From Candidatus Woesearchaeota archaeon (GTDB lineage Archaea; Nanobdellota; Nanobdellia; SCGC-AAA011-G17; UBA489), in the NCBI GenBank assembly GCA_018655015.1, contig JABIKK010000008.1, positions 72,791-126,550 of the forward strand: a DNA stretch of 53,760 bases, in the 5' to 3' direction. Position 1 is the stretch's first letter. Each line of letters opens with the position of its first letter. The notes under the pieces are model-generated. The model did not search any database. It saw only the letters and a list, made by a program, of their open reading frames with translations, and was not told the origin of the DNA. Both the position numbers and the translations under genes were made by a program. Below are positions 1-53,760 of this stretch, piece by piece.

Positions 1-789
1 GTTAGAGCTGGGCTGTTGATTTCTGCTGGTGATAGAGTTGAGAAAAGGAAAACTGAGATTACATTGACTCATTTGGCTGAATCTTCCATAAGGACTAGAA
101 TTACTACAACTTACAGGAAGGGTTATGACCAGATAAAAGTTAATTTTGACAATGAAAACCAGTTTAAAATTTTAGATGAAGTGATGGGAACAAGATTGAT
201 TGGCTTTGAAATTGTTGAGAAGAAAGATAAATATTGTTTGGTTGAAAATATTACGGAACCTTCTGAAGATCAGTTCGATATTATATTGAAAAAGGTTTTT
301 CAAAATATAACTTCTTTGTTTAATGCTACGAGGGAAAGAATGGGCGGTTCTAAGCATGTTAGTTTTTCAGATGTAAGGGATATCGAGAGAAGAGTACAAA
401 GATATGATAACTTCTGTAGGAGAGTAATTAGCAAGAGGAAGTTTAAAGGTAAAAACACTGAATTGTTTTGGGCTTTCTTAACATTAATAGTTCATGCTCA
501 AAGAGAGATTTATCATATGAATAAGGCCTTGGGTAAAAAAGTTTCCGATAAATCTCTTGATTATCTAGGTGATGTTGAGAAGATGTATAATTTAGTTGTT
601 GATACGTATGAGAATAGGAGGAAAGAAGGTATTGGGGAAATACATGATTTGGAGAAGAAAATTGTTTACAAGAAAGGGCATGATTTAGTGAAGAAAATGG
701 GCAGTGAGAATGTTTTAATCTATCACTTAATGTCAAGTGCTAGACAGTTTTATCAGGCGAATAGTCCTTTATTTGGTTTGATTATTTAA
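1..789 (+). CDS. PhoU-like / AbrB-PhoU family regulator, 5'-truncated by window edge
   Basis: Frame is open from base 1 (VRAGLLISAGDRVEKRK...); long helical PhoU-like repeats (LFNATRERMGG...; DVEKMYNLVVDTYENRR). The listed start at 16 is a TTG, so the true start probably lies outside the window. Confidence 0.6.
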   Translation, partial: VRAGLLISAGDRVEKRKTEITLTHLAESSIRTRITTTYRKGYDQIKVNFDNENQFKILDEVMGTRLIGFEIVEKKDKYCLVENITEPSEDQFDIILKKVFQNITSLFNATRERMGGSKHVSFSDVRDIERRVQRYDNFCRRVISKRKFKGKNTELFWAFLTLIVHAQREIYHMNKALGKKVSDKSLDYLGDVEKMYNLVVDTYENRRKEGIGEIHDLEKKIVYKKGHDLVKKMGSENVLIYHLMSSARQFYQANSPLFGLII

Positions 790-2818
790 GTCTATTTTTG
801 TTGGGATGTTTTTTCTGTATTCAATTATTCTTTCTGAAAAATCTTTGTCAGGTACCATGAATTCCCATTGAGATAGGGATTCTACTTCACGCCATCTTAC
901 TGGGATAAACTCGTGGGTTTTTAATATTCCTTCTGTATCTCTCGCTATAATTTGCATTATTCTCTCAGTGCCGTCAACTTCTCCCTTTGGAGGTCTTATG
1001 CCATGTCTTTTGTAGGTTTCTCTGTATCCTGTGGACGTTCCATCTTCTGGGAAGCTTATCTCATAGAATATATCTCTTGGCGTGGCACCATATGGGCCAT
1101 CTTCATTAAGCTCTGTTAGGGTTACGTGTGGAGAATACCATCCCACATTAGCAGATTTAATGTCAATTGGGTCTTGATCTTTTCCGATTACAACAGGGAT
1201 TCTTTTTTTTTGCAATAACTTTTCCCGGATTAATGAAGGTGACGTGTTTATCATTTTTCTCTGGAGCATCTAATTCTACGACTAGTGTTTGTGTTCCATC
1301 TTCTATTCCTTCGGGAACAATTATAGATTGCCAAGAGGATCCAATTGGTGCTTCTGCACTATCCATTTTTGATTTATCTGCAGACATTGGATATACTGAA
1401 AATTCTTTTCCTTCATAACCTTCAAAATATATTCTTCCTCCGAGTGCCGATGTGAAGTCAGTAAACCTGTTGTTTCTAGGTCTTGCTATTTCTTCGGCGT
1501 ATACTGTGATGAACATTTTTTCTCCTGGCTCTGCTCTTACGAATCTATCTTTTGGGTATCTGTTGTCGGACTTCCCTCCAAGAGTTAGGTTTGCGTCGAT
1601 ACTAACTAGGTTGTTTCTTATTTCTAGTGAATGGCCATCAAATTCTCCACCAACTTGGTATTTTTCTGCTTCAACTACTTGAGCTTCAAGATTAAGATTT
1701 CTCTGATGTAGTGTTCCGCCTGCAATTCCCATTCCCGATAGTAATGTTAATCCTGTAAGCCCTGCAGCAATTGCTTTTTTCTTATGTTGTTTTAACTTTT
1801 CTATGAATGTTGGTTTACTTGCTTTTTCAAATTCTTCTGCTAATTCATTAACTGTATCATAACGTGCATCCATGTCACTTGTTAGACATCTTTTAATTAC
1901 ACTACCAAATCTTCTTGCTTCTTTCGGTAAACTATCTATTGCTTTTTCTAAAGATTTTTCATATCTTTTTGGATCTACATGGCCTGCATGATCAAGTAAA
2001 CTTCTACCAACAATTCCATCCACCATTGTTCCTTCATCTGGGTTTGCTTCAAATGCGTAGTTTCCTGTTAGTGCAAAGAATAAGTTTGTTCCAACTGCAT
2101 ATAGTTCTGATTTTATATCATACGCTCTTTCTTTTCCAGTAAAGGTGCTCCAATCAAATGGATCTGTAATCCAATGTTTACCTCCAGTGGGCATTGCTTT
2201 TGGAGTTGGTTCACCTACATTACAGAAGTTGGCTAGATCGGTGATTCTAACTTTTGGAGTTTTGCCGTCGTTGTTAACTAAAACATTGAATGCACTCAGA
2301 TCACGATGATAGATTCCTACATCCTCAATTAAGTATCTTTCACCTTCAATTACTTGTTTGAAAACTTCTCTTACATCAGTTGTACTCAATGGCCCCTGTT
2401 CTCTTACTAAGCTTTCAAGAGTTCTTCCATTAAAGTGAGGTTCAACGGTTACCGTTCCAAGACCTAAATTACTTAGATCTGCGAAGTCTAGCAATCTTGT
2501 AACATTATGTGCTTCCGGGTCCTTTAGTTTTGCAAGTGCTTTGAGATCGTTGGTTGTGTTGTATCCTCTTCCGACATGCCTTAATGCACGTGGACTTGTT
2601 AGTTGACTAATTGGTTTATCTCCTTTGATGACCCTTACTTCTTCTCCTGGTCCCCATGTTGCTAGGCGAGTCCAGCGAGTACCACCTTCTTCAAAAGGCT
2701 CTCCAATTTCATATTTTTGACCTAACTCTCTTTGAAGTATTTCAACTAAATCTTCTGGTTCCGGATCTGCGGTTCTTTCTAGTTTAAGGAGGTGATTGGT
2801 TGTACTACGGTGCATCAT
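769..2818 (-). CDS. Hanks-type Ser/Thr protein kinase with C-terminal TM segment and extracytoplasmic domain; appears split by a 1-nt frame break in a homopolymer (ORFs 1163-2818 and 769-1269)
   Basis: Catalytic loop HRDLSAFNVL, DLAN in place of DFG, TM segment AIAAGLTGLTLLSGMGIAGG. SD aaggaggct upstream of ATG. Deleting one A from the A9 run at 1203-1211 joins ...NPGKVIAKK to RIPVVIGKDQDPIDIKSANVGWY... of the downstream ORF. Confidence 0.75.
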
Positions 2819-2957
2819 CTTCAGCCTCCTTGATAATATCTATTGTAACTTTGACGATTGTTTTTGGTTTTAATTCGGATTCTAGAATTTTTGGTAAAAC
2901 TATGATTGCTTGTTTACCATGTTTTGCAATTTTCTTGGTTATTGTGAATTGCTTCAT
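2805..2957 (-). CDS. Small AbrB/SpoVT-like (swapped-hairpin) DNA-binding protein, 50 aa, overlapping the kinase start
   Basis: MKQFTITKKIAKHGKQAIIVLPKILESELKPKTIVKVTIDIIKEAEDDAP; KHG...I.LPK...LKP...V.V pattern typical of AbrB-like domains; its TAG lies 14 nt inside the kinase ORF. Not in the supplied ORF track. Confidence 0.6.
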   Translation of the reverse strand: MKQFTITKKIAKHGKQAIIVLPKILESELKPKTIVKVTIDIIKEAEDDAP

Positions 2958-2966
2958 TTCAAATTT

Positions 2967-2983
2967 ATACATACCTTATGTAT
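2967..2983. promoter_or_regulatory. Perfect 7-bp inverted repeat ATACATA-CCT-TATGTAT just upstream of the AbrB-like gene
   Basis: Read directly: atacataccttatgtat; lies between the putative TATA element and the start codon at 2957. Confidence 0.5.
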
Positions 2984-3094
2984 AATATATGTTATAGAAT
3001 ATGTATTTTGTTTATAAGCCTTCTCTTTTTAATTACTCTAAAATGATAACAAATTGCATCTAGGACCCTTAAAAAGACTTTTATACCTATTCCC

Positions 3095-3619
3095 TTGAAT
3101 AAGTGTATGAGTTTATTAGGGATGGACGCTTTTTGGTTAGTTATCTATGCTTACTTAGGTCTTATTCTAGGCTATTTCTTAAGAAGAATTACTAAAGAAG
3201 AGATGAAGCCTGGAGAGAACTATTTTAGGAAGTCTGGGATGGTTATAATGCTTCTAATGGCATTTCTATCCTTAGTTATCTTTACTTCTGATTTAAATCG
3301 TGATTTGGGAGCTTTATTTGGACTAGGTTTAGTTTTGGGTATGATTTTTAGAACCCCTTATCCTGTATTTGCTTTGGGGTTAGTATTTGCGATTGGTAGG
3401 TTTGGTTTAATTTTAGCTTCGCTAATATTTGTATTTGGTTTGATTGATTCTAGTTTGAAGTGGGGAAGAAATTTATTAGTTGAGACTTTTATGTATTTTT
3501 TATTGCCCGCTTTGGTTTTGGTCTATTATGATCTTAGTTTTGTGAATGAATTTATGGTTCTCGCTTTCTTTTCTGGATTTTGTTTTAGTTATGCTTACAA
3601 AGTTCTTACAAGGGATTAA
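3095..3619 (+). CDS. Polytopic membrane protein, unknown function
   Basis: 174 aa, multiple hydrophobic segments; TATA-like ttttatacc upstream. Confidence 0.6.
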   Translation: MNKCMSLLGMDAFWLVIYAYLGLILGYFLRRITKEEMKPGENYFRKSGMVIMLLMAFLSLVIFTSDLNRDLGALFGLGLVLGMIFRTPYPVFALGLVFAIGRFGLILASLIFVFGLIDSSLKWGRNLLVETFMYFLLPALVLVYYDLSFVNEFMVLAFFSGFCFSYAYKVLTRD

Positions 3620-3624
3620 TTTTT

Positions 3625-4230
3625 ATGAATAAATTTGATGAAGCCTTGGAATGTTTGAAGGACGGGAAAGTAATAATTTATCCTTCTGAAAGTTGTTATT
3701 CTTTTGGTTGTGATGCAAAAAATAAGGAAGCAGTTGAAAGAGTTCATGAAATTAAAAAAGAAAGCAATAAATCATTAATTTTAAATGTTTTTGATAGTAA
3801 TCAAGCCGATGAGTTTGGAGTAATGAATGATGTTGCAAAATCTTTGTTTGAGGAGTTTAAGGGGCGTGCCTTAACTTTAATCATTGACAGGAAAGATACT
3901 TATGATTATTTGAGTGAAGAAGGTATTGCAGTTAGAGTTTTATCTAACAAAATCGCTAATAATCTTGTTAAGGAATTTGGTTCTGCAATAATTACTACTT
4001 CTGTGAATATTCATGGTGAGAAACCATTGTATGATTTATCTTCTGTTGTGGGACAATTTGGAGATAAAGTCGATTGTATTATTGATTCTGGAGATTTAGA
4101 TGAAAATGTTAGTGTGAGTACATTGTTTGACACAAGAACTATGAAAATTTTAAGAGAAGGGGCCGTTTCTAAGGCCGAAATTGAGACTTTCTTGTCAGAT
4201 AAAGAAGATAAATTTCTCACTAGAGATTAA
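3625..4230 (+). CDS. Sua5/YciO/YrdC family L-threonylcarbamoyladenylate synthase
   Basis: GKVIIYPSESCYSFGCDAKNKEAVERVHEIKKES.. and AIITTSVNIHGEKPLYD.. match the YrdC family layout. Confidence 0.85.
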   Translation: MNKFDEALECLKDGKVIIYPSESCYSFGCDAKNKEAVERVHEIKKESNKSLILNVFDSNQADEFGVMNDVAKSLFEEFKGRALTLIIDRKDTYDYLSEEGIAVRVLSNKIANNLVKEFGSAIITTSVNIHGEKPLYDLSSVVGQFGDKVDCIIDSGDLDENVSVSTLFDTRTMKILREGAVSKAEIETFLSDKEDKFLTRD

Positions 4231-4237
4231 AATAAAG

Positions 4238-4254
4238 TGGGTTCAAAAAACCCA
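4238..4254. terminator. Hairpin TGGGTT-CAAAA-AACCCA between convergent genes
   Basis: 6-bp stem, 5-nt loop; followed by A-rich sequence (T-rich on the minus strand); sits between the ends of 3625-4230(+) and 4268-4414(-). Confidence 0.5.
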
Positions 4255-4267
4255 AGAAAAAGTATGT

Positions 4268-4414
4268 TTAATCCATCTTACCGATCTTAAACATTTTTGT
4301 GCTACATACTGAACATGTTCCTTTTACGCAGTCTCTTCCGTTAGCCATTTTATCAGCTTTAGCGTCTTTTATGTCCTGTTTAGCTTTACATTTCATACAA
4401 TATCCTTGAACCAT
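4268..4414 (-). CDS. Small zinc-ribbon protein (DUF5679-like), 48 aa
   Basis: MVQGYCMKCKAKQDIKDAKADKMANGRDCVKGTCSVCSTKMFKIGKMD, CxxC...CxxC; SD ggagg upstream. Not in supplied ORF track. Confidence 0.75.
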   Translation of the reverse strand: MVQGYCMKCKAKQDIKDAKADKMANGRDCVKGTCSVCSTKMFKIGKMD

Positions 4415-4509
4415 TTTAAATCCTCCATGATATTACTTATATTCTGGCTTTATAAGTTCTTCTTGGCCCATTGATAAGATATATAAGGTCCTTTTAAGTG
4501 GTTTAAACT

Positions 4510-5964
4510 ATGATTTATGAAGATACAATCTTAGATTGTTATACTGATGAGCCAGCAGGATTAGGAGTTCCTCCCTATTTAGGTGTTCATCCAAGGTATT
4601 TAGCAGGCTACTTGAAGGGGAAAGTTAATTACATAACTATTGATGATGTAAGAAATTACTTTGAACCTAAAAAAGAAGGACAAAAAACTAATATTAAAGC
4701 TTATAATTTAACTAGAAAAAGTATTAAGGAAGTTCTTGAAAAAACTAAAACTCTTTACTGTGTTGTGGGAATACAAACGCCGGGGAAATATTTGAGTGCC
4801 TTGCCTGGAACCATTAGAGAATTGAGAAATTTCTTAGGTAAAATTAATGCACGGAAGATATTGTACGGTCCGGTTGTAAGTACGGGAACCCAATTGCAAG
4901 GCGGAAGAGTTGCTGAAAGAATTCCAGGAGATATATTTGATGGAAGGATGGGGGATGTTTTTGGAAATTATTCTGAATTAGCTTCTTTGGCAATTAAAGG
5001 TACAAGTATTGTTAAACAAATGCCATGGCCTAAGATGATTGAGATTGAAACTGGTAGGGGTTGTATAATGGGGAAGTGTAGCTTTTGTACTGAACCTCTA
5101 AAATCTAAAGTTGAGTGGAGAGAACAAAAAGACATTCATAATGAAATAAAAGCACTTTATGATTTAGGTGAGAGAAACTTTAGACTGGGTAAACAATCTT
5201 GCTTCTTTAGTTACAAGGGAATTAATACTAAAGAAATTGAAAAGCTACTAAAACCAATTGGAAGGGAGAGTAAATTAAATTTGAATTGTTTGCATATTGA
5301 TAATATTATTCCTTCTTTAGTTGATGAAGATAGGACGAAGTTACTTGTTAAGCATTGTACTGAGGGTAATGTTGCTGCTTTTGGTGTTGAGAGTTTTGAT
5401 ATGGAGGTTGTTAAACAGAACACATTGAATACTGCCCCTGAGGTTGCAATGAAAGCGATTAGAATTATTAATAAATTTGGTAATAAACGAGGTCCTAATG
5501 GGATGCATTATTTGTTGCCTGGATTGAATCTAGTTTTAGGTTTGAAGGGAGAGAGTAAAAAAACTGGTGAAATTAATTATGAATATCTGAAGAAAGTTTT
5601 AGATGAAAAGTTATTGTTAAGAAGAATAAATATTAGACAAGTTACACCTATGCCTGGGACTGCCATGGAAGAAGTTGGAACTAAATTCATTAGGAAAAAT
5701 AAGTCTAAGTATTGGAAATGGAGAAACAAAATAAGAAAAGAAATTGATTTTGAAATGTTACAAAGATTAGTGCCCCTTGGAACCGTACTAAAGGATGTAC
5801 GGATGGAAGTTCATGATGGAAATCATACCTTTGGAAGACAAATGGGAAGCTACCCTCTGATTGTGGGAGTTAAAGATAGGATTGATATTAGGAAAAGCTA
5901 TGATTTAGAGGTTACGGGCCATATGCTTAGAAGTGTGGTGGGAAAGGTTATTAAGTCAAATTAG
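4510..5964 (+). CDS. Radical SAM protein (archaeal COG1031-like)
   Basis: GRGCIMGKCSFC cluster motif (CxxxxCxxC-like); archaeal radical SAM layout. Confidence 0.75.
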   Translation: MIYEDTILDCYTDEPAGLGVPPYLGVHPRYLAGYLKGKVNYITIDDVRNYFEPKKEGQKTNIKAYNLTRKSIKEVLEKTKTLYCVVGIQTPGKYLSALPGTIRELRNFLGKINARKILYGPVVSTGTQLQGGRVAERIPGDIFDGRMGDVFGNYSELASLAIKGTSIVKQMPWPKMIEIETGRGCIMGKCSFCTEPLKSKVEWREQKDIHNEIKALYDLGERNFRLGKQSCFFSYKGINTKEIEKLLKPIGRESKLNLNCLHIDNIIPSLVDEDRTKLLVKHCTEGNVAAFGVESFDMEVVKQNTLNTAPEVAMKAIRIINKFGNKRGPNGMHYLLPGLNLVLGLKGESKKTGEINYEYLKKVLDEKLLLRRINIRQVTPMPGTAMEEVGTKFIRKNKSKYWKWRNKIRKEIDFEMLQRLVPLGTVLKDVRMEVHDGNHTFGRQMGSYPLIVGVKDRIDIRKSYDLEVTGHMLRSVVGKVIKSN

Positions 5965-5976
5965 GAGCTTTTTCTT

Positions 5977-6702
5977 ATGTTTTATTTAATTGGTATTGGG
6001 ATGGGGGATGAGAAAGACATTTCCGTTAGAGGTTTGGAGGCTGTTAAGACTTGCAGTAAGGTTTTCTTAGAATGTTATACAAGTAAGTTGGTTAATTTTG
6101 ATATTAAAAAAATGGAAGAGCTTTATGATAAAAAAATAATTTTAGCTGATAGATATATTGTGGAAAAGAAATGTGAAGAAGAGATGTTGAATGTTGCTAA
6201 AGAAGAAAATATTGCATTATTAATTGTTGGGAGTCCATTGGGGGCTACAACGCATTGGGACATATTAAAGAGAGCAAAGGAATTAGGAATTAAAACTGAA
6301 GTTATTGACAATGCTGGAATTTTAGGGGCCGTTGGTGTAACTGGATTAAGTTTGTATAAATTTGGAAGAGTTGTAACTATTCCCAAAGATAATGACAATG
6401 TTAAAAGCCCTTATGAAATGATGTTAAAGAATAAAGAAATGGGATTACATACTTTGATTTTGTTGGATGTTGGTAGTGTTGATGGTGAATTTGAATTAAT
6501 GACTGCTAAAGAGGGATGTAATTATTTGGTTAAGAGTGGTTTTGAAGGAGAAGTTATAGTTTGTGGTGGTTTAGGTAGTGAAAACCCAGAGATTAATTTT
6601 GGTGATGTTAATTCTTTGAGTGTTAAAAAATTACCCCAATGCTTAATTGTTCCAGGAGATCTTCATTTTATGGAAGAAGATGTTTTGAATAGTTTTAAAT
6701 AA
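5977..6702 (+). CDS. dphB: Diphthine synthase
   Basis: MFYLIGIGMGDEKDISVRGLEAVK..., GSPLGATTHWDI, NAGILGAVGVTGLSLYKFGRVVTIP typical of Dph5/DphB. Confidence 0.92.
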   Translation: MFYLIGIGMGDEKDISVRGLEAVKTCSKVFLECYTSKLVNFDIKKMEELYDKKIILADRYIVEKKCEEEMLNVAKEENIALLIVGSPLGATTHWDILKRAKELGIKTEVIDNAGILGAVGVTGLSLYKFGRVVTIPKDNDNVKSPYEMMLKNKEMGLHTLILLDVGSVDGEFELMTAKEGCNYLVKSGFEGEVIVCGGLGSENPEINFGDVNSLSVKKLPQCLIVPGDLHFMEEDVLNSFK

Positions 6703-6723
6703 AAACAAAGCTAATTTTATATT

Positions 6724-7944
6724 ATGTATAAAAGAAGAGGTCAAGGTGCACTAGAGTTCTTAATGACTTATGGTTGGGCCATACTTGTTGTAGTTGTTGT
6801 TTTGGTCTCATTAAATGTATATTTCTCTTCAGATGCTCAATTTGTAGTACCAGAAACTTGTTTTTTAGGTCCAGGGTTTGCTTGTAATGATTTTGCAGTC
6901 TATGAAGACTCACTTACTCTTGCAGTGGTTAATGGTATGGGGAAGAGTTTGGAAGGAATTTCAATACAAAATTCTCAATGTTTGGGAGATCCAAATTCAA
7001 TTACTTTAGAGAATGGTGAAGAAAGCTTTCTTGTTTTGGATGGATGTAATTTTAATTCGGGAGATTTATTTTCAGAGAATCTAAACTTAAGTTATTCGTT
7101 TTTAGGGAGCAGCATTATGCATTTAAGAGAAGTTAGTATAACTGCATTTGTGCAAGCTGCGTTAAATTCTATTCTTTTCCTTGAAACAGATTTAGAAGAA
7201 GGGACCATTCCACTTTTTTGGGACATACAAAGGAATAATTCTCAGTCTATTTTAGTTGTTAATGATCCTGATCCATTAAGGGATGGTAATAATGTTTTGA
7301 AATTTAATGTTGACTATTTGGATTTTGCAGTAAATTATGATGCGACTGCGAACAAGAGTAGGGCCGAATTAGCTCTTCAAGATGGTTCTGCAGATCTTTA
7401 TCCCATGAATGATGTACCTATCTTTTACGGTTGGAGTATTTATTTTCCTGAAGGTTATGAATACAATGTAAGTGCGCAAGACAGGTTTAACATTATTGGG
7501 CAATGGTACCATCGGGCATATCCAGATACACCTGAAGCTTGGCAGGAATGGTTGGATGCACACGGTGGCAGAGGTATGCCTCCATCTGTTCATGTAGAAT
7601 ATGAGGAGAGAGCTAATGGTGAAAGGGGAGTTGGTATTGCTTGGAAACCTACTCCCGAAACTCCTGCAAGTTCTATTGGGGAAATGGGAATAAATCTGGG
7701 AGAATGGAATGATTTAGTTTTTGAGATAAAATGGTCTACTGAAGATGACGGCTATATCAAGGCTTGGTTAAATGGGCAATTATTTACAGATAAATCGGGC
7801 ATTATTAATATGTATAACCCTACTCCCAAAAAACTTAAAGTTGGACTTTATAGGGGCCCAAGTGCTAGGATGGAAAATACTGTTTATTACGATAACATTA
7901 GAATTGGTGGATCTTATGAATTAGTGGATCCAAGTAACTATTAA
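6724..7944 (+). CDS. Pilin-like protein with class III signal peptide and C-terminal heparin lyase I-like (polysaccharide lyase fold) domain
   Basis: N-term YKRRGQGALEFLMTYGWAILVVVVVLVSLNVYF; C-term IIGQWYH...LGEWNDLVFEIKWSTEDDGYIKAWLNGQLF...KVGLYRG...NTVYYDNIRIGG resembles PF14099-type lyase fold. Confidence 0.75.
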   Translation: MYKRRGQGALEFLMTYGWAILVVVVVLVSLNVYFSSDAQFVVPETCFLGPGFACNDFAVYEDSLTLAVVNGMGKSLEGISIQNSQCLGDPNSITLENGEESFLVLDGCNFNSGDLFSENLNLSYSFLGSSIMHLREVSITAFVQAALNSILFLETDLEEGTIPLFWDIQRNNSQSILVVNDPDPLRDGNNVLKFNVDYLDFAVNYDATANKSRAELALQDGSADLYPMNDVPIFYGWSIYFPEGYEYNVSAQDRFNIIGQWYHRAYPDTPEAWQEWLDAHGGRGMPPSVHVEYEERANGERGVGIAWKPTPETPASSIGEMGINLGEWNDLVFEIKWSTEDDGYIKAWLNGQLFTDKSGIINMYNPTPKKLKVGLYRGPSARMENTVYYDNIRIGGSYELVDPSNY

Positions 7945-7988
7945 GCCTTTTAAAAAGATTTAAATAAATACTCGTTGAATTCTAAGGT

Positions 7989-9692
7989 ATGTATGGGAAA
8001 AGAGGTCAAGGTGCACTAGAGTTCTTAATGACTTATGGTTGGGCATTATTGGTTGTCTTAGTTTCATTAGGTTCTTTAACTTTTTATTTTGGTTATGACA
8101 GTAGTTCTTTTGCAAGTGAAACTTGTTTCTTAGGACCTGGTTTGGGTTGTAGTGATATGATGGTTAATGAAGACTCAATGTCTCTCAATGTCAGAAATAG
8201 TCTTGGAAAGGACATGACTAGCTTTTCTATTTCAAGTGTTAATTGCGGTATTCCGTCTTATAGCCCTAGAGTTGACAATGGTGATGAAGCTTTGTTAATT
8301 TTATCCGAGTGCAGTTTTACTGCAGGAGATTTAATTGATGAATCTCTTGACGTTAGTTATACTTTTTTAAATAGTAATTTGGATCACATTAAAGACGCTT
8401 CTTTAACTGCTGTTGTTGAAAGTGGATATGCACAAAGTTTTGGTGGTGGTTCTGGAGGAGGTGGTTCCGGAGGATATGGTACTGATGGGAATACTACTGC
8501 ATTGTACAAATTTGATGAAGGAACTGAAAACTTTATAGGAGATTCTAGTGGGAATGGTTTAGACGGATTTTTCTTTGATGACACTGTGGCTTTAATGCAT
8601 ATGGATGGTGATAGGGATGATTTGAGTGCTAATAACATTCTATTTTCTTGTACAGATTGTCCTGCTTATATTAATTCAGATGTTAGTGGCCAAGGTCTTT
8701 TGTTTGATGGGGTGAATAATGGCCTCCTTGCAAGTTGGAGTCAAGATTTTGATGACGAGTTAACTTTAGAAGCCTGGTTTAGGTATGATGGTGCTGGTTC
8801 AGGGAATTCAAATAGGATTTTGGAAATTACTGACAGTTCAGGAGGTTCAATTAAAAGTAGTGCTATTGTTGTTGACATTAATAACGACATAAGGGCTTGG
8901 GTTTATTGTGATGGTGCAAGGATAACCACTAAGGTAGAAAATGGTGTTCAGTGGTTGGATGGAGCATGGCATCACATAGTCTATACTCATGGAGGAATTA
9001 GTGGTAAAATTTACATTGATGGAGTTAATCGGGCTCAAACCGATACATCTTGTACGGATATCGAGAACTATGAAAAGTTTTCTGTTGGAATGCTATACCT
9101 AAATGGAGATAATAATTTTAAAGGCGGTATTGATGAACTTTCTGTCTATAAGCGCGCAATTTCAGCCACCGAAGTACAGGAGCACTTTGCTTCAAAGGTT
9201 GCTGAGTTTTCAGGATGGAGTGCAGGAAAATATGGTTCTGCAGTAGAACTTTATGGGGACGCAAATTATATTCAAATTCCTTATTCAACTAATCTTGAGT
9301 TTACAGATCAGTTTACTTTAGAGTTTTGGTTTTATCCTACAAATATGGATCTTGAAGATCAAAGATTGGTCCATAAAAGTGGTAGTTGGGGAGCTTATAC
9401 TCATTTGGGGGGCCTAGTATTTTTTGTTGATACTACCGAAAGTGGCGGCGGCAGAGAAATTATAGTAGAACCACTTTCTTCAGGTAGTTGGTATCATTTT
9501 GCTGGATCTTATGATGGACAAAATATGTTTATGTATGTTGATGGTGTTGAAGTTGATGATTCTCCAAAGGCTCTAGCAGAAAATATTGATACTAGTTCCG
9601 CTAAGTTGTTCATTGGGTCCGACGGGGGCGCAAAGTTTTTCAATGGATTAATTGATGAGATTAGGGTAAGTGATTATGCGAGGTATAATTGA
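7989..9692 (+). CDS. Pilin-like protein with class III signal peptide, Gly-rich linker and LamG domain interrupted by a second LamG domain
   Basis: YGKRGQGALEFLMTYGWALLVVLVSLGSLTFYF; linker SFGGGSGGGGSGGYG; LamG signatures ALYKFDEG..DSSGNGLDG and SWYHFAGSYDGQNMFMYVDGVEVD...FNGLIDEIRVSDYARYN. Confidence 0.8.
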   Translation: MYGKRGQGALEFLMTYGWALLVVLVSLGSLTFYFGYDSSSFASETCFLGPGLGCSDMMVNEDSMSLNVRNSLGKDMTSFSISSVNCGIPSYSPRVDNGDEALLILSECSFTAGDLIDESLDVSYTFLNSNLDHIKDASLTAVVESGYAQSFGGGSGGGGSGGYGTDGNTTALYKFDEGTENFIGDSSGNGLDGFFFDDTVALMHMDGDRDDLSANNILFSCTDCPAYINSDVSGQGLLFDGVNNGLLASWSQDFDDELTLEAWFRYDGAGSGNSNRILEITDSSGGSIKSSAIVVDINNDIRAWVYCDGARITTKVENGVQWLDGAWHHIVYTHGGISGKIYIDGVNRAQTDTSCTDIENYEKFSVGMLYLNGDNNFKGGIDELSVYKRAISATEVQEHFASKVAEFSGWSAGKYGSAVELYGDANYIQIPYSTNLEFTDQFTLEFWFYPTNMDLEDQRLVHKSGSWGAYTHLGGLVFFVDTTESGGGREIIVEPLSSGSWYHFAGSYDGQNMFMYVDGVEVDDSPKALAENIDTSSAKLFIGSDGGAKFFNGLIDEIRVSDYARYN

Positions 9693-11566
9693 TGAATAAA
9701 AGAGGGCAGGCAGCACTAGAGTTCTTAATGACTTATGGGTGGGCTTTAGCTGTAGTACTTGTTTCGTTAGGTTCTTTAGTTTTTTATTTTGGTTTTGATG
9801 GTTCTTCTTTTGCAAGTGAAGCTTGTTTCTTGGGACCTGGTTTAGGTTGTAGTGATATGGTTGTTGATGAAGGTTCTATATCGATGAATGTTAGAAATAG
9901 TCTTGGTAAGGATATAATTAGTTTTTCTGTTTCAAGTGATAGTTGTACTTCTACTTCGGATCACCCAAGAGTAAATAATGGGGATGAAGTTCTTTTATTT
10001 TTGTCTGGTTGCAGTTTTACTGCAGGAGATTTAATTGAGGAATCTCTTGATATTAGTTATACTTTTTTAGATAGTAATTTAGATCACATTAAAGATACTT
10101 TTCTAACTGCGGTTGTTGAAGGGGGAAGTTCCCAAAGTTTTGGTGGAGGTTCTGGTGGAAATGGTTATGGTTCTGATGGTAATACTATTGCATTGTATAA
10201 ATTTGATGAAGGAAATGGTGAGATTATAATGGATGAAAGTAGTAATAATTTGGATGGAACTTTTATTACTTTAGGAGAATTGGTTGATAATGGCGATGCT
10301 GAGACTGGAACAACTTTTAATTTTGATAATTTTGAAGGGGTTCGTTCAAGTGGTTGTAGTGTTGGGACTTATTGTTTCTATCGTGGATCCAAACCTTATA
10401 ATGTTATGAGTGAGGAATTTATTGAGATTGATATGTCTAAGGAATATACTCTAAGGGGGAGGTTTAAATCAACAGGAATAGGGAAGAGTTTAGTTTATTT
10501 TGGGTATGCTCCTTTTGATGAAAACTATGTACAAATTAGATCACAAGAAGTTAATCCATATATGCCTGCAGTTGAAACAACACTTTATGAACCTATAGAA
10601 TCTACAGATAAAATAATAAAAATAACTGACGGTACTGGGTGGGCTATAGGGTCCTCCAAGTTCATTGTATTTAATATACAGAATGGCTATGCAGATTTAC
10701 CTAATAGGGATATTAGCGAGGGGAATATAGTTCGTGTTGAAGACATGAGGCCGGCTCAACCTTATTGGGAAGTTGAATTTAAAGAAGTGGTTGGTGTTGG
10801 GCGTTCTGCGGGTACTAGTATAAGAGAGCATTTTAGCGGAGGAACTTATATGTATGAGGCTGGAAATGAAGAATATATCCCTAGTTCTTGGGAAGGCCAT
10901 ACTGGCACAACAAGTGGTGAACACACTACTGGTATTGGATTTGATAAATGGTGGCCAGGAACAAAATATGCGAAGGTATTATTTTTGCTAAATTTTCAAC
11001 AAAATGAGTTGGGGGATGATTATAGCGTTGACGTTGACGATATTTCCATGGTGAGTGATCCTGTAACATTCACTGATAAATGGGTTCCTGGTAAGTTCGG
11101 AACTACAATAGAGTTTAATGGGGTTGATGATCACGTGGAAATTCCTTATACTTCTGTTCTTGATGTTAATGATGAGTTTACAATTGAACATTGGATATAT
11201 CCAACTATTTTCTCTCCAGGGAATAGTAGGATTGTACAAAAAACAGGTTCTTGGGGAACTTTTACAAATGAACCTGGAGCAATCGTGTTTTATGGGGATA
11301 CTTCTGAAAGTGGAATGGTTGGTTCGGGATGGAAATCAATTTCAAACATACTTCCAAACACAGATCAATGGTATCATATAACTGGAGTTTATACTGGTGG
11401 AGAAATGAAACTTTTTGTAGATGGTGCACTTGTAGATTCTAGAACTCAATTGGGGGATGTGGATATCTCACAAAGTAATTTATTTATTGGTTCTGATGCA
11501 GGGAATAGTGATTTTTTTAATGGATTAATTGATGAAGTTAAAATAAGTGATTATGCAAGGTACTAG
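9692..11566 (+). CDS. Pilin-like protein with class III signal peptide and LamG domain interrupted by a CBM-like beta-sandwich domain
   Basis: NKRGQAALEFLMTYGWALAVVLVSLGSL; ALYKFDEGNGEIIMDESSNNLDGTF ... KFGTTIEFNGVDDHVEIPY ... FFNGLIDEVKISDYARY; ATG at 9692 overlaps the TGA (9690-9692) of the previous gene. Confidence 0.8.
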   Translation: MNKRGQAALEFLMTYGWALAVVLVSLGSLVFYFGFDGSSFASEACFLGPGLGCSDMVVDEGSISMNVRNSLGKDIISFSVSSDSCTSTSDHPRVNNGDEVLLFLSGCSFTAGDLIEESLDISYTFLDSNLDHIKDTFLTAVVEGGSSQSFGGGSGGNGYGSDGNTIALYKFDEGNGEIIMDESSNNLDGTFITLGELVDNGDAETGTTFNFDNFEGVRSSGCSVGTYCFYRGSKPYNVMSEEFIEIDMSKEYTLRGRFKSTGIGKSLVYFGYAPFDENYVQIRSQEVNPYMPAVETTLYEPIESTDKIIKITDGTGWAIGSSKFIVFNIQNGYADLPNRDISEGNIVRVEDMRPAQPYWEVEFKEVVGVGRSAGTSIREHFSGGTYMYEAGNEEYIPSSWEGHTGTTSGEHTTGIGFDKWWPGTKYAKVLFLLNFQQNELGDDYSVDVDDISMVSDPVTFTDKWVPGKFGTTIEFNGVDDHVEIPYTSVLDVNDEFTIEHWIYPTIFSPGNSRIVQKTGSWGTFTNEPGAIVFYGDTSESGMVGSGWKSISNILPNTDQWYHITGVYTGGEMKLFVDGALVDSRTQLGDVDISQSNLFIGSDAGNSDFFNGLIDEVKISDYARY

Positions 11567-11567
11567 G

Positions 11568-11801
11568 ATGGACAAACTAATTCCTGTTAAGGTTAAGAAA
11601 ACTGGTTGTAAAAAAACTGAAATTATTTCTGAGAATGGAGTTGTTGAGCTAAATGTCAAAGGTAAGCCTGAAAATGGTGGAGCTAATTTAGAGATAATTA
11701 AATTTTTTTCAAGAAAATATAAGTGTAATGCTCGGATTATTAGAGGTTTGAAGTCTAAAATAAAAGTTGTTAAGTTATTACTTTTTAGTAGTAAGACTTA
11801 A
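11568..11801 (+). CDS. DUF167 / YggU family protein
   Basis: MDKLIPVKVKKTGCKKTEI..ELNVKGKPENGGANLEIIKFFSRK.. GxANxxlixxl core of DUF167; ATG at 11568. Confidence 0.8.
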   Translation: MDKLIPVKVKKTGCKKTEIISENGVVELNVKGKPENGGANLEIIKFFSRKYKCNARIIRGLKSKIKVVKLLLFSSKT

Positions 11802-11825
11802 ATATAATCAGTTTTGAGAGATTAT

Positions 11826-12467
11826 ATGCCTCAAAGAATTATTCCTAGAAAAGGGCTTTTATTGAAAGCTACACGCTCTAATAAGAGATTTCTTAGTGCT
11901 ATGGATCATGGAATTAGTGAAACTTCTCTGAAAGATATTTATCCTGTTCTTGATTTGGATGAGGTCCTGGCTTTTGAAGCAGCTTCTTGGTCAAAGAGAA
12001 ACAGAGGAGATTTTGGAGATTTTGAAGGCAATTTTCATGATATGTTTTATAGGGTTACAAAGGAGGGATTAGATTGGTTAGATGAAATAAGATCTACCGA
12101 TTTTTCTCTTTCTGATAAAGATCAGTATCAACAAGGAAGGTTAAATCCATTCCATGGAGAAGATTTAAGGGATAGATTAAGAATGTTTGATGAAGAATCT
12201 ATAGCGCCATTAACAGAAAGATTACAAACTGGCACCTTTGAGTATGTTAGTGAAGCTCAACATGGGTGGATTAGGAGACATAGAAGTGCAGGGAACAAAC
12301 CTCTTAAAATTATGGGTGGGCAAATGCCTGCTAGGTTTAGTGGTGCTAATCCTAAAAGGATTACTGGGGCTTATGCATCTCATTCTGCCGAAATTTTAAG
12401 AAAATATCCTACCGAACATGTTTCTTTTATTCCAAAAGAAACTCTTGTTGAACAAAGACTTTTTTAA
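11826..12467 (+). CDS. Hypothetical protein
   Basis: Long ORF; likely ATG at 11826 (MPQRIIPRKG...). No family recognised. Confidence 0.6.
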   Translation: MPQRIIPRKGLLLKATRSNKRFLSAMDHGISETSLKDIYPVLDLDEVLAFEAASWSKRNRGDFGDFEGNFHDMFYRVTKEGLDWLDEIRSTDFSLSDKDQYQQGRLNPFHGEDLRDRLRMFDEESIAPLTERLQTGTFEYVSEAQHGWIRRHRSAGNKPLKIMGGQMPARFSGANPKRITGAYASHSAEILRKYPTEHVSFIPKETLVEQRLF

Positions 12468-12504
12468 CTAAACTTTTATAATCTGCTTTTTAGATTATAT
12501 TTGG

Positions 12505-13140
12505 ATGGATGAAAAGACTAGGATTAAGAAAATTATTTCTTTGATGGATAAGGAGTATCCCGAAAAGAAGTCTTCTTTGAAATATGTAAATCCATTACAA
12601 ATGTTAGTTTCTACAATATTATCTGCTCAGTGTACTGATGCTAGGGTGAACATTGTTACAAAGAAATTGTTTAAGGATTTTAAGACGGCTAGAGATTATG
12701 CTGACGTAGATGTTAAAGTTTTAGAGCAGTATGTTAAATCAACTGGATTTTATAGAAACAAGGCTAAAAATATTAAGAAAACTGGTAAAATGCTTGTTGA
12801 AGAATTTAATGGTAAAGTCCCTAAAGAGATGGAAGATATGTTAAAGTTAGCAGGGGTTGGGCGAAAAACTGCTAATGTTGTACTGAATCATGCTCACGGG
12901 AAGGTTGAAGGTATTGCAGTTGATACACATGTTAAAAGAATAAGTTTTAGATTAGGTTTAACTAAAAGTAAGAATCCAATTATTATTGAAAGAGATTTGA
13001 TGGGAATTTTAAAGAAAAAAGATTGGAAACATTTCAATATTATGGGTGTTGATCATGGAAGGGCCATATGTAAGTCTCAGAAACCTCGTTGTAATAAATG
13101 CTTATTGAATAAAGTTTGTCCTAAGAATGGTGTTAACTAG
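12505..13140 (+). CDS. nth: Endonuclease III (HhH-GPD DNA glycosylase)
   Basis: STILSAQCTDARVN, LAGVGRKTANVVLN, VDTHVKR, C-x6-C-x2-C-x5-C iron-sulfur motif (CKSQKPRCNKCLLNKVC). Confidence 0.95.
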   Translation: MDEKTRIKKIISLMDKEYPEKKSSLKYVNPLQMLVSTILSAQCTDARVNIVTKKLFKDFKTARDYADVDVKVLEQYVKSTGFYRNKAKNIKKTGKMLVEEFNGKVPKEMEDMLKLAGVGRKTANVVLNHAHGKVEGIAVDTHVKRISFRLGLTKSKNPIIIERDLMGILKKKDWKHFNIMGVDHGRAICKSQKPRCNKCLLNKVCPKNGVN

Positions 13141-13693
13141 CTGTTGGTTTTTTCGTTCCAGGTAACATTTCTTTTTTTAGTGACATTGCACTCTTTAAAG
13201 ATGATTCTAAGATATCTCCTTTTTCAGGATCTATTTTAGCATTAAACATGTTTAGACTTCCCGTCATGAATGTTAAGTTCCAAATTGGTTTGTCTAGTTC
13301 TTTATTATGTTGTAAAATTAAAATGGTTTTAGTTGGTTTTTCTCCCGGATGTTTTTCTTTAAGAAATTCTTTTGCACGATCCATTGTTTCCTTGTCATTT
13401 AATTTGATATTGTTTAATTCTAATTCTTTTACTTTTTCTGCATCATGTTTGAAAACTTTAGATTCTGCTTCTTTTAGTTTGCATTTTTTCCTCTTATCTG
13501 CAGGTAGCTCAAAAGAAGTCATTGTGTCTTCTTTAGGATTGTAATAGTCTATTTGCCATAGGTTGTCATCTGAGGAATCTTTATCTAGGATACAGAAGAA
13601 ATCTGATAGGTAGGATTCTTCATGAGTTTCAAGCCATTCCTTGAATTCTTTGGAATCTTTTAGTCTTTGTAAGTCGTTTTTTGGATCTATCAT
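13133..13693 (-). CDS. Hypothetical protein, 4-nt overlap with thrS
   Basis: 186 aa ORF; start overlaps thrS stop (ATGA). Confidence 0.65.
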   Translation of the reverse strand: MIDPKNDLQRLKDSKEFKEWLETHEESYLSDFFCILDKDSSDDNLWQIDYYNPKEDTMTSFELPADKRKKCKLKEAESKVFKHDAEKVKELELNNIKLNDKETMDRAKEFLKEKHPGEKPTKTILILQHNKELDKPIWNLTFMTGSLNMFNAKIDPEKGDILESSLKSAMSLKKEMLPGTKKPTAS

Positions 13694-15426
13694 CTGCTTT
13701 TAGTTTCTATTTCTTTGTTTAAATCTTTTATGAAATCATTAAGTTTTACATCGAACTTTACTTTTCCATCCCTTGTTCTAATTGCTAGAGATTTTTTATC
13801 TACTTCTTTATCTCCGATTGTTACCATGTAGTTTACTTTAGCTACTTGCGCTTCTCTTACTTTTTTACTTATTGAATGTGATTTTGTGTCTAAATCCACT
13901 CTAAATCCAGCTTCTTTTAGTTTTTCATATATTTCTTTAGCGTAATTATTGCTTCTATCTGTTACGGTTAAAACTCTTACTTGTTCTGGACTAAGCCATA
14001 GTGGGAATTTTCCAGCATAATGCTCTATTAGGAATGCAATGAATCTTTCATGGACAGATAAAGGTGCTCTATGTATTACGAATACGTCTGAATTTTCTTT
14101 ATTTTCTTTTTCAGTGTATTTTAGGTCGAATTTTGTTTTAGCTGCGAAATCCAATTGTATTGTAGACATGGTTTCTTCTCTTCCAAGGACTGTTTTGAAT
14201 TGAACATCTATTTTAGGCCCATAGAATGCAGCTTCGCCTTCTGCTTCAACGAAGTTAAGCTTTAGTTTTTTTAGTAACTTTCTTAGTATGTCTTGGGTGT
14301 GCTCCCAATTCTTTGGTTCATCAATGTATTTTTCTTTATTTTTTGGATCCCACAGTGATAATCTGAAGTAGTGATCTTTGAATCCAAAAGTGTCGAAGTA
14401 GAATTTTATTAATTCTAGTACTCCTTTGATTTCATCTTCAATTTGAGCTTTAGTACAGTAAATATGTGCATCATTCATAGATAGCATTCTAACTCTGAGT
14501 AGTCCTGCTAAGGCTCCAGATAGTTCATTCCTATAACAAGTTCCGTATTCTGCAATTCTTAGAGGCAATTCTTTGTAACTTCTTGGTTCATGATTGTAAA
14601 TTAAATGGTGGTGTGGACAGTTCATTCCCTTTAGATAGTAAGTTCCATCGTCCATTTTCATTGGGGGGTACATGTCTTCTTTGAAGTAAGGTAAGTGTCC
14701 TGATTGTAAATATAATTCTTTTTTTGCCAAATGTGGTGTTGAGACTCTTACGTATCCTGCTTTTTTCTCTGTTTCAATTGCGAAATTTTCTATTTCTCTT
14801 TTTATTATTTCTCCTTTTGGTAGCCATAATGGTAAACCTTTTCCAACTAGGTTTGAAAATGTAAATAGTTTCATTTCTTTTCCTATTTTTTTATGATCTC
14901 TTTTTTTTGCTTCTTCTAATAATTGTAAATGTTCTTTCAGTTCTTTTTCTGTGTTGAAAACTATTCCATAGATCCTAGTAAGCATTTTATTTTTTGAGTT
15001 GCCTCTCCAATAGGCTCCAGCAATACTCATTAATTTGAAATGTCTAACTTCTTTTGTTGATTTTACATGTGGGCCTTCACATAAATCTGTAAAGTTTCCA
15101 TGGGAGTAGAATGTAATCTTTCCTTCTATGTCTTTTAGTAGTTCTAGTTTGTAAGGTTCGCTTTTTAGAAGTTGTTTTGCTTCTGCTTTTGAAATTTCTT
15201 TAACTGAGAATTCTAAGTTTTTCTCTGCGATTTGCCGCATTTTTTTCTCAATTTTTTTAAGGTCTTCATCTGAAATGTCTAAGTTATCAAAGTCGTAATA
15301 AAACCCTTCATCTATGGGTGGACCTATTGCTACCTTGACTTTTGGAAATAATTCCTTTACTGCGGAAGCCATTAAATGAGAAGTACTGTGCTTCAATGCA
15401 TAGTCTTTTGTCATCTCTTTCTTCAT
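13690..15426 (-). CDS. thrS: Threonyl-tRNA synthetase, bacterial type, lacking the N-terminal TGS domain
   Basis: Editing domain motif HSTSH...; KGMNCPHHHLIY, YGTCYRNELSGALAGLLRVR, C-terminal anticodon-binding domain. Confidence 0.95.
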   Translation of the reverse strand: MKKEMTKDYALKHSTSHLMASAVKELFPKVKVAIGPPIDEGFYYDFDNLDISDEDLKKIEKKMRQIAEKNLEFSVKEISKAEAKQLLKSEPYKLELLKDIEGKITFYSHGNFTDLCEGPHVKSTKEVRHFKLMSIAGAYWRGNSKNKMLTRIYGIVFNTEKELKEHLQLLEEAKKRDHKKIGKEMKLFTFSNLVGKGLPLWLPKGEIIKREIENFAIETEKKAGYVRVSTPHLAKKELYLQSGHLPYFKEDMYPPMKMDDGTYYLKGMNCPHHHLIYNHEPRSYKELPLRIAEYGTCYRNELSGALAGLLRVRMLSMNDAHIYCTKAQIEDEIKGVLELIKFYFDTFGFKDHYFRLSLWDPKNKEKYIDEPKNWEHTQDILRKLLKKLKLNFVEAEGEAAFYGPKIDVQFKTVLGREETMSTIQLDFAAKTKFDLKYTEKENKENSDVFVIHRAPLSVHERFIAFLIEHYAGKFPLWLSPEQVRVLTVTDRSNNYAKEIYEKLKEAGFRVDLDTKSHSISKKVREAQVAKVNYMVTIGDKEVDKKSLAIRTRDGKVKFDVKLNDFIKDLNKEIETKSR

Positions 15427-15479
15427 GTGTAATTCTATTAGAATTCTATTTAAATATGTTATGGGATTAGAATATGCAA

Positions 15480-16544
15480 CTATTTCAACTTGTATGCTTC
15501 TTTTATTTCTGATTTCATCAATTTAGCTTTGGTTTCTACTTTTGGGAAATCTCCCTTTAAATCTCTTGGATTTACAGTGTAGGAGAAGAATGTTGCGAAA
15601 TCTTCTGAATGGAAGGATCCATCTGTAGAATAAGGGTGTTCATTTACTCCTTCTGCTAGCCCTTCAAAGGTTGATCTATCTTCCCCTGAAGATCTAGAAA
15701 TATAAATTTCAAGAAGATCTTTTGTTGCTCCAAGAGTGTCTGCAAGTCTTGGGTGGTTTGAAACAAATCCTTCGTTTAAAATTCCATTTGTGTAAAACTT
15801 TGTTTTAGCTATCTCTAAGGTTGCACCTAATAGCTTTTCTAATGCTGAAAATTTAGCGAATGTATCTGATCCCGCTGAAGAGTATGTTGATATCAATGAA
15901 TTCCTACGTGAGGGCGTAATTTTATTATATTCTGCTTCTAATCCTGAGTATAATTGTTGGTTACTAAACACTGCATGCCCAATTTCATGCCCAATTACTC
16001 CTTCAAAAGTTTCTCCTTTTTTTGCAAGACTTTCAGATGGAATTGTTGTTGGAATGTTAACTGTTAATACATTGTAGGCCCCACTTTTTAGCCCACTCAT
16101 GAGTTCATCACCAGGTTTTAATGCAGCCATTAACTCTTCCCTTGGAATATTTTCTCCTGCCTCCAATCTTCTTTGTATCTCGTCAAGTTTTGAGACTGCC
16201 TTTCTTGCAGTTATGTGAGTAGCTTCAACATCAGAAGGTGAAGTAAATCCTAAACATCCTATCTTTTGGAGGGTATCATTTGAGACTCCTCTTATTCGCA
16301 TATTTAATTGAGGTAATAATCCCGGGTAGATTGATTCGGTTTTTTCTAATGTGTTTTTGAGTGCACCTAAAACTTTTGGTGAAAAATTTCCCACTACATC
16401 TACATTGTAAGTTCCTTCAATTTGAGCAATAATTTGTTCTGGACTAAGCTGTGGAATTGAAGGTTCATCGCTACAGCTTGGGGCTATACTACATGCTAGG
16501 ACTAATGGTGCAAGTGATCTTTTAGCTAAATTTCTAAGGTTCAT
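15480..16544 (-). CDS. Putative secreted/lipoprotein zinc metallopeptidase (HExxH)
   Basis: HEIGHAVF active-site motif; N-terminal lipobox-like LVLAC; downstream SEDFATFF candidate third ligand. Confidence 0.6.
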   Translation of the reverse strand: MNLRNLAKRSLAPLVLACSIAPSCSDEPSIPQLSPEQIIAQIEGTYNVDVVGNFSPKVLGALKNTLEKTESIYPGLLPQLNMRIRGVSNDTLQKIGCLGFTSPSDVEATHITARKAVSKLDEIQRRLEAGENIPREELMAALKPGDELMSGLKSGAYNVLTVNIPTTIPSESLAKKGETFEGVIGHEIGHAVFSNQQLYSGLEAEYNKITPSRRNSLISTYSSAGSDTFAKFSALEKLLGATLEIAKTKFYTNGILNEGFVSNHPRLADTLGATKDLLEIYISRSSGEDRSTFEGLAEGVNEHPYSTDGSFHSEDFATFFSYTVNPRDLKGDFPKVETKAKLMKSEIKEAYKLK

Positions 16545-16645
16545 TGAGTTAGCCTATCTAAATTCCCTTTTAAAGGTTCCTAATATTACTATTCTATGGT
16601 AGTTACAAAGGAAAGGTTTATATATTAAATTTAGTTCTTGAAATT

Positions 16646-17047
16646 ATGAAAAAAGGCTTAATTTTAATTGGACTTTTAGCAATATTTGCACTTTTTAGTA
16701 CAATGGATGTTAGTGCTTATATGGGCTGGGAAACTTGGCCTGCTTACGGAACTTCTAACTATCATAGGTACGGAAGTTATAGTAATTCTGGACCTTCTTA
16801 CGGTTATGGATATGGTGGTTACTATGGAAGTTATGGTGGATATGGAAGATGTCCTGGATACTTCGGTTCATATAATAGATGTGGAACTAATGCTTATGCA
16901 GTTTCAAACTCATATCATAAAAGTGGAGATTTAACTTCATTATCAAGAAGTAATTTAGAAAGTACTTATGGTTTAGTTAGCAATAATCCTTATGCTTATG
17001 GATTAGCTTCTAATACAAATGATTATAGGGCATGGGAAAGAAATTAG
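16646..17047 (+). CDS. Small secreted Gly/Tyr/Ser-rich protein
   Basis: Signal peptide MKKGLILIGLLAIFALFSTMDVSA; YGYGYGGYYGSYGGYGRCPGYFGSYNRCG low complexity. Confidence 0.7.
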   Translation: MKKGLILIGLLAIFALFSTMDVSAYMGWETWPAYGTSNYHRYGSYSNSGPSYGYGYGGYYGSYGGYGRCPGYFGSYNRCGTNAYAVSNSYHKSGDLTSLSRSNLESTYGLVSNNPYAYGLASNTNDYRAWERN

Positions 17048-17491
17048 GTGTTTATTTTGGCTGATTTTTCTTTAGGATATTTAACAAAGTTCTTACCTAG
17101 TACATCTCACAATAGTTTTATTTTGGATGCATCTCTAACAGGAGATAACGGTATTGGGTTTAATGGGGTTGAAGGTTTAGAAGGTTTAGTAATTGCACCC
17201 ATAAGATTGAGAACAAATACTCAACCAAGAAGAAATGTAGATTACTTGGAAATTGCTTTATATGGAAATACTTATACTGCTGAAGATAAAGTTCTAAAAC
17301 CTTGGAGTAAATTAGAAACCACTCCTGGCGGCTTAATATTGGTATCTCCAGAATTAGTTGGAGAGATATTAAGTCCTTCAAAAGTCAGGTTTGGTGAAAC
17401 TATCCCTGACAAAATAAATCGAGATGTATTGATAGTCAATTGCGATGATCACTTAGAATTGTGGAATCCTGCTGATTGGAAAAGGTATTAA
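17048..17491 (+). CDS. Hypothetical protein with MraZ/SpoVT-like C-terminal segment
   Basis: ...GGLILVSPELVGEI...INRDVLIVNCDDHLELWNPADWKRY resembles the MraZ repeat (..RILIPpxLre..vvvvGvgdrlEIWdkexWe). Confidence 0.5.
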   Translation: MFILADFSLGYLTKFLPSTSHNSFILDASLTGDNGIGFNGVEGLEGLVIAPIRLRTNTQPRRNVDYLEIALYGNTYTAEDKVLKPWSKLETTPGGLILVSPELVGEILSPSKVRFGETIPDKINRDVLIVNCDDHLELWNPADWKRY

Positions 17492-17886
17492 ACAAAATCT
17501 ATTCTGCTTAACTTCATTTGATCTAAAGGGCTTATCTGAAATTCTTCCCTTATATTCATTAAATTTGTTTCATAGACTTTTAAAATATCATTTATTGTAT
17601 CCTGTGATGTGAAGAAGAATTCTGTGCTCATTAAGTCTGCGCATATTTTTAGTGGATCGATGTAATCTAAAATTTCAAAAGCCCTGTCAGAAATTTGTGA
17701 TAATTTTTCAATATGTGGACGACTCCCATTTGATATGTTTGATTTAATCTCTTCTAATTTTTGAAGACCTTTTTCTGTAGGGGGCGTGTTTTTTAATAGT
17801 CCTGACTTGTAATAGCTAAGTAACAAGTATTCTCTATAGATGCCGTTTATTTTAAATTTAATTGCGTTTTTATTCGAGTCTGACAT
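17488..17886 (-). CDS. Hypothetical protein (helical, possible archaeal winged-helix/regulator-like)
   Basis: 132 aa ORF, convergent overlap with the upstream gene; no family recognised with confidence. Confidence 0.55.
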   Translation of the reverse strand: MSDSNKNAIKFKINGIYREYLLLSYYKSGLLKNTPPTEKGLQKLEEIKSNISNGSRPHIEKLSQISDRAFEILDYIDPLKICADLMSTEFFFTSQDTINDILKVYETNLMNIREEFQISPLDQMKLSRIDFV

Positions 17887-17910
17887 AGAAAATAAGAGTT
17901 TTGTAAATTA

Positions 17911-18546
17911 TTAAGCCTTGTTGTTTTTTAACCTTTTATTCCAAATTATGTAAACTAGCACTAGGGCCACTGCAAATGTAATTGCGAAGGTTGTTAACAT
18001 GCTAACGTTTCTTTGTAGGAGGTCTAAATTATTTCCAAATATGAATCCTAGATAAGTCAATATGAATACCCAGATTGCTGCTCCAATTGTGGTAAATAGT
18101 GAAAACCTCAAAAAATTCATTCTTGCGAATCCAGCAGGAATAGATATCAATTGCCTTATTATGGGTATTAACCTTCCTACAAAAATTGTTATTTCTCCAT
18201 GTTTTTTGAAGTATTTCTCTGTTTTTTCTAATCCTTTTGCACTGATAAGAAATATTTTACTATAACCATCTAAGAATTTGTTGGATATGCCTTTACTTAT
18301 ACAATATGCTATGTAATAATTAATAGATGCTCCAACCAAACTTCCCAATGTTCCGATTAGGATTACTGATGTCCAAGTCATTTCTCCTAATGCAATTAAA
18401 ATCCCTGCAGGAACTAAAATTAGTTCGCTTGGAAATGGGATGAATGTACTTTCAATAGTCATTAATAGAAATATACCTAGATATCCCCATGAACCGATAG
18501 TTGTAACTAAGAACATTATTAGTGCAGAAATTAGTTCAGAGATCAT
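17911..18546 (-). CDS. DedA/SNARE-associated family membrane protein
   Basis: GYLGIFLLMTIESTFIPFPSELILVPAGIL and FVGRLIPIIRQLISIPAGFARM are DedA signatures. Confidence 0.93.
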   Translation of the reverse strand: MISELISALIMFLVTTIGSWGYLGIFLLMTIESTFIPFPSELILVPAGILIALGEMTWTSVILIGTLGSLVGASINYYIAYCISKGISNKFLDGYSKIFLISAKGLEKTEKYFKKHGEITIFVGRLIPIIRQLISIPAGFARMNFLRFSLFTTIGAAIWVFILTYLGFIFGNNLDLLQRNVSMLTTFAITFAVALVLVYIIWNKRLKNNKA

Positions 18547-18977
18547 TTGTGATAACTTCCTCCGCGGATTATTTTTTGTGCTCTATAAATTTGTTCTATT
18601 AAAAATAATCTTGCCATTTCATGGAGAAAAGTCATTCCTGAGAGAGATAATACTTCATTAGACTTATCTTTGACTTCTTTTGTTAATCCTTCCGGTCCAC
18701 CGATTATAAAAACTAAATCTTGTTCTTGCATTTTATATCTTTCTGAGAATTCAATTGAAGTGAATTGTTTTCCTTCTTCTGATAGAGTAATTATCTTGGA
18801 ACGTTCTCTTTTTTTTATTAATTCTAGTACTTTTTTTGATTCTTCTTTTATGTTTGAATCTTTAATCTCAGTGACTTCTAACTTACATAGGGGTCTTAGT
18901 CTTGCTAGAAAAGTTTCTATTGCTTCTTTAATATAATTCTCTTTAATTTTTCCCACGCAAATAATTTCTGTTTTCAT
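18543..18977 (-). CDS. rlmH: 23S rRNA (pseudouridine1915-N3)-methyltransferase RlmH
   Basis: FIIGGPEGL...LSLSGMTFLHEMARLFLIEQIYRAQKIIRGGSYHK SPOUT motif. Confidence 0.93.
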   Translation of the reverse strand: MKTEIICVGKIKENYIKEAIETFLARLRPLCKLEVTEIKDSNIKEESKKVLELIKKRERSKIITLSEEGKQFTSIEFSERYKMQEQDLVFIIGGPEGLTKEVKDKSNEVLSLSGMTFLHEMARLFLIEQIYRAQKIIRGGSYHK

Positions 18978-18979
18978 TT

Positions 18980-20305
18980 TTAGTCCATGCCTTTATCGTT
19001 TCCTAAGAATTTAAATGGTTTATGTATCCCTTGTTTTTCATATTGTTTTTTTATGTTTTCTTCGTCTTCATTTACATCCCTTTTTACTAGTTTGTAGACT
19101 GTGTCTGAGACCCTTACCTTCTTTTCTGTTTTAAATGTAACCTCGTCCCCTCTCTTAGTCTTTATTGTCGGTTTTTCATCAACCCATAAATCTGGGACTT
19201 TTATTTCATAATATCCTGTTGTTGGGCCTGTGAAGAAGATAGTATCTCCCTTTGATATGGATTCTTGTTCGATTATAATCGATGCTATTCCTGTTTTTGA
19301 GAAATAATTGTTTACTTTTCCAACTTTTATTTTCTTTTCTGTTGCACTTGAACCATAGAACTTAGTCCATGAATCATTAGTAGGTGTGCCTAGGAAGAAA
19401 TTTGTTGAAAAGCCTCTGTTGAACACTTTTTCTAAATCCTTTACTAATTTTAGTGCTTCTTTTTGATTGAATTTTTTATTTTTGATTAGTTCTATTGCTG
19501 TTCTGTATGTTTTTGTTACAGTGTGGACATATTCTGGCCCCTTTGCACGGCCTTCAATTTTGAATACATCTATTCCTGCATCAATTAGTTGATCTAATAT
19601 TGGTACTGTGCAGAGATCTTTTGGAGACATAACGTAATCTTCTCCTAGTATGAATTCCCTTCTTGGGTCTTCAATATCAATTATTTTGTATTTTTTCCTA
19701 CATTCTTGTAGGCACTGACCTCTGTTTGCAGATAACCTGTTGTGGTGTTGGCTCATGAAACATCTTCCTGAATAAGCCACACATAAAGAACCATGTACAA
19801 ATGTTTCTAATTCTATCTCTCTACCTTTGTAATTTAATTTGTCCTGTTTTATTTTTTTCTTTATTTCTTTTATCTGTTCCAATGTACATTCTCTTGCAAG
19901 AACAATTCTTGGTGAAAAATTTGAAAAGAATTTAACTGCTTCGTAATTTGAGACTGATTCTTGTGTGCTTATATGGACTTCAATGTCTTTTTCATTACAA
20001 ATCTGTACTACTGACATATCCGCTGCAATTATTGCATCAACTTTTGCTTTTTTTGCTTCATCTAAAATTTCTTTTACCTTTGCTAACTCGTGATCGTAGA
20101 TTAATGTGTTTAATGCAAGAAAACCTTTTACATTATTTTTATGTAATTTATCCATAACTTTTTTTAATTCTGAAATATCAAAGTTTCTTGCTGATGAGGA
20201 TCTCATATTGATCCATTTTATACCAAAATAAACTGAATCTGCTCCCGCATTTATTGCAGTAGTAAGTGTTTCCCAATCTCCTACAGGTGCTAAAAGTTCT
20301 GCCAT
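18980..20305 (-). CDS. Peptidase U32 family protein (TrhP/YegQ-like)
   Basis: MAELLAPVGDWETLTTAINAGADSVYFG; ETFVHGSLCVAYSGRCFMSQ; FKIEGRAKGPEYV. Confidence 0.9.
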   Translation of the reverse strand: MAELLAPVGDWETLTTAINAGADSVYFGIKWINMRSSSARNFDISELKKVMDKLHKNNVKGFLALNTLIYDHELAKVKEILDEAKKAKVDAIIAADMSVVQICNEKDIEVHISTQESVSNYEAVKFFSNFSPRIVLARECTLEQIKEIKKKIKQDKLNYKGREIELETFVHGSLCVAYSGRCFMSQHHNRLSANRGQCLQECRKKYKIIDIEDPRREFILGEDYVMSPKDLCTVPILDQLIDAGIDVFKIEGRAKGPEYVHTVTKTYRTAIELIKNKKFNQKEALKLVKDLEKVFNRGFSTNFFLGTPTNDSWTKFYGSSATEKKIKVGKVNNYFSKTGIASIIIEQESISKGDTIFFTGPTTGYYEIKVPDLWVDEKPTIKTKRGDEVTFKTEKKVRVSDTVYKLVKRDVNEDEENIKKQYEKQGIHKPFKFLGNDKGMD

Positions 20306-20344
20306 TTTTCTTAAAATGGGGTTTTAAGCTCCGTATTTAAGTTT

Positions 20345-21958
20345 TTAGTTTAGAATTTTATGTATCTCTGAGAGGTTTAGTTCTATTGCAGCTACAGGCA
20401 TGTCCATATTGAAATTTTTAATTACTTCTGGATGTAACTCTCCGATGTAAGCTACTTTTTTATTATTAATAGAAACTCTTGCTACACGTCCTGGAATGAA
20501 AGAATCGTGCTCAGTGTTCTCATATTTTGGGATTAAACCTAAACTTGAGAATATTGCATCTAATACTTTTCTTGCCTCTGTGAAATCTGTATTGTGATTA
20601 CAAAGAGTTATTCCTAATCTTGTTGGTTCTTCAATGTTGATTCCTTTCCTTATGAAAACCTTTCCCATTTCAAATAGGTTTTGAGGATATTCATTATGCC
20701 TATTGATTTTTAGAATGTTCATTAATGAAGGGATTATCCAAGGCCTTAGGACATTATATTCATTGCTTATTGAATTGATTACTTTTACTGTTTGAACTTT
20801 TGTGTTCATCTTAGTGGTTTCATCTTCTTTGTTAGATAAGTGATAACTTGAAACTTCTTGTAAGTTTAAACCAATGCAGATTTCTCCAATTTGATTTTTG
20901 AATCTCTCAAAGGGTTCTTCTTCTGCAATTGTTGAAATATTTGGAAGAGATGTTTTGAAGTTGTTGTATCCATATGCAATTGCTATGTCTTCAGTTATAT
21001 CTACTTCACTTAGAATATCTGCCCTATATGCAGGATAAAGCATCGTCGAATTTGATTGTGAATAGCTTAAGCCCATTTTTGAAGCTAATTTAGATATTTG
21101 TGACTTTGCCAAGTTGGTTCCTAATAGTTTGTTTAATCTGTTAATATTTATCTTTATTTTTTTTGGATTTAAGTTTGGAGTGTTGTTTACAGAGTATATT
21201 TTTCCGCCACGATCTACTAATGCGGTTACTAGAATGTTTAAGGCTTGATCAATTGCGATTGGATCTGTGCCTGTTAAGTCTAAGAAAATGTCTTTTGTGT
21301 CGATTGTAACTTTAGTTTCTTCTGAGTTTATTATTGGAGGCATACTAAGAACTTGATCTTTTGCATCAATCCAAATAGGTACTTCTTTTTTATTTAGTAA
21401 GTGTGCATAATCTTTTCCTTTTGGATGCTCTTCAAGTATTCTTTGTATTGTTTTTTCTTGTCTGTCTTCTAATGCTCTAAATTTGAATGATTTAGGTTTT
21501 GTTGTGTATGTTAATGGGAATCTTATTTTTGACAAATCATGAACGCCCATTGCAACCTTCTTTCTGTTTCTTCCATGGGTTGTGTGTAATTTATCTTGTA
21601 GGTTCATTAAACTTAGTAATGAATCCTTGTTGAATTTTAATCCTTTTACAACTGCAGCAGTGCAGTAAGGCCTTACGCTTTTTACTTTTGAATCAACTTT
21701 GTATTTGTAGTTGGATTTATTTACTTTGTATGTTTTTAGCCCTGTTTTGATCCCTAAGAACGAAGACATCGCTCTTGCAAACCCTTCTTCTGATAACATA
21801 TCTGGCCTGTTTGGGAAGATTTCTACCTCTATTTCGTTTTTGCTAATGTGTTCTAAATCTGTTCCCATTAGTGGGATTGCTTCTGATAGTTGTTTATCTG
21901 AGATATTTTTGCCTATCAATTTCAGCGTATCTTTTTTATTTAATGTTATTTTTGGCAT
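20345..21958 (-). CDS. pheT: Phenylalanyl-tRNA synthetase beta subunit (archaeal type)
   Basis: B3/4 and B5 domains, EVEIFPNRPDMLSEEGFARA; adjacent to pheS. Confidence 0.93.
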   Translation of the reverse strand: MPKITLNKKDTLKLIGKNISDKQLSEAIPLMGTDLEHISKNEIEVEIFPNRPDMLSEEGFARAMSSFLGIKTGLKTYKVNKSNYKYKVDSKVKSVRPYCTAAVVKGLKFNKDSLLSLMNLQDKLHTTHGRNRKKVAMGVHDLSKIRFPLTYTTKPKSFKFRALEDRQEKTIQRILEEHPKGKDYAHLLNKKEVPIWIDAKDQVLSMPPIINSEETKVTIDTKDIFLDLTGTDPIAIDQALNILVTALVDRGGKIYSVNNTPNLNPKKIKININRLNKLLGTNLAKSQISKLASKMGLSYSQSNSTMLYPAYRADILSEVDITEDIAIAYGYNNFKTSLPNISTIAEEEPFERFKNQIGEICIGLNLQEVSSYHLSNKEDETTKMNTKVQTVKVINSISNEYNVLRPWIIPSLMNILKINRHNEYPQNLFEMGKVFIRKGINIEEPTRLGITLCNHNTDFTEARKVLDAIFSSLGLIPKYENTEHDSFIPGRVARVSINNKKVAYIGELHPEVIKNFNMDMPVAAIELNLSEIHKILN

Positions 21959-21959
21959 T

Positions 21960-23456
21960 TTAGTTTAACCATACCTTTGATGTTCTTAGTTGTTTTAGAT
22001 CGTTTTTGTATAAGTCTCTGATATCTGTTATGTCATAGTATTGGGAGATTCCTCTTTCTAATCCTTGACCCCATGCTAATACTGGGATGTCTTTTCCAAG
22101 TAAGGGTATTACAACTTCTGGCCTTAGTATACCTGCACCACCTAATTCAACCCATTTCTTTTTCTTGGGATGGAACACATCTATTTCTAATCCGGGTTCT
22201 ACATATGGGAAATATCCTGGCCTAAATCTTATTTGGTCTTCATTATATCCTAACTTTTTGTAGAACTGTTTTAGGTAGCCCATGAGATCTCTGAAATTTG
22301 CATTTGGGTCAACCACAAAACCTTCAACCTGTATTAGTTCGAATAAGTGTGACCAGTCTAAGGCTTCATTTCTAAATACTTTTGATACTGAGAAGAATTT
22401 AGATGGAATATCTGCATCTTTTAAGTTTGCTAATGTTTTTGCACTTACAACTGTTGTGTGGGTTCGGAGAATCTTTTCTTTTGCTATTTTTTCATCCCAT
22501 TTATAGTTCCATTTTGACTCATGTTCTTTTTTTACCTTGTTTACTAGTTTTTTATCTGGGAGTTTTGCTGTTCCTTCTACAAAGAATGTGTCATGCATTT
22601 CTCTTGCAGGGTGGTCTTGTGGGGTGAATAGGGCATCGAAGTTCCAGAATGAGGACTCGACAATTGGTCCTGGCATTTCCTTAAATCCCATATCTAGCCA
22701 AACTTTTCTAATGTTATTTGTTGCCTGCGATACAATATGCCTCTTTGCTGCGTAGGAGGCTCCTGTTGATGCCGAAACATCGTACCTTCTGAATTTTTTA
22801 TCTTTCCAAGAATTGGTTTTAATTATCTCAGGTGTTAGAGAATCGATTAAGTCTAGGTTTAATTTTGATTGGGATAGTTTTTTACCTAAGTCATTTATTT
22901 TTACAGTGTATATCTTTTTTGTGTTAAGTTTGATTATTTCTTTTCTTTTTTGTAGGTCTTTTAGTATGTTTAGTTCGTTAGTTGAAAGTTTACTTTTCTC
23001 TTTTGGAAGGCTTTTTAAGAAATCTTCATTAATTGTTGAGTTTATGTAATTCTTCCCTAAATTTGTTAAAGATATCTCTTTCCCAAGATTTATGAATCCA
23101 TTTCTTTTAAGAAATCCTAAGGATATTGAAGTTTCATCTTTGTCTAATTTTGCTATTTCCCTTATCTTATCTAATGCCTTTGATGATTCTAAGATTGCTT
23201 TTAGAAATCTTTTCTCAGGAAATCCTTTCTCAAGATAATCTGTTCCGTTTTTATCTATATCAATAGTGTCTATTTTTGTTTGTTCTAAGTTAAGTGCCTC
23301 TTTTGTTTCAAGCCATTGTAATGCCCTCATAACTTCTACTTCCTTCATATTTGAGGTTTTTGCAATGTCCCTTGCGGTTTGGTTATCTTTAAGATGCTTA
23401 AGAACTTGTCTTTCTAATGGATGTAAGGACTCTAACACCTCATCGAATTTTTTCAT
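21960..23456 (-). CDS. pheS: Phenylalanyl-tRNA synthetase alpha subunit
   Basis: HPAREMHDTFFV, RTHTTVVSAKTL, KVFRNEALDWSHLFELIQVEGFVVD, LGGAGILRPEV, AWGQGLERG. Confidence 0.95.
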   Translation of the reverse strand: MKKFDEVLESLHPLERQVLKHLKDNQTARDIAKTSNMKEVEVMRALQWLETKEALNLEQTKIDTIDIDKNGTDYLEKGFPEKRFLKAILESSKALDKIREIAKLDKDETSISLGFLKRNGFINLGKEISLTNLGKNYINSTINEDFLKSLPKEKSKLSTNELNILKDLQKRKEIIKLNTKKIYTVKINDLGKKLSQSKLNLDLIDSLTPEIIKTNSWKDKKFRRYDVSASTGASYAAKRHIVSQATNNIRKVWLDMGFKEMPGPIVESSFWNFDALFTPQDHPAREMHDTFFVEGTAKLPDKKLVNKVKKEHESKWNYKWDEKIAKEKILRTHTTVVSAKTLANLKDADIPSKFFSVSKVFRNEALDWSHLFELIQVEGFVVDPNANFRDLMGYLKQFYKKLGYNEDQIRFRPGYFPYVEPGLEIDVFHPKKKKWVELGGAGILRPEVVIPLLGKDIPVLAWGQGLERGISQYYDITDIRDLYKNDLKQLRTSKVWLN

Positions 23457-23518
23457 ATGCTTTTAGTAGGCTATATCTTTATAAATGTTACACAGAATCT
23501 TTTTTTTGGTGATAATGC

Positions 23519-24124
23519 ATGGCTAAAAAGAGAGCTGTTAAGAAGGGAACAAGAAAGACCGCTTCAAAAAAGTCGGTGACTAAAGCGCCTGTTAAAGGGA
23601 AATCTGGTAGACAGATTAAGTCTAAATGTTATAAGCCTGTATTCGTTATGGCTTTGGTTGTAATTGTTCTTGGATTTTTAATAATCGGAGGAAACGGAAA
23701 CATGATTGAAAAAGGAAGCAAGATAAAACTTCATTACAAGGGAACTCTTGAAGATGGTACTGTATTTGATTCTTCTGAAGGAAAAGATCCTTTAGAGTTT
23801 GAAGTTGGTGCAGGAGCAGTTATTGCTGGATTTGATGAAGGTGTAATTGGTATGAAGAAGGGAGAAAAGAAAACAATTAATATCCCTGCCGATAAAGCTT
23901 ATGGTCAATATGATGAGAAAAGGATGGGTGAATACCCTAAGGCTAATGTTCCTAAGGATATGGAATTAAAGGTCGGAGCAAAGATGTTCTTACAATCCCC
24001 TGATGGTGGAGTAGCTTTAGCAACTATTAAAGAGATTAAAGATGATGTGGTTGTTTTAGATTTGAATCATCCATTAGCTGGAAAAAATCTTACTTTTGAA
24101 GTTGAGATCATAGAGGTTAATTAA
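23519..24124 (+). CDS. SlyD-type FKBP peptidyl-prolyl isomerase with N-terminal Lys-rich tail and TM anchor
   Basis: KGSKIKLHYKGTLEDGTVFDSSEGKDPLEFEVGAGAVIAGFDEGVIGMKKGEKKTINIPADKAYG; preceded by KPVFVMALVVIVLGFLII. Confidence 0.92.
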   Translation: MAKKRAVKKGTRKTASKKSVTKAPVKGKSGRQIKSKCYKPVFVMALVVIVLGFLIIGGNGNMIEKGSKIKLHYKGTLEDGTVFDSSEGKDPLEFEVGAGAVIAGFDEGVIGMKKGEKKTINIPADKAYGQYDEKRMGEYPKANVPKDMELKVGAKMFLQSPDGGVALATIKEIKDDVVVLDLNHPLAGKNLTFEVEIIEVN

Positions 24125-24130
24125 CCTCTA
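24111..24130. terminator. 20-bp perfect palindrome TAGAGGTTAATTAACCTCTA spanning the FKBP stop codon, followed by a T-rich tract
   Basis: Read directly; downstream tttactatttttta. Confidence 0.5.
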
Positions 24131-24177
24131 TTTACTATTTTTTAGAAATTAATATAAATAGTTTTGTTTTTTAGATT

Positions 24178-24245
24178 CTATGTAGTTAGATTGTCGGTAT
24201 TAGTCTTTGGATTGATGATGTTCCCTTTCGCGAAGGAACTAAAAA
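24178..24245 (+). ncRNA. Possible small transcript with GC-richer hairpin (24220-24239)
   Basis: TATA-like aatataaata at 24151-24160; hairpin gttccctttcgcgaaggaac; a second TATA (24255-24260) sits at leaderless distance from the next ATG. Confidence 0.25.
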
Positions 24246-24283
24246 CAAAAACGATTATAAAGTAGGATTTCTTTAATTTACCT

Positions 24284-26224
24284 ATGGGTATGTTAAAAAG
24301 GGGAGTAATTGGGATTGTATTTCTTTTTATTTTATTATTTTCTTTAGGAATTGTAAATGCAGAAATTATAGTTAATGGTCCTGATCAGGCTAAAGTTAAT
24401 ATTGGTGATGAGATTGGGATCACAGGTTATGTTTTACGTGCGGATGATGTTTTAGGGTTATTGAGATTTGAATTGAAGTGTGCAGAGTCGTCCGATGTAT
24501 TAATGGTTAGAAGTGTTAGTTTAAATGCAGGTGTTAAGAAAGATTTTAGTGATGAATTTGCAATTTTATCTGCTAATGAGGGCGATTGTAGGGTCGAGGT
24601 TTCTTTAGAGAGTCTGGGAGATGTGTTGGAGAGTAAAACTTCTACTAATTTTGAAGTAACTTCTGCTTTAACTGGGACATTTAAAATTGATAAAGAAGGA
24701 ATTCAAGCTGGAGAATCAATTCATGTAAGCGGGAATGTGTTCAAGCAGGGGGGAGATGCTGTTGAAGGTTTTGCGATCATTAGTTTGAAAAAAGATGGGG
24801 ATATTTACTTCTCTGATTCTGTTGATATTAAGAAGGGTGCTTTAAAATATGATGTAGATACAACTGATGTTCCTGGTGGAGAGTATACTGTTGAAGTTGA
24901 TGCTAGAAATAACTTTGGGAATCTAGTTATTGCTAATGCTGGAGTGTTTACCTTAATTAGTGAAATAGAAGTTAATGCACATTCTGCTAAAGTACATTAT
25001 TTGCCCAAGGAAAAAGTGAAGATTACTGGAACTGCAAGTGTTCTGGGTGGCAAGTTAAAGAGCGGAATTGTTTACATCACTATGGGTGAAAATAAGTATG
25101 ACACTAAAGTGAAGAGTGGGAACTTCGATTTTGACTTTTTGTTATTGAATGTTATTGAAAGTGGAAAACATGATATTGAAGTAAGGGTTGAGGATGAGAG
25201 TGGTAATTTTGGAATTCATAGTTTTTCTATAATTGTTGATCCAATTCCTACAAAAATTGTTATAGTTGCTGATAAAGAAGCTATTAATCCTGGAGAAAAG
25301 ATTTCGATTAGGGCTTTTTTGAGAGATCAAGCATCTATTGATATTGATGAGTCAATTACATTAAAAGTTGTTAATGATAAGAATGAAGAGTATTATGATT
25401 CTGTTAAGAATACTGGTGAAGAAGCAATTGTAACACTTGCAGAGGATGTTGTTCCAGGAAATTATTTTATTAGGGGTACCTTTGGAGATATCGAAGGAGA
25501 GAAAATATTTGTTGTTGGAGAAGTTGAATTACTGAATTATGATTTAGATGGACAGTTATTGGTTGTGACTAACGTGGGAAATATTCCTTATGAAGGACCT
25601 TTGCAAATAGAAATGTCTAGTTCTACTAAAACTTCAAGTATTTCTAGGAAGCTTAATTTAGGTGTTGGACAGGAAGAGAGGATAGACTTAGGTATTGATA
25701 GAGTTACGGGAGAGTATGATATTATTGTTAACGATAATGTTTTTGATGATGTTCAAGTAGTTGGTGTGGAGAAGAATAATTATCTTCTTTGGATAGCTTA
25801 TGTTATTTTAGGATTAGTTATACTCTATTTATTGTTTAATTTGTTGAAGAAAATAAAGGGGAGGAGGAAAGTTAGATTTCATACAAGACCAATTACTCCT
25901 GTTGTAAGAAGACCTGAACCAAAAATAAACCATATGGAGATTAAAAAGAAAATTGAAATGAAAAATGAAGTTGTTGAGAAGATTGAGCCTAAGGTTTTGA
26001 AAGAGGAACCAAAAAGAAAACACGTTAAGAGGGGATTATTCTCAAGATTTAAGAAACAAAAAGATGAGGAACCTTTGAATATTCAGAACGTTTTTAGTGG
26101 TGTTGACAAGGGGTGGGTAAGGGATAATGATGTTAAAGTTCATGATTACAAGGAAGCTGGCGATCTTGCAAGCGAACCCAAGAAGGTGAAAGATCTTGCA
26201 AAAGAAACTAGATCTCCTGAATAA
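24284..26224 (+). CDS. Cell-surface protein with signal peptide, tandem Ig-like beta-sandwich domains, C-terminal TM and basic cytoplasmic tail
   Basis: N-term GVIGIVFLFILLFSLGIVNA; repeats GEYTVEVDARNNFGN..., SGKHDIEVRVEDESGN...; TM WIAYVILGLVILYLLFNLL; K/R-rich tail. Confidence 0.75.
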   Translation: MGMLKRGVIGIVFLFILLFSLGIVNAEIIVNGPDQAKVNIGDEIGITGYVLRADDVLGLLRFELKCAESSDVLMVRSVSLNAGVKKDFSDEFAILSANEGDCRVEVSLESLGDVLESKTSTNFEVTSALTGTFKIDKEGIQAGESIHVSGNVFKQGGDAVEGFAIISLKKDGDIYFSDSVDIKKGALKYDVDTTDVPGGEYTVEVDARNNFGNLVIANAGVFTLISEIEVNAHSAKVHYLPKEKVKITGTASVLGGKLKSGIVYITMGENKYDTKVKSGNFDFDFLLLNVIESGKHDIEVRVEDESGNFGIHSFSIIVDPIPTKIVIVADKEAINPGEKISIRAFLRDQASIDIDESITLKVVNDKNEEYYDSVKNTGEEAIVTLAEDVVPGNYFIRGTFGDIEGEKIFVVGEVELLNYDLDGQLLVVTNVGNIPYEGPLQIEMSSSTKTSSISRKLNLGVGQEERIDLGIDRVTGEYDIIVNDNVFDDVQVVGVEKNNYLLWIAYVILGLVILYLLFNLLKKIKGRRKVRFHTRPITPVVRRPEPKINHMEIKKKIEMKNEVVEKIEPKVLKEEPKRKHVKRGLFSRFKKQKDEEPLNIQNVFSGVDKGWVRDNDVKVHDYKEAGDLASEPKKVKDLAKETRSPE

Positions 26225-26240
26225 TAGGTCTGTGGACTAG

Positions 26241-27137
26241 ATGGAAGTTAATTTTAAATTATGTTTTAAGTTAATTGATGATCAACTTAAAGTGTTAAAT
26301 CGTTTATTGAATACCGTTGTTGACATGCACAATTCTTTAGAGAGATTGGATTGGAACAGAATTAGAAGACTTGAGAGAATGATAATAGTTTTAGATTCTA
26401 AATTAAAAACTTTTTCTGAAGCATTGATTTCTCAGTTGAGCAAAATTGGATTAACAGATATTGAGAAATATATTGGTCATATTATAGATTATGAAACTTG
26501 CATTAATGGAAAAATTGCTAGAGATAATGGAACTGTGGTGGTTGCTTTAACATTGGAATCTCCAGATGTAGGTTTGTTAGAAGGTGAGTTAAATTCCTTA
26601 GTGTCTAATGGAATTAATAAAATGAGTTGGGTACTAAATAGGTTGTCTAGGTATTTGATGAAACTTAATGCAATGCACCCTGAAAGTGTAGGTGGCTATG
26701 TTAAGTTGAAGGATCAGTTAGGAAAGGAGGAGTGGTGGAGTAAATTAAGTGATGAAGAAAAAACAAGGAGAATCAGAGAGGCAGGAGATTTTGTAACTTT
26801 TTATCATGCTTGTAGAGACTCGGATAGTAAGGATCATCTGATTAACGGAGGTGTTTTGGATAAAAGGCTTGCAATTAATGGTGGGCTTTGGATGGCCTCA
26901 AGTTCTGCATGTGCAAGATATGCTGCAGCTACTCATAGTGCGATGGATCCCAGATTTATGAGAATAATCAAAGTTAGAATGCGAAAAAAAATTGCTGAAA
27001 GATTTATTAGCGCTCCAATAGAGGCTAATGATCTAAGAGAGAAAGAGGGTTGTATATATTATGTTCTTGATAAGAAAAACTTTGATATTATTAATAATGA
27101 AATAATGAATGGAACTGTGTTCTTTGAAGTGTTTTAA
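26241..27137 (+). CDS. Hypothetical protein with possible ADP-ribosyltransferase-like C-terminal domain
   Basis: FYHACRDSDSKDHLINGGVLDKRLAINGGLWMASSSACARYAAATHSA...IIKVRM resembles the 'yHgT..  aesIl..Gl ... GlyfA..  A..yA' ART pattern. Confidence 0.45.
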   Translation: MEVNFKLCFKLIDDQLKVLNRLLNTVVDMHNSLERLDWNRIRRLERMIIVLDSKLKTFSEALISQLSKIGLTDIEKYIGHIIDYETCINGKIARDNGTVVVALTLESPDVGLLEGELNSLVSNGINKMSWVLNRLSRYLMKLNAMHPESVGGYVKLKDQLGKEEWWSKLSDEEKTRRIREAGDFVTFYHACRDSDSKDHLINGGVLDKRLAINGGLWMASSSACARYAAATHSAMDPRFMRIIKVRMRKKIAERFISAPIEANDLREKEGCIYYVLDKKNFDIINNEIMNGTVFFEVF

Positions 27138-27814
27138 CTGTCTTTCTTTTCGCCATTAATACTTCTTATAGGTCCAAATTTTTTCTCTAATTCGGCATAT
27201 AATCCAGGTAAACCCTGCATTAATTTTGTTTGTGCTCCAATATCGAGTGGACCATAATCATTGGAGATGTTTACTGCCCCTTGTGGTCTGTATGGGATAA
27301 ATATTTGTGCTCTGGGTTTTCCAGTGACTTCGGATGCAAAGCCATCTATTGCCTCTTGTAAAAATGATATTGTGTCTGCACTTTGGAATTTGGTTCTATC
27401 TTCAAAAAATAGAAAGGTACTTCTTGCTTTTTCCTGGTCTGGCGATCTACCTACTGGCCCATATGCACCAAATAATCTTTTAACTTCTTCGGCTGATGAT
27501 GAGTCTGAACCATTTAATGGTCTGGTTAGATGAAAATGAACTAAGTTTGTACCAACGTTTCTGTGAGCTTCAAGGTAACCATTATTGCCCACTGCAATTA
27601 AAGAATCACCTCTTTGTTCAACTAATGGCGAATGATAGTTTCCTTCATCGTGCCTTAGCATGAACTCTAAATCAGGAATTACCAGATCCGCTTTTTCTAC
27701 TAAGGGGACTGTTACTTCATCTTGATATATTTCATCGTCTCCTAATAGGAGGTTGTTTGTTGGACCAACAAATGTTCCAATAATTCTTTCTTGTTCTACG
27801 TCTGTTTTTGGCAT
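27134..27814 (-). CDS. Hypothetical protein
   Basis: 226 aa ORF with start near a TATA-like element; no family recognised. Confidence 0.6.
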   Translation of the reverse strand: MPKTDVEQERIIGTFVGPTNNLLLGDDEIYQDEVTVPLVEKADLVIPDLEFMLRHDEGNYHSPLVEQRGDSLIAVGNNGYLEAHRNVGTNLVHFHLTRPLNGSDSSSAEEVKRLFGAYGPVGRSPDQEKARSTFLFFEDRTKFQSADTISFLQEAIDGFASEVTGKPRAQIFIPYRPQGAVNISNDYGPLDIGAQTKLMQGLPGLYAELEKKFGPIRSINGEKKDS

Positions 27815-27891
27815 TTTTAGATCTCTGTAAGAGTAAATTCCTTATTTCTCTTTATAAATCTTACTATTTTAATTACTTGAGAGTAAGAACA

Positions 27892-29676
27892 CTACTTAAT
27901 ATATCCGCCTTTTTGGAGATTCCAGAGTTTGTAATAATGTCCTTTTTTCTTCAAAAGAGTTCTATGTGTCCCCATTTCGACTATTTTCCCTTTTTCCATT
28001 ACTACGATCTTATCTGAATGCATAATTGTGGATAGCCTATGGGCTATTATCATGCTCGTTCTACCCTTCATTAGTTTTTGAAGGTCTTTTTGTATCTCAT
28101 GTTCTGTTTCTGAGTCTAGGGATGAAGTAGCTTCGTCTAAGATTAGTATTTTTTTATCTGCAAGAACTGCTCTTGCTATTGAAACTCTTTGCTTTTCTCC
28201 TCCAGAGAGTTTTACTCCTCGTTCTCCTACTATGGTTTTTTCTTTTTCAGGGAATTCTCTAATAACCTCATCTAATTGTGCAAACTTTATTGCTTTCTTA
28301 ACATCTTTTTCAGTTGCCTTCGGATTTGAGAACTTGATGTTATTGTAAATAGTATCATCAAAAAGGACACATTCTTGTGGGACTATACTTAATTGGGATC
28401 TAAGTGACTCTTGTTTAAGATCTTTTATGTCATTTCCGTCAATTAATATTCTACCCCTTTCTATATCATACATTCTGTAGAGTAATTTAACTAGCGTTGA
28501 CTTTCCACATCCCGAATGTCCAACTAATGCTACCTTTTCATCCTTCTTAACAGATAAATTGAATTTTGAAAATATCTTTCTCTTATGGTATCTGAAGTCA
28601 ATGTTTTCAAAGTCAATCGTTCCATGTTTGATCTTTAGATCTTTTGCATTGTGCTTGTCTTTAATTTCATTTGTTATTTTTCCGTAGTAGAATAATGATT
28701 CAAAGTCAGCCATAACATTGTAGTAGTGTCTTAGACCATGTACAAATGAGAACATTGGACCTGTTAGATTGCCATAGATTAGGTATACAAATGTTAAGTC
28801 CCCAATACTTATGTTTCCGTTGAGGAATGAGATTAATGGGGAGATAAGTGCTGCAATTAGACCTAAGCCGATAATTAAACTTTGTCCTGCAGATCTCCAG
28901 TTATGGAAGTCCCAAAGTGTTATTTCTCTTTCTCTTGTTTCACTTGCTATTTTTGCGTATTTATTTTCAATTAACTTTTCTTTTCCAAAATATTTAATTG
29001 AATCGATATTTGTTAGTATATCTGCAATGTTTCCTTTTTCAAAATCTTCTTGATCATTTTTTTGCATGTTTGACTTTTTCTGCATGCTTTGTAAAATCAT
29101 ACTGTAGACTATGAAAAGAACCATTGTTGTGAGCATAATTACTGCGGGGATCCAACTTACTAAGAGTAAAGAACCAGTTACTATGAAGATTTGGAAAAAT
29201 AATGGTGAGAAGTTAAATACAATTATATCTGTCATACTCTCAATTGCTCTTCCGCCTCGAGTTATACGTGCTATTAATGATCCAGTTTTATGCGAGGTAT
29301 GAAAGTTGTGAGATAGACTCACTACATGATCAAAGTATTTTCTTTTGATATCTCTTATTAAATTTGCATCAACCCTTGCTAATAAGTAATGATCTCCCCA
29401 ATTTGATAGGGATCTCAAAATTACTAGGATAGTATACGCTATTGCAATTGCAATTAGAATTTCTGAATATACTGAAAGAGTTATTGTTCCTTCTACAAAT
29501 TCTTCACCTTTATCTATAATTATCTTAAAGAAGAACTTGCTTATTGCATGGCTAGCCTCTATGAATAGCACTAAAAGTAGCAAAAATGCAAACTTTCCTT
29601 TGTATTTCTTCAAAAAATCAAAATAGACTTTTAGATTATATTTGAAGTCAATATCTTCTACTCTTGGCCTTGCCAT
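27892..29676 (-). CDS. ABC transporter, fused permease/ATPase (MsbA/exporter type)
   Basis: Walker A GHSGCGKST, signature LSGGEKQRVSIARAV, Walker B ILILDEATSSLD, six TM segments. Confidence 0.95.
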   Translation of the reverse strand: MARPRVEDIDFKYNLKVYFDFLKKYKGKFAFLLLLVLFIEASHAISKFFFKIIIDKGEEFVEGTITLSVYSEILIAIAIAYTILVILRSLSNWGDHYLLARVDANLIRDIKRKYFDHVVSLSHNFHTSHKTGSLIARITRGGRAIESMTDIIVFNFSPLFFQIFIVTGSLLLVSWIPAVIMLTTMVLFIVYSMILQSMQKKSNMQKNDQEDFEKGNIADILTNIDSIKYFGKEKLIENKYAKIASETREREITLWDFHNWRSAGQSLIIGLGLIAALISPLISFLNGNISIGDLTFVYLIYGNLTGPMFSFVHGLRHYYNVMADFESLFYYGKITNEIKDKHNAKDLKIKHGTIDFENIDFRYHKRKIFSKFNLSVKKDEKVALVGHSGCGKSTLVKLLYRMYDIERGRILIDGNDIKDLKQESLRSQLSIVPQECVLFDDTIYNNIKFSNPKATEKDVKKAIKFAQLDEVIREFPEKEKTIVGERGVKLSGGEKQRVSIARAVLADKKILILDEATSSLDSETEHEIQKDLQKLMKGRTSMIIAHRLSTIMHSDKIVVMEKGKIVEMGTHRTLLKKKGHYYKLWNLQKGGYIK

Positions 29677-29726
29677 TGTGAATATACGGTATATAGCCTA
29701 GCTTTAAATATACTTTTCTTTGTTAG

Positions 29727-29816
29727 ATGAGTATGCCCTCTGAAAAGGTTATGTCTTGTAGGTATAAAAAACAAAAAACAAATTACTATGAGGATGACGA
29801 CTTTTCAGAAGATTAA
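29727..29816 (+). CDS. Possible 29-aa small protein
   Basis: MSMPSEKVMSCRYKKQKTNYYEDDDFSED with TATA-like ctttaaatata at leaderless distance; acidic tail. Confidence 0.3.
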   Translation: MSMPSEKVMSCRYKKQKTNYYEDDDFSED

Positions 29817-29863
29817 TCTAACCATAGTAATACCACCAGAGAATTTTAAATTCTTTTTATTAT

Positions 29864-30421
29864 TTAAAGTTTTTTATTTAAGAAAATAATATCTTTTTCC
29901 TCTTCAATCTCTATAGTGTTAATGAAATTTTCTTTAAATAATTTTCTAAATTCTTCTAATTTGCACGATTTTTTAAGGAATGAGATCGCTATAGTTGAAT
30001 CTTGTTTAGTGACTCTAGCTATTTCTTCAATTGCTTGTTTTAGGTCTGTATGGTGTAGAGATGTTATAGATATAATTACATCAAATTTTTCATCTGAAAA
30101 TGGAAGTTCTTCAGCTTCCCCTAGAATCTTTTCAATGTTTGCAGGCCCCTGTTCTATCAGACTTTCTGATGGATCAATTAGAATGCACTCAAAGTTGTCT
30201 GTGAATAGTTCTGTTGAAATTCCTGTTCCGCCACCAACATCTAGTAGAATTCCTTCTGTTTTATGTTTAAGAACTTCATTTAGAATGATTTTTGCTTTTT
30301 TTAGTTGCTCTTCCCCATGTAGTTCATTGTAAGAAGATGCTATTTCGTTGTAGTAGTTTGGATCACTATTCAACTTTTTCACCAAAAGATTTAATTGTTT
30401 CACTAACTGAACTATAAGCAT
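29864..30421 (-). CDS. Class I SAM-dependent methyltransferase
   Basis: ILLDVGGGTGISTELF motif I; DVIISITSLHHTDLKQAIEEIARV. True start probably internal to the listed ORF (overlaps the upstream gene). Confidence 0.85.
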   Translation of the reverse strand: MLIVQLVKQLNLLVKKLNSDPNYYNEIASSYNELHGEEQLKKAKIILNEVLKHKTEGILLDVGGGTGISTELFTDNFECILIDPSESLIEQGPANIEKILGEAEELPFSDEKFDVIISITSLHHTDLKQAIEEIARVTKQDSTIAISFLKKSCKLEEFRKLFKENFINTIEIEEEKDIIFLNKKL

Positions 30422-30833
30422 AACATACTTTCTGTGCTAATCTTGCAACAATTTCTAAACCAATGTTTGCAGGGTACCTACCCTCAAAATAATCGGAGCT
30501 AATGTCATTTCGTTCTTCAGTATTTCTAAAACCTTCACCTATGTATCTTATTGCTCCACTAAATGCTGCGAATGCACCAATTCCTGCTAAGGTCATAGAA
30601 TCTTCTAAATTCTGGAGAGCTAATGCGCCCATAGTGAAACCTGCGATGATTTCTAAACTTGCAGAACTTCGAAATGCCCAACTTTCTAACTTTCCTGTGG
30701 GTTGATTCTGTTGATCCCCAATAGTGATAGTTCTTCTTTTAATTGGAGAAGGTATGAATTCCCCGTATAGGGCTCTTTCAAGAAAATATTTTCCCTTTGA
30801 TCCTTTTTTTATTGGTGCTTGTGGCCTTTTCAT
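30366..30833 (-). CDS. Hypothetical membrane-associated protein
   Basis: 155 aa, hydrophobic central segment LEIIAGFTMGALALQNL. Confidence 0.55.
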   Translation of the reverse strand: MKRPQAPIKKGSKGKYFLERALYGEFIPSPIKRRTITIGDQQNQPTGKLESWAFRSSASLEIIAGFTMGALALQNLEDSMTLAGIGAFAAFSGAIRYIGEGFRNTEERNDISSDYFEGRYPANIGLEIVARLAQKVCYAYSSVSETIKSFGEKVE

Positions 30834-30919
30834 AGACCTATCCTAAAACACCTATTTTTAAGCCTTATTATCTAGAATGTCCATTAGGTAGGTATTTAGA
30901 GTAGTATCTTAAATGTTAT

Positions 30920-31141
30920 TTACATTCCTAAATACTGCATTATTTTGAAAACTAAAAATGCAGGCCAAACTAGTGCTTTTATGACACCTAATACTCCAGA
31001 CCAGAATCCTACGGAAACTGAGATGTTGTATATTGCAGCTCCAATGAATCCTAGAAACCAAACGCAACTAGGTGAAGAACAATTGTCCATTATTTGGCAT
31101 TTACTATTAACTCTCTTTTTAGCTGTTTTTTTTACTGCCAT
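30920..31141 (-). CDS. Small membrane protein with Lys-rich N terminus
   Basis: MAVKKTAKKRVNSKCQIMDNCSSPSCVWFLGFIGAAIYNISVSVGFWSGVLGVIKALVWPAF. Confidence 0.65.
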   Translation of the reverse strand: MAVKKTAKKRVNSKCQIMDNCSSPSCVWFLGFIGAAIYNISVSVGFWSGVLGVIKALVWPAFLVFKIMQYLGM

Positions 31142-31168
31142 GTTTGATAAAACTTGAGAAGTGTTATA

Positions 31169-32059
31169 TTAAGCTTTTGATTTATATTTTTCTAGAATTA
31201 GGCACATACTGCATGTTGGTTTTGTAGATGGTTCTGAACAAGATTTACAGTTTATTATTTTACTTAATTTTGTTTGTCTTAGTTTCGGTAATTGTTGTAA
31301 GAATGAGTTGATTATTCCGTTTTTTGTTCCTGGAAACTTGTTTTCTAAATCATTTAATTGATCTCTAACCGTTGATCTAAATGAGTCTCTTGCATTTGGG
31401 CATTCACTGAAGTCAACTTGAAAGCCCTTTAGTGTAGTGTAAATAGTAACTTCCTTTTCTGTTATGAAATATAAAGGTTTGATTCTTTTAATGAACTTTT
31501 TATGTTCTACAACTCCAGTAATTGGTCCTAATTTTGCAGATAGTTTTGGATTTCCCTTGTATTGGTTCATTAATACTGTTTGAGCTTCATCGTCTAGATT
31601 ATGGCCCGTTGCAACCTTTGTTGCTTTAAGTTTTCTAGCATATTTGTTTAGTAAATAACGTCTCATTGCTCCGCAGATGTTACAAGGATTGTCGTTTAGT
31701 TTTTTCAAAGCATCAGTTAAGCCAAATTTGAATTCTTTTTTTGTTGAAACAATAGTTAATTCTATGTTTTCATCTTTACAGAATTTTTTAGCATCTTTGA
31801 TTGTTTTATCTCTGTAACCAGGTATTCCTTCATCAATTAGTAATGCGTGAAGTTTTTCACCCCTTTTTGAAAGAATGTTGTTAAAAATATGTGCTGTTGC
31901 GACGGAGTCTTTTCCACCTGATAAAGCTATTAGAATTTTATCTCCCTTTTCAAACATATTATATTTTCTTATTGTTCTTAGAGCTTTTGATTCGAAGTAT
32001 CTAATGAATTGGGATTTGTTGTATTTCTTTTTGGATTGATCTATGTAAACAATTGACAT
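31169..32059 (-). CDS. ncsA: NcsA/TtuA/Ctu1-type tRNA 2-thiolation ATPase
   Basis: PP-loop LIALSGGKDSVATAHI; PCNICGAMRR; TGHNLDDEAQTVLMN; C-terminal zinc motifs CKSC, CSMC. Confidence 0.9.
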   Translation of the reverse strand: MSIVYIDQSKKKYNKSQFIRYFESKALRTIRKYNMFEKGDKILIALSGGKDSVATAHIFNNILSKRGEKLHALLIDEGIPGYRDKTIKDAKKFCKDENIELTIVSTKKEFKFGLTDALKKLNDNPCNICGAMRRYLLNKYARKLKATKVATGHNLDDEAQTVLMNQYKGNPKLSAKLGPITGVVEHKKFIKRIKPLYFITEKEVTIYTTLKGFQVDFSECPNARDSFRSTVRDQLNDLENKFPGTKNGIINSFLQQLPKLRQTKLSKIINCKSCSEPSTKPTCSMCLILEKYKSKA

Positions 32060-32278
32060 TTATCCACCTGAAACTACTGAGATTATTTTTATATTATCTT
32101 TTGAAGTTATCTTTTCTTGTTCTGTAGAGACTTCGTTGTTTTTTGTAACTACAACTGTTACAGGGTTGATATTTAGATGCTTTAAGAGGTCTTCAATGTT
32201 GTTTATGTTTTTTAGAGAGATTTCTATTGTTTTTTCGTCTCTTTCTAGGAAAACTTTTATTTTGTTCATTTTGTTCAT
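32060..32278 (-). CDS. MoaD/ThiS-like SAMP (TtuB-like) ubiquitin-like sulfur carrier
   Basis: Small beta-grasp-like sequence ending VVSGG (C-terminal GG); immediately upstream of ncsA. Confidence 0.88.
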   Translation of the reverse strand: MNKMNKIKVFLERDEKTIEISLKNINNIEDLLKHLNINPVTVVVTKNNEVSTEQEKITSKDNIKIISVVSGG

Positions 32279-32321
32279 TTGACTGGAAAATATTATAAAT
32301 CTATTGATTGGATTTTTTATT

Positions 32322-33362
32322 ATGTTAAGGCCGTTTAATTTTGGAGATGTAGCTTTTGTTTCTACTGGGAAATATTTGCCTATGAAGAGAGTTACTAATG
32401 AGGTCTTTGATGGTAAAACTCTTTTTCCATATGATATTAATGGTCAAAGACTGAATGGTGAGGGTGTTGTTTGCACTGATAAATGGATAAGGCAAAGGAC
32501 TGGAGTTGTTGAAAGGAGGCGTGCTGAATCGTTTGAAAATGTGGCTACAATGGCGGCAAGATCTATTGAAGATGCTTTGTATAATGGAGATTTGTGTGTT
32601 GATAGACTTAATGGTGTTTTAGTTGCAACTGTTACATCTTCTCCAAGGTATCCATCTGGGGCATGTCAAACTCAGAAACATTTAGGTATTAATGGTAATA
32701 TGGTGGAGTTTGCGGCGCATGATGTTGGTGCTGCATGTGCAGGTTTTGGCGTCGCAGTTATTAACGCAGCTGGACGTATAGCGACGGGTGCGATAGATGG
32801 ATTAATTGCTGTTAGCGCTTCTGAACTTCTAACAAGCGAAGTAGATTATACTGATCAAAACTCTCCTTTATTTGGCGATGGTGCGGGCGCGGTTATTATT
32901 GGAAAAGTTGGAAGTACCGATGGACTTGAAGGAAGAATTGTTGGTAGCTATGAGGGAAGTTATGTTAGTGATGGTAAGTCAGATTTAATTGTTAGTGACC
33001 CAGGTGGATTCTTAAGAATGCCCGAAGGTAATAAGGTTTACAAGGTAGCCGTAGGTAATATGTGTATGGCTGTCGCTAATTTGATGGATAGGGTGGGTTG
33101 GACTAATGATGATCTTGATTTTGTGATCCCTCATCAAGCAAACATAAGAATTATTGAGAAAGTTGCAAAGGAATCTGGATTGGGAATTGATAAAGTCTTT
33201 GTTAATATTGAAAAATATGGAAATATGTCTTCAGCAACATGCCCTGTTGCATTGGACGAAGCAATTGAACAGGGAAGAGTGAAAGAAGGTTCAAAGGGAA
33301 TTTTAGTTTCATTTGGTTCTGGTTTGGTTACTAGTGCAGTTGCATTAGATTATGGGAAATAG
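32322..33362 (+). CDS. 3-oxoacyl-ACP synthase III (FabH)-like thiolase-fold enzyme
   Basis: Catalytic Cys context GAACAGFGVAV, HQANIRIIEKVAKESG, YGNMSSATCPVALDEA (Cys-His-Asn). ATG at 32322 preferred over upstream TTG. Confidence 0.9.
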   Translation: MLRPFNFGDVAFVSTGKYLPMKRVTNEVFDGKTLFPYDINGQRLNGEGVVCTDKWIRQRTGVVERRRAESFENVATMAARSIEDALYNGDLCVDRLNGVLVATVTSSPRYPSGACQTQKHLGINGNMVEFAAHDVGAACAGFGVAVINAAGRIATGAIDGLIAVSASELLTSEVDYTDQNSPLFGDGAGAVIIGKVGSTDGLEGRIVGSYEGSYVSDGKSDLIVSDPGGFLRMPEGNKVYKVAVGNMCMAVANLMDRVGWTNDDLDFVIPHQANIRIIEKVAKESGLGIDKVFVNIEKYGNMSSATCPVALDEAIEQGRVKEGSKGILVSFGSGLVTSAVALDYGK

Positions 33363-33418
33363 ATTCTTCAGAATATTAATAAATATAAATAAGTTAGTGT
33401 TGTTGTTTTTTGTTCTAA

Positions 33419-33898
33419 ATGGTGGTAGAAAAATATACTTTAGTCACGACTAGTGGTGAAAGCTATATGGTTGAGAGAGATTCAACTTGTCTCTCATGGT
33501 TGCCACATGAAAGATTCAAGGTTAGGATTCCTTTAGTGAATGGTCAAAGACCTCACAAATTTAGATATAGGCAGGGTAAAAGAATATTTAGGGGAGACCT
33601 TGCTAAGAAATCAGATTGGTATAACTTAGTTGGTTTTTTAAAAGAAGGTACAGATTATTCTGGAAATGTGCTTGAAATAACTGGTAATAGATCTTTACCC
33701 CTTGAAATTTTTTTAAAAGAGGGATCAAATGAGAATGGTAGTCCATTTGTTTCTATCTCCCAGGTTGGAGATATTGGTGAATTGAGAGGATTTAGGCCTT
33801 GGCTAGTGAGGGAAGGTGAGGGAATGGTTACATCACATTATAGGATCTTGCCTGCTATAGATGAGGTCTTAGAAGGTTGGCAAGCTAAATCAGATTGA
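33419..33898 (+). CDS. Hypothetical protein
   Basis: 159 aa ORF with upstream TATA-like aataaatataaat. Confidence 0.6.
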   Translation: MVVEKYTLVTTSGESYMVERDSTCLSWLPHERFKVRIPLVNGQRPHKFRYRQGKRIFRGDLAKKSDWYNLVGFLKEGTDYSGNVLEITGNRSLPLEIFLKEGSNENGSPFVSISQVGDIGELRGFRPWLVREGEGMVTSHYRILPAIDEVLEGWQAKSD

Positions 33899-34712
33899 GA
33901 GACATTATTTTGTAAGCTAATCTTGCTAAAGAGTATGCTTCAGCCCTAAAGTTTTCTTTGGGTGCGAATTCTACAATATCTGCGCCAATTACTTCTTTTT
34001 CCTTGAAAATTAGTTTTAGAATGTCAATTATGATGTTCCAATCTAATCCTCCCGGTTCAGGAGTTCCAGTATTTCTTATGAATGATGGGTCAAACACATC
34101 TACATCAATTGAAATGTAAACCCTTTCTTTTAATTTTGGAAGAATTTCCTTAATTTTTTCTAAAGTTAAATCATATGCGCTAATTTGATGGATGTTGTCA
34201 GAATTTTTAATTTCCTTATGTTCTTCTATGTCTTGTGATCTAACCCCTATGATTGCTAGGTCATGTTTATTAGATATTCTTTTTGATACGCAAGCATGGT
34301 TGTTCTTTGAATTGTTCCACGAATCGCTGAAATCATTATGTGCATCTAAGACAATCACCGAAAAATCATTATCTTTTTCAAGACCATTTATAATTCCAAT
34401 TGTTACTGAATGATCTCCACCGAGACCTATTATGAACTTATCTTTATGTTTTTCAACTGTTTCAGATGTTTTTTGAAGCATTTCTTCTTCGTTTTTTGGT
34501 TTGATAGCATCTAATAATTTTATTCCCTTTACAAAGGGTTCATTTTCAAATTGATCTTCATAGTAATCTAAGTGTTGGGATGCTTTAATTATCTCTTCTG
34601 GACCTTTAGACGCACCTTTTCCATAAGTAAGAGTTCCTTCGTATTCAATTGGTAAAATAAGAAACTTAGAGTTATCATTACAATACTCATCGGGCAGGTT
34701 CATCCATTTCAT
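33885..34712 (-). CDS. speB: Agmatinase/arginase family ureohydrolase
   Basis: GGDHSVT, DAHNDF, ISIDVDVFDPSF metal-ligand motifs. Confidence 0.92.
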   Translation of the reverse strand: MKWMNLPDEYCNDNSKFLILPIEYEGTLTYGKGASKGPEEIIKASQHLDYYEDQFENEPFVKGIKLLDAIKPKNEEEMLQKTSETVEKHKDKFIIGLGGDHSVTIGIINGLEKDNDFSVIVLDAHNDFSDSWNNSKNNHACVSKRISNKHDLAIIGVRSQDIEEHKEIKNSDNIHQISAYDLTLEKIKEILPKLKERVYISIDVDVFDPSFIRNTGTPEPGGLDWNIIIDILKLIFKEKEVIGADIVEFAPKENFRAEAYSLARLAYKIMSLNLI

Positions 34713-35722
34713 TCTGTAATCTCCGTTTCAAGCTTTGGTAGATTGCAAAACTCGGTGCTAAAATTATATGCTCCTGCATTTAAGAAAGTTATTTTATCCC
34801 CTATTTTTGGCAATTCTTTTAGGAAAACTCTATATCTAAAAATATCTAGCGAATCTGGTGTTGATCCCTTTAATACGAAAGGAATTCCTTTGTCTAATTC
34901 ACCTTCAACTAATAATCTTATATGTGCAATAAAGGTGTCCATTGCTGAATTATATATTGATGCATTTAATATGATATTATTATTGTAAATATTCTTTACT
35001 TCTGCAATTAGTTTAACTGATGGTGCTGCAATGTATCTTCCGGGTTCAACAATTACCTTTACATTTTGTTGATTTAACCATTTTCTTAGTTCCTTGATTT
35101 TGATTAATAAAGACTCTAATGCTTCAACCCTATAATTTTTGTAAATGCTTGGGATTCCCCCGCCTATATTCAATACATCTATACTGTTTAGAGTATTTTT
35201 ATCAATACTATCTTCTAATTCACTGATTAATGACCATTCACTTACATTTTGAGTTTTTCTATGGAAATGTATCCCTAGTGTTTTGATGTTATTATTTTTC
35301 CGTAGTTCCGGAATTAGATTGTTAATTTCTTTTGAATAGAAGCCAAAAACGAAGTGCTTACCGGTGTGTACTGTGCTTTCTTTAAGCCTCATTCTAAGAA
35401 GAAGATTAATTTCTTTGTTTGATTTTATTAAAATGTCTAAGTCTTTTTGATTGTCAACTACAAATGATTTAACTCCTTTATTGTAAATTTCTTCTATTTC
35501 TTCTATATTCCATCCTTGTGCAAAGAACCATATTTTACTTTTATTCTTTATTTGATCAACTGCTTCCTTTGAATGTATGCTGAATGAACAATCGGTATCT
35601 TCTAAAATTTTACAAACTTCATAATTTGTTTTAGCACTGTAAGAAACTTCATCCGCAAGTTCATAGCATTTTTTAAGTTGGTCTCTTACTATTTTTTTAC
35701 TTAGTATAAACTTGGCTTTCAT
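34709..35722 (-). CDS. PLP-dependent fold-type III decarboxylase (Orn/Arg/DAP decarboxylase family)
   Basis: YSAKTNY PLP-Lys motif, HFHRKTQN, LNIGGGIP, EPGRYIAAPS, AGAYNFS. Confidence 0.88.
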   Translation of the reverse strand: MKAKFILSKKIVRDQLKKCYELADEVSYSAKTNYEVCKILEDTDCSFSIHSKEAVDQIKNKSKIWFFAQGWNIEEIEEIYNKGVKSFVVDNQKDLDILIKSNKEINLLLRMRLKESTVHTGKHFVFGFYSKEINNLIPELRKNNNIKTLGIHFHRKTQNVSEWSLISELEDSIDKNTLNSIDVLNIGGGIPSIYKNYRVEALESLLIKIKELRKWLNQQNVKVIVEPGRYIAAPSVKLIAEVKNIYNNNIILNASIYNSAMDTFIAHIRLLVEGELDKGIPFVLKGSTPDSLDIFRYRVFLKELPKIGDKITFLNAGAYNFSTEFCNLPKLETEITE

Positions 35723-36660
35723 TCTTTTAATATTCCTTCATCAGATAGTTGTTCTAAGGCACTACACATCATTAATGGAAAGTTGATAGTTACATCTCCA
35801 ATAACTGTAACTACATCTGAATCATCTTTTACTTTGCCCCAACTTTTTGCTTCTTTGGTTGTAGCTCCACTCATACTGCCCGAAGTGTGGCTTGCTGTGG
35901 TCATGTAAATTGCGTAATCCATTCCACCGTTTAGTAAACCTGCAAGAACTGCATGGTGTTTCGAAATACTTCCTCCTAGAGAGATTAAACCTTTTTTATC
36001 ATCTTGACTTACTGAGAAGAGGATATTTGCGAAATCTTTCACTACATCTACTATGAAATCGTTGTTATTTTCTTGGAACATGTATAGCTGGAAGCCCATA
36101 GAACCGTCCGTAATCGATGGACAGAAGATGGGTACATTATTTTTAGCAGCCTGAAATAGGATGGAGTCTTCATCGTTTAACATCAATCCAAATTCTCTTA
36201 GCATGTCTGAAACAGCCCATCTTTTTTCTTTTTTGTATATTTCTTTTAACATTGAACCTACTGTATCTTCGAATTTCATGTAGGATTCGTTTCTAATTTG
36301 TAAGTTGCCGATTCTATTGATTCCTTTTTCATGTAGTTCTATATCGTCTGGAGAAAAGTCTCCTACGAAGAATTTTTCACCATGAGCTTTCATAATATCT
36401 TCTTCTAAACCGCCAACAGTTGTTACGATTATATCTGGAATCCCTAATTTGATTAATTGTGCAAAGAACCCTCTTAACCCAGAAGTTACCATATTTGAAG
36501 TGAAGGTTAGGAATATCTTAGCACCATTCTTCTTCATTCTTATTACTGTGTCTACTGCTTTTTTTAGTTCAATACTTTGAAAACCAACGTTTCCTAGACC
36601 ATTGACTAATTCGTTGACATTAATATTCTTCTTCCATTTGAAATCTTTTACCTTTTGCAT
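35719..36660 (-). CDS. dys: Deoxyhypusine synthase family protein
   Basis: LTFTSNMVTSGLRGFFAQLIKLGIPDIIVTTVGGLEEDIMKA; GGSISKHH; SD aggagg upstream of ATG. Confidence 0.93.
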   Translation of the reverse strand: MQKVKDFKWKKNINVNELVNGLGNVGFQSIELKKAVDTVIRMKKNGAKIFLTFTSNMVTSGLRGFFAQLIKLGIPDIIVTTVGGLEEDIMKAHGEKFFVGDFSPDDIELHEKGINRIGNLQIRNESYMKFEDTVGSMLKEIYKKEKRWAVSDMLREFGLMLNDEDSILFQAAKNNVPIFCPSITDGSMGFQLYMFQENNNDFIVDVVKDFANILFSVSQDDKKGLISLGGSISKHHAVLAGLLNGGMDYAIYMTTASHTSGSMSGATTKEAKSWGKVKDDSDVVTVIGDVTINFPLMMCSALEQLSDEGILKE

Positions 36661-36838
36661 AGAATTCCTCCCTAAGGACTAGAAATAAAGTATTAACTAC
36701 CGGACAATCTTACTGTGTCTCTGTTTGGGTTGTTAATCATGTTGTTGATTTAGGAGTTTGATTAATAAACTTATCGGTTCGAATGTGTATTATGCAAGAT
36801 ATGGATGGATTTAAATATTACTTTTTTGTGTTTATTTT

Positions 36839-37363
36839 GTGAGTGTTGACAAGAAGATAGAAGAACTTGAAGTGAATAGGGCGCCAATGAACATTTCTAG
36901 AGAAACTATAGAATTCATAGTGAATAGTGTGTTATTCGAGGATGTTAAGGTTTTAGAGATTGGAACTTTTAATGGGTATTCTGCTTTGTGGTTTTCAACC
37001 ATCGCTAGTAGGGTTTTAGGTATTGATATTAGTGGGACTAATGTGGAAGAAGCGAGGAAGAATTTAGAAGGAACTGATGTGGAGATTGTATTGGGTAATG
37101 CTTTGGATATTGTTCCTAAGTTGGAAGAGAAGTTTAATGTTGTTTTAATTGACGCTCAGAAGAATGAGTATGGAAGTTATTTAGAAGTTGTTCTGGATAA
37201 ATTAGAAGATGACTTTTTAATATTTGTTGATAATACTATTTCGCATGGCGGGAAGATAACTTCTCTTTTTGAAGTTCTTAAGAAACATTCTGAGTTAGAG
37301 TGGAAGGAAATGGGTATTGGTAAGGGTTTGATTGTTATTAAGAATAAATCAAAGTTCCAATAA
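36839..37363 (+). CDS. SAM-dependent O-methyltransferase (COMT-like)
   Basis: VLEIGTFNGYSALWFS, VLIDAQKNEYGSYLE; GTG start about 27 nt after TATA-like tttaaatatt. Confidence 0.85.
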   Translation: MSVDKKIEELEVNRAPMNISRETIEFIVNSVLFEDVKVLEIGTFNGYSALWFSTIASRVLGIDISGTNVEEARKNLEGTDVEIVLGNALDIVPKLEEKFNVVLIDAQKNEYGSYLEVVLDKLEDDFLIFVDNTISHGGKITSLFEVLKKHSELEWKEMGIGKGLIVIKNKSKFQ

Positions 37364-37676
37364 CAATGAAGATATCTAAGGCTATCCAAATTACACTGTT
37401 TACTATTATTGGTTTTTCATTATGGGCAATACCATAAATTAACCAGTAAGTTGATGTGAATGCATAGGCTAACCAAGATATTGCAGATACGCCTGTTGCG
37501 TCTTTTCCAACCCAAATTTTAAAGACTTGGGGCAAGGTGAATAAAATACCAATTGTGATTATTAAGTAAACTGCATTGTCGAGAAATTTTTTAAATGGAT
37601 TTTTACTAGGATAAGATTGTTTTTTAAGATGTATTCTCTTTCTTTGATGATAATGATGGTATCCTTTATGATTCAT
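37338..37676 (-). CDS. SemiSWEET/MtN3-like PQ-loop membrane protein
   Basis: LFTLPQVFKIWVGKDATGVSAISWLAY PQ motif; three TM segments. Confidence 0.85.
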   Translation of the reverse strand: MNHKGYHHYHQRKRIHLKKQSYPSKNPFKKFLDNAVYLIITIGILFTLPQVFKIWVGKDATGVSAISWLAYAFTSTYWLIYGIAHNEKPIIVNSVIWIALDIFIVIGTLIYS

Positions 37677-37791
37677 TTTTTAACCCTTTTTCTTTAATAA
37701 GTGATTTAATGGAATTCTTATTTAAACCTTTGGAAGAATATTCTAACAAAACACAGAATTTAAATATCTCCAATGTTAAATTTTTCTGGAT

Positions 37792-39288
37792 ATGTCACTT
37801 GAAAGAATCTTGTTGAATGGCGAACTGCCAAGGATTATTCAAGGTGGTATGGGCGTAGCTGTTTCTAATTGGAGGCTGGCAAGGGCCGTTTCTATGGAAG
37901 GTCAATTGGGTGTTGTTTCTGGAACTGGAATCGATGTTATTTTGGCTCGTAGACTCCAAGAAGGAGATAAAGATGGGAGAATGAGGGCAGCAATTGCAGA
38001 GTTCCCTATAAGAAGAATTGCCGATGAAGTTTTAGATAGATATTTTGTTGAAGGTGGTAAAGATTTTTCTAAACCTTATGTACCTACACCATTTCCCAAA
38101 TTAAAACAGGATGGAAAGAACCTAACTTTAGAGAGTAATCATCTCCAAAACTTAATTGTTCTTGCAAATTTTGTTGAAGTTTATCTTGCCAAACAAGGAC
38201 ATAATGGGAAGGTGGGAATAAATCTTCTTCACAAAGTTCAACATTTGATTCCCCAAGGACTTTACGGTGCGATGTTGGCGGGAGTCGATGCTGTTTTGAT
38301 TGGTGCAGGTTTACCTAAATCAATTCCTGATGCACTTGATGCTTTAGTAACTGGTGAAACATTATCGATGCCTTTCCCCGTAAATGGTGGGAAAAGCTAT
38401 AGGCTTGAATTTGATTCTAATAGTTTTATGGGGGAACATATCGAGATTAGGAGACCCGCGTTTTTAGGTATTGTTTCAAATCAAGTACCTATAAAGTTTT
38501 TACCTAATGCTGAAGGTTATATTATTGAAGGATTATCACCTTTTGATAACGGAGAAGTTATTCAAGGTCCGCTTGCAGGGGGACATAATGCAGGTCCTAG
38601 GAAAAAAGGGGAACTTAGTGCAGCTGGTGAATTAGTTTATGGTTTGAGAGATAAAACAGATTTTGAAATTTTAAATGGAATGCTTGATCGTAGAGTTGAA
38701 GGGGGTGGAAATGTTCAACCTTATTGGCTTGTAGGAGGATGTTCTACAAGTTTAAAAAAATCGATAGATCTTGGGGCAACAGGGGTTCAAGTTGGAACTT
38801 TGTTTGCAACATCAATTGAATCAGGCATTAAGTATGAAAACAAAGAGAAGATGATTGAATCTATTTTGGATGGTGCTAGTGTTTTTGCAGATCCCAATGC
38901 GTCTCCAACAGGATATCCATTTCAAGTTTTTCCTTTGGATGGTAGTCTTTCAGAAAAAGATGTTTATGGGGCTCGAAAGCGTGTTTGTGATATGGGCGGC
39001 CTTTTGGAATTCTTTGAAGATGCGGATGGGGTTGTTAGATCACGGTGTGCTTCTGAACCAGTTCACTTGTATACTGGGAAGGGGGGAACTTTAGAGAGTG
39101 CGGCCTATAGAAAATGTTTATGTCAAGCACTTGTTTCATGGGCAGGCTTTCCGACTGTTAGAAAGGATGGATCTGTTGAACCCTCAATTGCTACATTGGG
39201 TAGGGATACTTCGTCTGTGAGAGAGCTTTTGGAGATTCATGGAAGGTATAGTGCTGCAGATGCAATAAATTTAATCAAAGCCTCATAG
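37792..39288 (+). CDS. Nitronate monooxygenase/FabK/PfaD-like flavoprotein (COG2070), long form
   Basis: PRIIQGGMGVAVSNWRLARAVSMEGQLGVVSGT; PLAGGHNAGPR; GATGVQVGTLFATSIESG. Confidence 0.88.
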   Translation: MSLERILLNGELPRIIQGGMGVAVSNWRLARAVSMEGQLGVVSGTGIDVILARRLQEGDKDGRMRAAIAEFPIRRIADEVLDRYFVEGGKDFSKPYVPTPFPKLKQDGKNLTLESNHLQNLIVLANFVEVYLAKQGHNGKVGINLLHKVQHLIPQGLYGAMLAGVDAVLIGAGLPKSIPDALDALVTGETLSMPFPVNGGKSYRLEFDSNSFMGEHIEIRRPAFLGIVSNQVPIKFLPNAEGYIIEGLSPFDNGEVIQGPLAGGHNAGPRKKGELSAAGELVYGLRDKTDFEILNGMLDRRVEGGGNVQPYWLVGGCSTSLKKSIDLGATGVQVGTLFATSIESGIKYENKEKMIESILDGASVFADPNASPTGYPFQVFPLDGSLSEKDVYGARKRVCDMGGLLEFFEDADGVVRSRCASEPVHLYTGKGGTLESAAYRKCLCQALVSWAGFPTVRKDGSVEPSIATLGRDTSSVRELLEIHGRYSAADAINLIKAS

Positions 39289-39331
39289 TTTTTATCATCA
39301 AATTTATATAATATAAGTTTAATTTATTTTT

Positions 39332-39991
39332 ATGAAAAAATTATTTTGGGATGATCCCTATCTAACAGAGTGTAAGGCTAAGATTACTTCTATTGAAGGA
39401 TTTAAAGTTAAGTTAGATCAAAGTGTGTTTTTTGCTTTTTCTGGTGGACAAGCTTCTGATTTTGGGACTATTAATGGAATTAATGTGGTTGAAGCAGTTA
39501 AGGAAGGAGATAAGGAAAGCATTATTGATATTACTTATGTGCTAGAAAAAGAACCTGAATTTAATGTTGGTGATGAAGTTGAAGTTAAAATTGATTCGAT
39601 TAGAAGGAATACAATCAGGAATTTACATTCTGCTGCACATCTTATTTGGTATTTTGTTGAAGAGAAACTAGGTAAGTTAAAAACAATTGGTTCGAATATT
39701 TCTGTTGATAAGTCTAGATTAGATTATTTATTGGATGATCCTATTAGTGAAAATTTACCTGAAATTGAAGAAAAGGCGAATAAGTTTATTGAAGAAGATC
39801 ATGAAGTAATTTCTAGGGAAGATGATGAGAAACCTGATTTAAGATGGTGGGTTTGTGGAGATTGGAAGATGCCTTGTGGTGGAACTCATGTTAAGAGTAC
39901 TAAAGAAATTGGTAAAATTAAATTAAAAAGAAAAAATATTGGTGCTGGTAAGGAAAGAATTGAAATTACTTTACGCACTGACAAGGTTTGA
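39332..39991 (+). CDS. AlaX-type alanyl-tRNA trans-editing protein
   Basis: HSAAHLIW (HxxxH) and CGGTHVKSTKEIG editing-site motifs. Confidence 0.92.
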   Translation: MKKLFWDDPYLTECKAKITSIEGFKVKLDQSVFFAFSGGQASDFGTINGINVVEAVKEGDKESIIDITYVLEKEPEFNVGDEVEVKIDSIRRNTIRNLHSAAHLIWYFVEEKLGKLKTIGSNISVDKSRLDYLLDDPISENLPEIEEKANKFIEEDHEVISREDDEKPDLRWWVCGDWKMPCGGTHVKSTKEIGKIKLKRKNIGAGKERIEITLRTDKV

Positions 39992-40340
39992 AACCAGCAT
40001 TTAATGCTGCGTTTTTTGTTTTGAATTTTAGGCTGTTCTTTGGTTTAATATTCTTAGCAAAAGGACAATTTGTTTTATGAAAACTTTTCCCATTTTTTGG
40101 AGCTACGAATGTTGTTTTTTTAGTGATTTTTATTACTTTTTTTGTAGCTGGTTTTTTGAATAAAGAGTTTAATTTTCTTATTTTCTCAGATAATTCATGC
40201 TCATTAACATCTATTCTTTTGAGAATTCTAACAATCTGAGCCTCTCTTTGCTCCATGTTCAGTATTTTCCTTTGTAGCCTTATTACGTCTTCTCTGACCA
40301 TTCTGAAAGAACGAACTAGCTTTTCTTCGACTTCATTCAT
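39966..40340 (-). CDS. Hypothetical protein with coiled coil and C-terminal Ada-metal-binding-like Cys motif
   Basis: SFHKTNCPFAKNIKPKNSLKFKTKNAALNAGFKPCQCVK. Confidence 0.6.
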   Translation of the reverse strand: MNEVEEKLVRSFRMVREDVIRLQRKILNMEQREAQIVRILKRIDVNEHELSEKIRKLNSLFKKPATKKVIKITKKTTFVAPKNGKSFHKTNCPFAKNIKPKNSLKFKTKNAALNAGFKPCQCVK

Positions 40341-40406
40341 AGGCTATTTGAATAGTTAGTTCTATTTAAACTTATCTTTTTTAGCCATTTATAAGTGGTG
40401 ACTAAT

Positions 40407-40658
40407 TTACTTCTTATAGATGTCTTTTCTATGTCCAATCTTAATAACAAGAATTAGCAGCTCTTTTCTATTTAGGTCAATAATTAGACGATACTCTCCA
40501 ACCCTAAATTTATAAGTATTTATTCCTACCAATTTGGTTATGTGTGCTTCTGGTCTTATTCTTAATTTTTCAACAGCTAGGATTATTCTTTCCCTATTTT
40601 TATGATCTAGTCTATCTAAGAATTTTTCGGCTTTTTTGGAGAATAGGATTTCATACAT
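40407..40658 (-). CDS. relE: RelE/ParE-type toxin
   Basis: MYEILFSKKAEKFLDRLDHKNRERIILAVEKLR...KLVGINTYKFRVGEYRLIIDL...VIKIGHRKDIYK. Confidence 0.92.
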   Translation of the reverse strand: MYEILFSKKAEKFLDRLDHKNRERIILAVEKLRIRPEAHITKLVGINTYKFRVGEYRLIIDLNRKELLILVIKIGHRKDIYKK

Positions 40659-40666
40659 AGAATTAC

Positions 40667-40891
40667 CTATTTTATTTTATATTTGTGTTTTAGATCTCTT
40701 AATCTTGTGAATTTCCCAGATTTAATTTCTCTTCTTGCTTCCCTAATATCTCTTATTGTTTCATCTGTTAATTCATTTGTGTCTTCAACTAGGTCCCAAA
40801 TTACTTCCTCATAAGTTTGTCTAGAAAAAAGTTTCTTATTACTGAGTTCTTTTTGTAGCTTTTGACTGATCTGGATAGTTGTTGATACCAT
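40667..40891 (-). CDS. RelB-like ribbon-helix-helix antitoxin
   Basis: STTIQISQKLQKELSNKKLFSRQTYEEVIWDLVEDT; directly upstream of relE. Confidence 0.85.
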   Translation of the reverse strand: MVSTTIQISQKLQKELSNKKLFSRQTYEEVIWDLVEDTNELTDETIRDIREARREIKSGKFTRLRDLKHKYKIK

Positions 40892-40913
40892 AGCAAATTA
40901 TAGTAGGTTATAG
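40888..40913. promoter_or_regulatory. Three direct repeats (CCATAG/TTATAG/TTATAG) with exact 10-bp period over the relB start
   Basis: Positions 40888-40893, 40898-40903, 40908-40913, between TATA (ttataa) and start codon. Confidence 0.45.
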
Positions 40914-40931
40914 TTTATAAGAGTTACTTGT

Positions 40932-41885
40932 TTAATTCCCAATATATTTCGAAATTAAGGATTTAGCTTCTTTTTCAGAATTAGCTTTGATTAAACACCT
41001 ATTCTTGAAGATTAACATATTTTTAAATTTGATACAATCTCCTAGGTCTTCAATTTTGCTTATTTTTGAGAGGTCTTTTTTTAGTTTGTTCAAATTAACA
41101 TTTTTTAGAAGTAATTGGTAGTTTCCCGTTGAACAGAATCTTAGTATTCCCTGTGGGTTGATAGTGTTTAGGAATAAATAGTTTTTATTACATGCTTGAC
41201 AGTCTTTTCTTTTCTTTATTTTGAATTTGTCAAAGGAGTTTGTTTTAAGATTGATATTTATCAGTTCTTTTGAAAAAGGTTTACTTAGAAGTATTTTTAT
41301 TGCCTCTGAAACCTGTAATGAAGCTATTAATGATGTTGTGGAATTTAATATTCCTGCAGTTTGACATGTTTCTAGTTGTGCGGGTTTGAAGATACATTGA
41401 AAACAGGGTGTTTTTTTAGGAATTATATTCATTAAAGATGCTTTTTCCTTTATTCCTGCTGAATAGATCCAAGGAATGTTATTTTTTAGTGAGTAATCAT
41501 TGATTAAAAACCTAGTTTCTAAGTTATCTGTACAGTCTAGAATTAAGTTAGTTGTTTTTGGAATTAGTTTGGAGATATTGTTGTTATTTAGGTCTTGGTT
41601 ATGTGCATTTATTTTAATTTTTGAGTTGATGTTTTTAAGGTGTATTAGTGCTTGTTTTGCTTTTGGTTTGTTGATATCTTGTTCGTTGAAAAGAGTTTGT
41701 CTTTGAAGATTGTTTAATTCAATTGTATCTCTGTCGATTAAGATAAGATTTATTCCTGCCCTTGCAAGTAACTGAGAAGTTTGAGTTCCAATTGCTCCAA
41801 CACCAATTATAGCTACCGTTGCTTTTTGTAGTCTTTTTTGGTTTGTTTTTCCAATTAGAATTTCTTGGCGAGAGTATCTTGTCAT
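40932..41885 (-). CDS. ubaA: E1-like ThiF/MoeB/UbaA adenylyltransferase
   Basis: VAIIGVGAIGTQTSQLLARAGINLILIDRDTIELNNLQRQTLF; zinc cysteines CFQC and CQAC. Confidence 0.9.
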   Translation of the reverse strand: MTRYSRQEILIGKTNQKRLQKATVAIIGVGAIGTQTSQLLARAGINLILIDRDTIELNNLQRQTLFNEQDINKPKAKQALIHLKNINSKIKINAHNQDLNNNNISKLIPKTTNLILDCTDNLETRFLINDYSLKNNIPWIYSAGIKEKASLMNIIPKKTPCFQCIFKPAQLETCQTAGILNSTTSLIASLQVSEAIKILLSKPFSKELININLKTNSFDKFKIKKRKDCQACNKNYLFLNTINPQGILRFCSTGNYQLLLKNVNLNKLKKDLSKISKIEDLGDCIKFKNMLIFKNRCLIKANSEKEAKSLISKYIGN

Positions 41886-41920
41886 TTGTTTATGTTAATA
41901 AATGAGTTTTAAAAGGTGTT

Positions 41921-42205
41921 CTAAGGTTTGAATCCTTGTTCTTTAGCCCAGATTAAAAGTTTATCCCAAACTAATTTTTCATCTTCATATTTTTTCTTTT
42001 GTATTTCATATTTACTATAATCTTTTTGATATTTCTTTTGAGATTCTTGCCATTTTTTATAATCCTTTTTGTATTGGCCTGTATATTTATTGTAGAAAGT
42101 CATGAGATCGTTTACGATCATATCAAAAGATTTGCCTTTTTCAGCTATATCCAAGTTTACTAACCTTGTTTTTGTCTCTGGAGCTATCTTAATTGTTGTA
42201 CTCAT
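41921..42205 (-). CDS. Orphan ribbon-helix-helix-like protein with Lys/Tyr-rich repetitive helical tail
   Basis: N-term STTIKIAPETKTRLVNLDIAEKGKSFDMIVNDLM (RHH-like); tail QYKKDYKKWQESQKKYQKDYSKYEIQKKKYEDEK. Confidence 0.75.
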   Translation of the reverse strand: MSTTIKIAPETKTRLVNLDIAEKGKSFDMIVNDLMTFYNKYTGQYKKDYKKWQESQKKYQKDYSKYEIQKKKYEDEKLVWDKLLIWAKEQGFKP

Positions 42206-42231
42206 AGTATACTATGTATACTCAGTATACT
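42206..42231. promoter_or_regulatory. Three GTATAC palindromes with exact 9-bp spacing abutting the start codon
   Basis: GTATAC at 42207-42212, 42216-42221, 42225-42230; outer two extended to AGTATACT; adjacent to TATA-like tttataa. Confidence 0.65.
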
Positions 42232-42246
42232 TATAAATGTTTTGAA

Positions 42247-42996
42247 TTATTTTATCTCAATTCCAACTGGACAATGATCGCTACCCATAACTTTAGGCAG
42301 TATAAATGCGCCTTTTAGTTGTTTTTTAAGAACTTTTGAGATACAGAAGTAATCAATACGCCATCCAACATTTCTTTCACGTGCTTTGAACATATAACTC
42401 CACCAAGTGTAGTTTTCGGGTTCTTTATTGAATTCTCTGAATGTGTCTATGAAATCTGCATTAACAAAATTATCAAAACCTTTCCTTTCTTCTTCTGTGA
42501 ATCCTGCACTGCGAGTGTTAGTTTTTGGTCTAGCAATATCTATCTCTTTATGTGCGACATTTAAGTCTCCACAGAAAACAACTGGTTTTTTCTTTTCTAA
42601 TGTTTTTAGGAATTTTAAGAAGTTATTGTCCCATTCTTGCCTATAATCCAATCTTTCTAATTCTCTTTTTGAGTTAGGAGTGTAAACTGTAACTAAGTAA
42701 TAATCTTTAAACTCTAAAGTTATAACTCGTCCTTCATCATCATTCATTGGTCCGTCCCCATAGATTACAGATAATGGTTCTATCTTTGAGAAGATTGCAG
42801 TCCCAGAATAACCCTTTCTTTTTGCTGAATGCCAGTAATGGTGTGGATAATCATGCATTATTGTATCTACTTGGTCTGGATGAGCTTTAGTTTCTTGTAT
42901 GCAAATTATATCTGGTTTTTCTTTTGCTACAAAGTCATGGAATCCTTTTTTTAAAACAGCCCTAATACCATTGACATTCCAAGAAATTATTTTCAT
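42247..42996 (-). CDS. xth: Exodeoxyribonuclease III / AP endonuclease
   Basis: [45 protein letters not shown]. Confidence 0.95.
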
Positions 42997-45548
42997 TTTG
43001 TTTTTTTGTATCTCCAGAATTTAAAGAGTTCGGTGAGTAAGAATCCAACTAATCCTACACCTATCATATGTAACCATTCTAATGCGGATATTGGTGCTAA
43101 CTTGAAGAGTACATTGAGTGGGGTGTAGATAACTAATACCTGAAGCAATATTGATAGGACTACGGCCATGTTTAACCATTTATTGTCTAACATATGTGTG
43201 AATGGTTTTGGACTCTTTACAGAGTAAACTACAAACATTTCAAAGATCATTAGAGTTGTTAGAGCGAAAGTTCTAGCTTTTTCTATTGCCATATCCTGGT
43301 TAAGTGCCCATAAAAACATTCCCAATGTTGCAATTGTACCTAGGATTCCAACTACAATTATGAATGATTTTAGATCGTGCATAATGTTTTCTTTAGTTGA
43401 ACGAGGTTTTTCATTCATTACATTTTTGTTTGGGGGGTCGACTCCCAATGCTAATGCTGGCCATGAATCAGTCATAAGATTAATCCATAGTATTTGTAAT
43501 GGAAGCAAGGGTAGTGGTAAGCCGGATATCATTGCAATTAAAATTACTCCAATTTCTGCTAAATTTGCGCCTAACAAATACCTGATAAACTTCTTTATGT
43601 TATCGTAGATGATTCTTCCTTCTTCTATAGAGTTAACAATTGAAGAGAAGTGATCGTCTGTTAGAACCATATCTGATGCGTCTCGTGCTATATCTGTGCC
43701 TTTTAGAGACATGGATATGCCTACGTCTGAAGACTTAATTGCAGGGGCATCGTTTATGCCGTCGCCAGTCATTGCTACTATTTCGTTTCTTGATTGTAAT
43801 GCCTTTAGAATTCTAACTTTTTGTGCAGATGTTACACGTGCGTAGATTGAATGGTTAATTATTTTTTCTTTTAATTCTTCGTCATCTAATTTTTCTAGCT
43901 CTGGCCCGGTTATTGCACTACCAGTCATTCCAACTTGTTCTGCAACAGCTTTTGCAGTAACTGGGTGGTCTCCTGTAATCATAACGGGTCTTATTCCTGC
44001 TGTTTCACATTTTTCTAAAGATTCTTTTACACCTTCTTTAGGTGGATCGATCATCCCCATTAAACCCAAGAAGTACATTTCTTTTCCTTCTTTTACGGCC
44101 ATAGCTAAAACTCTTAATGCTGATGAAGCCATATTGTGATTTGCTTCTAATATTTTTTCTCTGTCTTTAGGTAAGATTCTTCTTTTTTTATTATCAATTA
44201 TGATGTTCGTACATTTTTCTAATATTATTTCTGGTGCACCTTTGTAATAATCAAAACCATTGTGGTTTGTAGCCATGAATTTTGTATCTGAATCGAATGG
44301 AATTTCTCCATTTCTTTCTAACTTTTTGGCTTTTCCTTTTAGTGCTGCAAATAATAGTGCTCTTTCTGTCGGATCTCCAGAATCTTCTGTTGCATTGTTA
44401 CATGTAGCGGCAACCTCTAACATTTGAGGGAATGTTTCTTCTGGATTAATCTTTTCGTTTGATTTGTCTGTGAATTCTCCTAGGTCATTGTAACCTTTAC
44501 CTGTAATGTTGTAGAAATGGTGATTAGTGTAGCATTTAGTTACAGTCATTTCATTTTTAGTCATAGTCCCAGTTTTATCTGAACAGATAACTGTAATGCA
44601 ACCCAAAGTTTCAATTGATGCCAAACGTCTGATTAGTGCATTTCTCTTTACCATTCTTTGTACACCTAGTGCTAGACAGATGGTAACAATGGCTGGGAGC
44701 CCTTCAGGAACTGCAGCAACAGCTAGGGCAATTGCTGTGAGGAATATTTCAAATAAGTCCATTCCCCGTATAACTCCGATAATGAAAACAAGAATAGATA
44801 TTAGAATTGTAATATAACCAAGGAATTTACCAAATTCTTTTAGTTTTTTTTGTAAAGGTGTTTCAGATTTTTCTGCTTTTTGAACCATATCTGCAATTTT
44901 TCCAATTTCTGTTCTCATTGCAGTTAATACAACAACGGCTTTTCCATTACCTCTAACAATGCTTGTTCCAGAGAACAACATATTTTTTCTTTCTGCTAAT
45001 GGTGCACTTTTTGCAAGTGAATCTATTGTCTTTGTTATGGGATTACTTTCTCCAGTCAATGCGGCTTCATCTGTTTGAAGATTGTTTACTTCTATTAATC
45101 TAAGGTCTGCAGGTACCTTGTCACCGGATTCTAGAACTATTATATCTCCTGGAACAATTTGACTAGAAGGTATTTCTATTTGTTTATTGTCTCTAATTAC
45201 TTTCGTATTAAGTGTTGTAAGTTTTCTGAGTAACTCTATAGACCTTTCTGCTTTGTATTCTTGTATGAATCCAAATACTGCATTGAAGATTAAAATTGCG
45301 AGAATAATATATGCATCAACCTTTTCATGAGCTAGGAATGAAATAATTGTGGCTGCAATTAAGATGTAGATTAATACATCGTGAAATTGTCTAAGAAATA
45401 TTTTAAAGGGCCCATCTTTTTTCTCTTTTTTCAGTTCGTTTGGGCCGTATTCTTGTATTCTTCTAGTGGCTTCTTCATTTGTAAGACCATAATCGTGGGT
45501 TGCTGTTAAATCTAGAACCTCTTTTGCTGTTTTGTCATGAAAGAACAT
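42993..45548 (-). CDS. P-type cation-transporting ATPase (Ca2+ ATPase-like, type II)
   Basis: [65 protein letters not shown]. Confidence 0.95.
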
Positions 45549-45580
45549 AGAATTTTAGTAATTTAGGAGATTTATAATAG

Positions 45581-46639
45581 TTATGATGTTACGGGAGTGT
45601 TTTTATTCCAATCATAGTCTCTTAATCTTCTATCTGCGTACATTGTTCCCTCCGGATTTCTTGATAAGAATCTTCCCAATTCGATTTCTATTTCATGATC
45701 TTTTAGTGGCCTTGCTGAATCTGGATGGCCAAAGAAAGTTTGTGTTCTAAGTTTGTTCCACATATCTACAGTTCTTTGTGTGAATAATGGGAATGGTTGT
45801 AATGTTATTTTTCTTTTAACTTGGGGGCTATTTTCCATAACTCTGATTCTTTCTGCTTGTGATACTGCCAAATATGCTGCGACATCGTGAGGGCAGAATA
45901 CTACATCTCTTTGTTTTCTTCTTCTACCTGTTTGAGGATTTCTTTTCCAATATACATCTCCGAAATCTTTTGAACCGCAGTCGGAATGATCTGATTTTAA
46001 GCTTTGCCAGACAATATGTTCATCTGAACCTAAGAAGGGGATTCCATGAAGCTTAACTCTATAACTTTGATCAGTGCTTCTTGAAGGAATTTGTACTGTT
46101 GCTACTGCGCCTACTTCCCTATTATCCCTGTCAATTCCATAAACTCTTGAGTGAATCATATTCTTCTTAGTGGGTTGCCTTAGTTGTGATTCTAATTCGG
46201 AGAATGCAAATATTTCATGACCTTCAAGTACATCATTGTTTGTTACTCTTCTCCAAGTTTTATCTCTTAAACAATACCAAGTTATTCCTGAAGCGATTAA
46301 GTCTTGGTCTGCTTCTTCATATGATTCTATCCTTCGTCTAGTTGGGCCTTTTTTTGCTTCGCGTGCTGCTTCAAAAGATGTTTCTGTTCTAATCTCTAAA
46401 GGAGTTCCTCCGCCCTTTAGGAACATGGGTGTTTTATCTGTTGCATCTGGACCTTCCCTAGAACCATATGGAACTAAACTATAATCAATTACTGCAACCT
46501 CATCGGGTTTAAGGTTTTCAATTACTTCTGTTGAGACTCTTGGACTGGGTTGGAAAATTTTACTTGGGGCTAGTGTTCTAGAGGGATGGAACCTCCTAGA
46601 CCTGTTTAATCCTTTGAAGAATGTTTTTTTGGAAACCAT
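45581..46639 (-). CDS. Hypothetical protein
   Basis: 352 aa ORF; no recognised family. Confidence 0.6.
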   Translation of the reverse strand: MVSKKTFFKGLNRSRRFHPSRTLAPSKIFQPSPRVSTEVIENLKPDEVAVIDYSLVPYGSREGPDATDKTPMFLKGGGTPLEIRTETSFEAAREAKKGPTRRRIESYEEADQDLIASGITWYCLRDKTWRRVTNNDVLEGHEIFAFSELESQLRQPTKKNMIHSRVYGIDRDNREVGAVATVQIPSRSTDQSYRVKLHGIPFLGSDEHIVWQSLKSDHSDCGSKDFGDVYWKRNPQTGRRRKQRDVVFCPHDVAAYLAVSQAERIRVMENSPQVKRKITLQPFPLFTQRTVDMWNKLRTQTFFGHPDSARPLKDHEIEIELGRFLSRNPEGTMYADRRLRDYDWNKNTPVTS

Positions 46640-46697
46640 TTAGTGGTCATGAATTGAAAATTTATAAGCTTAATTGCTTTTATTTAAAAAGAAAATA

Positions 46698-47135
46698 TTA
46701 TTCTACTTTTGGGAGCACATTACAGTTGGATCTTTCATCTAATAGCTCTAAAGATGGTTCTCCAGTTGCCCTTGTTCCATCTCCAAATATCCAGGTGTCA
46801 TATCCTTCAATATCTCTTTCTAAACATAGTTCGGGTTGACCTTCGTGACCCTTGCACGCGGAGTTGATTTTACCATTTTCATCAGGTTTACATTTTGAAT
46901 CACATTCAACGTAATTTAGGTAACCTACTGCCGAGCTAAATTTCTTTTTTGAATTAATACAATGTGGACACCAAAATGCACCATACATGACTACATCATT
47001 TTCTGTAAGACATTGCGCTAAATTGTCTAAATCTTCTTGTGAATATTTTGAAGATTCCCCTTTAGGTCCACAGGCTGTTAATAATAATGTTAAAGAGATT
47101 AAGATTGTTAGTATTTTTTTCATTTTATTTTCCAA
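46698..47135 (-). CDS. Thioredoxin-like lipoprotein (VKOR partner)
   Basis: Lipobox LLTAC; VVMYGAFWCPHCINSKKKF; downstream of VKOR. Probable start at the second Met (MKKILT). Confidence 0.88.
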   Translation of the reverse strand: MENKMKKILTILISLTLLLTACGPKGESSKYSQEDLDNLAQCLTENDVVMYGAFWCPHCINSKKKFSSAVGYLNYVECDSKCKPDENGKINSACKGHEGQPELCLERDIEGYDTWIFGDGTRATGEPSLELLDERSNCNVLPKVE

Positions 47136-47566
47136 ATTAAAATTGTTTCAATAATGATTAGTATGTCTAGTATTACGCAGTAAATGCAATATGCTAATAA
47201 TATAAATGCTTCGATATAAATTAAGTATAATGCAAAGAGAATACTTAGAATCATTATAGTCTTTAGGATTTTTGGCTTTGGTTTGAATGATAGTGTGAAT
47301 ATGGTGCTAAATACTAGTATGGATATGACTGATACTGGAATTGGGAAGTATAAATCTGGGAATGGTAGTCCTAAATCAGTGTTTAAGAAGTGTGCTATTC
47401 CGTCTATGGTTGAATAAGGGCTTTTGTTTACAATGTCACAGTCAAAATTATCTCCAAAGACACAGAATTCTGATGTTTCCTCTTTGTAATGTGCGTTAAC
47501 AAGTATTACAGAAATTATTATTGCTAAAATTGCTATTATTCTAGTCCAAAGAAGTCTTTTGTTCAT
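47120..47566 (-). CDS. Vitamin K epoxide reductase (VKOR) family protein
   Basis: Four-helix membrane protein with CIYC and loop Cys pair (CVFGDNFDC). Confidence 0.88.
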   Translation of the reverse strand: MNKRLLWTRIIAILAIIISVILVNAHYKEETSEFCVFGDNFDCDIVNKSPYSTIDGIAHFLNTDLGLPFPDLYFPIPVSVISILVFSTIFTLSFKPKPKILKTIMILSILFALYLIYIEAFILLAYCIYCVILDILIIIETILIWKIK

Positions 47567-47600
47567 GTTTTTTCTTTATTTTTTGTGTTTAAAAGTTTAT

Positions 47601-48230
47601 TTAGAAACCGTTGAAGCCTCGATGCTTTGCATGAGGGTTGAGTTTGTATGTTTTTGTAATAATCTTTTTTACTACTTTGCCACCCTTTTTACCATTTTTT
47701 AGAATAGGTTTTTTTGGAGGTGGAATTTTCTTGGGTTTTTTAGCTGGATGTATTACCTTTACTTTTTTGGTGTCAAAGAATTTCTTTTGTGTTGTTAATT
47801 CTACAACGCCTTTTGAAAAAATAACTGTTATGTCAAAAAAATCTTTTAATTCTTCCATTCCAACTTCTACTTTTCTAGATCCTACTTTTGCTATTAATGC
47901 TACGTTTTTTCTATACTCTTCTTTTTTAGTAAAGTCTGCCCGATCAATGTTTTTTAATCTTTGGTAGAATTCTATGCTTTTTTTCATTTGAGGATAAAGT
48001 TTTACGATATCATTTGCACGTTGACGTGCGGACTGGGGTATGGACTTGAGCTTTTTTTCTTGCTTAGCATATTCCAAACCTTGAATAATTGAAATGTCCA
48101 TTGCAGAAATAAGACGTTTAATTGTATTCTTAATTATGTCAACTGTACGAGTATATTTTAGTGAAACGTAAATTGAATGGTCTGCTCGCTTTATTTCTTC
48201 TAATGCAGATTCAGTTAATTCTTCTATCAT
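47601..48230 (-). CDS. Hypothetical helical protein with basic tail, paralogue-like to upstream gene
   Basis: ..RADHSIYVSLKYTRTVDIIKNTIKRLISAMDISIIQGLEYA..; K/P-rich C terminus. Confidence 0.6.
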   Translation of the reverse strand: MIEELTESALEEIKRADHSIYVSLKYTRTVDIIKNTIKRLISAMDISIIQGLEYAKQEKKLKSIPQSARQRANDIVKLYPQMKKSIEFYQRLKNIDRADFTKKEEYRKNVALIAKVGSRKVEVGMEELKDFFDITVIFSKGVVELTTQKKFFDTKKVKVIHPAKKPKKIPPPKKPILKNGKKGGKVVKKIITKTYKLNPHAKHRGFNGF

Positions 48231-48696
48231 TTATTTTTTTGACCTCTAAAACTTTTGACAACAAGGGTTTTGCTAATACAATGAAGCTTTTTAACTTTTC
48301 GCTATTTATAGTCCTTAATTTGTAATTTTTCGAAGCAATAACGAAACTATTGCGTCTTCTGAACTCAATTTCGGAAGATTTGTGGTCCAAGTATATACTT
48401 TTGACATCAAGTATAGCCTGAACTGTTTCTCTTGAGATTCCATATTTGTTACAAGTATATCTTCTAAATATGTCTAGTTTATCTTTGAATTCGCTTGGAA
48501 AGTTTTGAATTCTTTTGAAATAGTAATCATAATAAATTAATGCTGAAACTGCGTTTTCAAATGCTTCGTTGAGATGTGTTATTGCAAGAAGTAAAACTTT
48601 TGGATCTTTGATTACAGGATATGTTGTGTAGACCATATGGTCTGCAGCTTGGTATGACCTGACGGCCTTCTGGCTGAATTCAACGAATTTTTGCAT
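48211..48696 (-). CDS. Hypothetical helical (HEPN-like?) protein
   Basis: ..AADHMVYTTYPVIKDPKVLLLAITHLNEAFENAVSALIYYD..; overlaps next gene start. Confidence 0.6.
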   Translation of the reverse strand: MQKFVEFSQKAVRSYQAADHMVYTTYPVIKDPKVLLLAITHLNEAFENAVSALIYYDYYFKRIQNFPSEFKDKLDIFRRYTCNKYGISRETVQAILDVKSIYLDHKSSEIEFRRRNSFVIASKNYKLRTINSEKLKSFIVLAKPLLSKVLEVKKINDRRIN

Positions 48697-48728
48697 ATTT
48701 TTCTATAAGGTGGGGAAATATATAAGGA

Positions 48729-49391
48729 TTACCACCGCTCAGTGTGAATCTGGCCCTTTTGAATATTTAATTCTTCTAGAAATGTGGTCATTGACTTAAC
48801 AAATTCTTGCATCCCACATATGTAGATTTCTGAATTAGGTTTTAAATTTTCTTTTATTAGTTCTTTATTGATTCTTCCAGTTTTACCTTTCCAGTTGTCT
48901 GGAATGTTGTTTGTTATTGTCGGTATGAAGTTTAAATTTTCTTTATTTTGTAACTTTTCTTTGAATAAAATTAAATTTTCATCTTTTACACTGTAAATTA
49001 ATGTTAATTCCCTTTCATCTTCTGATTCTATCATTGTGTTTAGTGGTGTAACTCCTGTTCCTGCTGCGAGAAATAAAACAGGATTACTTTTTTTATCTAA
49101 TTTGAATTCTCCAAATGGACCTTCAAGTTCTAATACTTCTTTTGGTTGGGAGTTGTATATCTTTGGGGAAATTACACCATTAGGTGTTTGGTTTAATGTT
49201 ATTGTTATTGTGTCTGTTGGTTGTTCTGTCCAATGTGAAATAGAATACGCTCTTCTTACTAATTTATTGTCAATGTTGTAGATTATTGTGATGAATTGTC
49301 CTGGTTCGAATGTAATTGGTGATTCTAGTTTTAACTTTAGTGTTTTAACTGTTGGACTTTCGTCAATTACTTCTATTATTGTTGCTTTCAT
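48729..49391 (-). CDS. Ferredoxin-NADP reductase-like FAD/NAD-binding oxidoreductase
   Basis: RRAYSISHW, GPFGEFKL, LFLAAGTGVTPLNTMI, EIYICGMQEFVKSM. Confidence 0.9.
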   Translation of the reverse strand: MKATIIEVIDESPTVKTLKLKLESPITFEPGQFITIIYNIDNKLVRRAYSISHWTEQPTDTITITLNQTPNGVISPKIYNSQPKEVLELEGPFGEFKLDKKSNPVLFLAAGTGVTPLNTMIESEDERELTLIYSVKDENLILFKEKLQNKENLNFIPTITNNIPDNWKGKTGRINKELIKENLKPNSEIYICGMQEFVKSMTTFLEELNIQKGQIHTERW

Positions 49392-49398
49392 TTTAGAA

Positions 49399-49725
49399 TT
49401 ATTGTAAGGATATAATTGCTTTTGCTAAATCGCCTTCATTACTTTCTAATGCTTTTTTTGCTTCATCTTCTGAAACACTTGCTTGTGAAGCGACTGTTTT
49501 TATGTCTTCATCTGAGATTTCTGATGTAGCTTCTTGCTCTTGAATATCGCCTGATATTTGAAGACTGTCTTGACCCATTGCATTCACTCTTACTACATGT
49601 GGGTTCTTTACTATCATGACCTTATCCGGGCATTTGATAATTACTTCATCTGCCTCTATCTCATCCTGCTTTATACCCATCTTTTTCATGGCTTTTGCAA
49701 GATCCTTTGGATTCATTCCTAACAT
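49399..49725 (-). CDS. Nascent polypeptide-associated complex protein
   Basis: MKKMGIKQDEIEADEVIIKCPDKVMIVKNPHVVRVNAMGQDSLQISGD plus C-terminal UBA (EDEAKKALESNEGDLAKAIISL). Confidence 0.94.
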   Translation of the reverse strand: MLGMNPKDLAKAMKKMGIKQDEIEADEVIIKCPDKVMIVKNPHVVRVNAMGQDSLQISGDIQEQEATSEISDEDIKTVASQASVSEDEAKKALESNEGDLAKAIISLQ

Positions 49726-49747
49726 TTTATTTCTCTTTAAATAGGGA

Positions 49748-50149
49748 TTAATAAGCTTTGCTGTGATTTAGGAGTATTTTTTCCTTGAGGGGTTTTGGAA
49801 ACAATTTTAGTTCTTTAATTTCATTTAAATTATGCCATTCTAAAATATGTTTATCTTCCTCACAATTTCTCTCTAGTTCTGGACCACCTAATTTTACTTC
49901 TCCTGAGAATTCAATTACTAAGAAAAAATGGTTCTTAGAATTATCTTTGGGATTGATTAAAGTCCATAGCTTTTTATCCACTTTAGCATCTAGATTTGTT
50001 TCTTCTTTAATTTCCCTGATTAGGGCTTCTTCTTCAGATTCTCCCTCTTCTATGTGCCCTCCAGGAGTTACATAGTATTCAAGGCCTTTTTTGAATCTGT
50101 GAATTAGAAGAATTTGATTATCTTTGATTATTAGGGCTCTTGAGATCAT
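49748..50149 (-). CDS. NUDIX hydrolase
   Basis: GGHIEEGESEEEALIREIKEETN Nudix box. Confidence 0.93.
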   Translation of the reverse strand: MISRALIIKDNQILLIHRFKKGLEYYVTPGGHIEEGESEEEALIREIKEETNLDAKVDKKLWTLINPKDNSKNHFFLVIEFSGEVKLGGPELERNCEEDKHILEWHNLNEIKELKLFPKPLKEKILLNHSKAY

Positions 50150-50263
50150 TTTATGGCTAAGTCTGGATGATTTATATAGGTTGGGGGGTTAAACTGAAAA
50201 ATTCTAGGAAGACTTAAATATATCCTATACAATATATATTATATATTTATTTGGGGGACAAAA

Positions 50264-50395
50264 ATGTTTGAAGCTAAGTGTGAAGATTGTAAGGCCGTTT
50301 ATTCAACTGAAGTGCCATGCATGCCAGAATCATTTGAGTGCATGTGCGGTGGCTGTTCATTCAAGGTAGAAGAAAATACTTTGATTGCTGCTTAA
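50264..50395 (+). CDS. Small zinc-ribbon-like protein, 43 aa
   Basis: MFEAKCEDCKAVYSTEVPCMPESFECMCGGCSFKVEENTLIAA; SD-like gggggac upstream. Not in supplied ORF track. Confidence 0.65.
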   Translation: MFEAKCEDCKAVYSTEVPCMPESFECMCGGCSFKVEENTLIAA

Positions 50396-50464
50396 TTTTA
50401 GGTTTAACTTTAATTGATTTAACCTATTAGAATTCTTTTTATACTTCTCTTTATTTGTTTTTTT

Positions 50465-50959
50465 ATGAGTTATTTTATTATTTTGCGTGGAGCTTTGGGA
50501 ATCGGAAAAAGTACTGTTGCTAAAAAATTGTGTTCGATTCTGAATGGAGAGTATTTTTCCGTTGATGAGGTTATTGATAAAAATAGTTTAGATAAAAAAT
50601 CTGAAGATGGTTTTATTTCTGAAGAGAGTTTTTTAAAAGCTAATGAGCTTATTATTAGGGAGATCAAACCTTTATTGAATGGTAATAAGGTTGTTATTTT
50701 AGATGGATGTTTTTATAGAAAATCACAAATTGAGGATTTGAAAAATAATTTGGATTTTGATGGTTTTGTTTTTACATTAAAGGCCCCTTTAGAGGAATGT
50801 ATCAAAAGAGATGCAAATAGGGACGGTAGTTGTGGGGGGAATGCTGCAAAAGTTGTGTATGAAATTGTTTCTAAATTTGATTATGGGGAAATAATCGATA
50901 CAGAAAATAAGACTGAAGATGAAGTAGTCAATGAAATTTTGGTTTATCTACCTAACTGA
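50465..50959 (+). CDS. P-loop kinase (AAA_33/zeta-toxin-like nucleotide kinase)
   Basis: ILRGALGIGKSTVAKKL Walker A; VVILDGCFYRKSQI. Confidence 0.8.
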   Translation: MSYFIILRGALGIGKSTVAKKLCSILNGEYFSVDEVIDKNSLDKKSEDGFISEESFLKANELIIREIKPLLNGNKVVILDGCFYRKSQIEDLKNNLDFDGFVFTLKAPLEECIKRDANRDGSCGGNAAKVVYEIVSKFDYGEIIDTENKTEDEVVNEILVYLPN

Positions 50960-53573
50960 TTTTATGCTTTTTACCTATTTTTGCTAGAACCATTTGATGC
51001 ATCCTTCTTATGAATTCTATTTTATCTTCCATCCTAAGAATATCTGTGTAACCCTGAGTGATTAGGTTAAATGCAAATGGACTTGGTATTTTTGTGTTAA
51101 TTGTTTCAATTTCAATATCTTTTGACTTAATTTGAGTTAGTATTTTTTTAGCATTAGTTTGATCCATCAAATCTTCAAGAACTTCTCTTCTTGCTTCTTT
51201 TAGAATGCAAAAGTTATCATCAATTCTCCTTACTGCGTTGAGTAATATCATACTGCTTACTTGTTGCCTTCCAACTCCTTTTTTATGGCCTTTGTAATTT
51301 CTTAAAATCATTAAGGATCTTCCTGCGCAATGTCTGAACCTTCTTTTTAGAACTTCACTTTTATCTATTGAACGTTTCATTACTTCTTCAAAATTTTCAG
51401 GCTTTAGAAGTTCAATTGCTTGTATTGCATTGATATTTTTACCTGGTGGGCAAGCTAGATAGAATCCATTATCATTAATACCAATTTCTAAATCTCTATG
51501 GTGAATTTTTGAAGCAGCATAACCAATTGCTCTTGAAAGTACATCGTTGACTCTTCTTCCGAACATTGAGTGGAAGATTACATATCTTTTGTTATCTTTA
51601 TCTCCTGAATTGTAGTATTCTACTAGGATTTTTTTATCATTTGGAATGTTTGCGTATAGAAATTGTTGTTGGAAGTAATCATGGATTGCATTTGCTGCAT
51701 TTTCATCAACGTAAAGGTATTCATTGATATACTCGAGGATGTCTTTTTTACTTTTTTTATTTATGAATAAATCTAGTAAGTATCTTCTAAATTTACCGAT
51801 GCTTGAAGCTAAATCAAAGCTTAATGGGAGCATTTCTGAGTACCAAGATGGAACAGTTGGTCTTTTTCCAGAACATGCTACAACTTGTGCAACAGTTCCA
51901 CGACTGTGTTTGAATTGATATGTATCTCCGCCTAGGACAAATATATCTCCACGTTTTAGTCTCTCTAAGAAAGCTTCATCAATTGTACCGATTATTTGGT
52001 CTTTGATTTTAACTTTGACTCCTGTTGAATCTGGAATTGTTCCAATATTAGTCATGTTGATGATTCTACTCATTCTACCTTTTTTGCCAATTTGATTAGT
52101 TTCTGGATCATACCAGATCTTTGCGTAGACATGACGATCTTCTAATTGTGCGAAGTTACCTGCTAAATAATCTAAGATTTCTTCAAATTCACTTATTTTT
52201 AGGTTGGAATAGCAATGACTTTTCTTTATTGTTTCGAATAGCTCCCATTTATCCCATATATCCGTACATGCAATACTATGCATTTGTTGTGCTAAAACGT
52301 CTAGGCAATTTTTTGGAATATCTATGGCATCAATTTTTCTTTCAACTGCATTTTTTAATAAAACACTACATTCTACTAAATCGTCTCTGTTTGTTACAAT
52401 TAATCTACCCTTTACGGTTTCATGCATTTTATGTCCGCTTCTACCGACACGTTGTAAGAATCTTGCAACTCCTTTTGGACTCCCTAAACAAATAACTAAA
52501 TCAATGTAACCTATATCTATACCTAATTCTAAAGATGTTGAACAGACTACGGCTTTTAGTTTACCTTCTTTGAGATTTGATTCGATTTCAGTCCTATATG
52601 ATTTACTTAGACTTCCATGGTGCGCTCCAATATTTTCAGTATAGTTTTTTGGAAAGTTTTCTTTTAGATGGTGGACTACTCTTTCTGTTCCTGCTCTTGT
52701 GTTTGTGAAGATTAATGTGGTTTTATGTTCTTGGATGTATTTGTCTAATAGTTTGTACAAGTGTTTATTCATCTTTTCTTGAGTGGTGTTGATTAAATCA
52801 GGTAGGGGTGATAAAACTTTAAGATCGAACTTTTTTAGGAAATCTACCTTTGCGATTTTACATTTTCTTTCTGTTCCTACTAGAAAACTTGCCACTTCTA
52901 CTATTGGTTCGACAGTTGCACTTAAACCAATTCTAGCTAGGTCTGGAGATTGTTTGTTTAGTCTTTCAAGGCTTAGACTTAAGTGGACTCCTCTTTTGTT
53001 ATCTGCTATTGCGTGAATTTCATCAATAATACACCAGTTAACTCCGAACATGAGTTCTTTGAATTTCATGCTTCCTAACATCAATGCTAGACTTTCTGGT
53101 GTTGTGATTAGAATATGTGGTGGGTTTTTTAGCATTTTTTGCCTTTGGTAGGGCGTTGTGTCTCCTGTTCTTGTTGCAATTCTAATGTTAAGTTCTATTC
53201 CCTCTTCTTTTGCAAGTTTTGTTATTTCGTTTAGTGGTTCTTCTAAGTTTTTGTGAATGTCATTGTTTAGTGCTTTTAGTGGGCTAATGTAAACTGCATA
53301 AACTCTGTCTTCTAGTGATTTTGACATTTCTAGGTTAACTAGTTCGTTGAGTATACTAAGGAATGCTGTAAGAGTTTTTGTTCCGCCTGTTGGCGCAGAA
53401 ATTAAGATGTTGTTTCTGTTATGAATTTCACATACTCCATAAGTTTGAGGTAGTGAGAATGCTTTGAATTTTGAGAAAAACCACTTTTTTACTAATGGAT
53501 TTAGGATGCCTTCTATGTCTTTCATAGGGTGTGCTTTCTTCATGAATGAGATTCTACTATCTAGATTAGTCAT
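50952..53573 (-). CDS. lhr: Lhr-family ATP-dependent helicase
   Basis: SAPTGGTKTLTAFL, IDEIHAIADNKRG, ARIGLSATVE, CSTSLELGIDIG, RVGRSGHKM. Confidence 0.93.
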   Translation of the reverse strand: MTNLDSRISFMKKAHPMKDIEGILNPLVKKWFFSKFKAFSLPQTYGVCEIHNRNNILISAPTGGTKTLTAFLSILNELVNLEMSKSLEDRVYAVYISPLKALNNDIHKNLEEPLNEITKLAKEEGIELNIRIATRTGDTTPYQRQKMLKNPPHILITTPESLALMLGSMKFKELMFGVNWCIIDEIHAIADNKRGVHLSLSLERLNKQSPDLARIGLSATVEPIVEVASFLVGTERKCKIAKVDFLKKFDLKVLSPLPDLINTTQEKMNKHLYKLLDKYIQEHKTTLIFTNTRAGTERVVHHLKENFPKNYTENIGAHHGSLSKSYRTEIESNLKEGKLKAVVCSTSLELGIDIGYIDLVICLGSPKGVARFLQRVGRSGHKMHETVKGRLIVTNRDDLVECSVLLKNAVERKIDAIDIPKNCLDVLAQQMHSIACTDIWDKWELFETIKKSHCYSNLKISEFEEILDYLAGNFAQLEDRHVYAKIWYDPETNQIGKKGRMSRIINMTNIGTIPDSTGVKVKIKDQIIGTIDEAFLERLKRGDIFVLGGDTYQFKHSRGTVAQVVACSGKRPTVPSWYSEMLPLSFDLASSIGKFRRYLLDLFINKKSKKDILEYINEYLYVDENAANAIHDYFQQQFLYANIPNDKKILVEYYNSGDKDNKRYVIFHSMFGRRVNDVLSRAIGYAASKIHHRDLEIGINDNGFYLACPPGKNINAIQAIELLKPENFEEVMKRSIDKSEVLKRRFRHCAGRSLMILRNYKGHKKGVGRQQVSSMILLNAVRRIDDNFCILKEARREVLEDLMDQTNAKKILTQIKSKDIEIETINTKIPSPFAFNLITQGYTDILRMEDKIEFIRRMHQMVLAKIGKKHKIS

Positions 53574-53644
53574 TTACTTACTTAGAGGCGGGTTGTTTTT
53601 AAAATATGCGTTTAAAGAAGGTAATTGCTAATATTTGGACCGTT

Positions 53645-53760
53645 TTAACTAATCTTTTTAATGTCTTGTCTAGAAACTACCAATCTATTTCTTGTGTTAT
53701 TTGCATTCATTAACCATCCTATGTCAGATTCATTTTTGTAAATTTTAAGAATATGGCTTG
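53645..53760 (-). CDS. 3' end of a CDS running off the right edge
   Basis: Open minus-strand frame ...SHILKIYKNESDIGWLMNANNTRNRLVVSRQDIKKIS*. Confidence 0.4.
   Translation of the reverse strand, partial: SHILKIYKNESDIGWLMNANNTRNRLVVSRQDIKKIS

Follow-up and report, generated by a model that had tools for sequence, protein, structure and literature searches.

Modular pilins with LamG domains and a predicted polysaccharide lyase in a woesearchaeote

Organization of the gene array

P1, P2 and P3 are three adjacent ORFs on the + strand of the window (the whole stretch of 53,760 nucleotides analyzed here), lying where the initial annotation had placed three consecutive pilin genes with a common head. 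The source genome (G000) is a Woesearchaeota MAG (700 kb, 16 contigs, 92% complete), and its nearest relatives by sequence are Candidatus Woesearchaeota MAGs, in agreement with the proposed origin from a DPANN cell. P1 (6724..7944, 406 aa) is a modular pilin with a polysaccharide lyase domain; its orthologue in the related genome G004 has 405 aa, is 66% identical and occupies the same chromosomal slot. P2 (7989..9692, 567 aa) carries one LamG domain nested within another, and P3 (9692..11566, 624 aa, with an orthologue in G004) carries a module of no known family nested in a LamG domain. The start of P3 is most likely the ATG at 9692, one codon downstream of the listed TTG at 9689.

The array is bordered on the left by a dphB-like gene (5977..6702, +; PF00590) and on the right by a yggU/DUF167 gene (11547..11801, +; PF02594), both borders being supported by synteny. 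P1 begins 21 bp after the dphB-like gene and the P2 stop and P3 start share one base, which suggests that these genes are probably on a single transcript. Recent exact copying within the array was rejected; P2 and P3 are 81% identical over 530 nt comprising the head, the linker and the first LamG strand, and P1 and P2 have in common just one exact stretch, of 45 nt. Elsewhere in the window, a 646-aa protein with MG2 and Ig-like domains (24284-26224, +) is perhaps a further surface protein, and a 551-aa protein-kinase-like protein (PF00069, 7.5e-14) is encoded at 1163-2818 (-).

The pilin head

A homologous head of ~148 aa is common to P1, P2 and P3, with 41-46% identity of P2 and P3 to P1 and 77% identity between P2 and P3. 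The heads occupy 6724..7167 in P1 (aa 1-148), 7989..8435 in P2 (from the alignment) and 9692..10135 in P3 (AF2 pLDDT mostly 84-93), all on the + strand. In a search of the genome the head profile scores P1-P3 at E values of 1e-86 to 1e-92, so that head homology is far beyond chance; the next match is a fourth modular pilin (G000:C4, 364 aa, head plus LamG, 7.7e-55). Four cysteines are conserved in the heads (C46, C54, C86 and C108), not the two initially described.

The class III signal peptides are of the EppA type, with a basic leader running to a glycine, Gln at +1, Glu at +5 and a hydrophobic helix thereafter (MYKRRG/QGALE in P1, MYGKRG/QGALE in P2 and MNKRG/QAALE in P3, the slash marking the cleavage site). 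Gln +1 and Glu +5 are known marks of EppA substrates (PMC4371748), and the corresponding residues, Q7 and E11, are invariant across 30 related pilins. Pfam PF04021 had no match in P1-P3 at E≤1.

The AlphaFold model of the P1 head, built from the 30-sequence alignment, has a helix at residues 5-35 (alpha-1) followed by eight strands up to residue 142, with most blocks at pLDDT 85-97. The predicted combination of a confident helix and a beta-sandwich supports the pilin-like N-terminal fold that had been suggested. Among 350,542 chains searched with Foldseek, the top match of the head is a type IV pilus of Pyrobaculum calidifontis (8fk7), at a modest E value of 1.3e-3, and a Sulfolobus adhesive pilus is at rank 16; a sequence search of solved structures with the head profile recovered no relative. 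In P1, P2 and P3, domains that are not pilus-specific are grafted C-terminal to this complete pilin moiety, the defining arrangement of a modular pilin.

LamG domains and their nested modules

P2 and P3 have Gly-rich linkers, as described initially; P1 has none. In P2 the Gly/Ser linker SFGGGSGGGGSGGYG (8436..8486, +) is followed by the first strand of an outer LamG domain (LYKFDEG..DSSGNGLDG; 8490..8573, +), which is separated by an inserted LamG module (8580..9194, +) from the remainder of the outer domain (9213..9689, +; PF13385 at aa 423-565). The expected LamG pair is thus present as two PF13385 stretches (1.2e-45), the second of which is the insert; by sequence, the insert also matches domain 4 of AbnA (5hon, E=5e-4). 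In P3 the outer first strand LYKFDEGNGEIIMDESSNNLDG (10184..10267, +), assigned by alignment and seen as strand 165-170 in the AlphaFold model, precedes an insert of ~260 aa (10271..11056, +), and the rest of the outer LamG follows at 11069..11563 (+; Pfam 3.7e-26). The terminal LamG is modeled fairly confidently and has Foldseek matches to laminin LG domains and to the AbnA CBM (5hon), so that both profile and fold identify a LamG/ConA-like lectin. For the CBM-like plus LamG architecture originally assigned to P3, the LamG part holds and the CBM part finds no support: the insert has no Pfam match at E≤1 and its model is of low confidence (low pLDDT), mostly beta and CBM-like at best. Its identity to homologous inserts is 53% in G004 and 44% in G001.

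Pilins of the genus that have a single LamG show a spacing of 33 residues between the first-strand motif LLKFEE..DSSSYGNDGT and the second-strand motif GYFGTGIELDG; the corresponding spacing in P2, P3 and six genes of relatives is ~245-465 residues. The extra module, in some genes a LamG that brings its own first strand and in others the ~260-aa family-less module, lies exactly between the two motifs. (The pattern search missed the first-strand motif of P2, P3 and the G004 gene, which was read from the alignment instead.) Judged by motif spacing, eight genes from four species carry their second module nested at a single fixed position within the terminal LamG.

A phage tail-fiber origin was considered and rejected; the matches of P2 and P3 to phage structural PHROGs are confined to the C-terminal parts that bear LamG, and P1 has no such match. 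Identity with NCBIfam TafC was also rejected (53.7 bits against a cut-off of 410, with the match over the LamG part), and a literature search on TafC returned nothing relevant.

The lyase domain of P1

The heparin-lyase-like fold proposed for P1 corresponds to a PF14099 polysaccharide lyase domain at aa 158-393 (7195..7902, +), which covers positions 2-210 of the 210-position profile (E=1e-29; 104.4 bits against a curated cut-off of 29.9). Among solved structures, Trichoderma glucuronan lyase A (TrGL; 2zzj, HMM E=2.7e-8) was the one relative found. Taken together, the Pfam, HMM and Foldseek results bear out the carbohydrate-related character of the C-terminal domains. The AlphaFold model of the lyase part, built on an alignment of two sequences, is poor (pLDDT ~35).

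Catalytic residues of TrGL, a PL20 enzyme, are Arg51, His53, Glu55, Gln91 and Tyr200, with Asp206 (PMC7601620). The tyrosine of the P1 motif LKVGLYRG aligns with Tyr200 in the tool alignment, and Gln91 and Glu55 are matched by motif only, Gln91 lying one column off in the alignment. By motif reading, His53 is replaced by Arg, Arg51 by Lys, and Asp206 is not conserved. This mixed pattern makes activity of the predicted lyase only plausible. The tyrosine, a Q-W-x-H motif and one glutamate are invariant in four homologues that differ by up to 49%, and in P1 conservation of the lyase domain (70%) exceeds that of the head (60%).

PF14099 is rare in the phylum (5 of 371 genomes at E≤1e-5) and is found on a pilin in just two of the 371, this genome and G004 (2 of 103 in the order). 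Both genomes also encode a PF14099 paralogue, ~52-54% identical, which has a single N-terminal TM as its anchor and an acidic linker; these genes are at L143:1501-2664 (-) in G000 (G000:C13, near 160.9 kb) and at L144:1063-2244 in G004. The linker is rich in Asn, Glu and Asp, and a gene for an NHL-repeat propeller adjoins in both species. The lyase probably joined the head in the common ancestor of G000 and G004, and the anchored paralogue was perhaps its source.

Distribution of the pilin family

The head profile matches in 202 of the 371 phylum genomes. Among the best 77 loci in the GTDB collection, complete pilins of the head family comprise 99 short and 13 long (≥260 aa) members. Long members outside the array carry LamG, MAM, beta-helix, CBM96 or TSP1/fn3 domains; modular pilins are therefore present in several DPANN lineages, and they are clearly expanded in this genus. 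Beta-helix, TSP1/fn3 and MAM domains are carried, for example, by modular pilins from further families in the phylum at L175:118-1929 (+), L095:3986-5467 and L169:237-1463 (-). A further head-family pilin (L167:328-1104, -) ends in a dockerin-like stretch with EF-hand-like repeats, as judged by eye, for which Pfam returned no match.

G000 also encodes a stand-alone pilin of the same family as the P1-P3 heads (158 aa, 1e-20), cut by the start of contig C8. Contigs C4 and C8 share 82 identical bases in the 5' end of this gene (L043:1-90, -; L044:2-478, +) and are therefore probably adjacent.

Variable slots and a homogenized 5' end

The 14 modular heads sampled from the genus all fall together in a tree of 52 heads, as one clade (100/99) separate from the stand-alone pilins, that of G000 included, and thus have a single origin. 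P1 and its G004 orthologue group at 100/100, and the grouping of P1 with P2 and P3 is less firm (88/96). The modular pilins occupy three chromosomal slots, with 0-3 copies depending on the species. Slot A, the dphB-yggU interval of the window, has three genes in G000, two in G004 and none in G001, G002, G003 and G005; where it is empty, synteny shows that its borders adjoin each other or are split by unrelated sequence. The G002 slot holds an unrelated 415-aa protein (L185:7508-8755, -). Slot B, between a PIN gene and a 94-aa gene, has one copy each in G000 and G004, three in G001 (assuming that two contigs are joined through an exact 140-bp overlap), at least one in G002 and none in G003. Slot C, between a rad50-like gene and a 482-aa gene, is empty in G000 and G004 and has one copy in G003, two in G001 and two in G002 (the second of which continues on another contig). 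One head clade distributed over variable slots indicates that effectors are exchanged on one inherited chassis.

Over codons 1-65, four G001 paralogues (a, b, e and f) have 89-98% protein identity and 82-91% identity of codon choice at shared residues; in comparison with the G002 homologue, protein identity is similar but codon identity only 58-62%. Over codons 66-150, protein identity between the paralogues falls to 39-61%. To judge from codon usage, this pattern is the mark of gene conversion of the first 65 codons, which would face the filament, and it spans slots B and C. In the window genome the effect is weak (P1/P2, 68% vs. 44%). Assemblies of several MAGs of the genus break at pilin 5' ends, and the location of pilin genes at contig ends fits such 5' repeats.

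Assembly machinery

The genome encodes a prepilin peptidase, assembly ATPases and platform proteins. An absence of pilus ATPase and peptidase was among the findings that the initial annotation had named as refuting it, together with the lack of a pilin-like fold or of carbohydrate-related C-terminal domains, and none of these was observed. One locus groups class III pilin-like genes with a T2SSE ATPase (1.8e-34), two T2SSF platform proteins and a KaiC-like ATPase; another ATPase/platform locus is also present, as is an A24 prepilin peptidase (292 aa, GGGDTK motif). The modular pilin genes are not adjacent to the machinery genes. An ATPase on G000:C8, in a 600-aa frame with a PIN-like beginning, was excluded from the count of pilus ATPases. 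PilT is lacking in archaea (PMC4858521), so that its absence would be uninformative.

Interpretation and alternatives

We favor, with a probability of roughly 0.6, the interpretation that P1-P3 are modular type IV pilins of a woesearchaeote, with the shared head residing in the filament and the glycan-handling modules on display. An EppA-type prepilin peptidase would cut the leader between G and Q, and alpha-1 with the beta-sandwich head would then enter a type IV filament, probably one made up mainly of the 158-aa stand-alone pilin. P1-P3 may join as minor subunits, their C-terminal modules hanging off the tip or side of the filament on short or Gly-rich linkers. The LamG modules would hold glycans and the P1 module would cut acidic polysaccharide, perhaps to strip off a capsule or the glycan of an S-layer, to let go of the target, or as a way of feeding. 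With the head constant, the effector could be swapped either whole (LamG for lyase) or at the fixed insertion point in the LamG.

A different reading of the cutting step is that the PF14099 domain of P1 is a pseudo-enzyme turned lectin and that the set is adhesive only. This is compatible with a pilus and would give all three pilins one type of function, and the changes at His53, Arg51 and Asp206 favor it; the invariant tyrosine, Q-W-x-H motif and glutamate, together with conservation of the lyase domain above that of the head, argue against it, and on balance we think it unlikely. That the proteins never polymerize, the class III signal being an anchor only with alpha-1 in the membrane and the head as a stalk, seems improbable to us. 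The one-TM PF14099 paralogues in the same genomes indicate that pilus-free surface display is also used, and the modular genes lie apart from the ATPase loci; a mere anchor, however, would not require the entire pilin head that is retained, it is the filament-facing codons that are homogenized in G001, and the genome also has a stand-alone member of the pilin family.

There is also little to recommend, in our estimation, a bindosome-like role in which a short pilin-type structure binds and degrades free or particulate acidic polysaccharide (e.g., algal) as food, with host attachment playing no part. A lyase plus binding modules is a usual toolkit for polysaccharide use, and some relatives bear the isolate names SI047 and SI072, which by our reading of the names look like marine MAGs from Saanich Inlet. 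The Sulfolobus bindosome offers a precedent for the assembly of sugar-binding proteins that carry class III signals (PMC4858521). Against this, the genome is just 0.7 Mb, no catabolic cluster lies beside P1-P3 in the neighborhood examined, and DPANN LamG proteins are generally taken as proteins of host recognition or adhesion (PMC10266531, PMC7414124).

Under the modular pilin interpretation, the combination of a pilus block with sugar modules, including a predicted lyase, suggests surface hairs that probably hold on to the sugars of other cells or of particles, and perhaps trim them. The archaeon itself is tiny and probably host-dependent. We offer more tentatively, as a possibility short of even odds, that its pilus tips form an evolving receptor repertoire, with a chassis homogenized at its filament-facing 5' end, modules swapped whole or at the fixed LamG site, and copy number varying by species over the three slots; one such tip would bear an active lyase, and the pilus would then both bind and cut target glycans.

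How DPANN archaea recognize and hold their hosts is largely unknown, and one DPANN genome study found pilus machinery with no pilins annotated (PMC9563170). A pilin family spread over more than half of the sampled phylum genomes is now in hand, a subset of which has identifiable binding or cutting modules. If active, a pilus-borne polysaccharide lyase would add glycan cutting to the adhesive roles of modular pilins, and the species-variable slots make it possible to test whether pilin repertoire goes with partner range.

Comparison with known systems

Trichoderma glucuronan lyase A, which falls in PF14099, resembles P1 at the domain level and in its retained Tyr200; it differs as a secreted fungal enzyme and in the three residues that P1 does not keep. 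Nanohaloarchaeota and Undinarchaeota have LamG surface proteins that, like P2 and P3, belong to DPANN cells and are thought to be host-contacting or adhesive, but these are not described as pilins (PMC10266531, PMC7414124). The Epd pili and EppA substrates of Methanococcus maripaludis share with P1-P3 a cleavage site between K/R-G and Q, Glu at +5 and a prepilin peptidase of the larger type, whereas no grafted carbohydrate modules are described for them (PMC4371748).

In bacteria, modular pilins have been surveyed through the motif IPR012902 (bacteria only; the word archaea is absent from the text), with 264 architectures, PF13385 among the 15 commonest of them, and predicted enzyme modules that are peptidases, no lyase being mentioned (PMC8179133). 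LamG pilins as such are therefore not unusual; what sets this array apart is the fusion to a lyase, the nested site of exchange and the slots that vary by species. The closest case with experimental support is PilC of Streptococcus sanguinis, a modular pilin whose ConA-like module binds glycans and is modeled at the filament tip (PMC9934059). As in P1-P3, a class III pilin moiety bears a C-terminal ConA/LamG-type module on a linker, and the system likewise includes plain major pilins and another modular pilin, PilB. PilC differs in being bacterial, in having its lectin in un-nested tandem with an Ig domain, in lacking an enzyme module and in belonging to a single pil locus. LamG modular pilins are thus already known in bacteria, and P1, P2 and P3 are variations on that kind.
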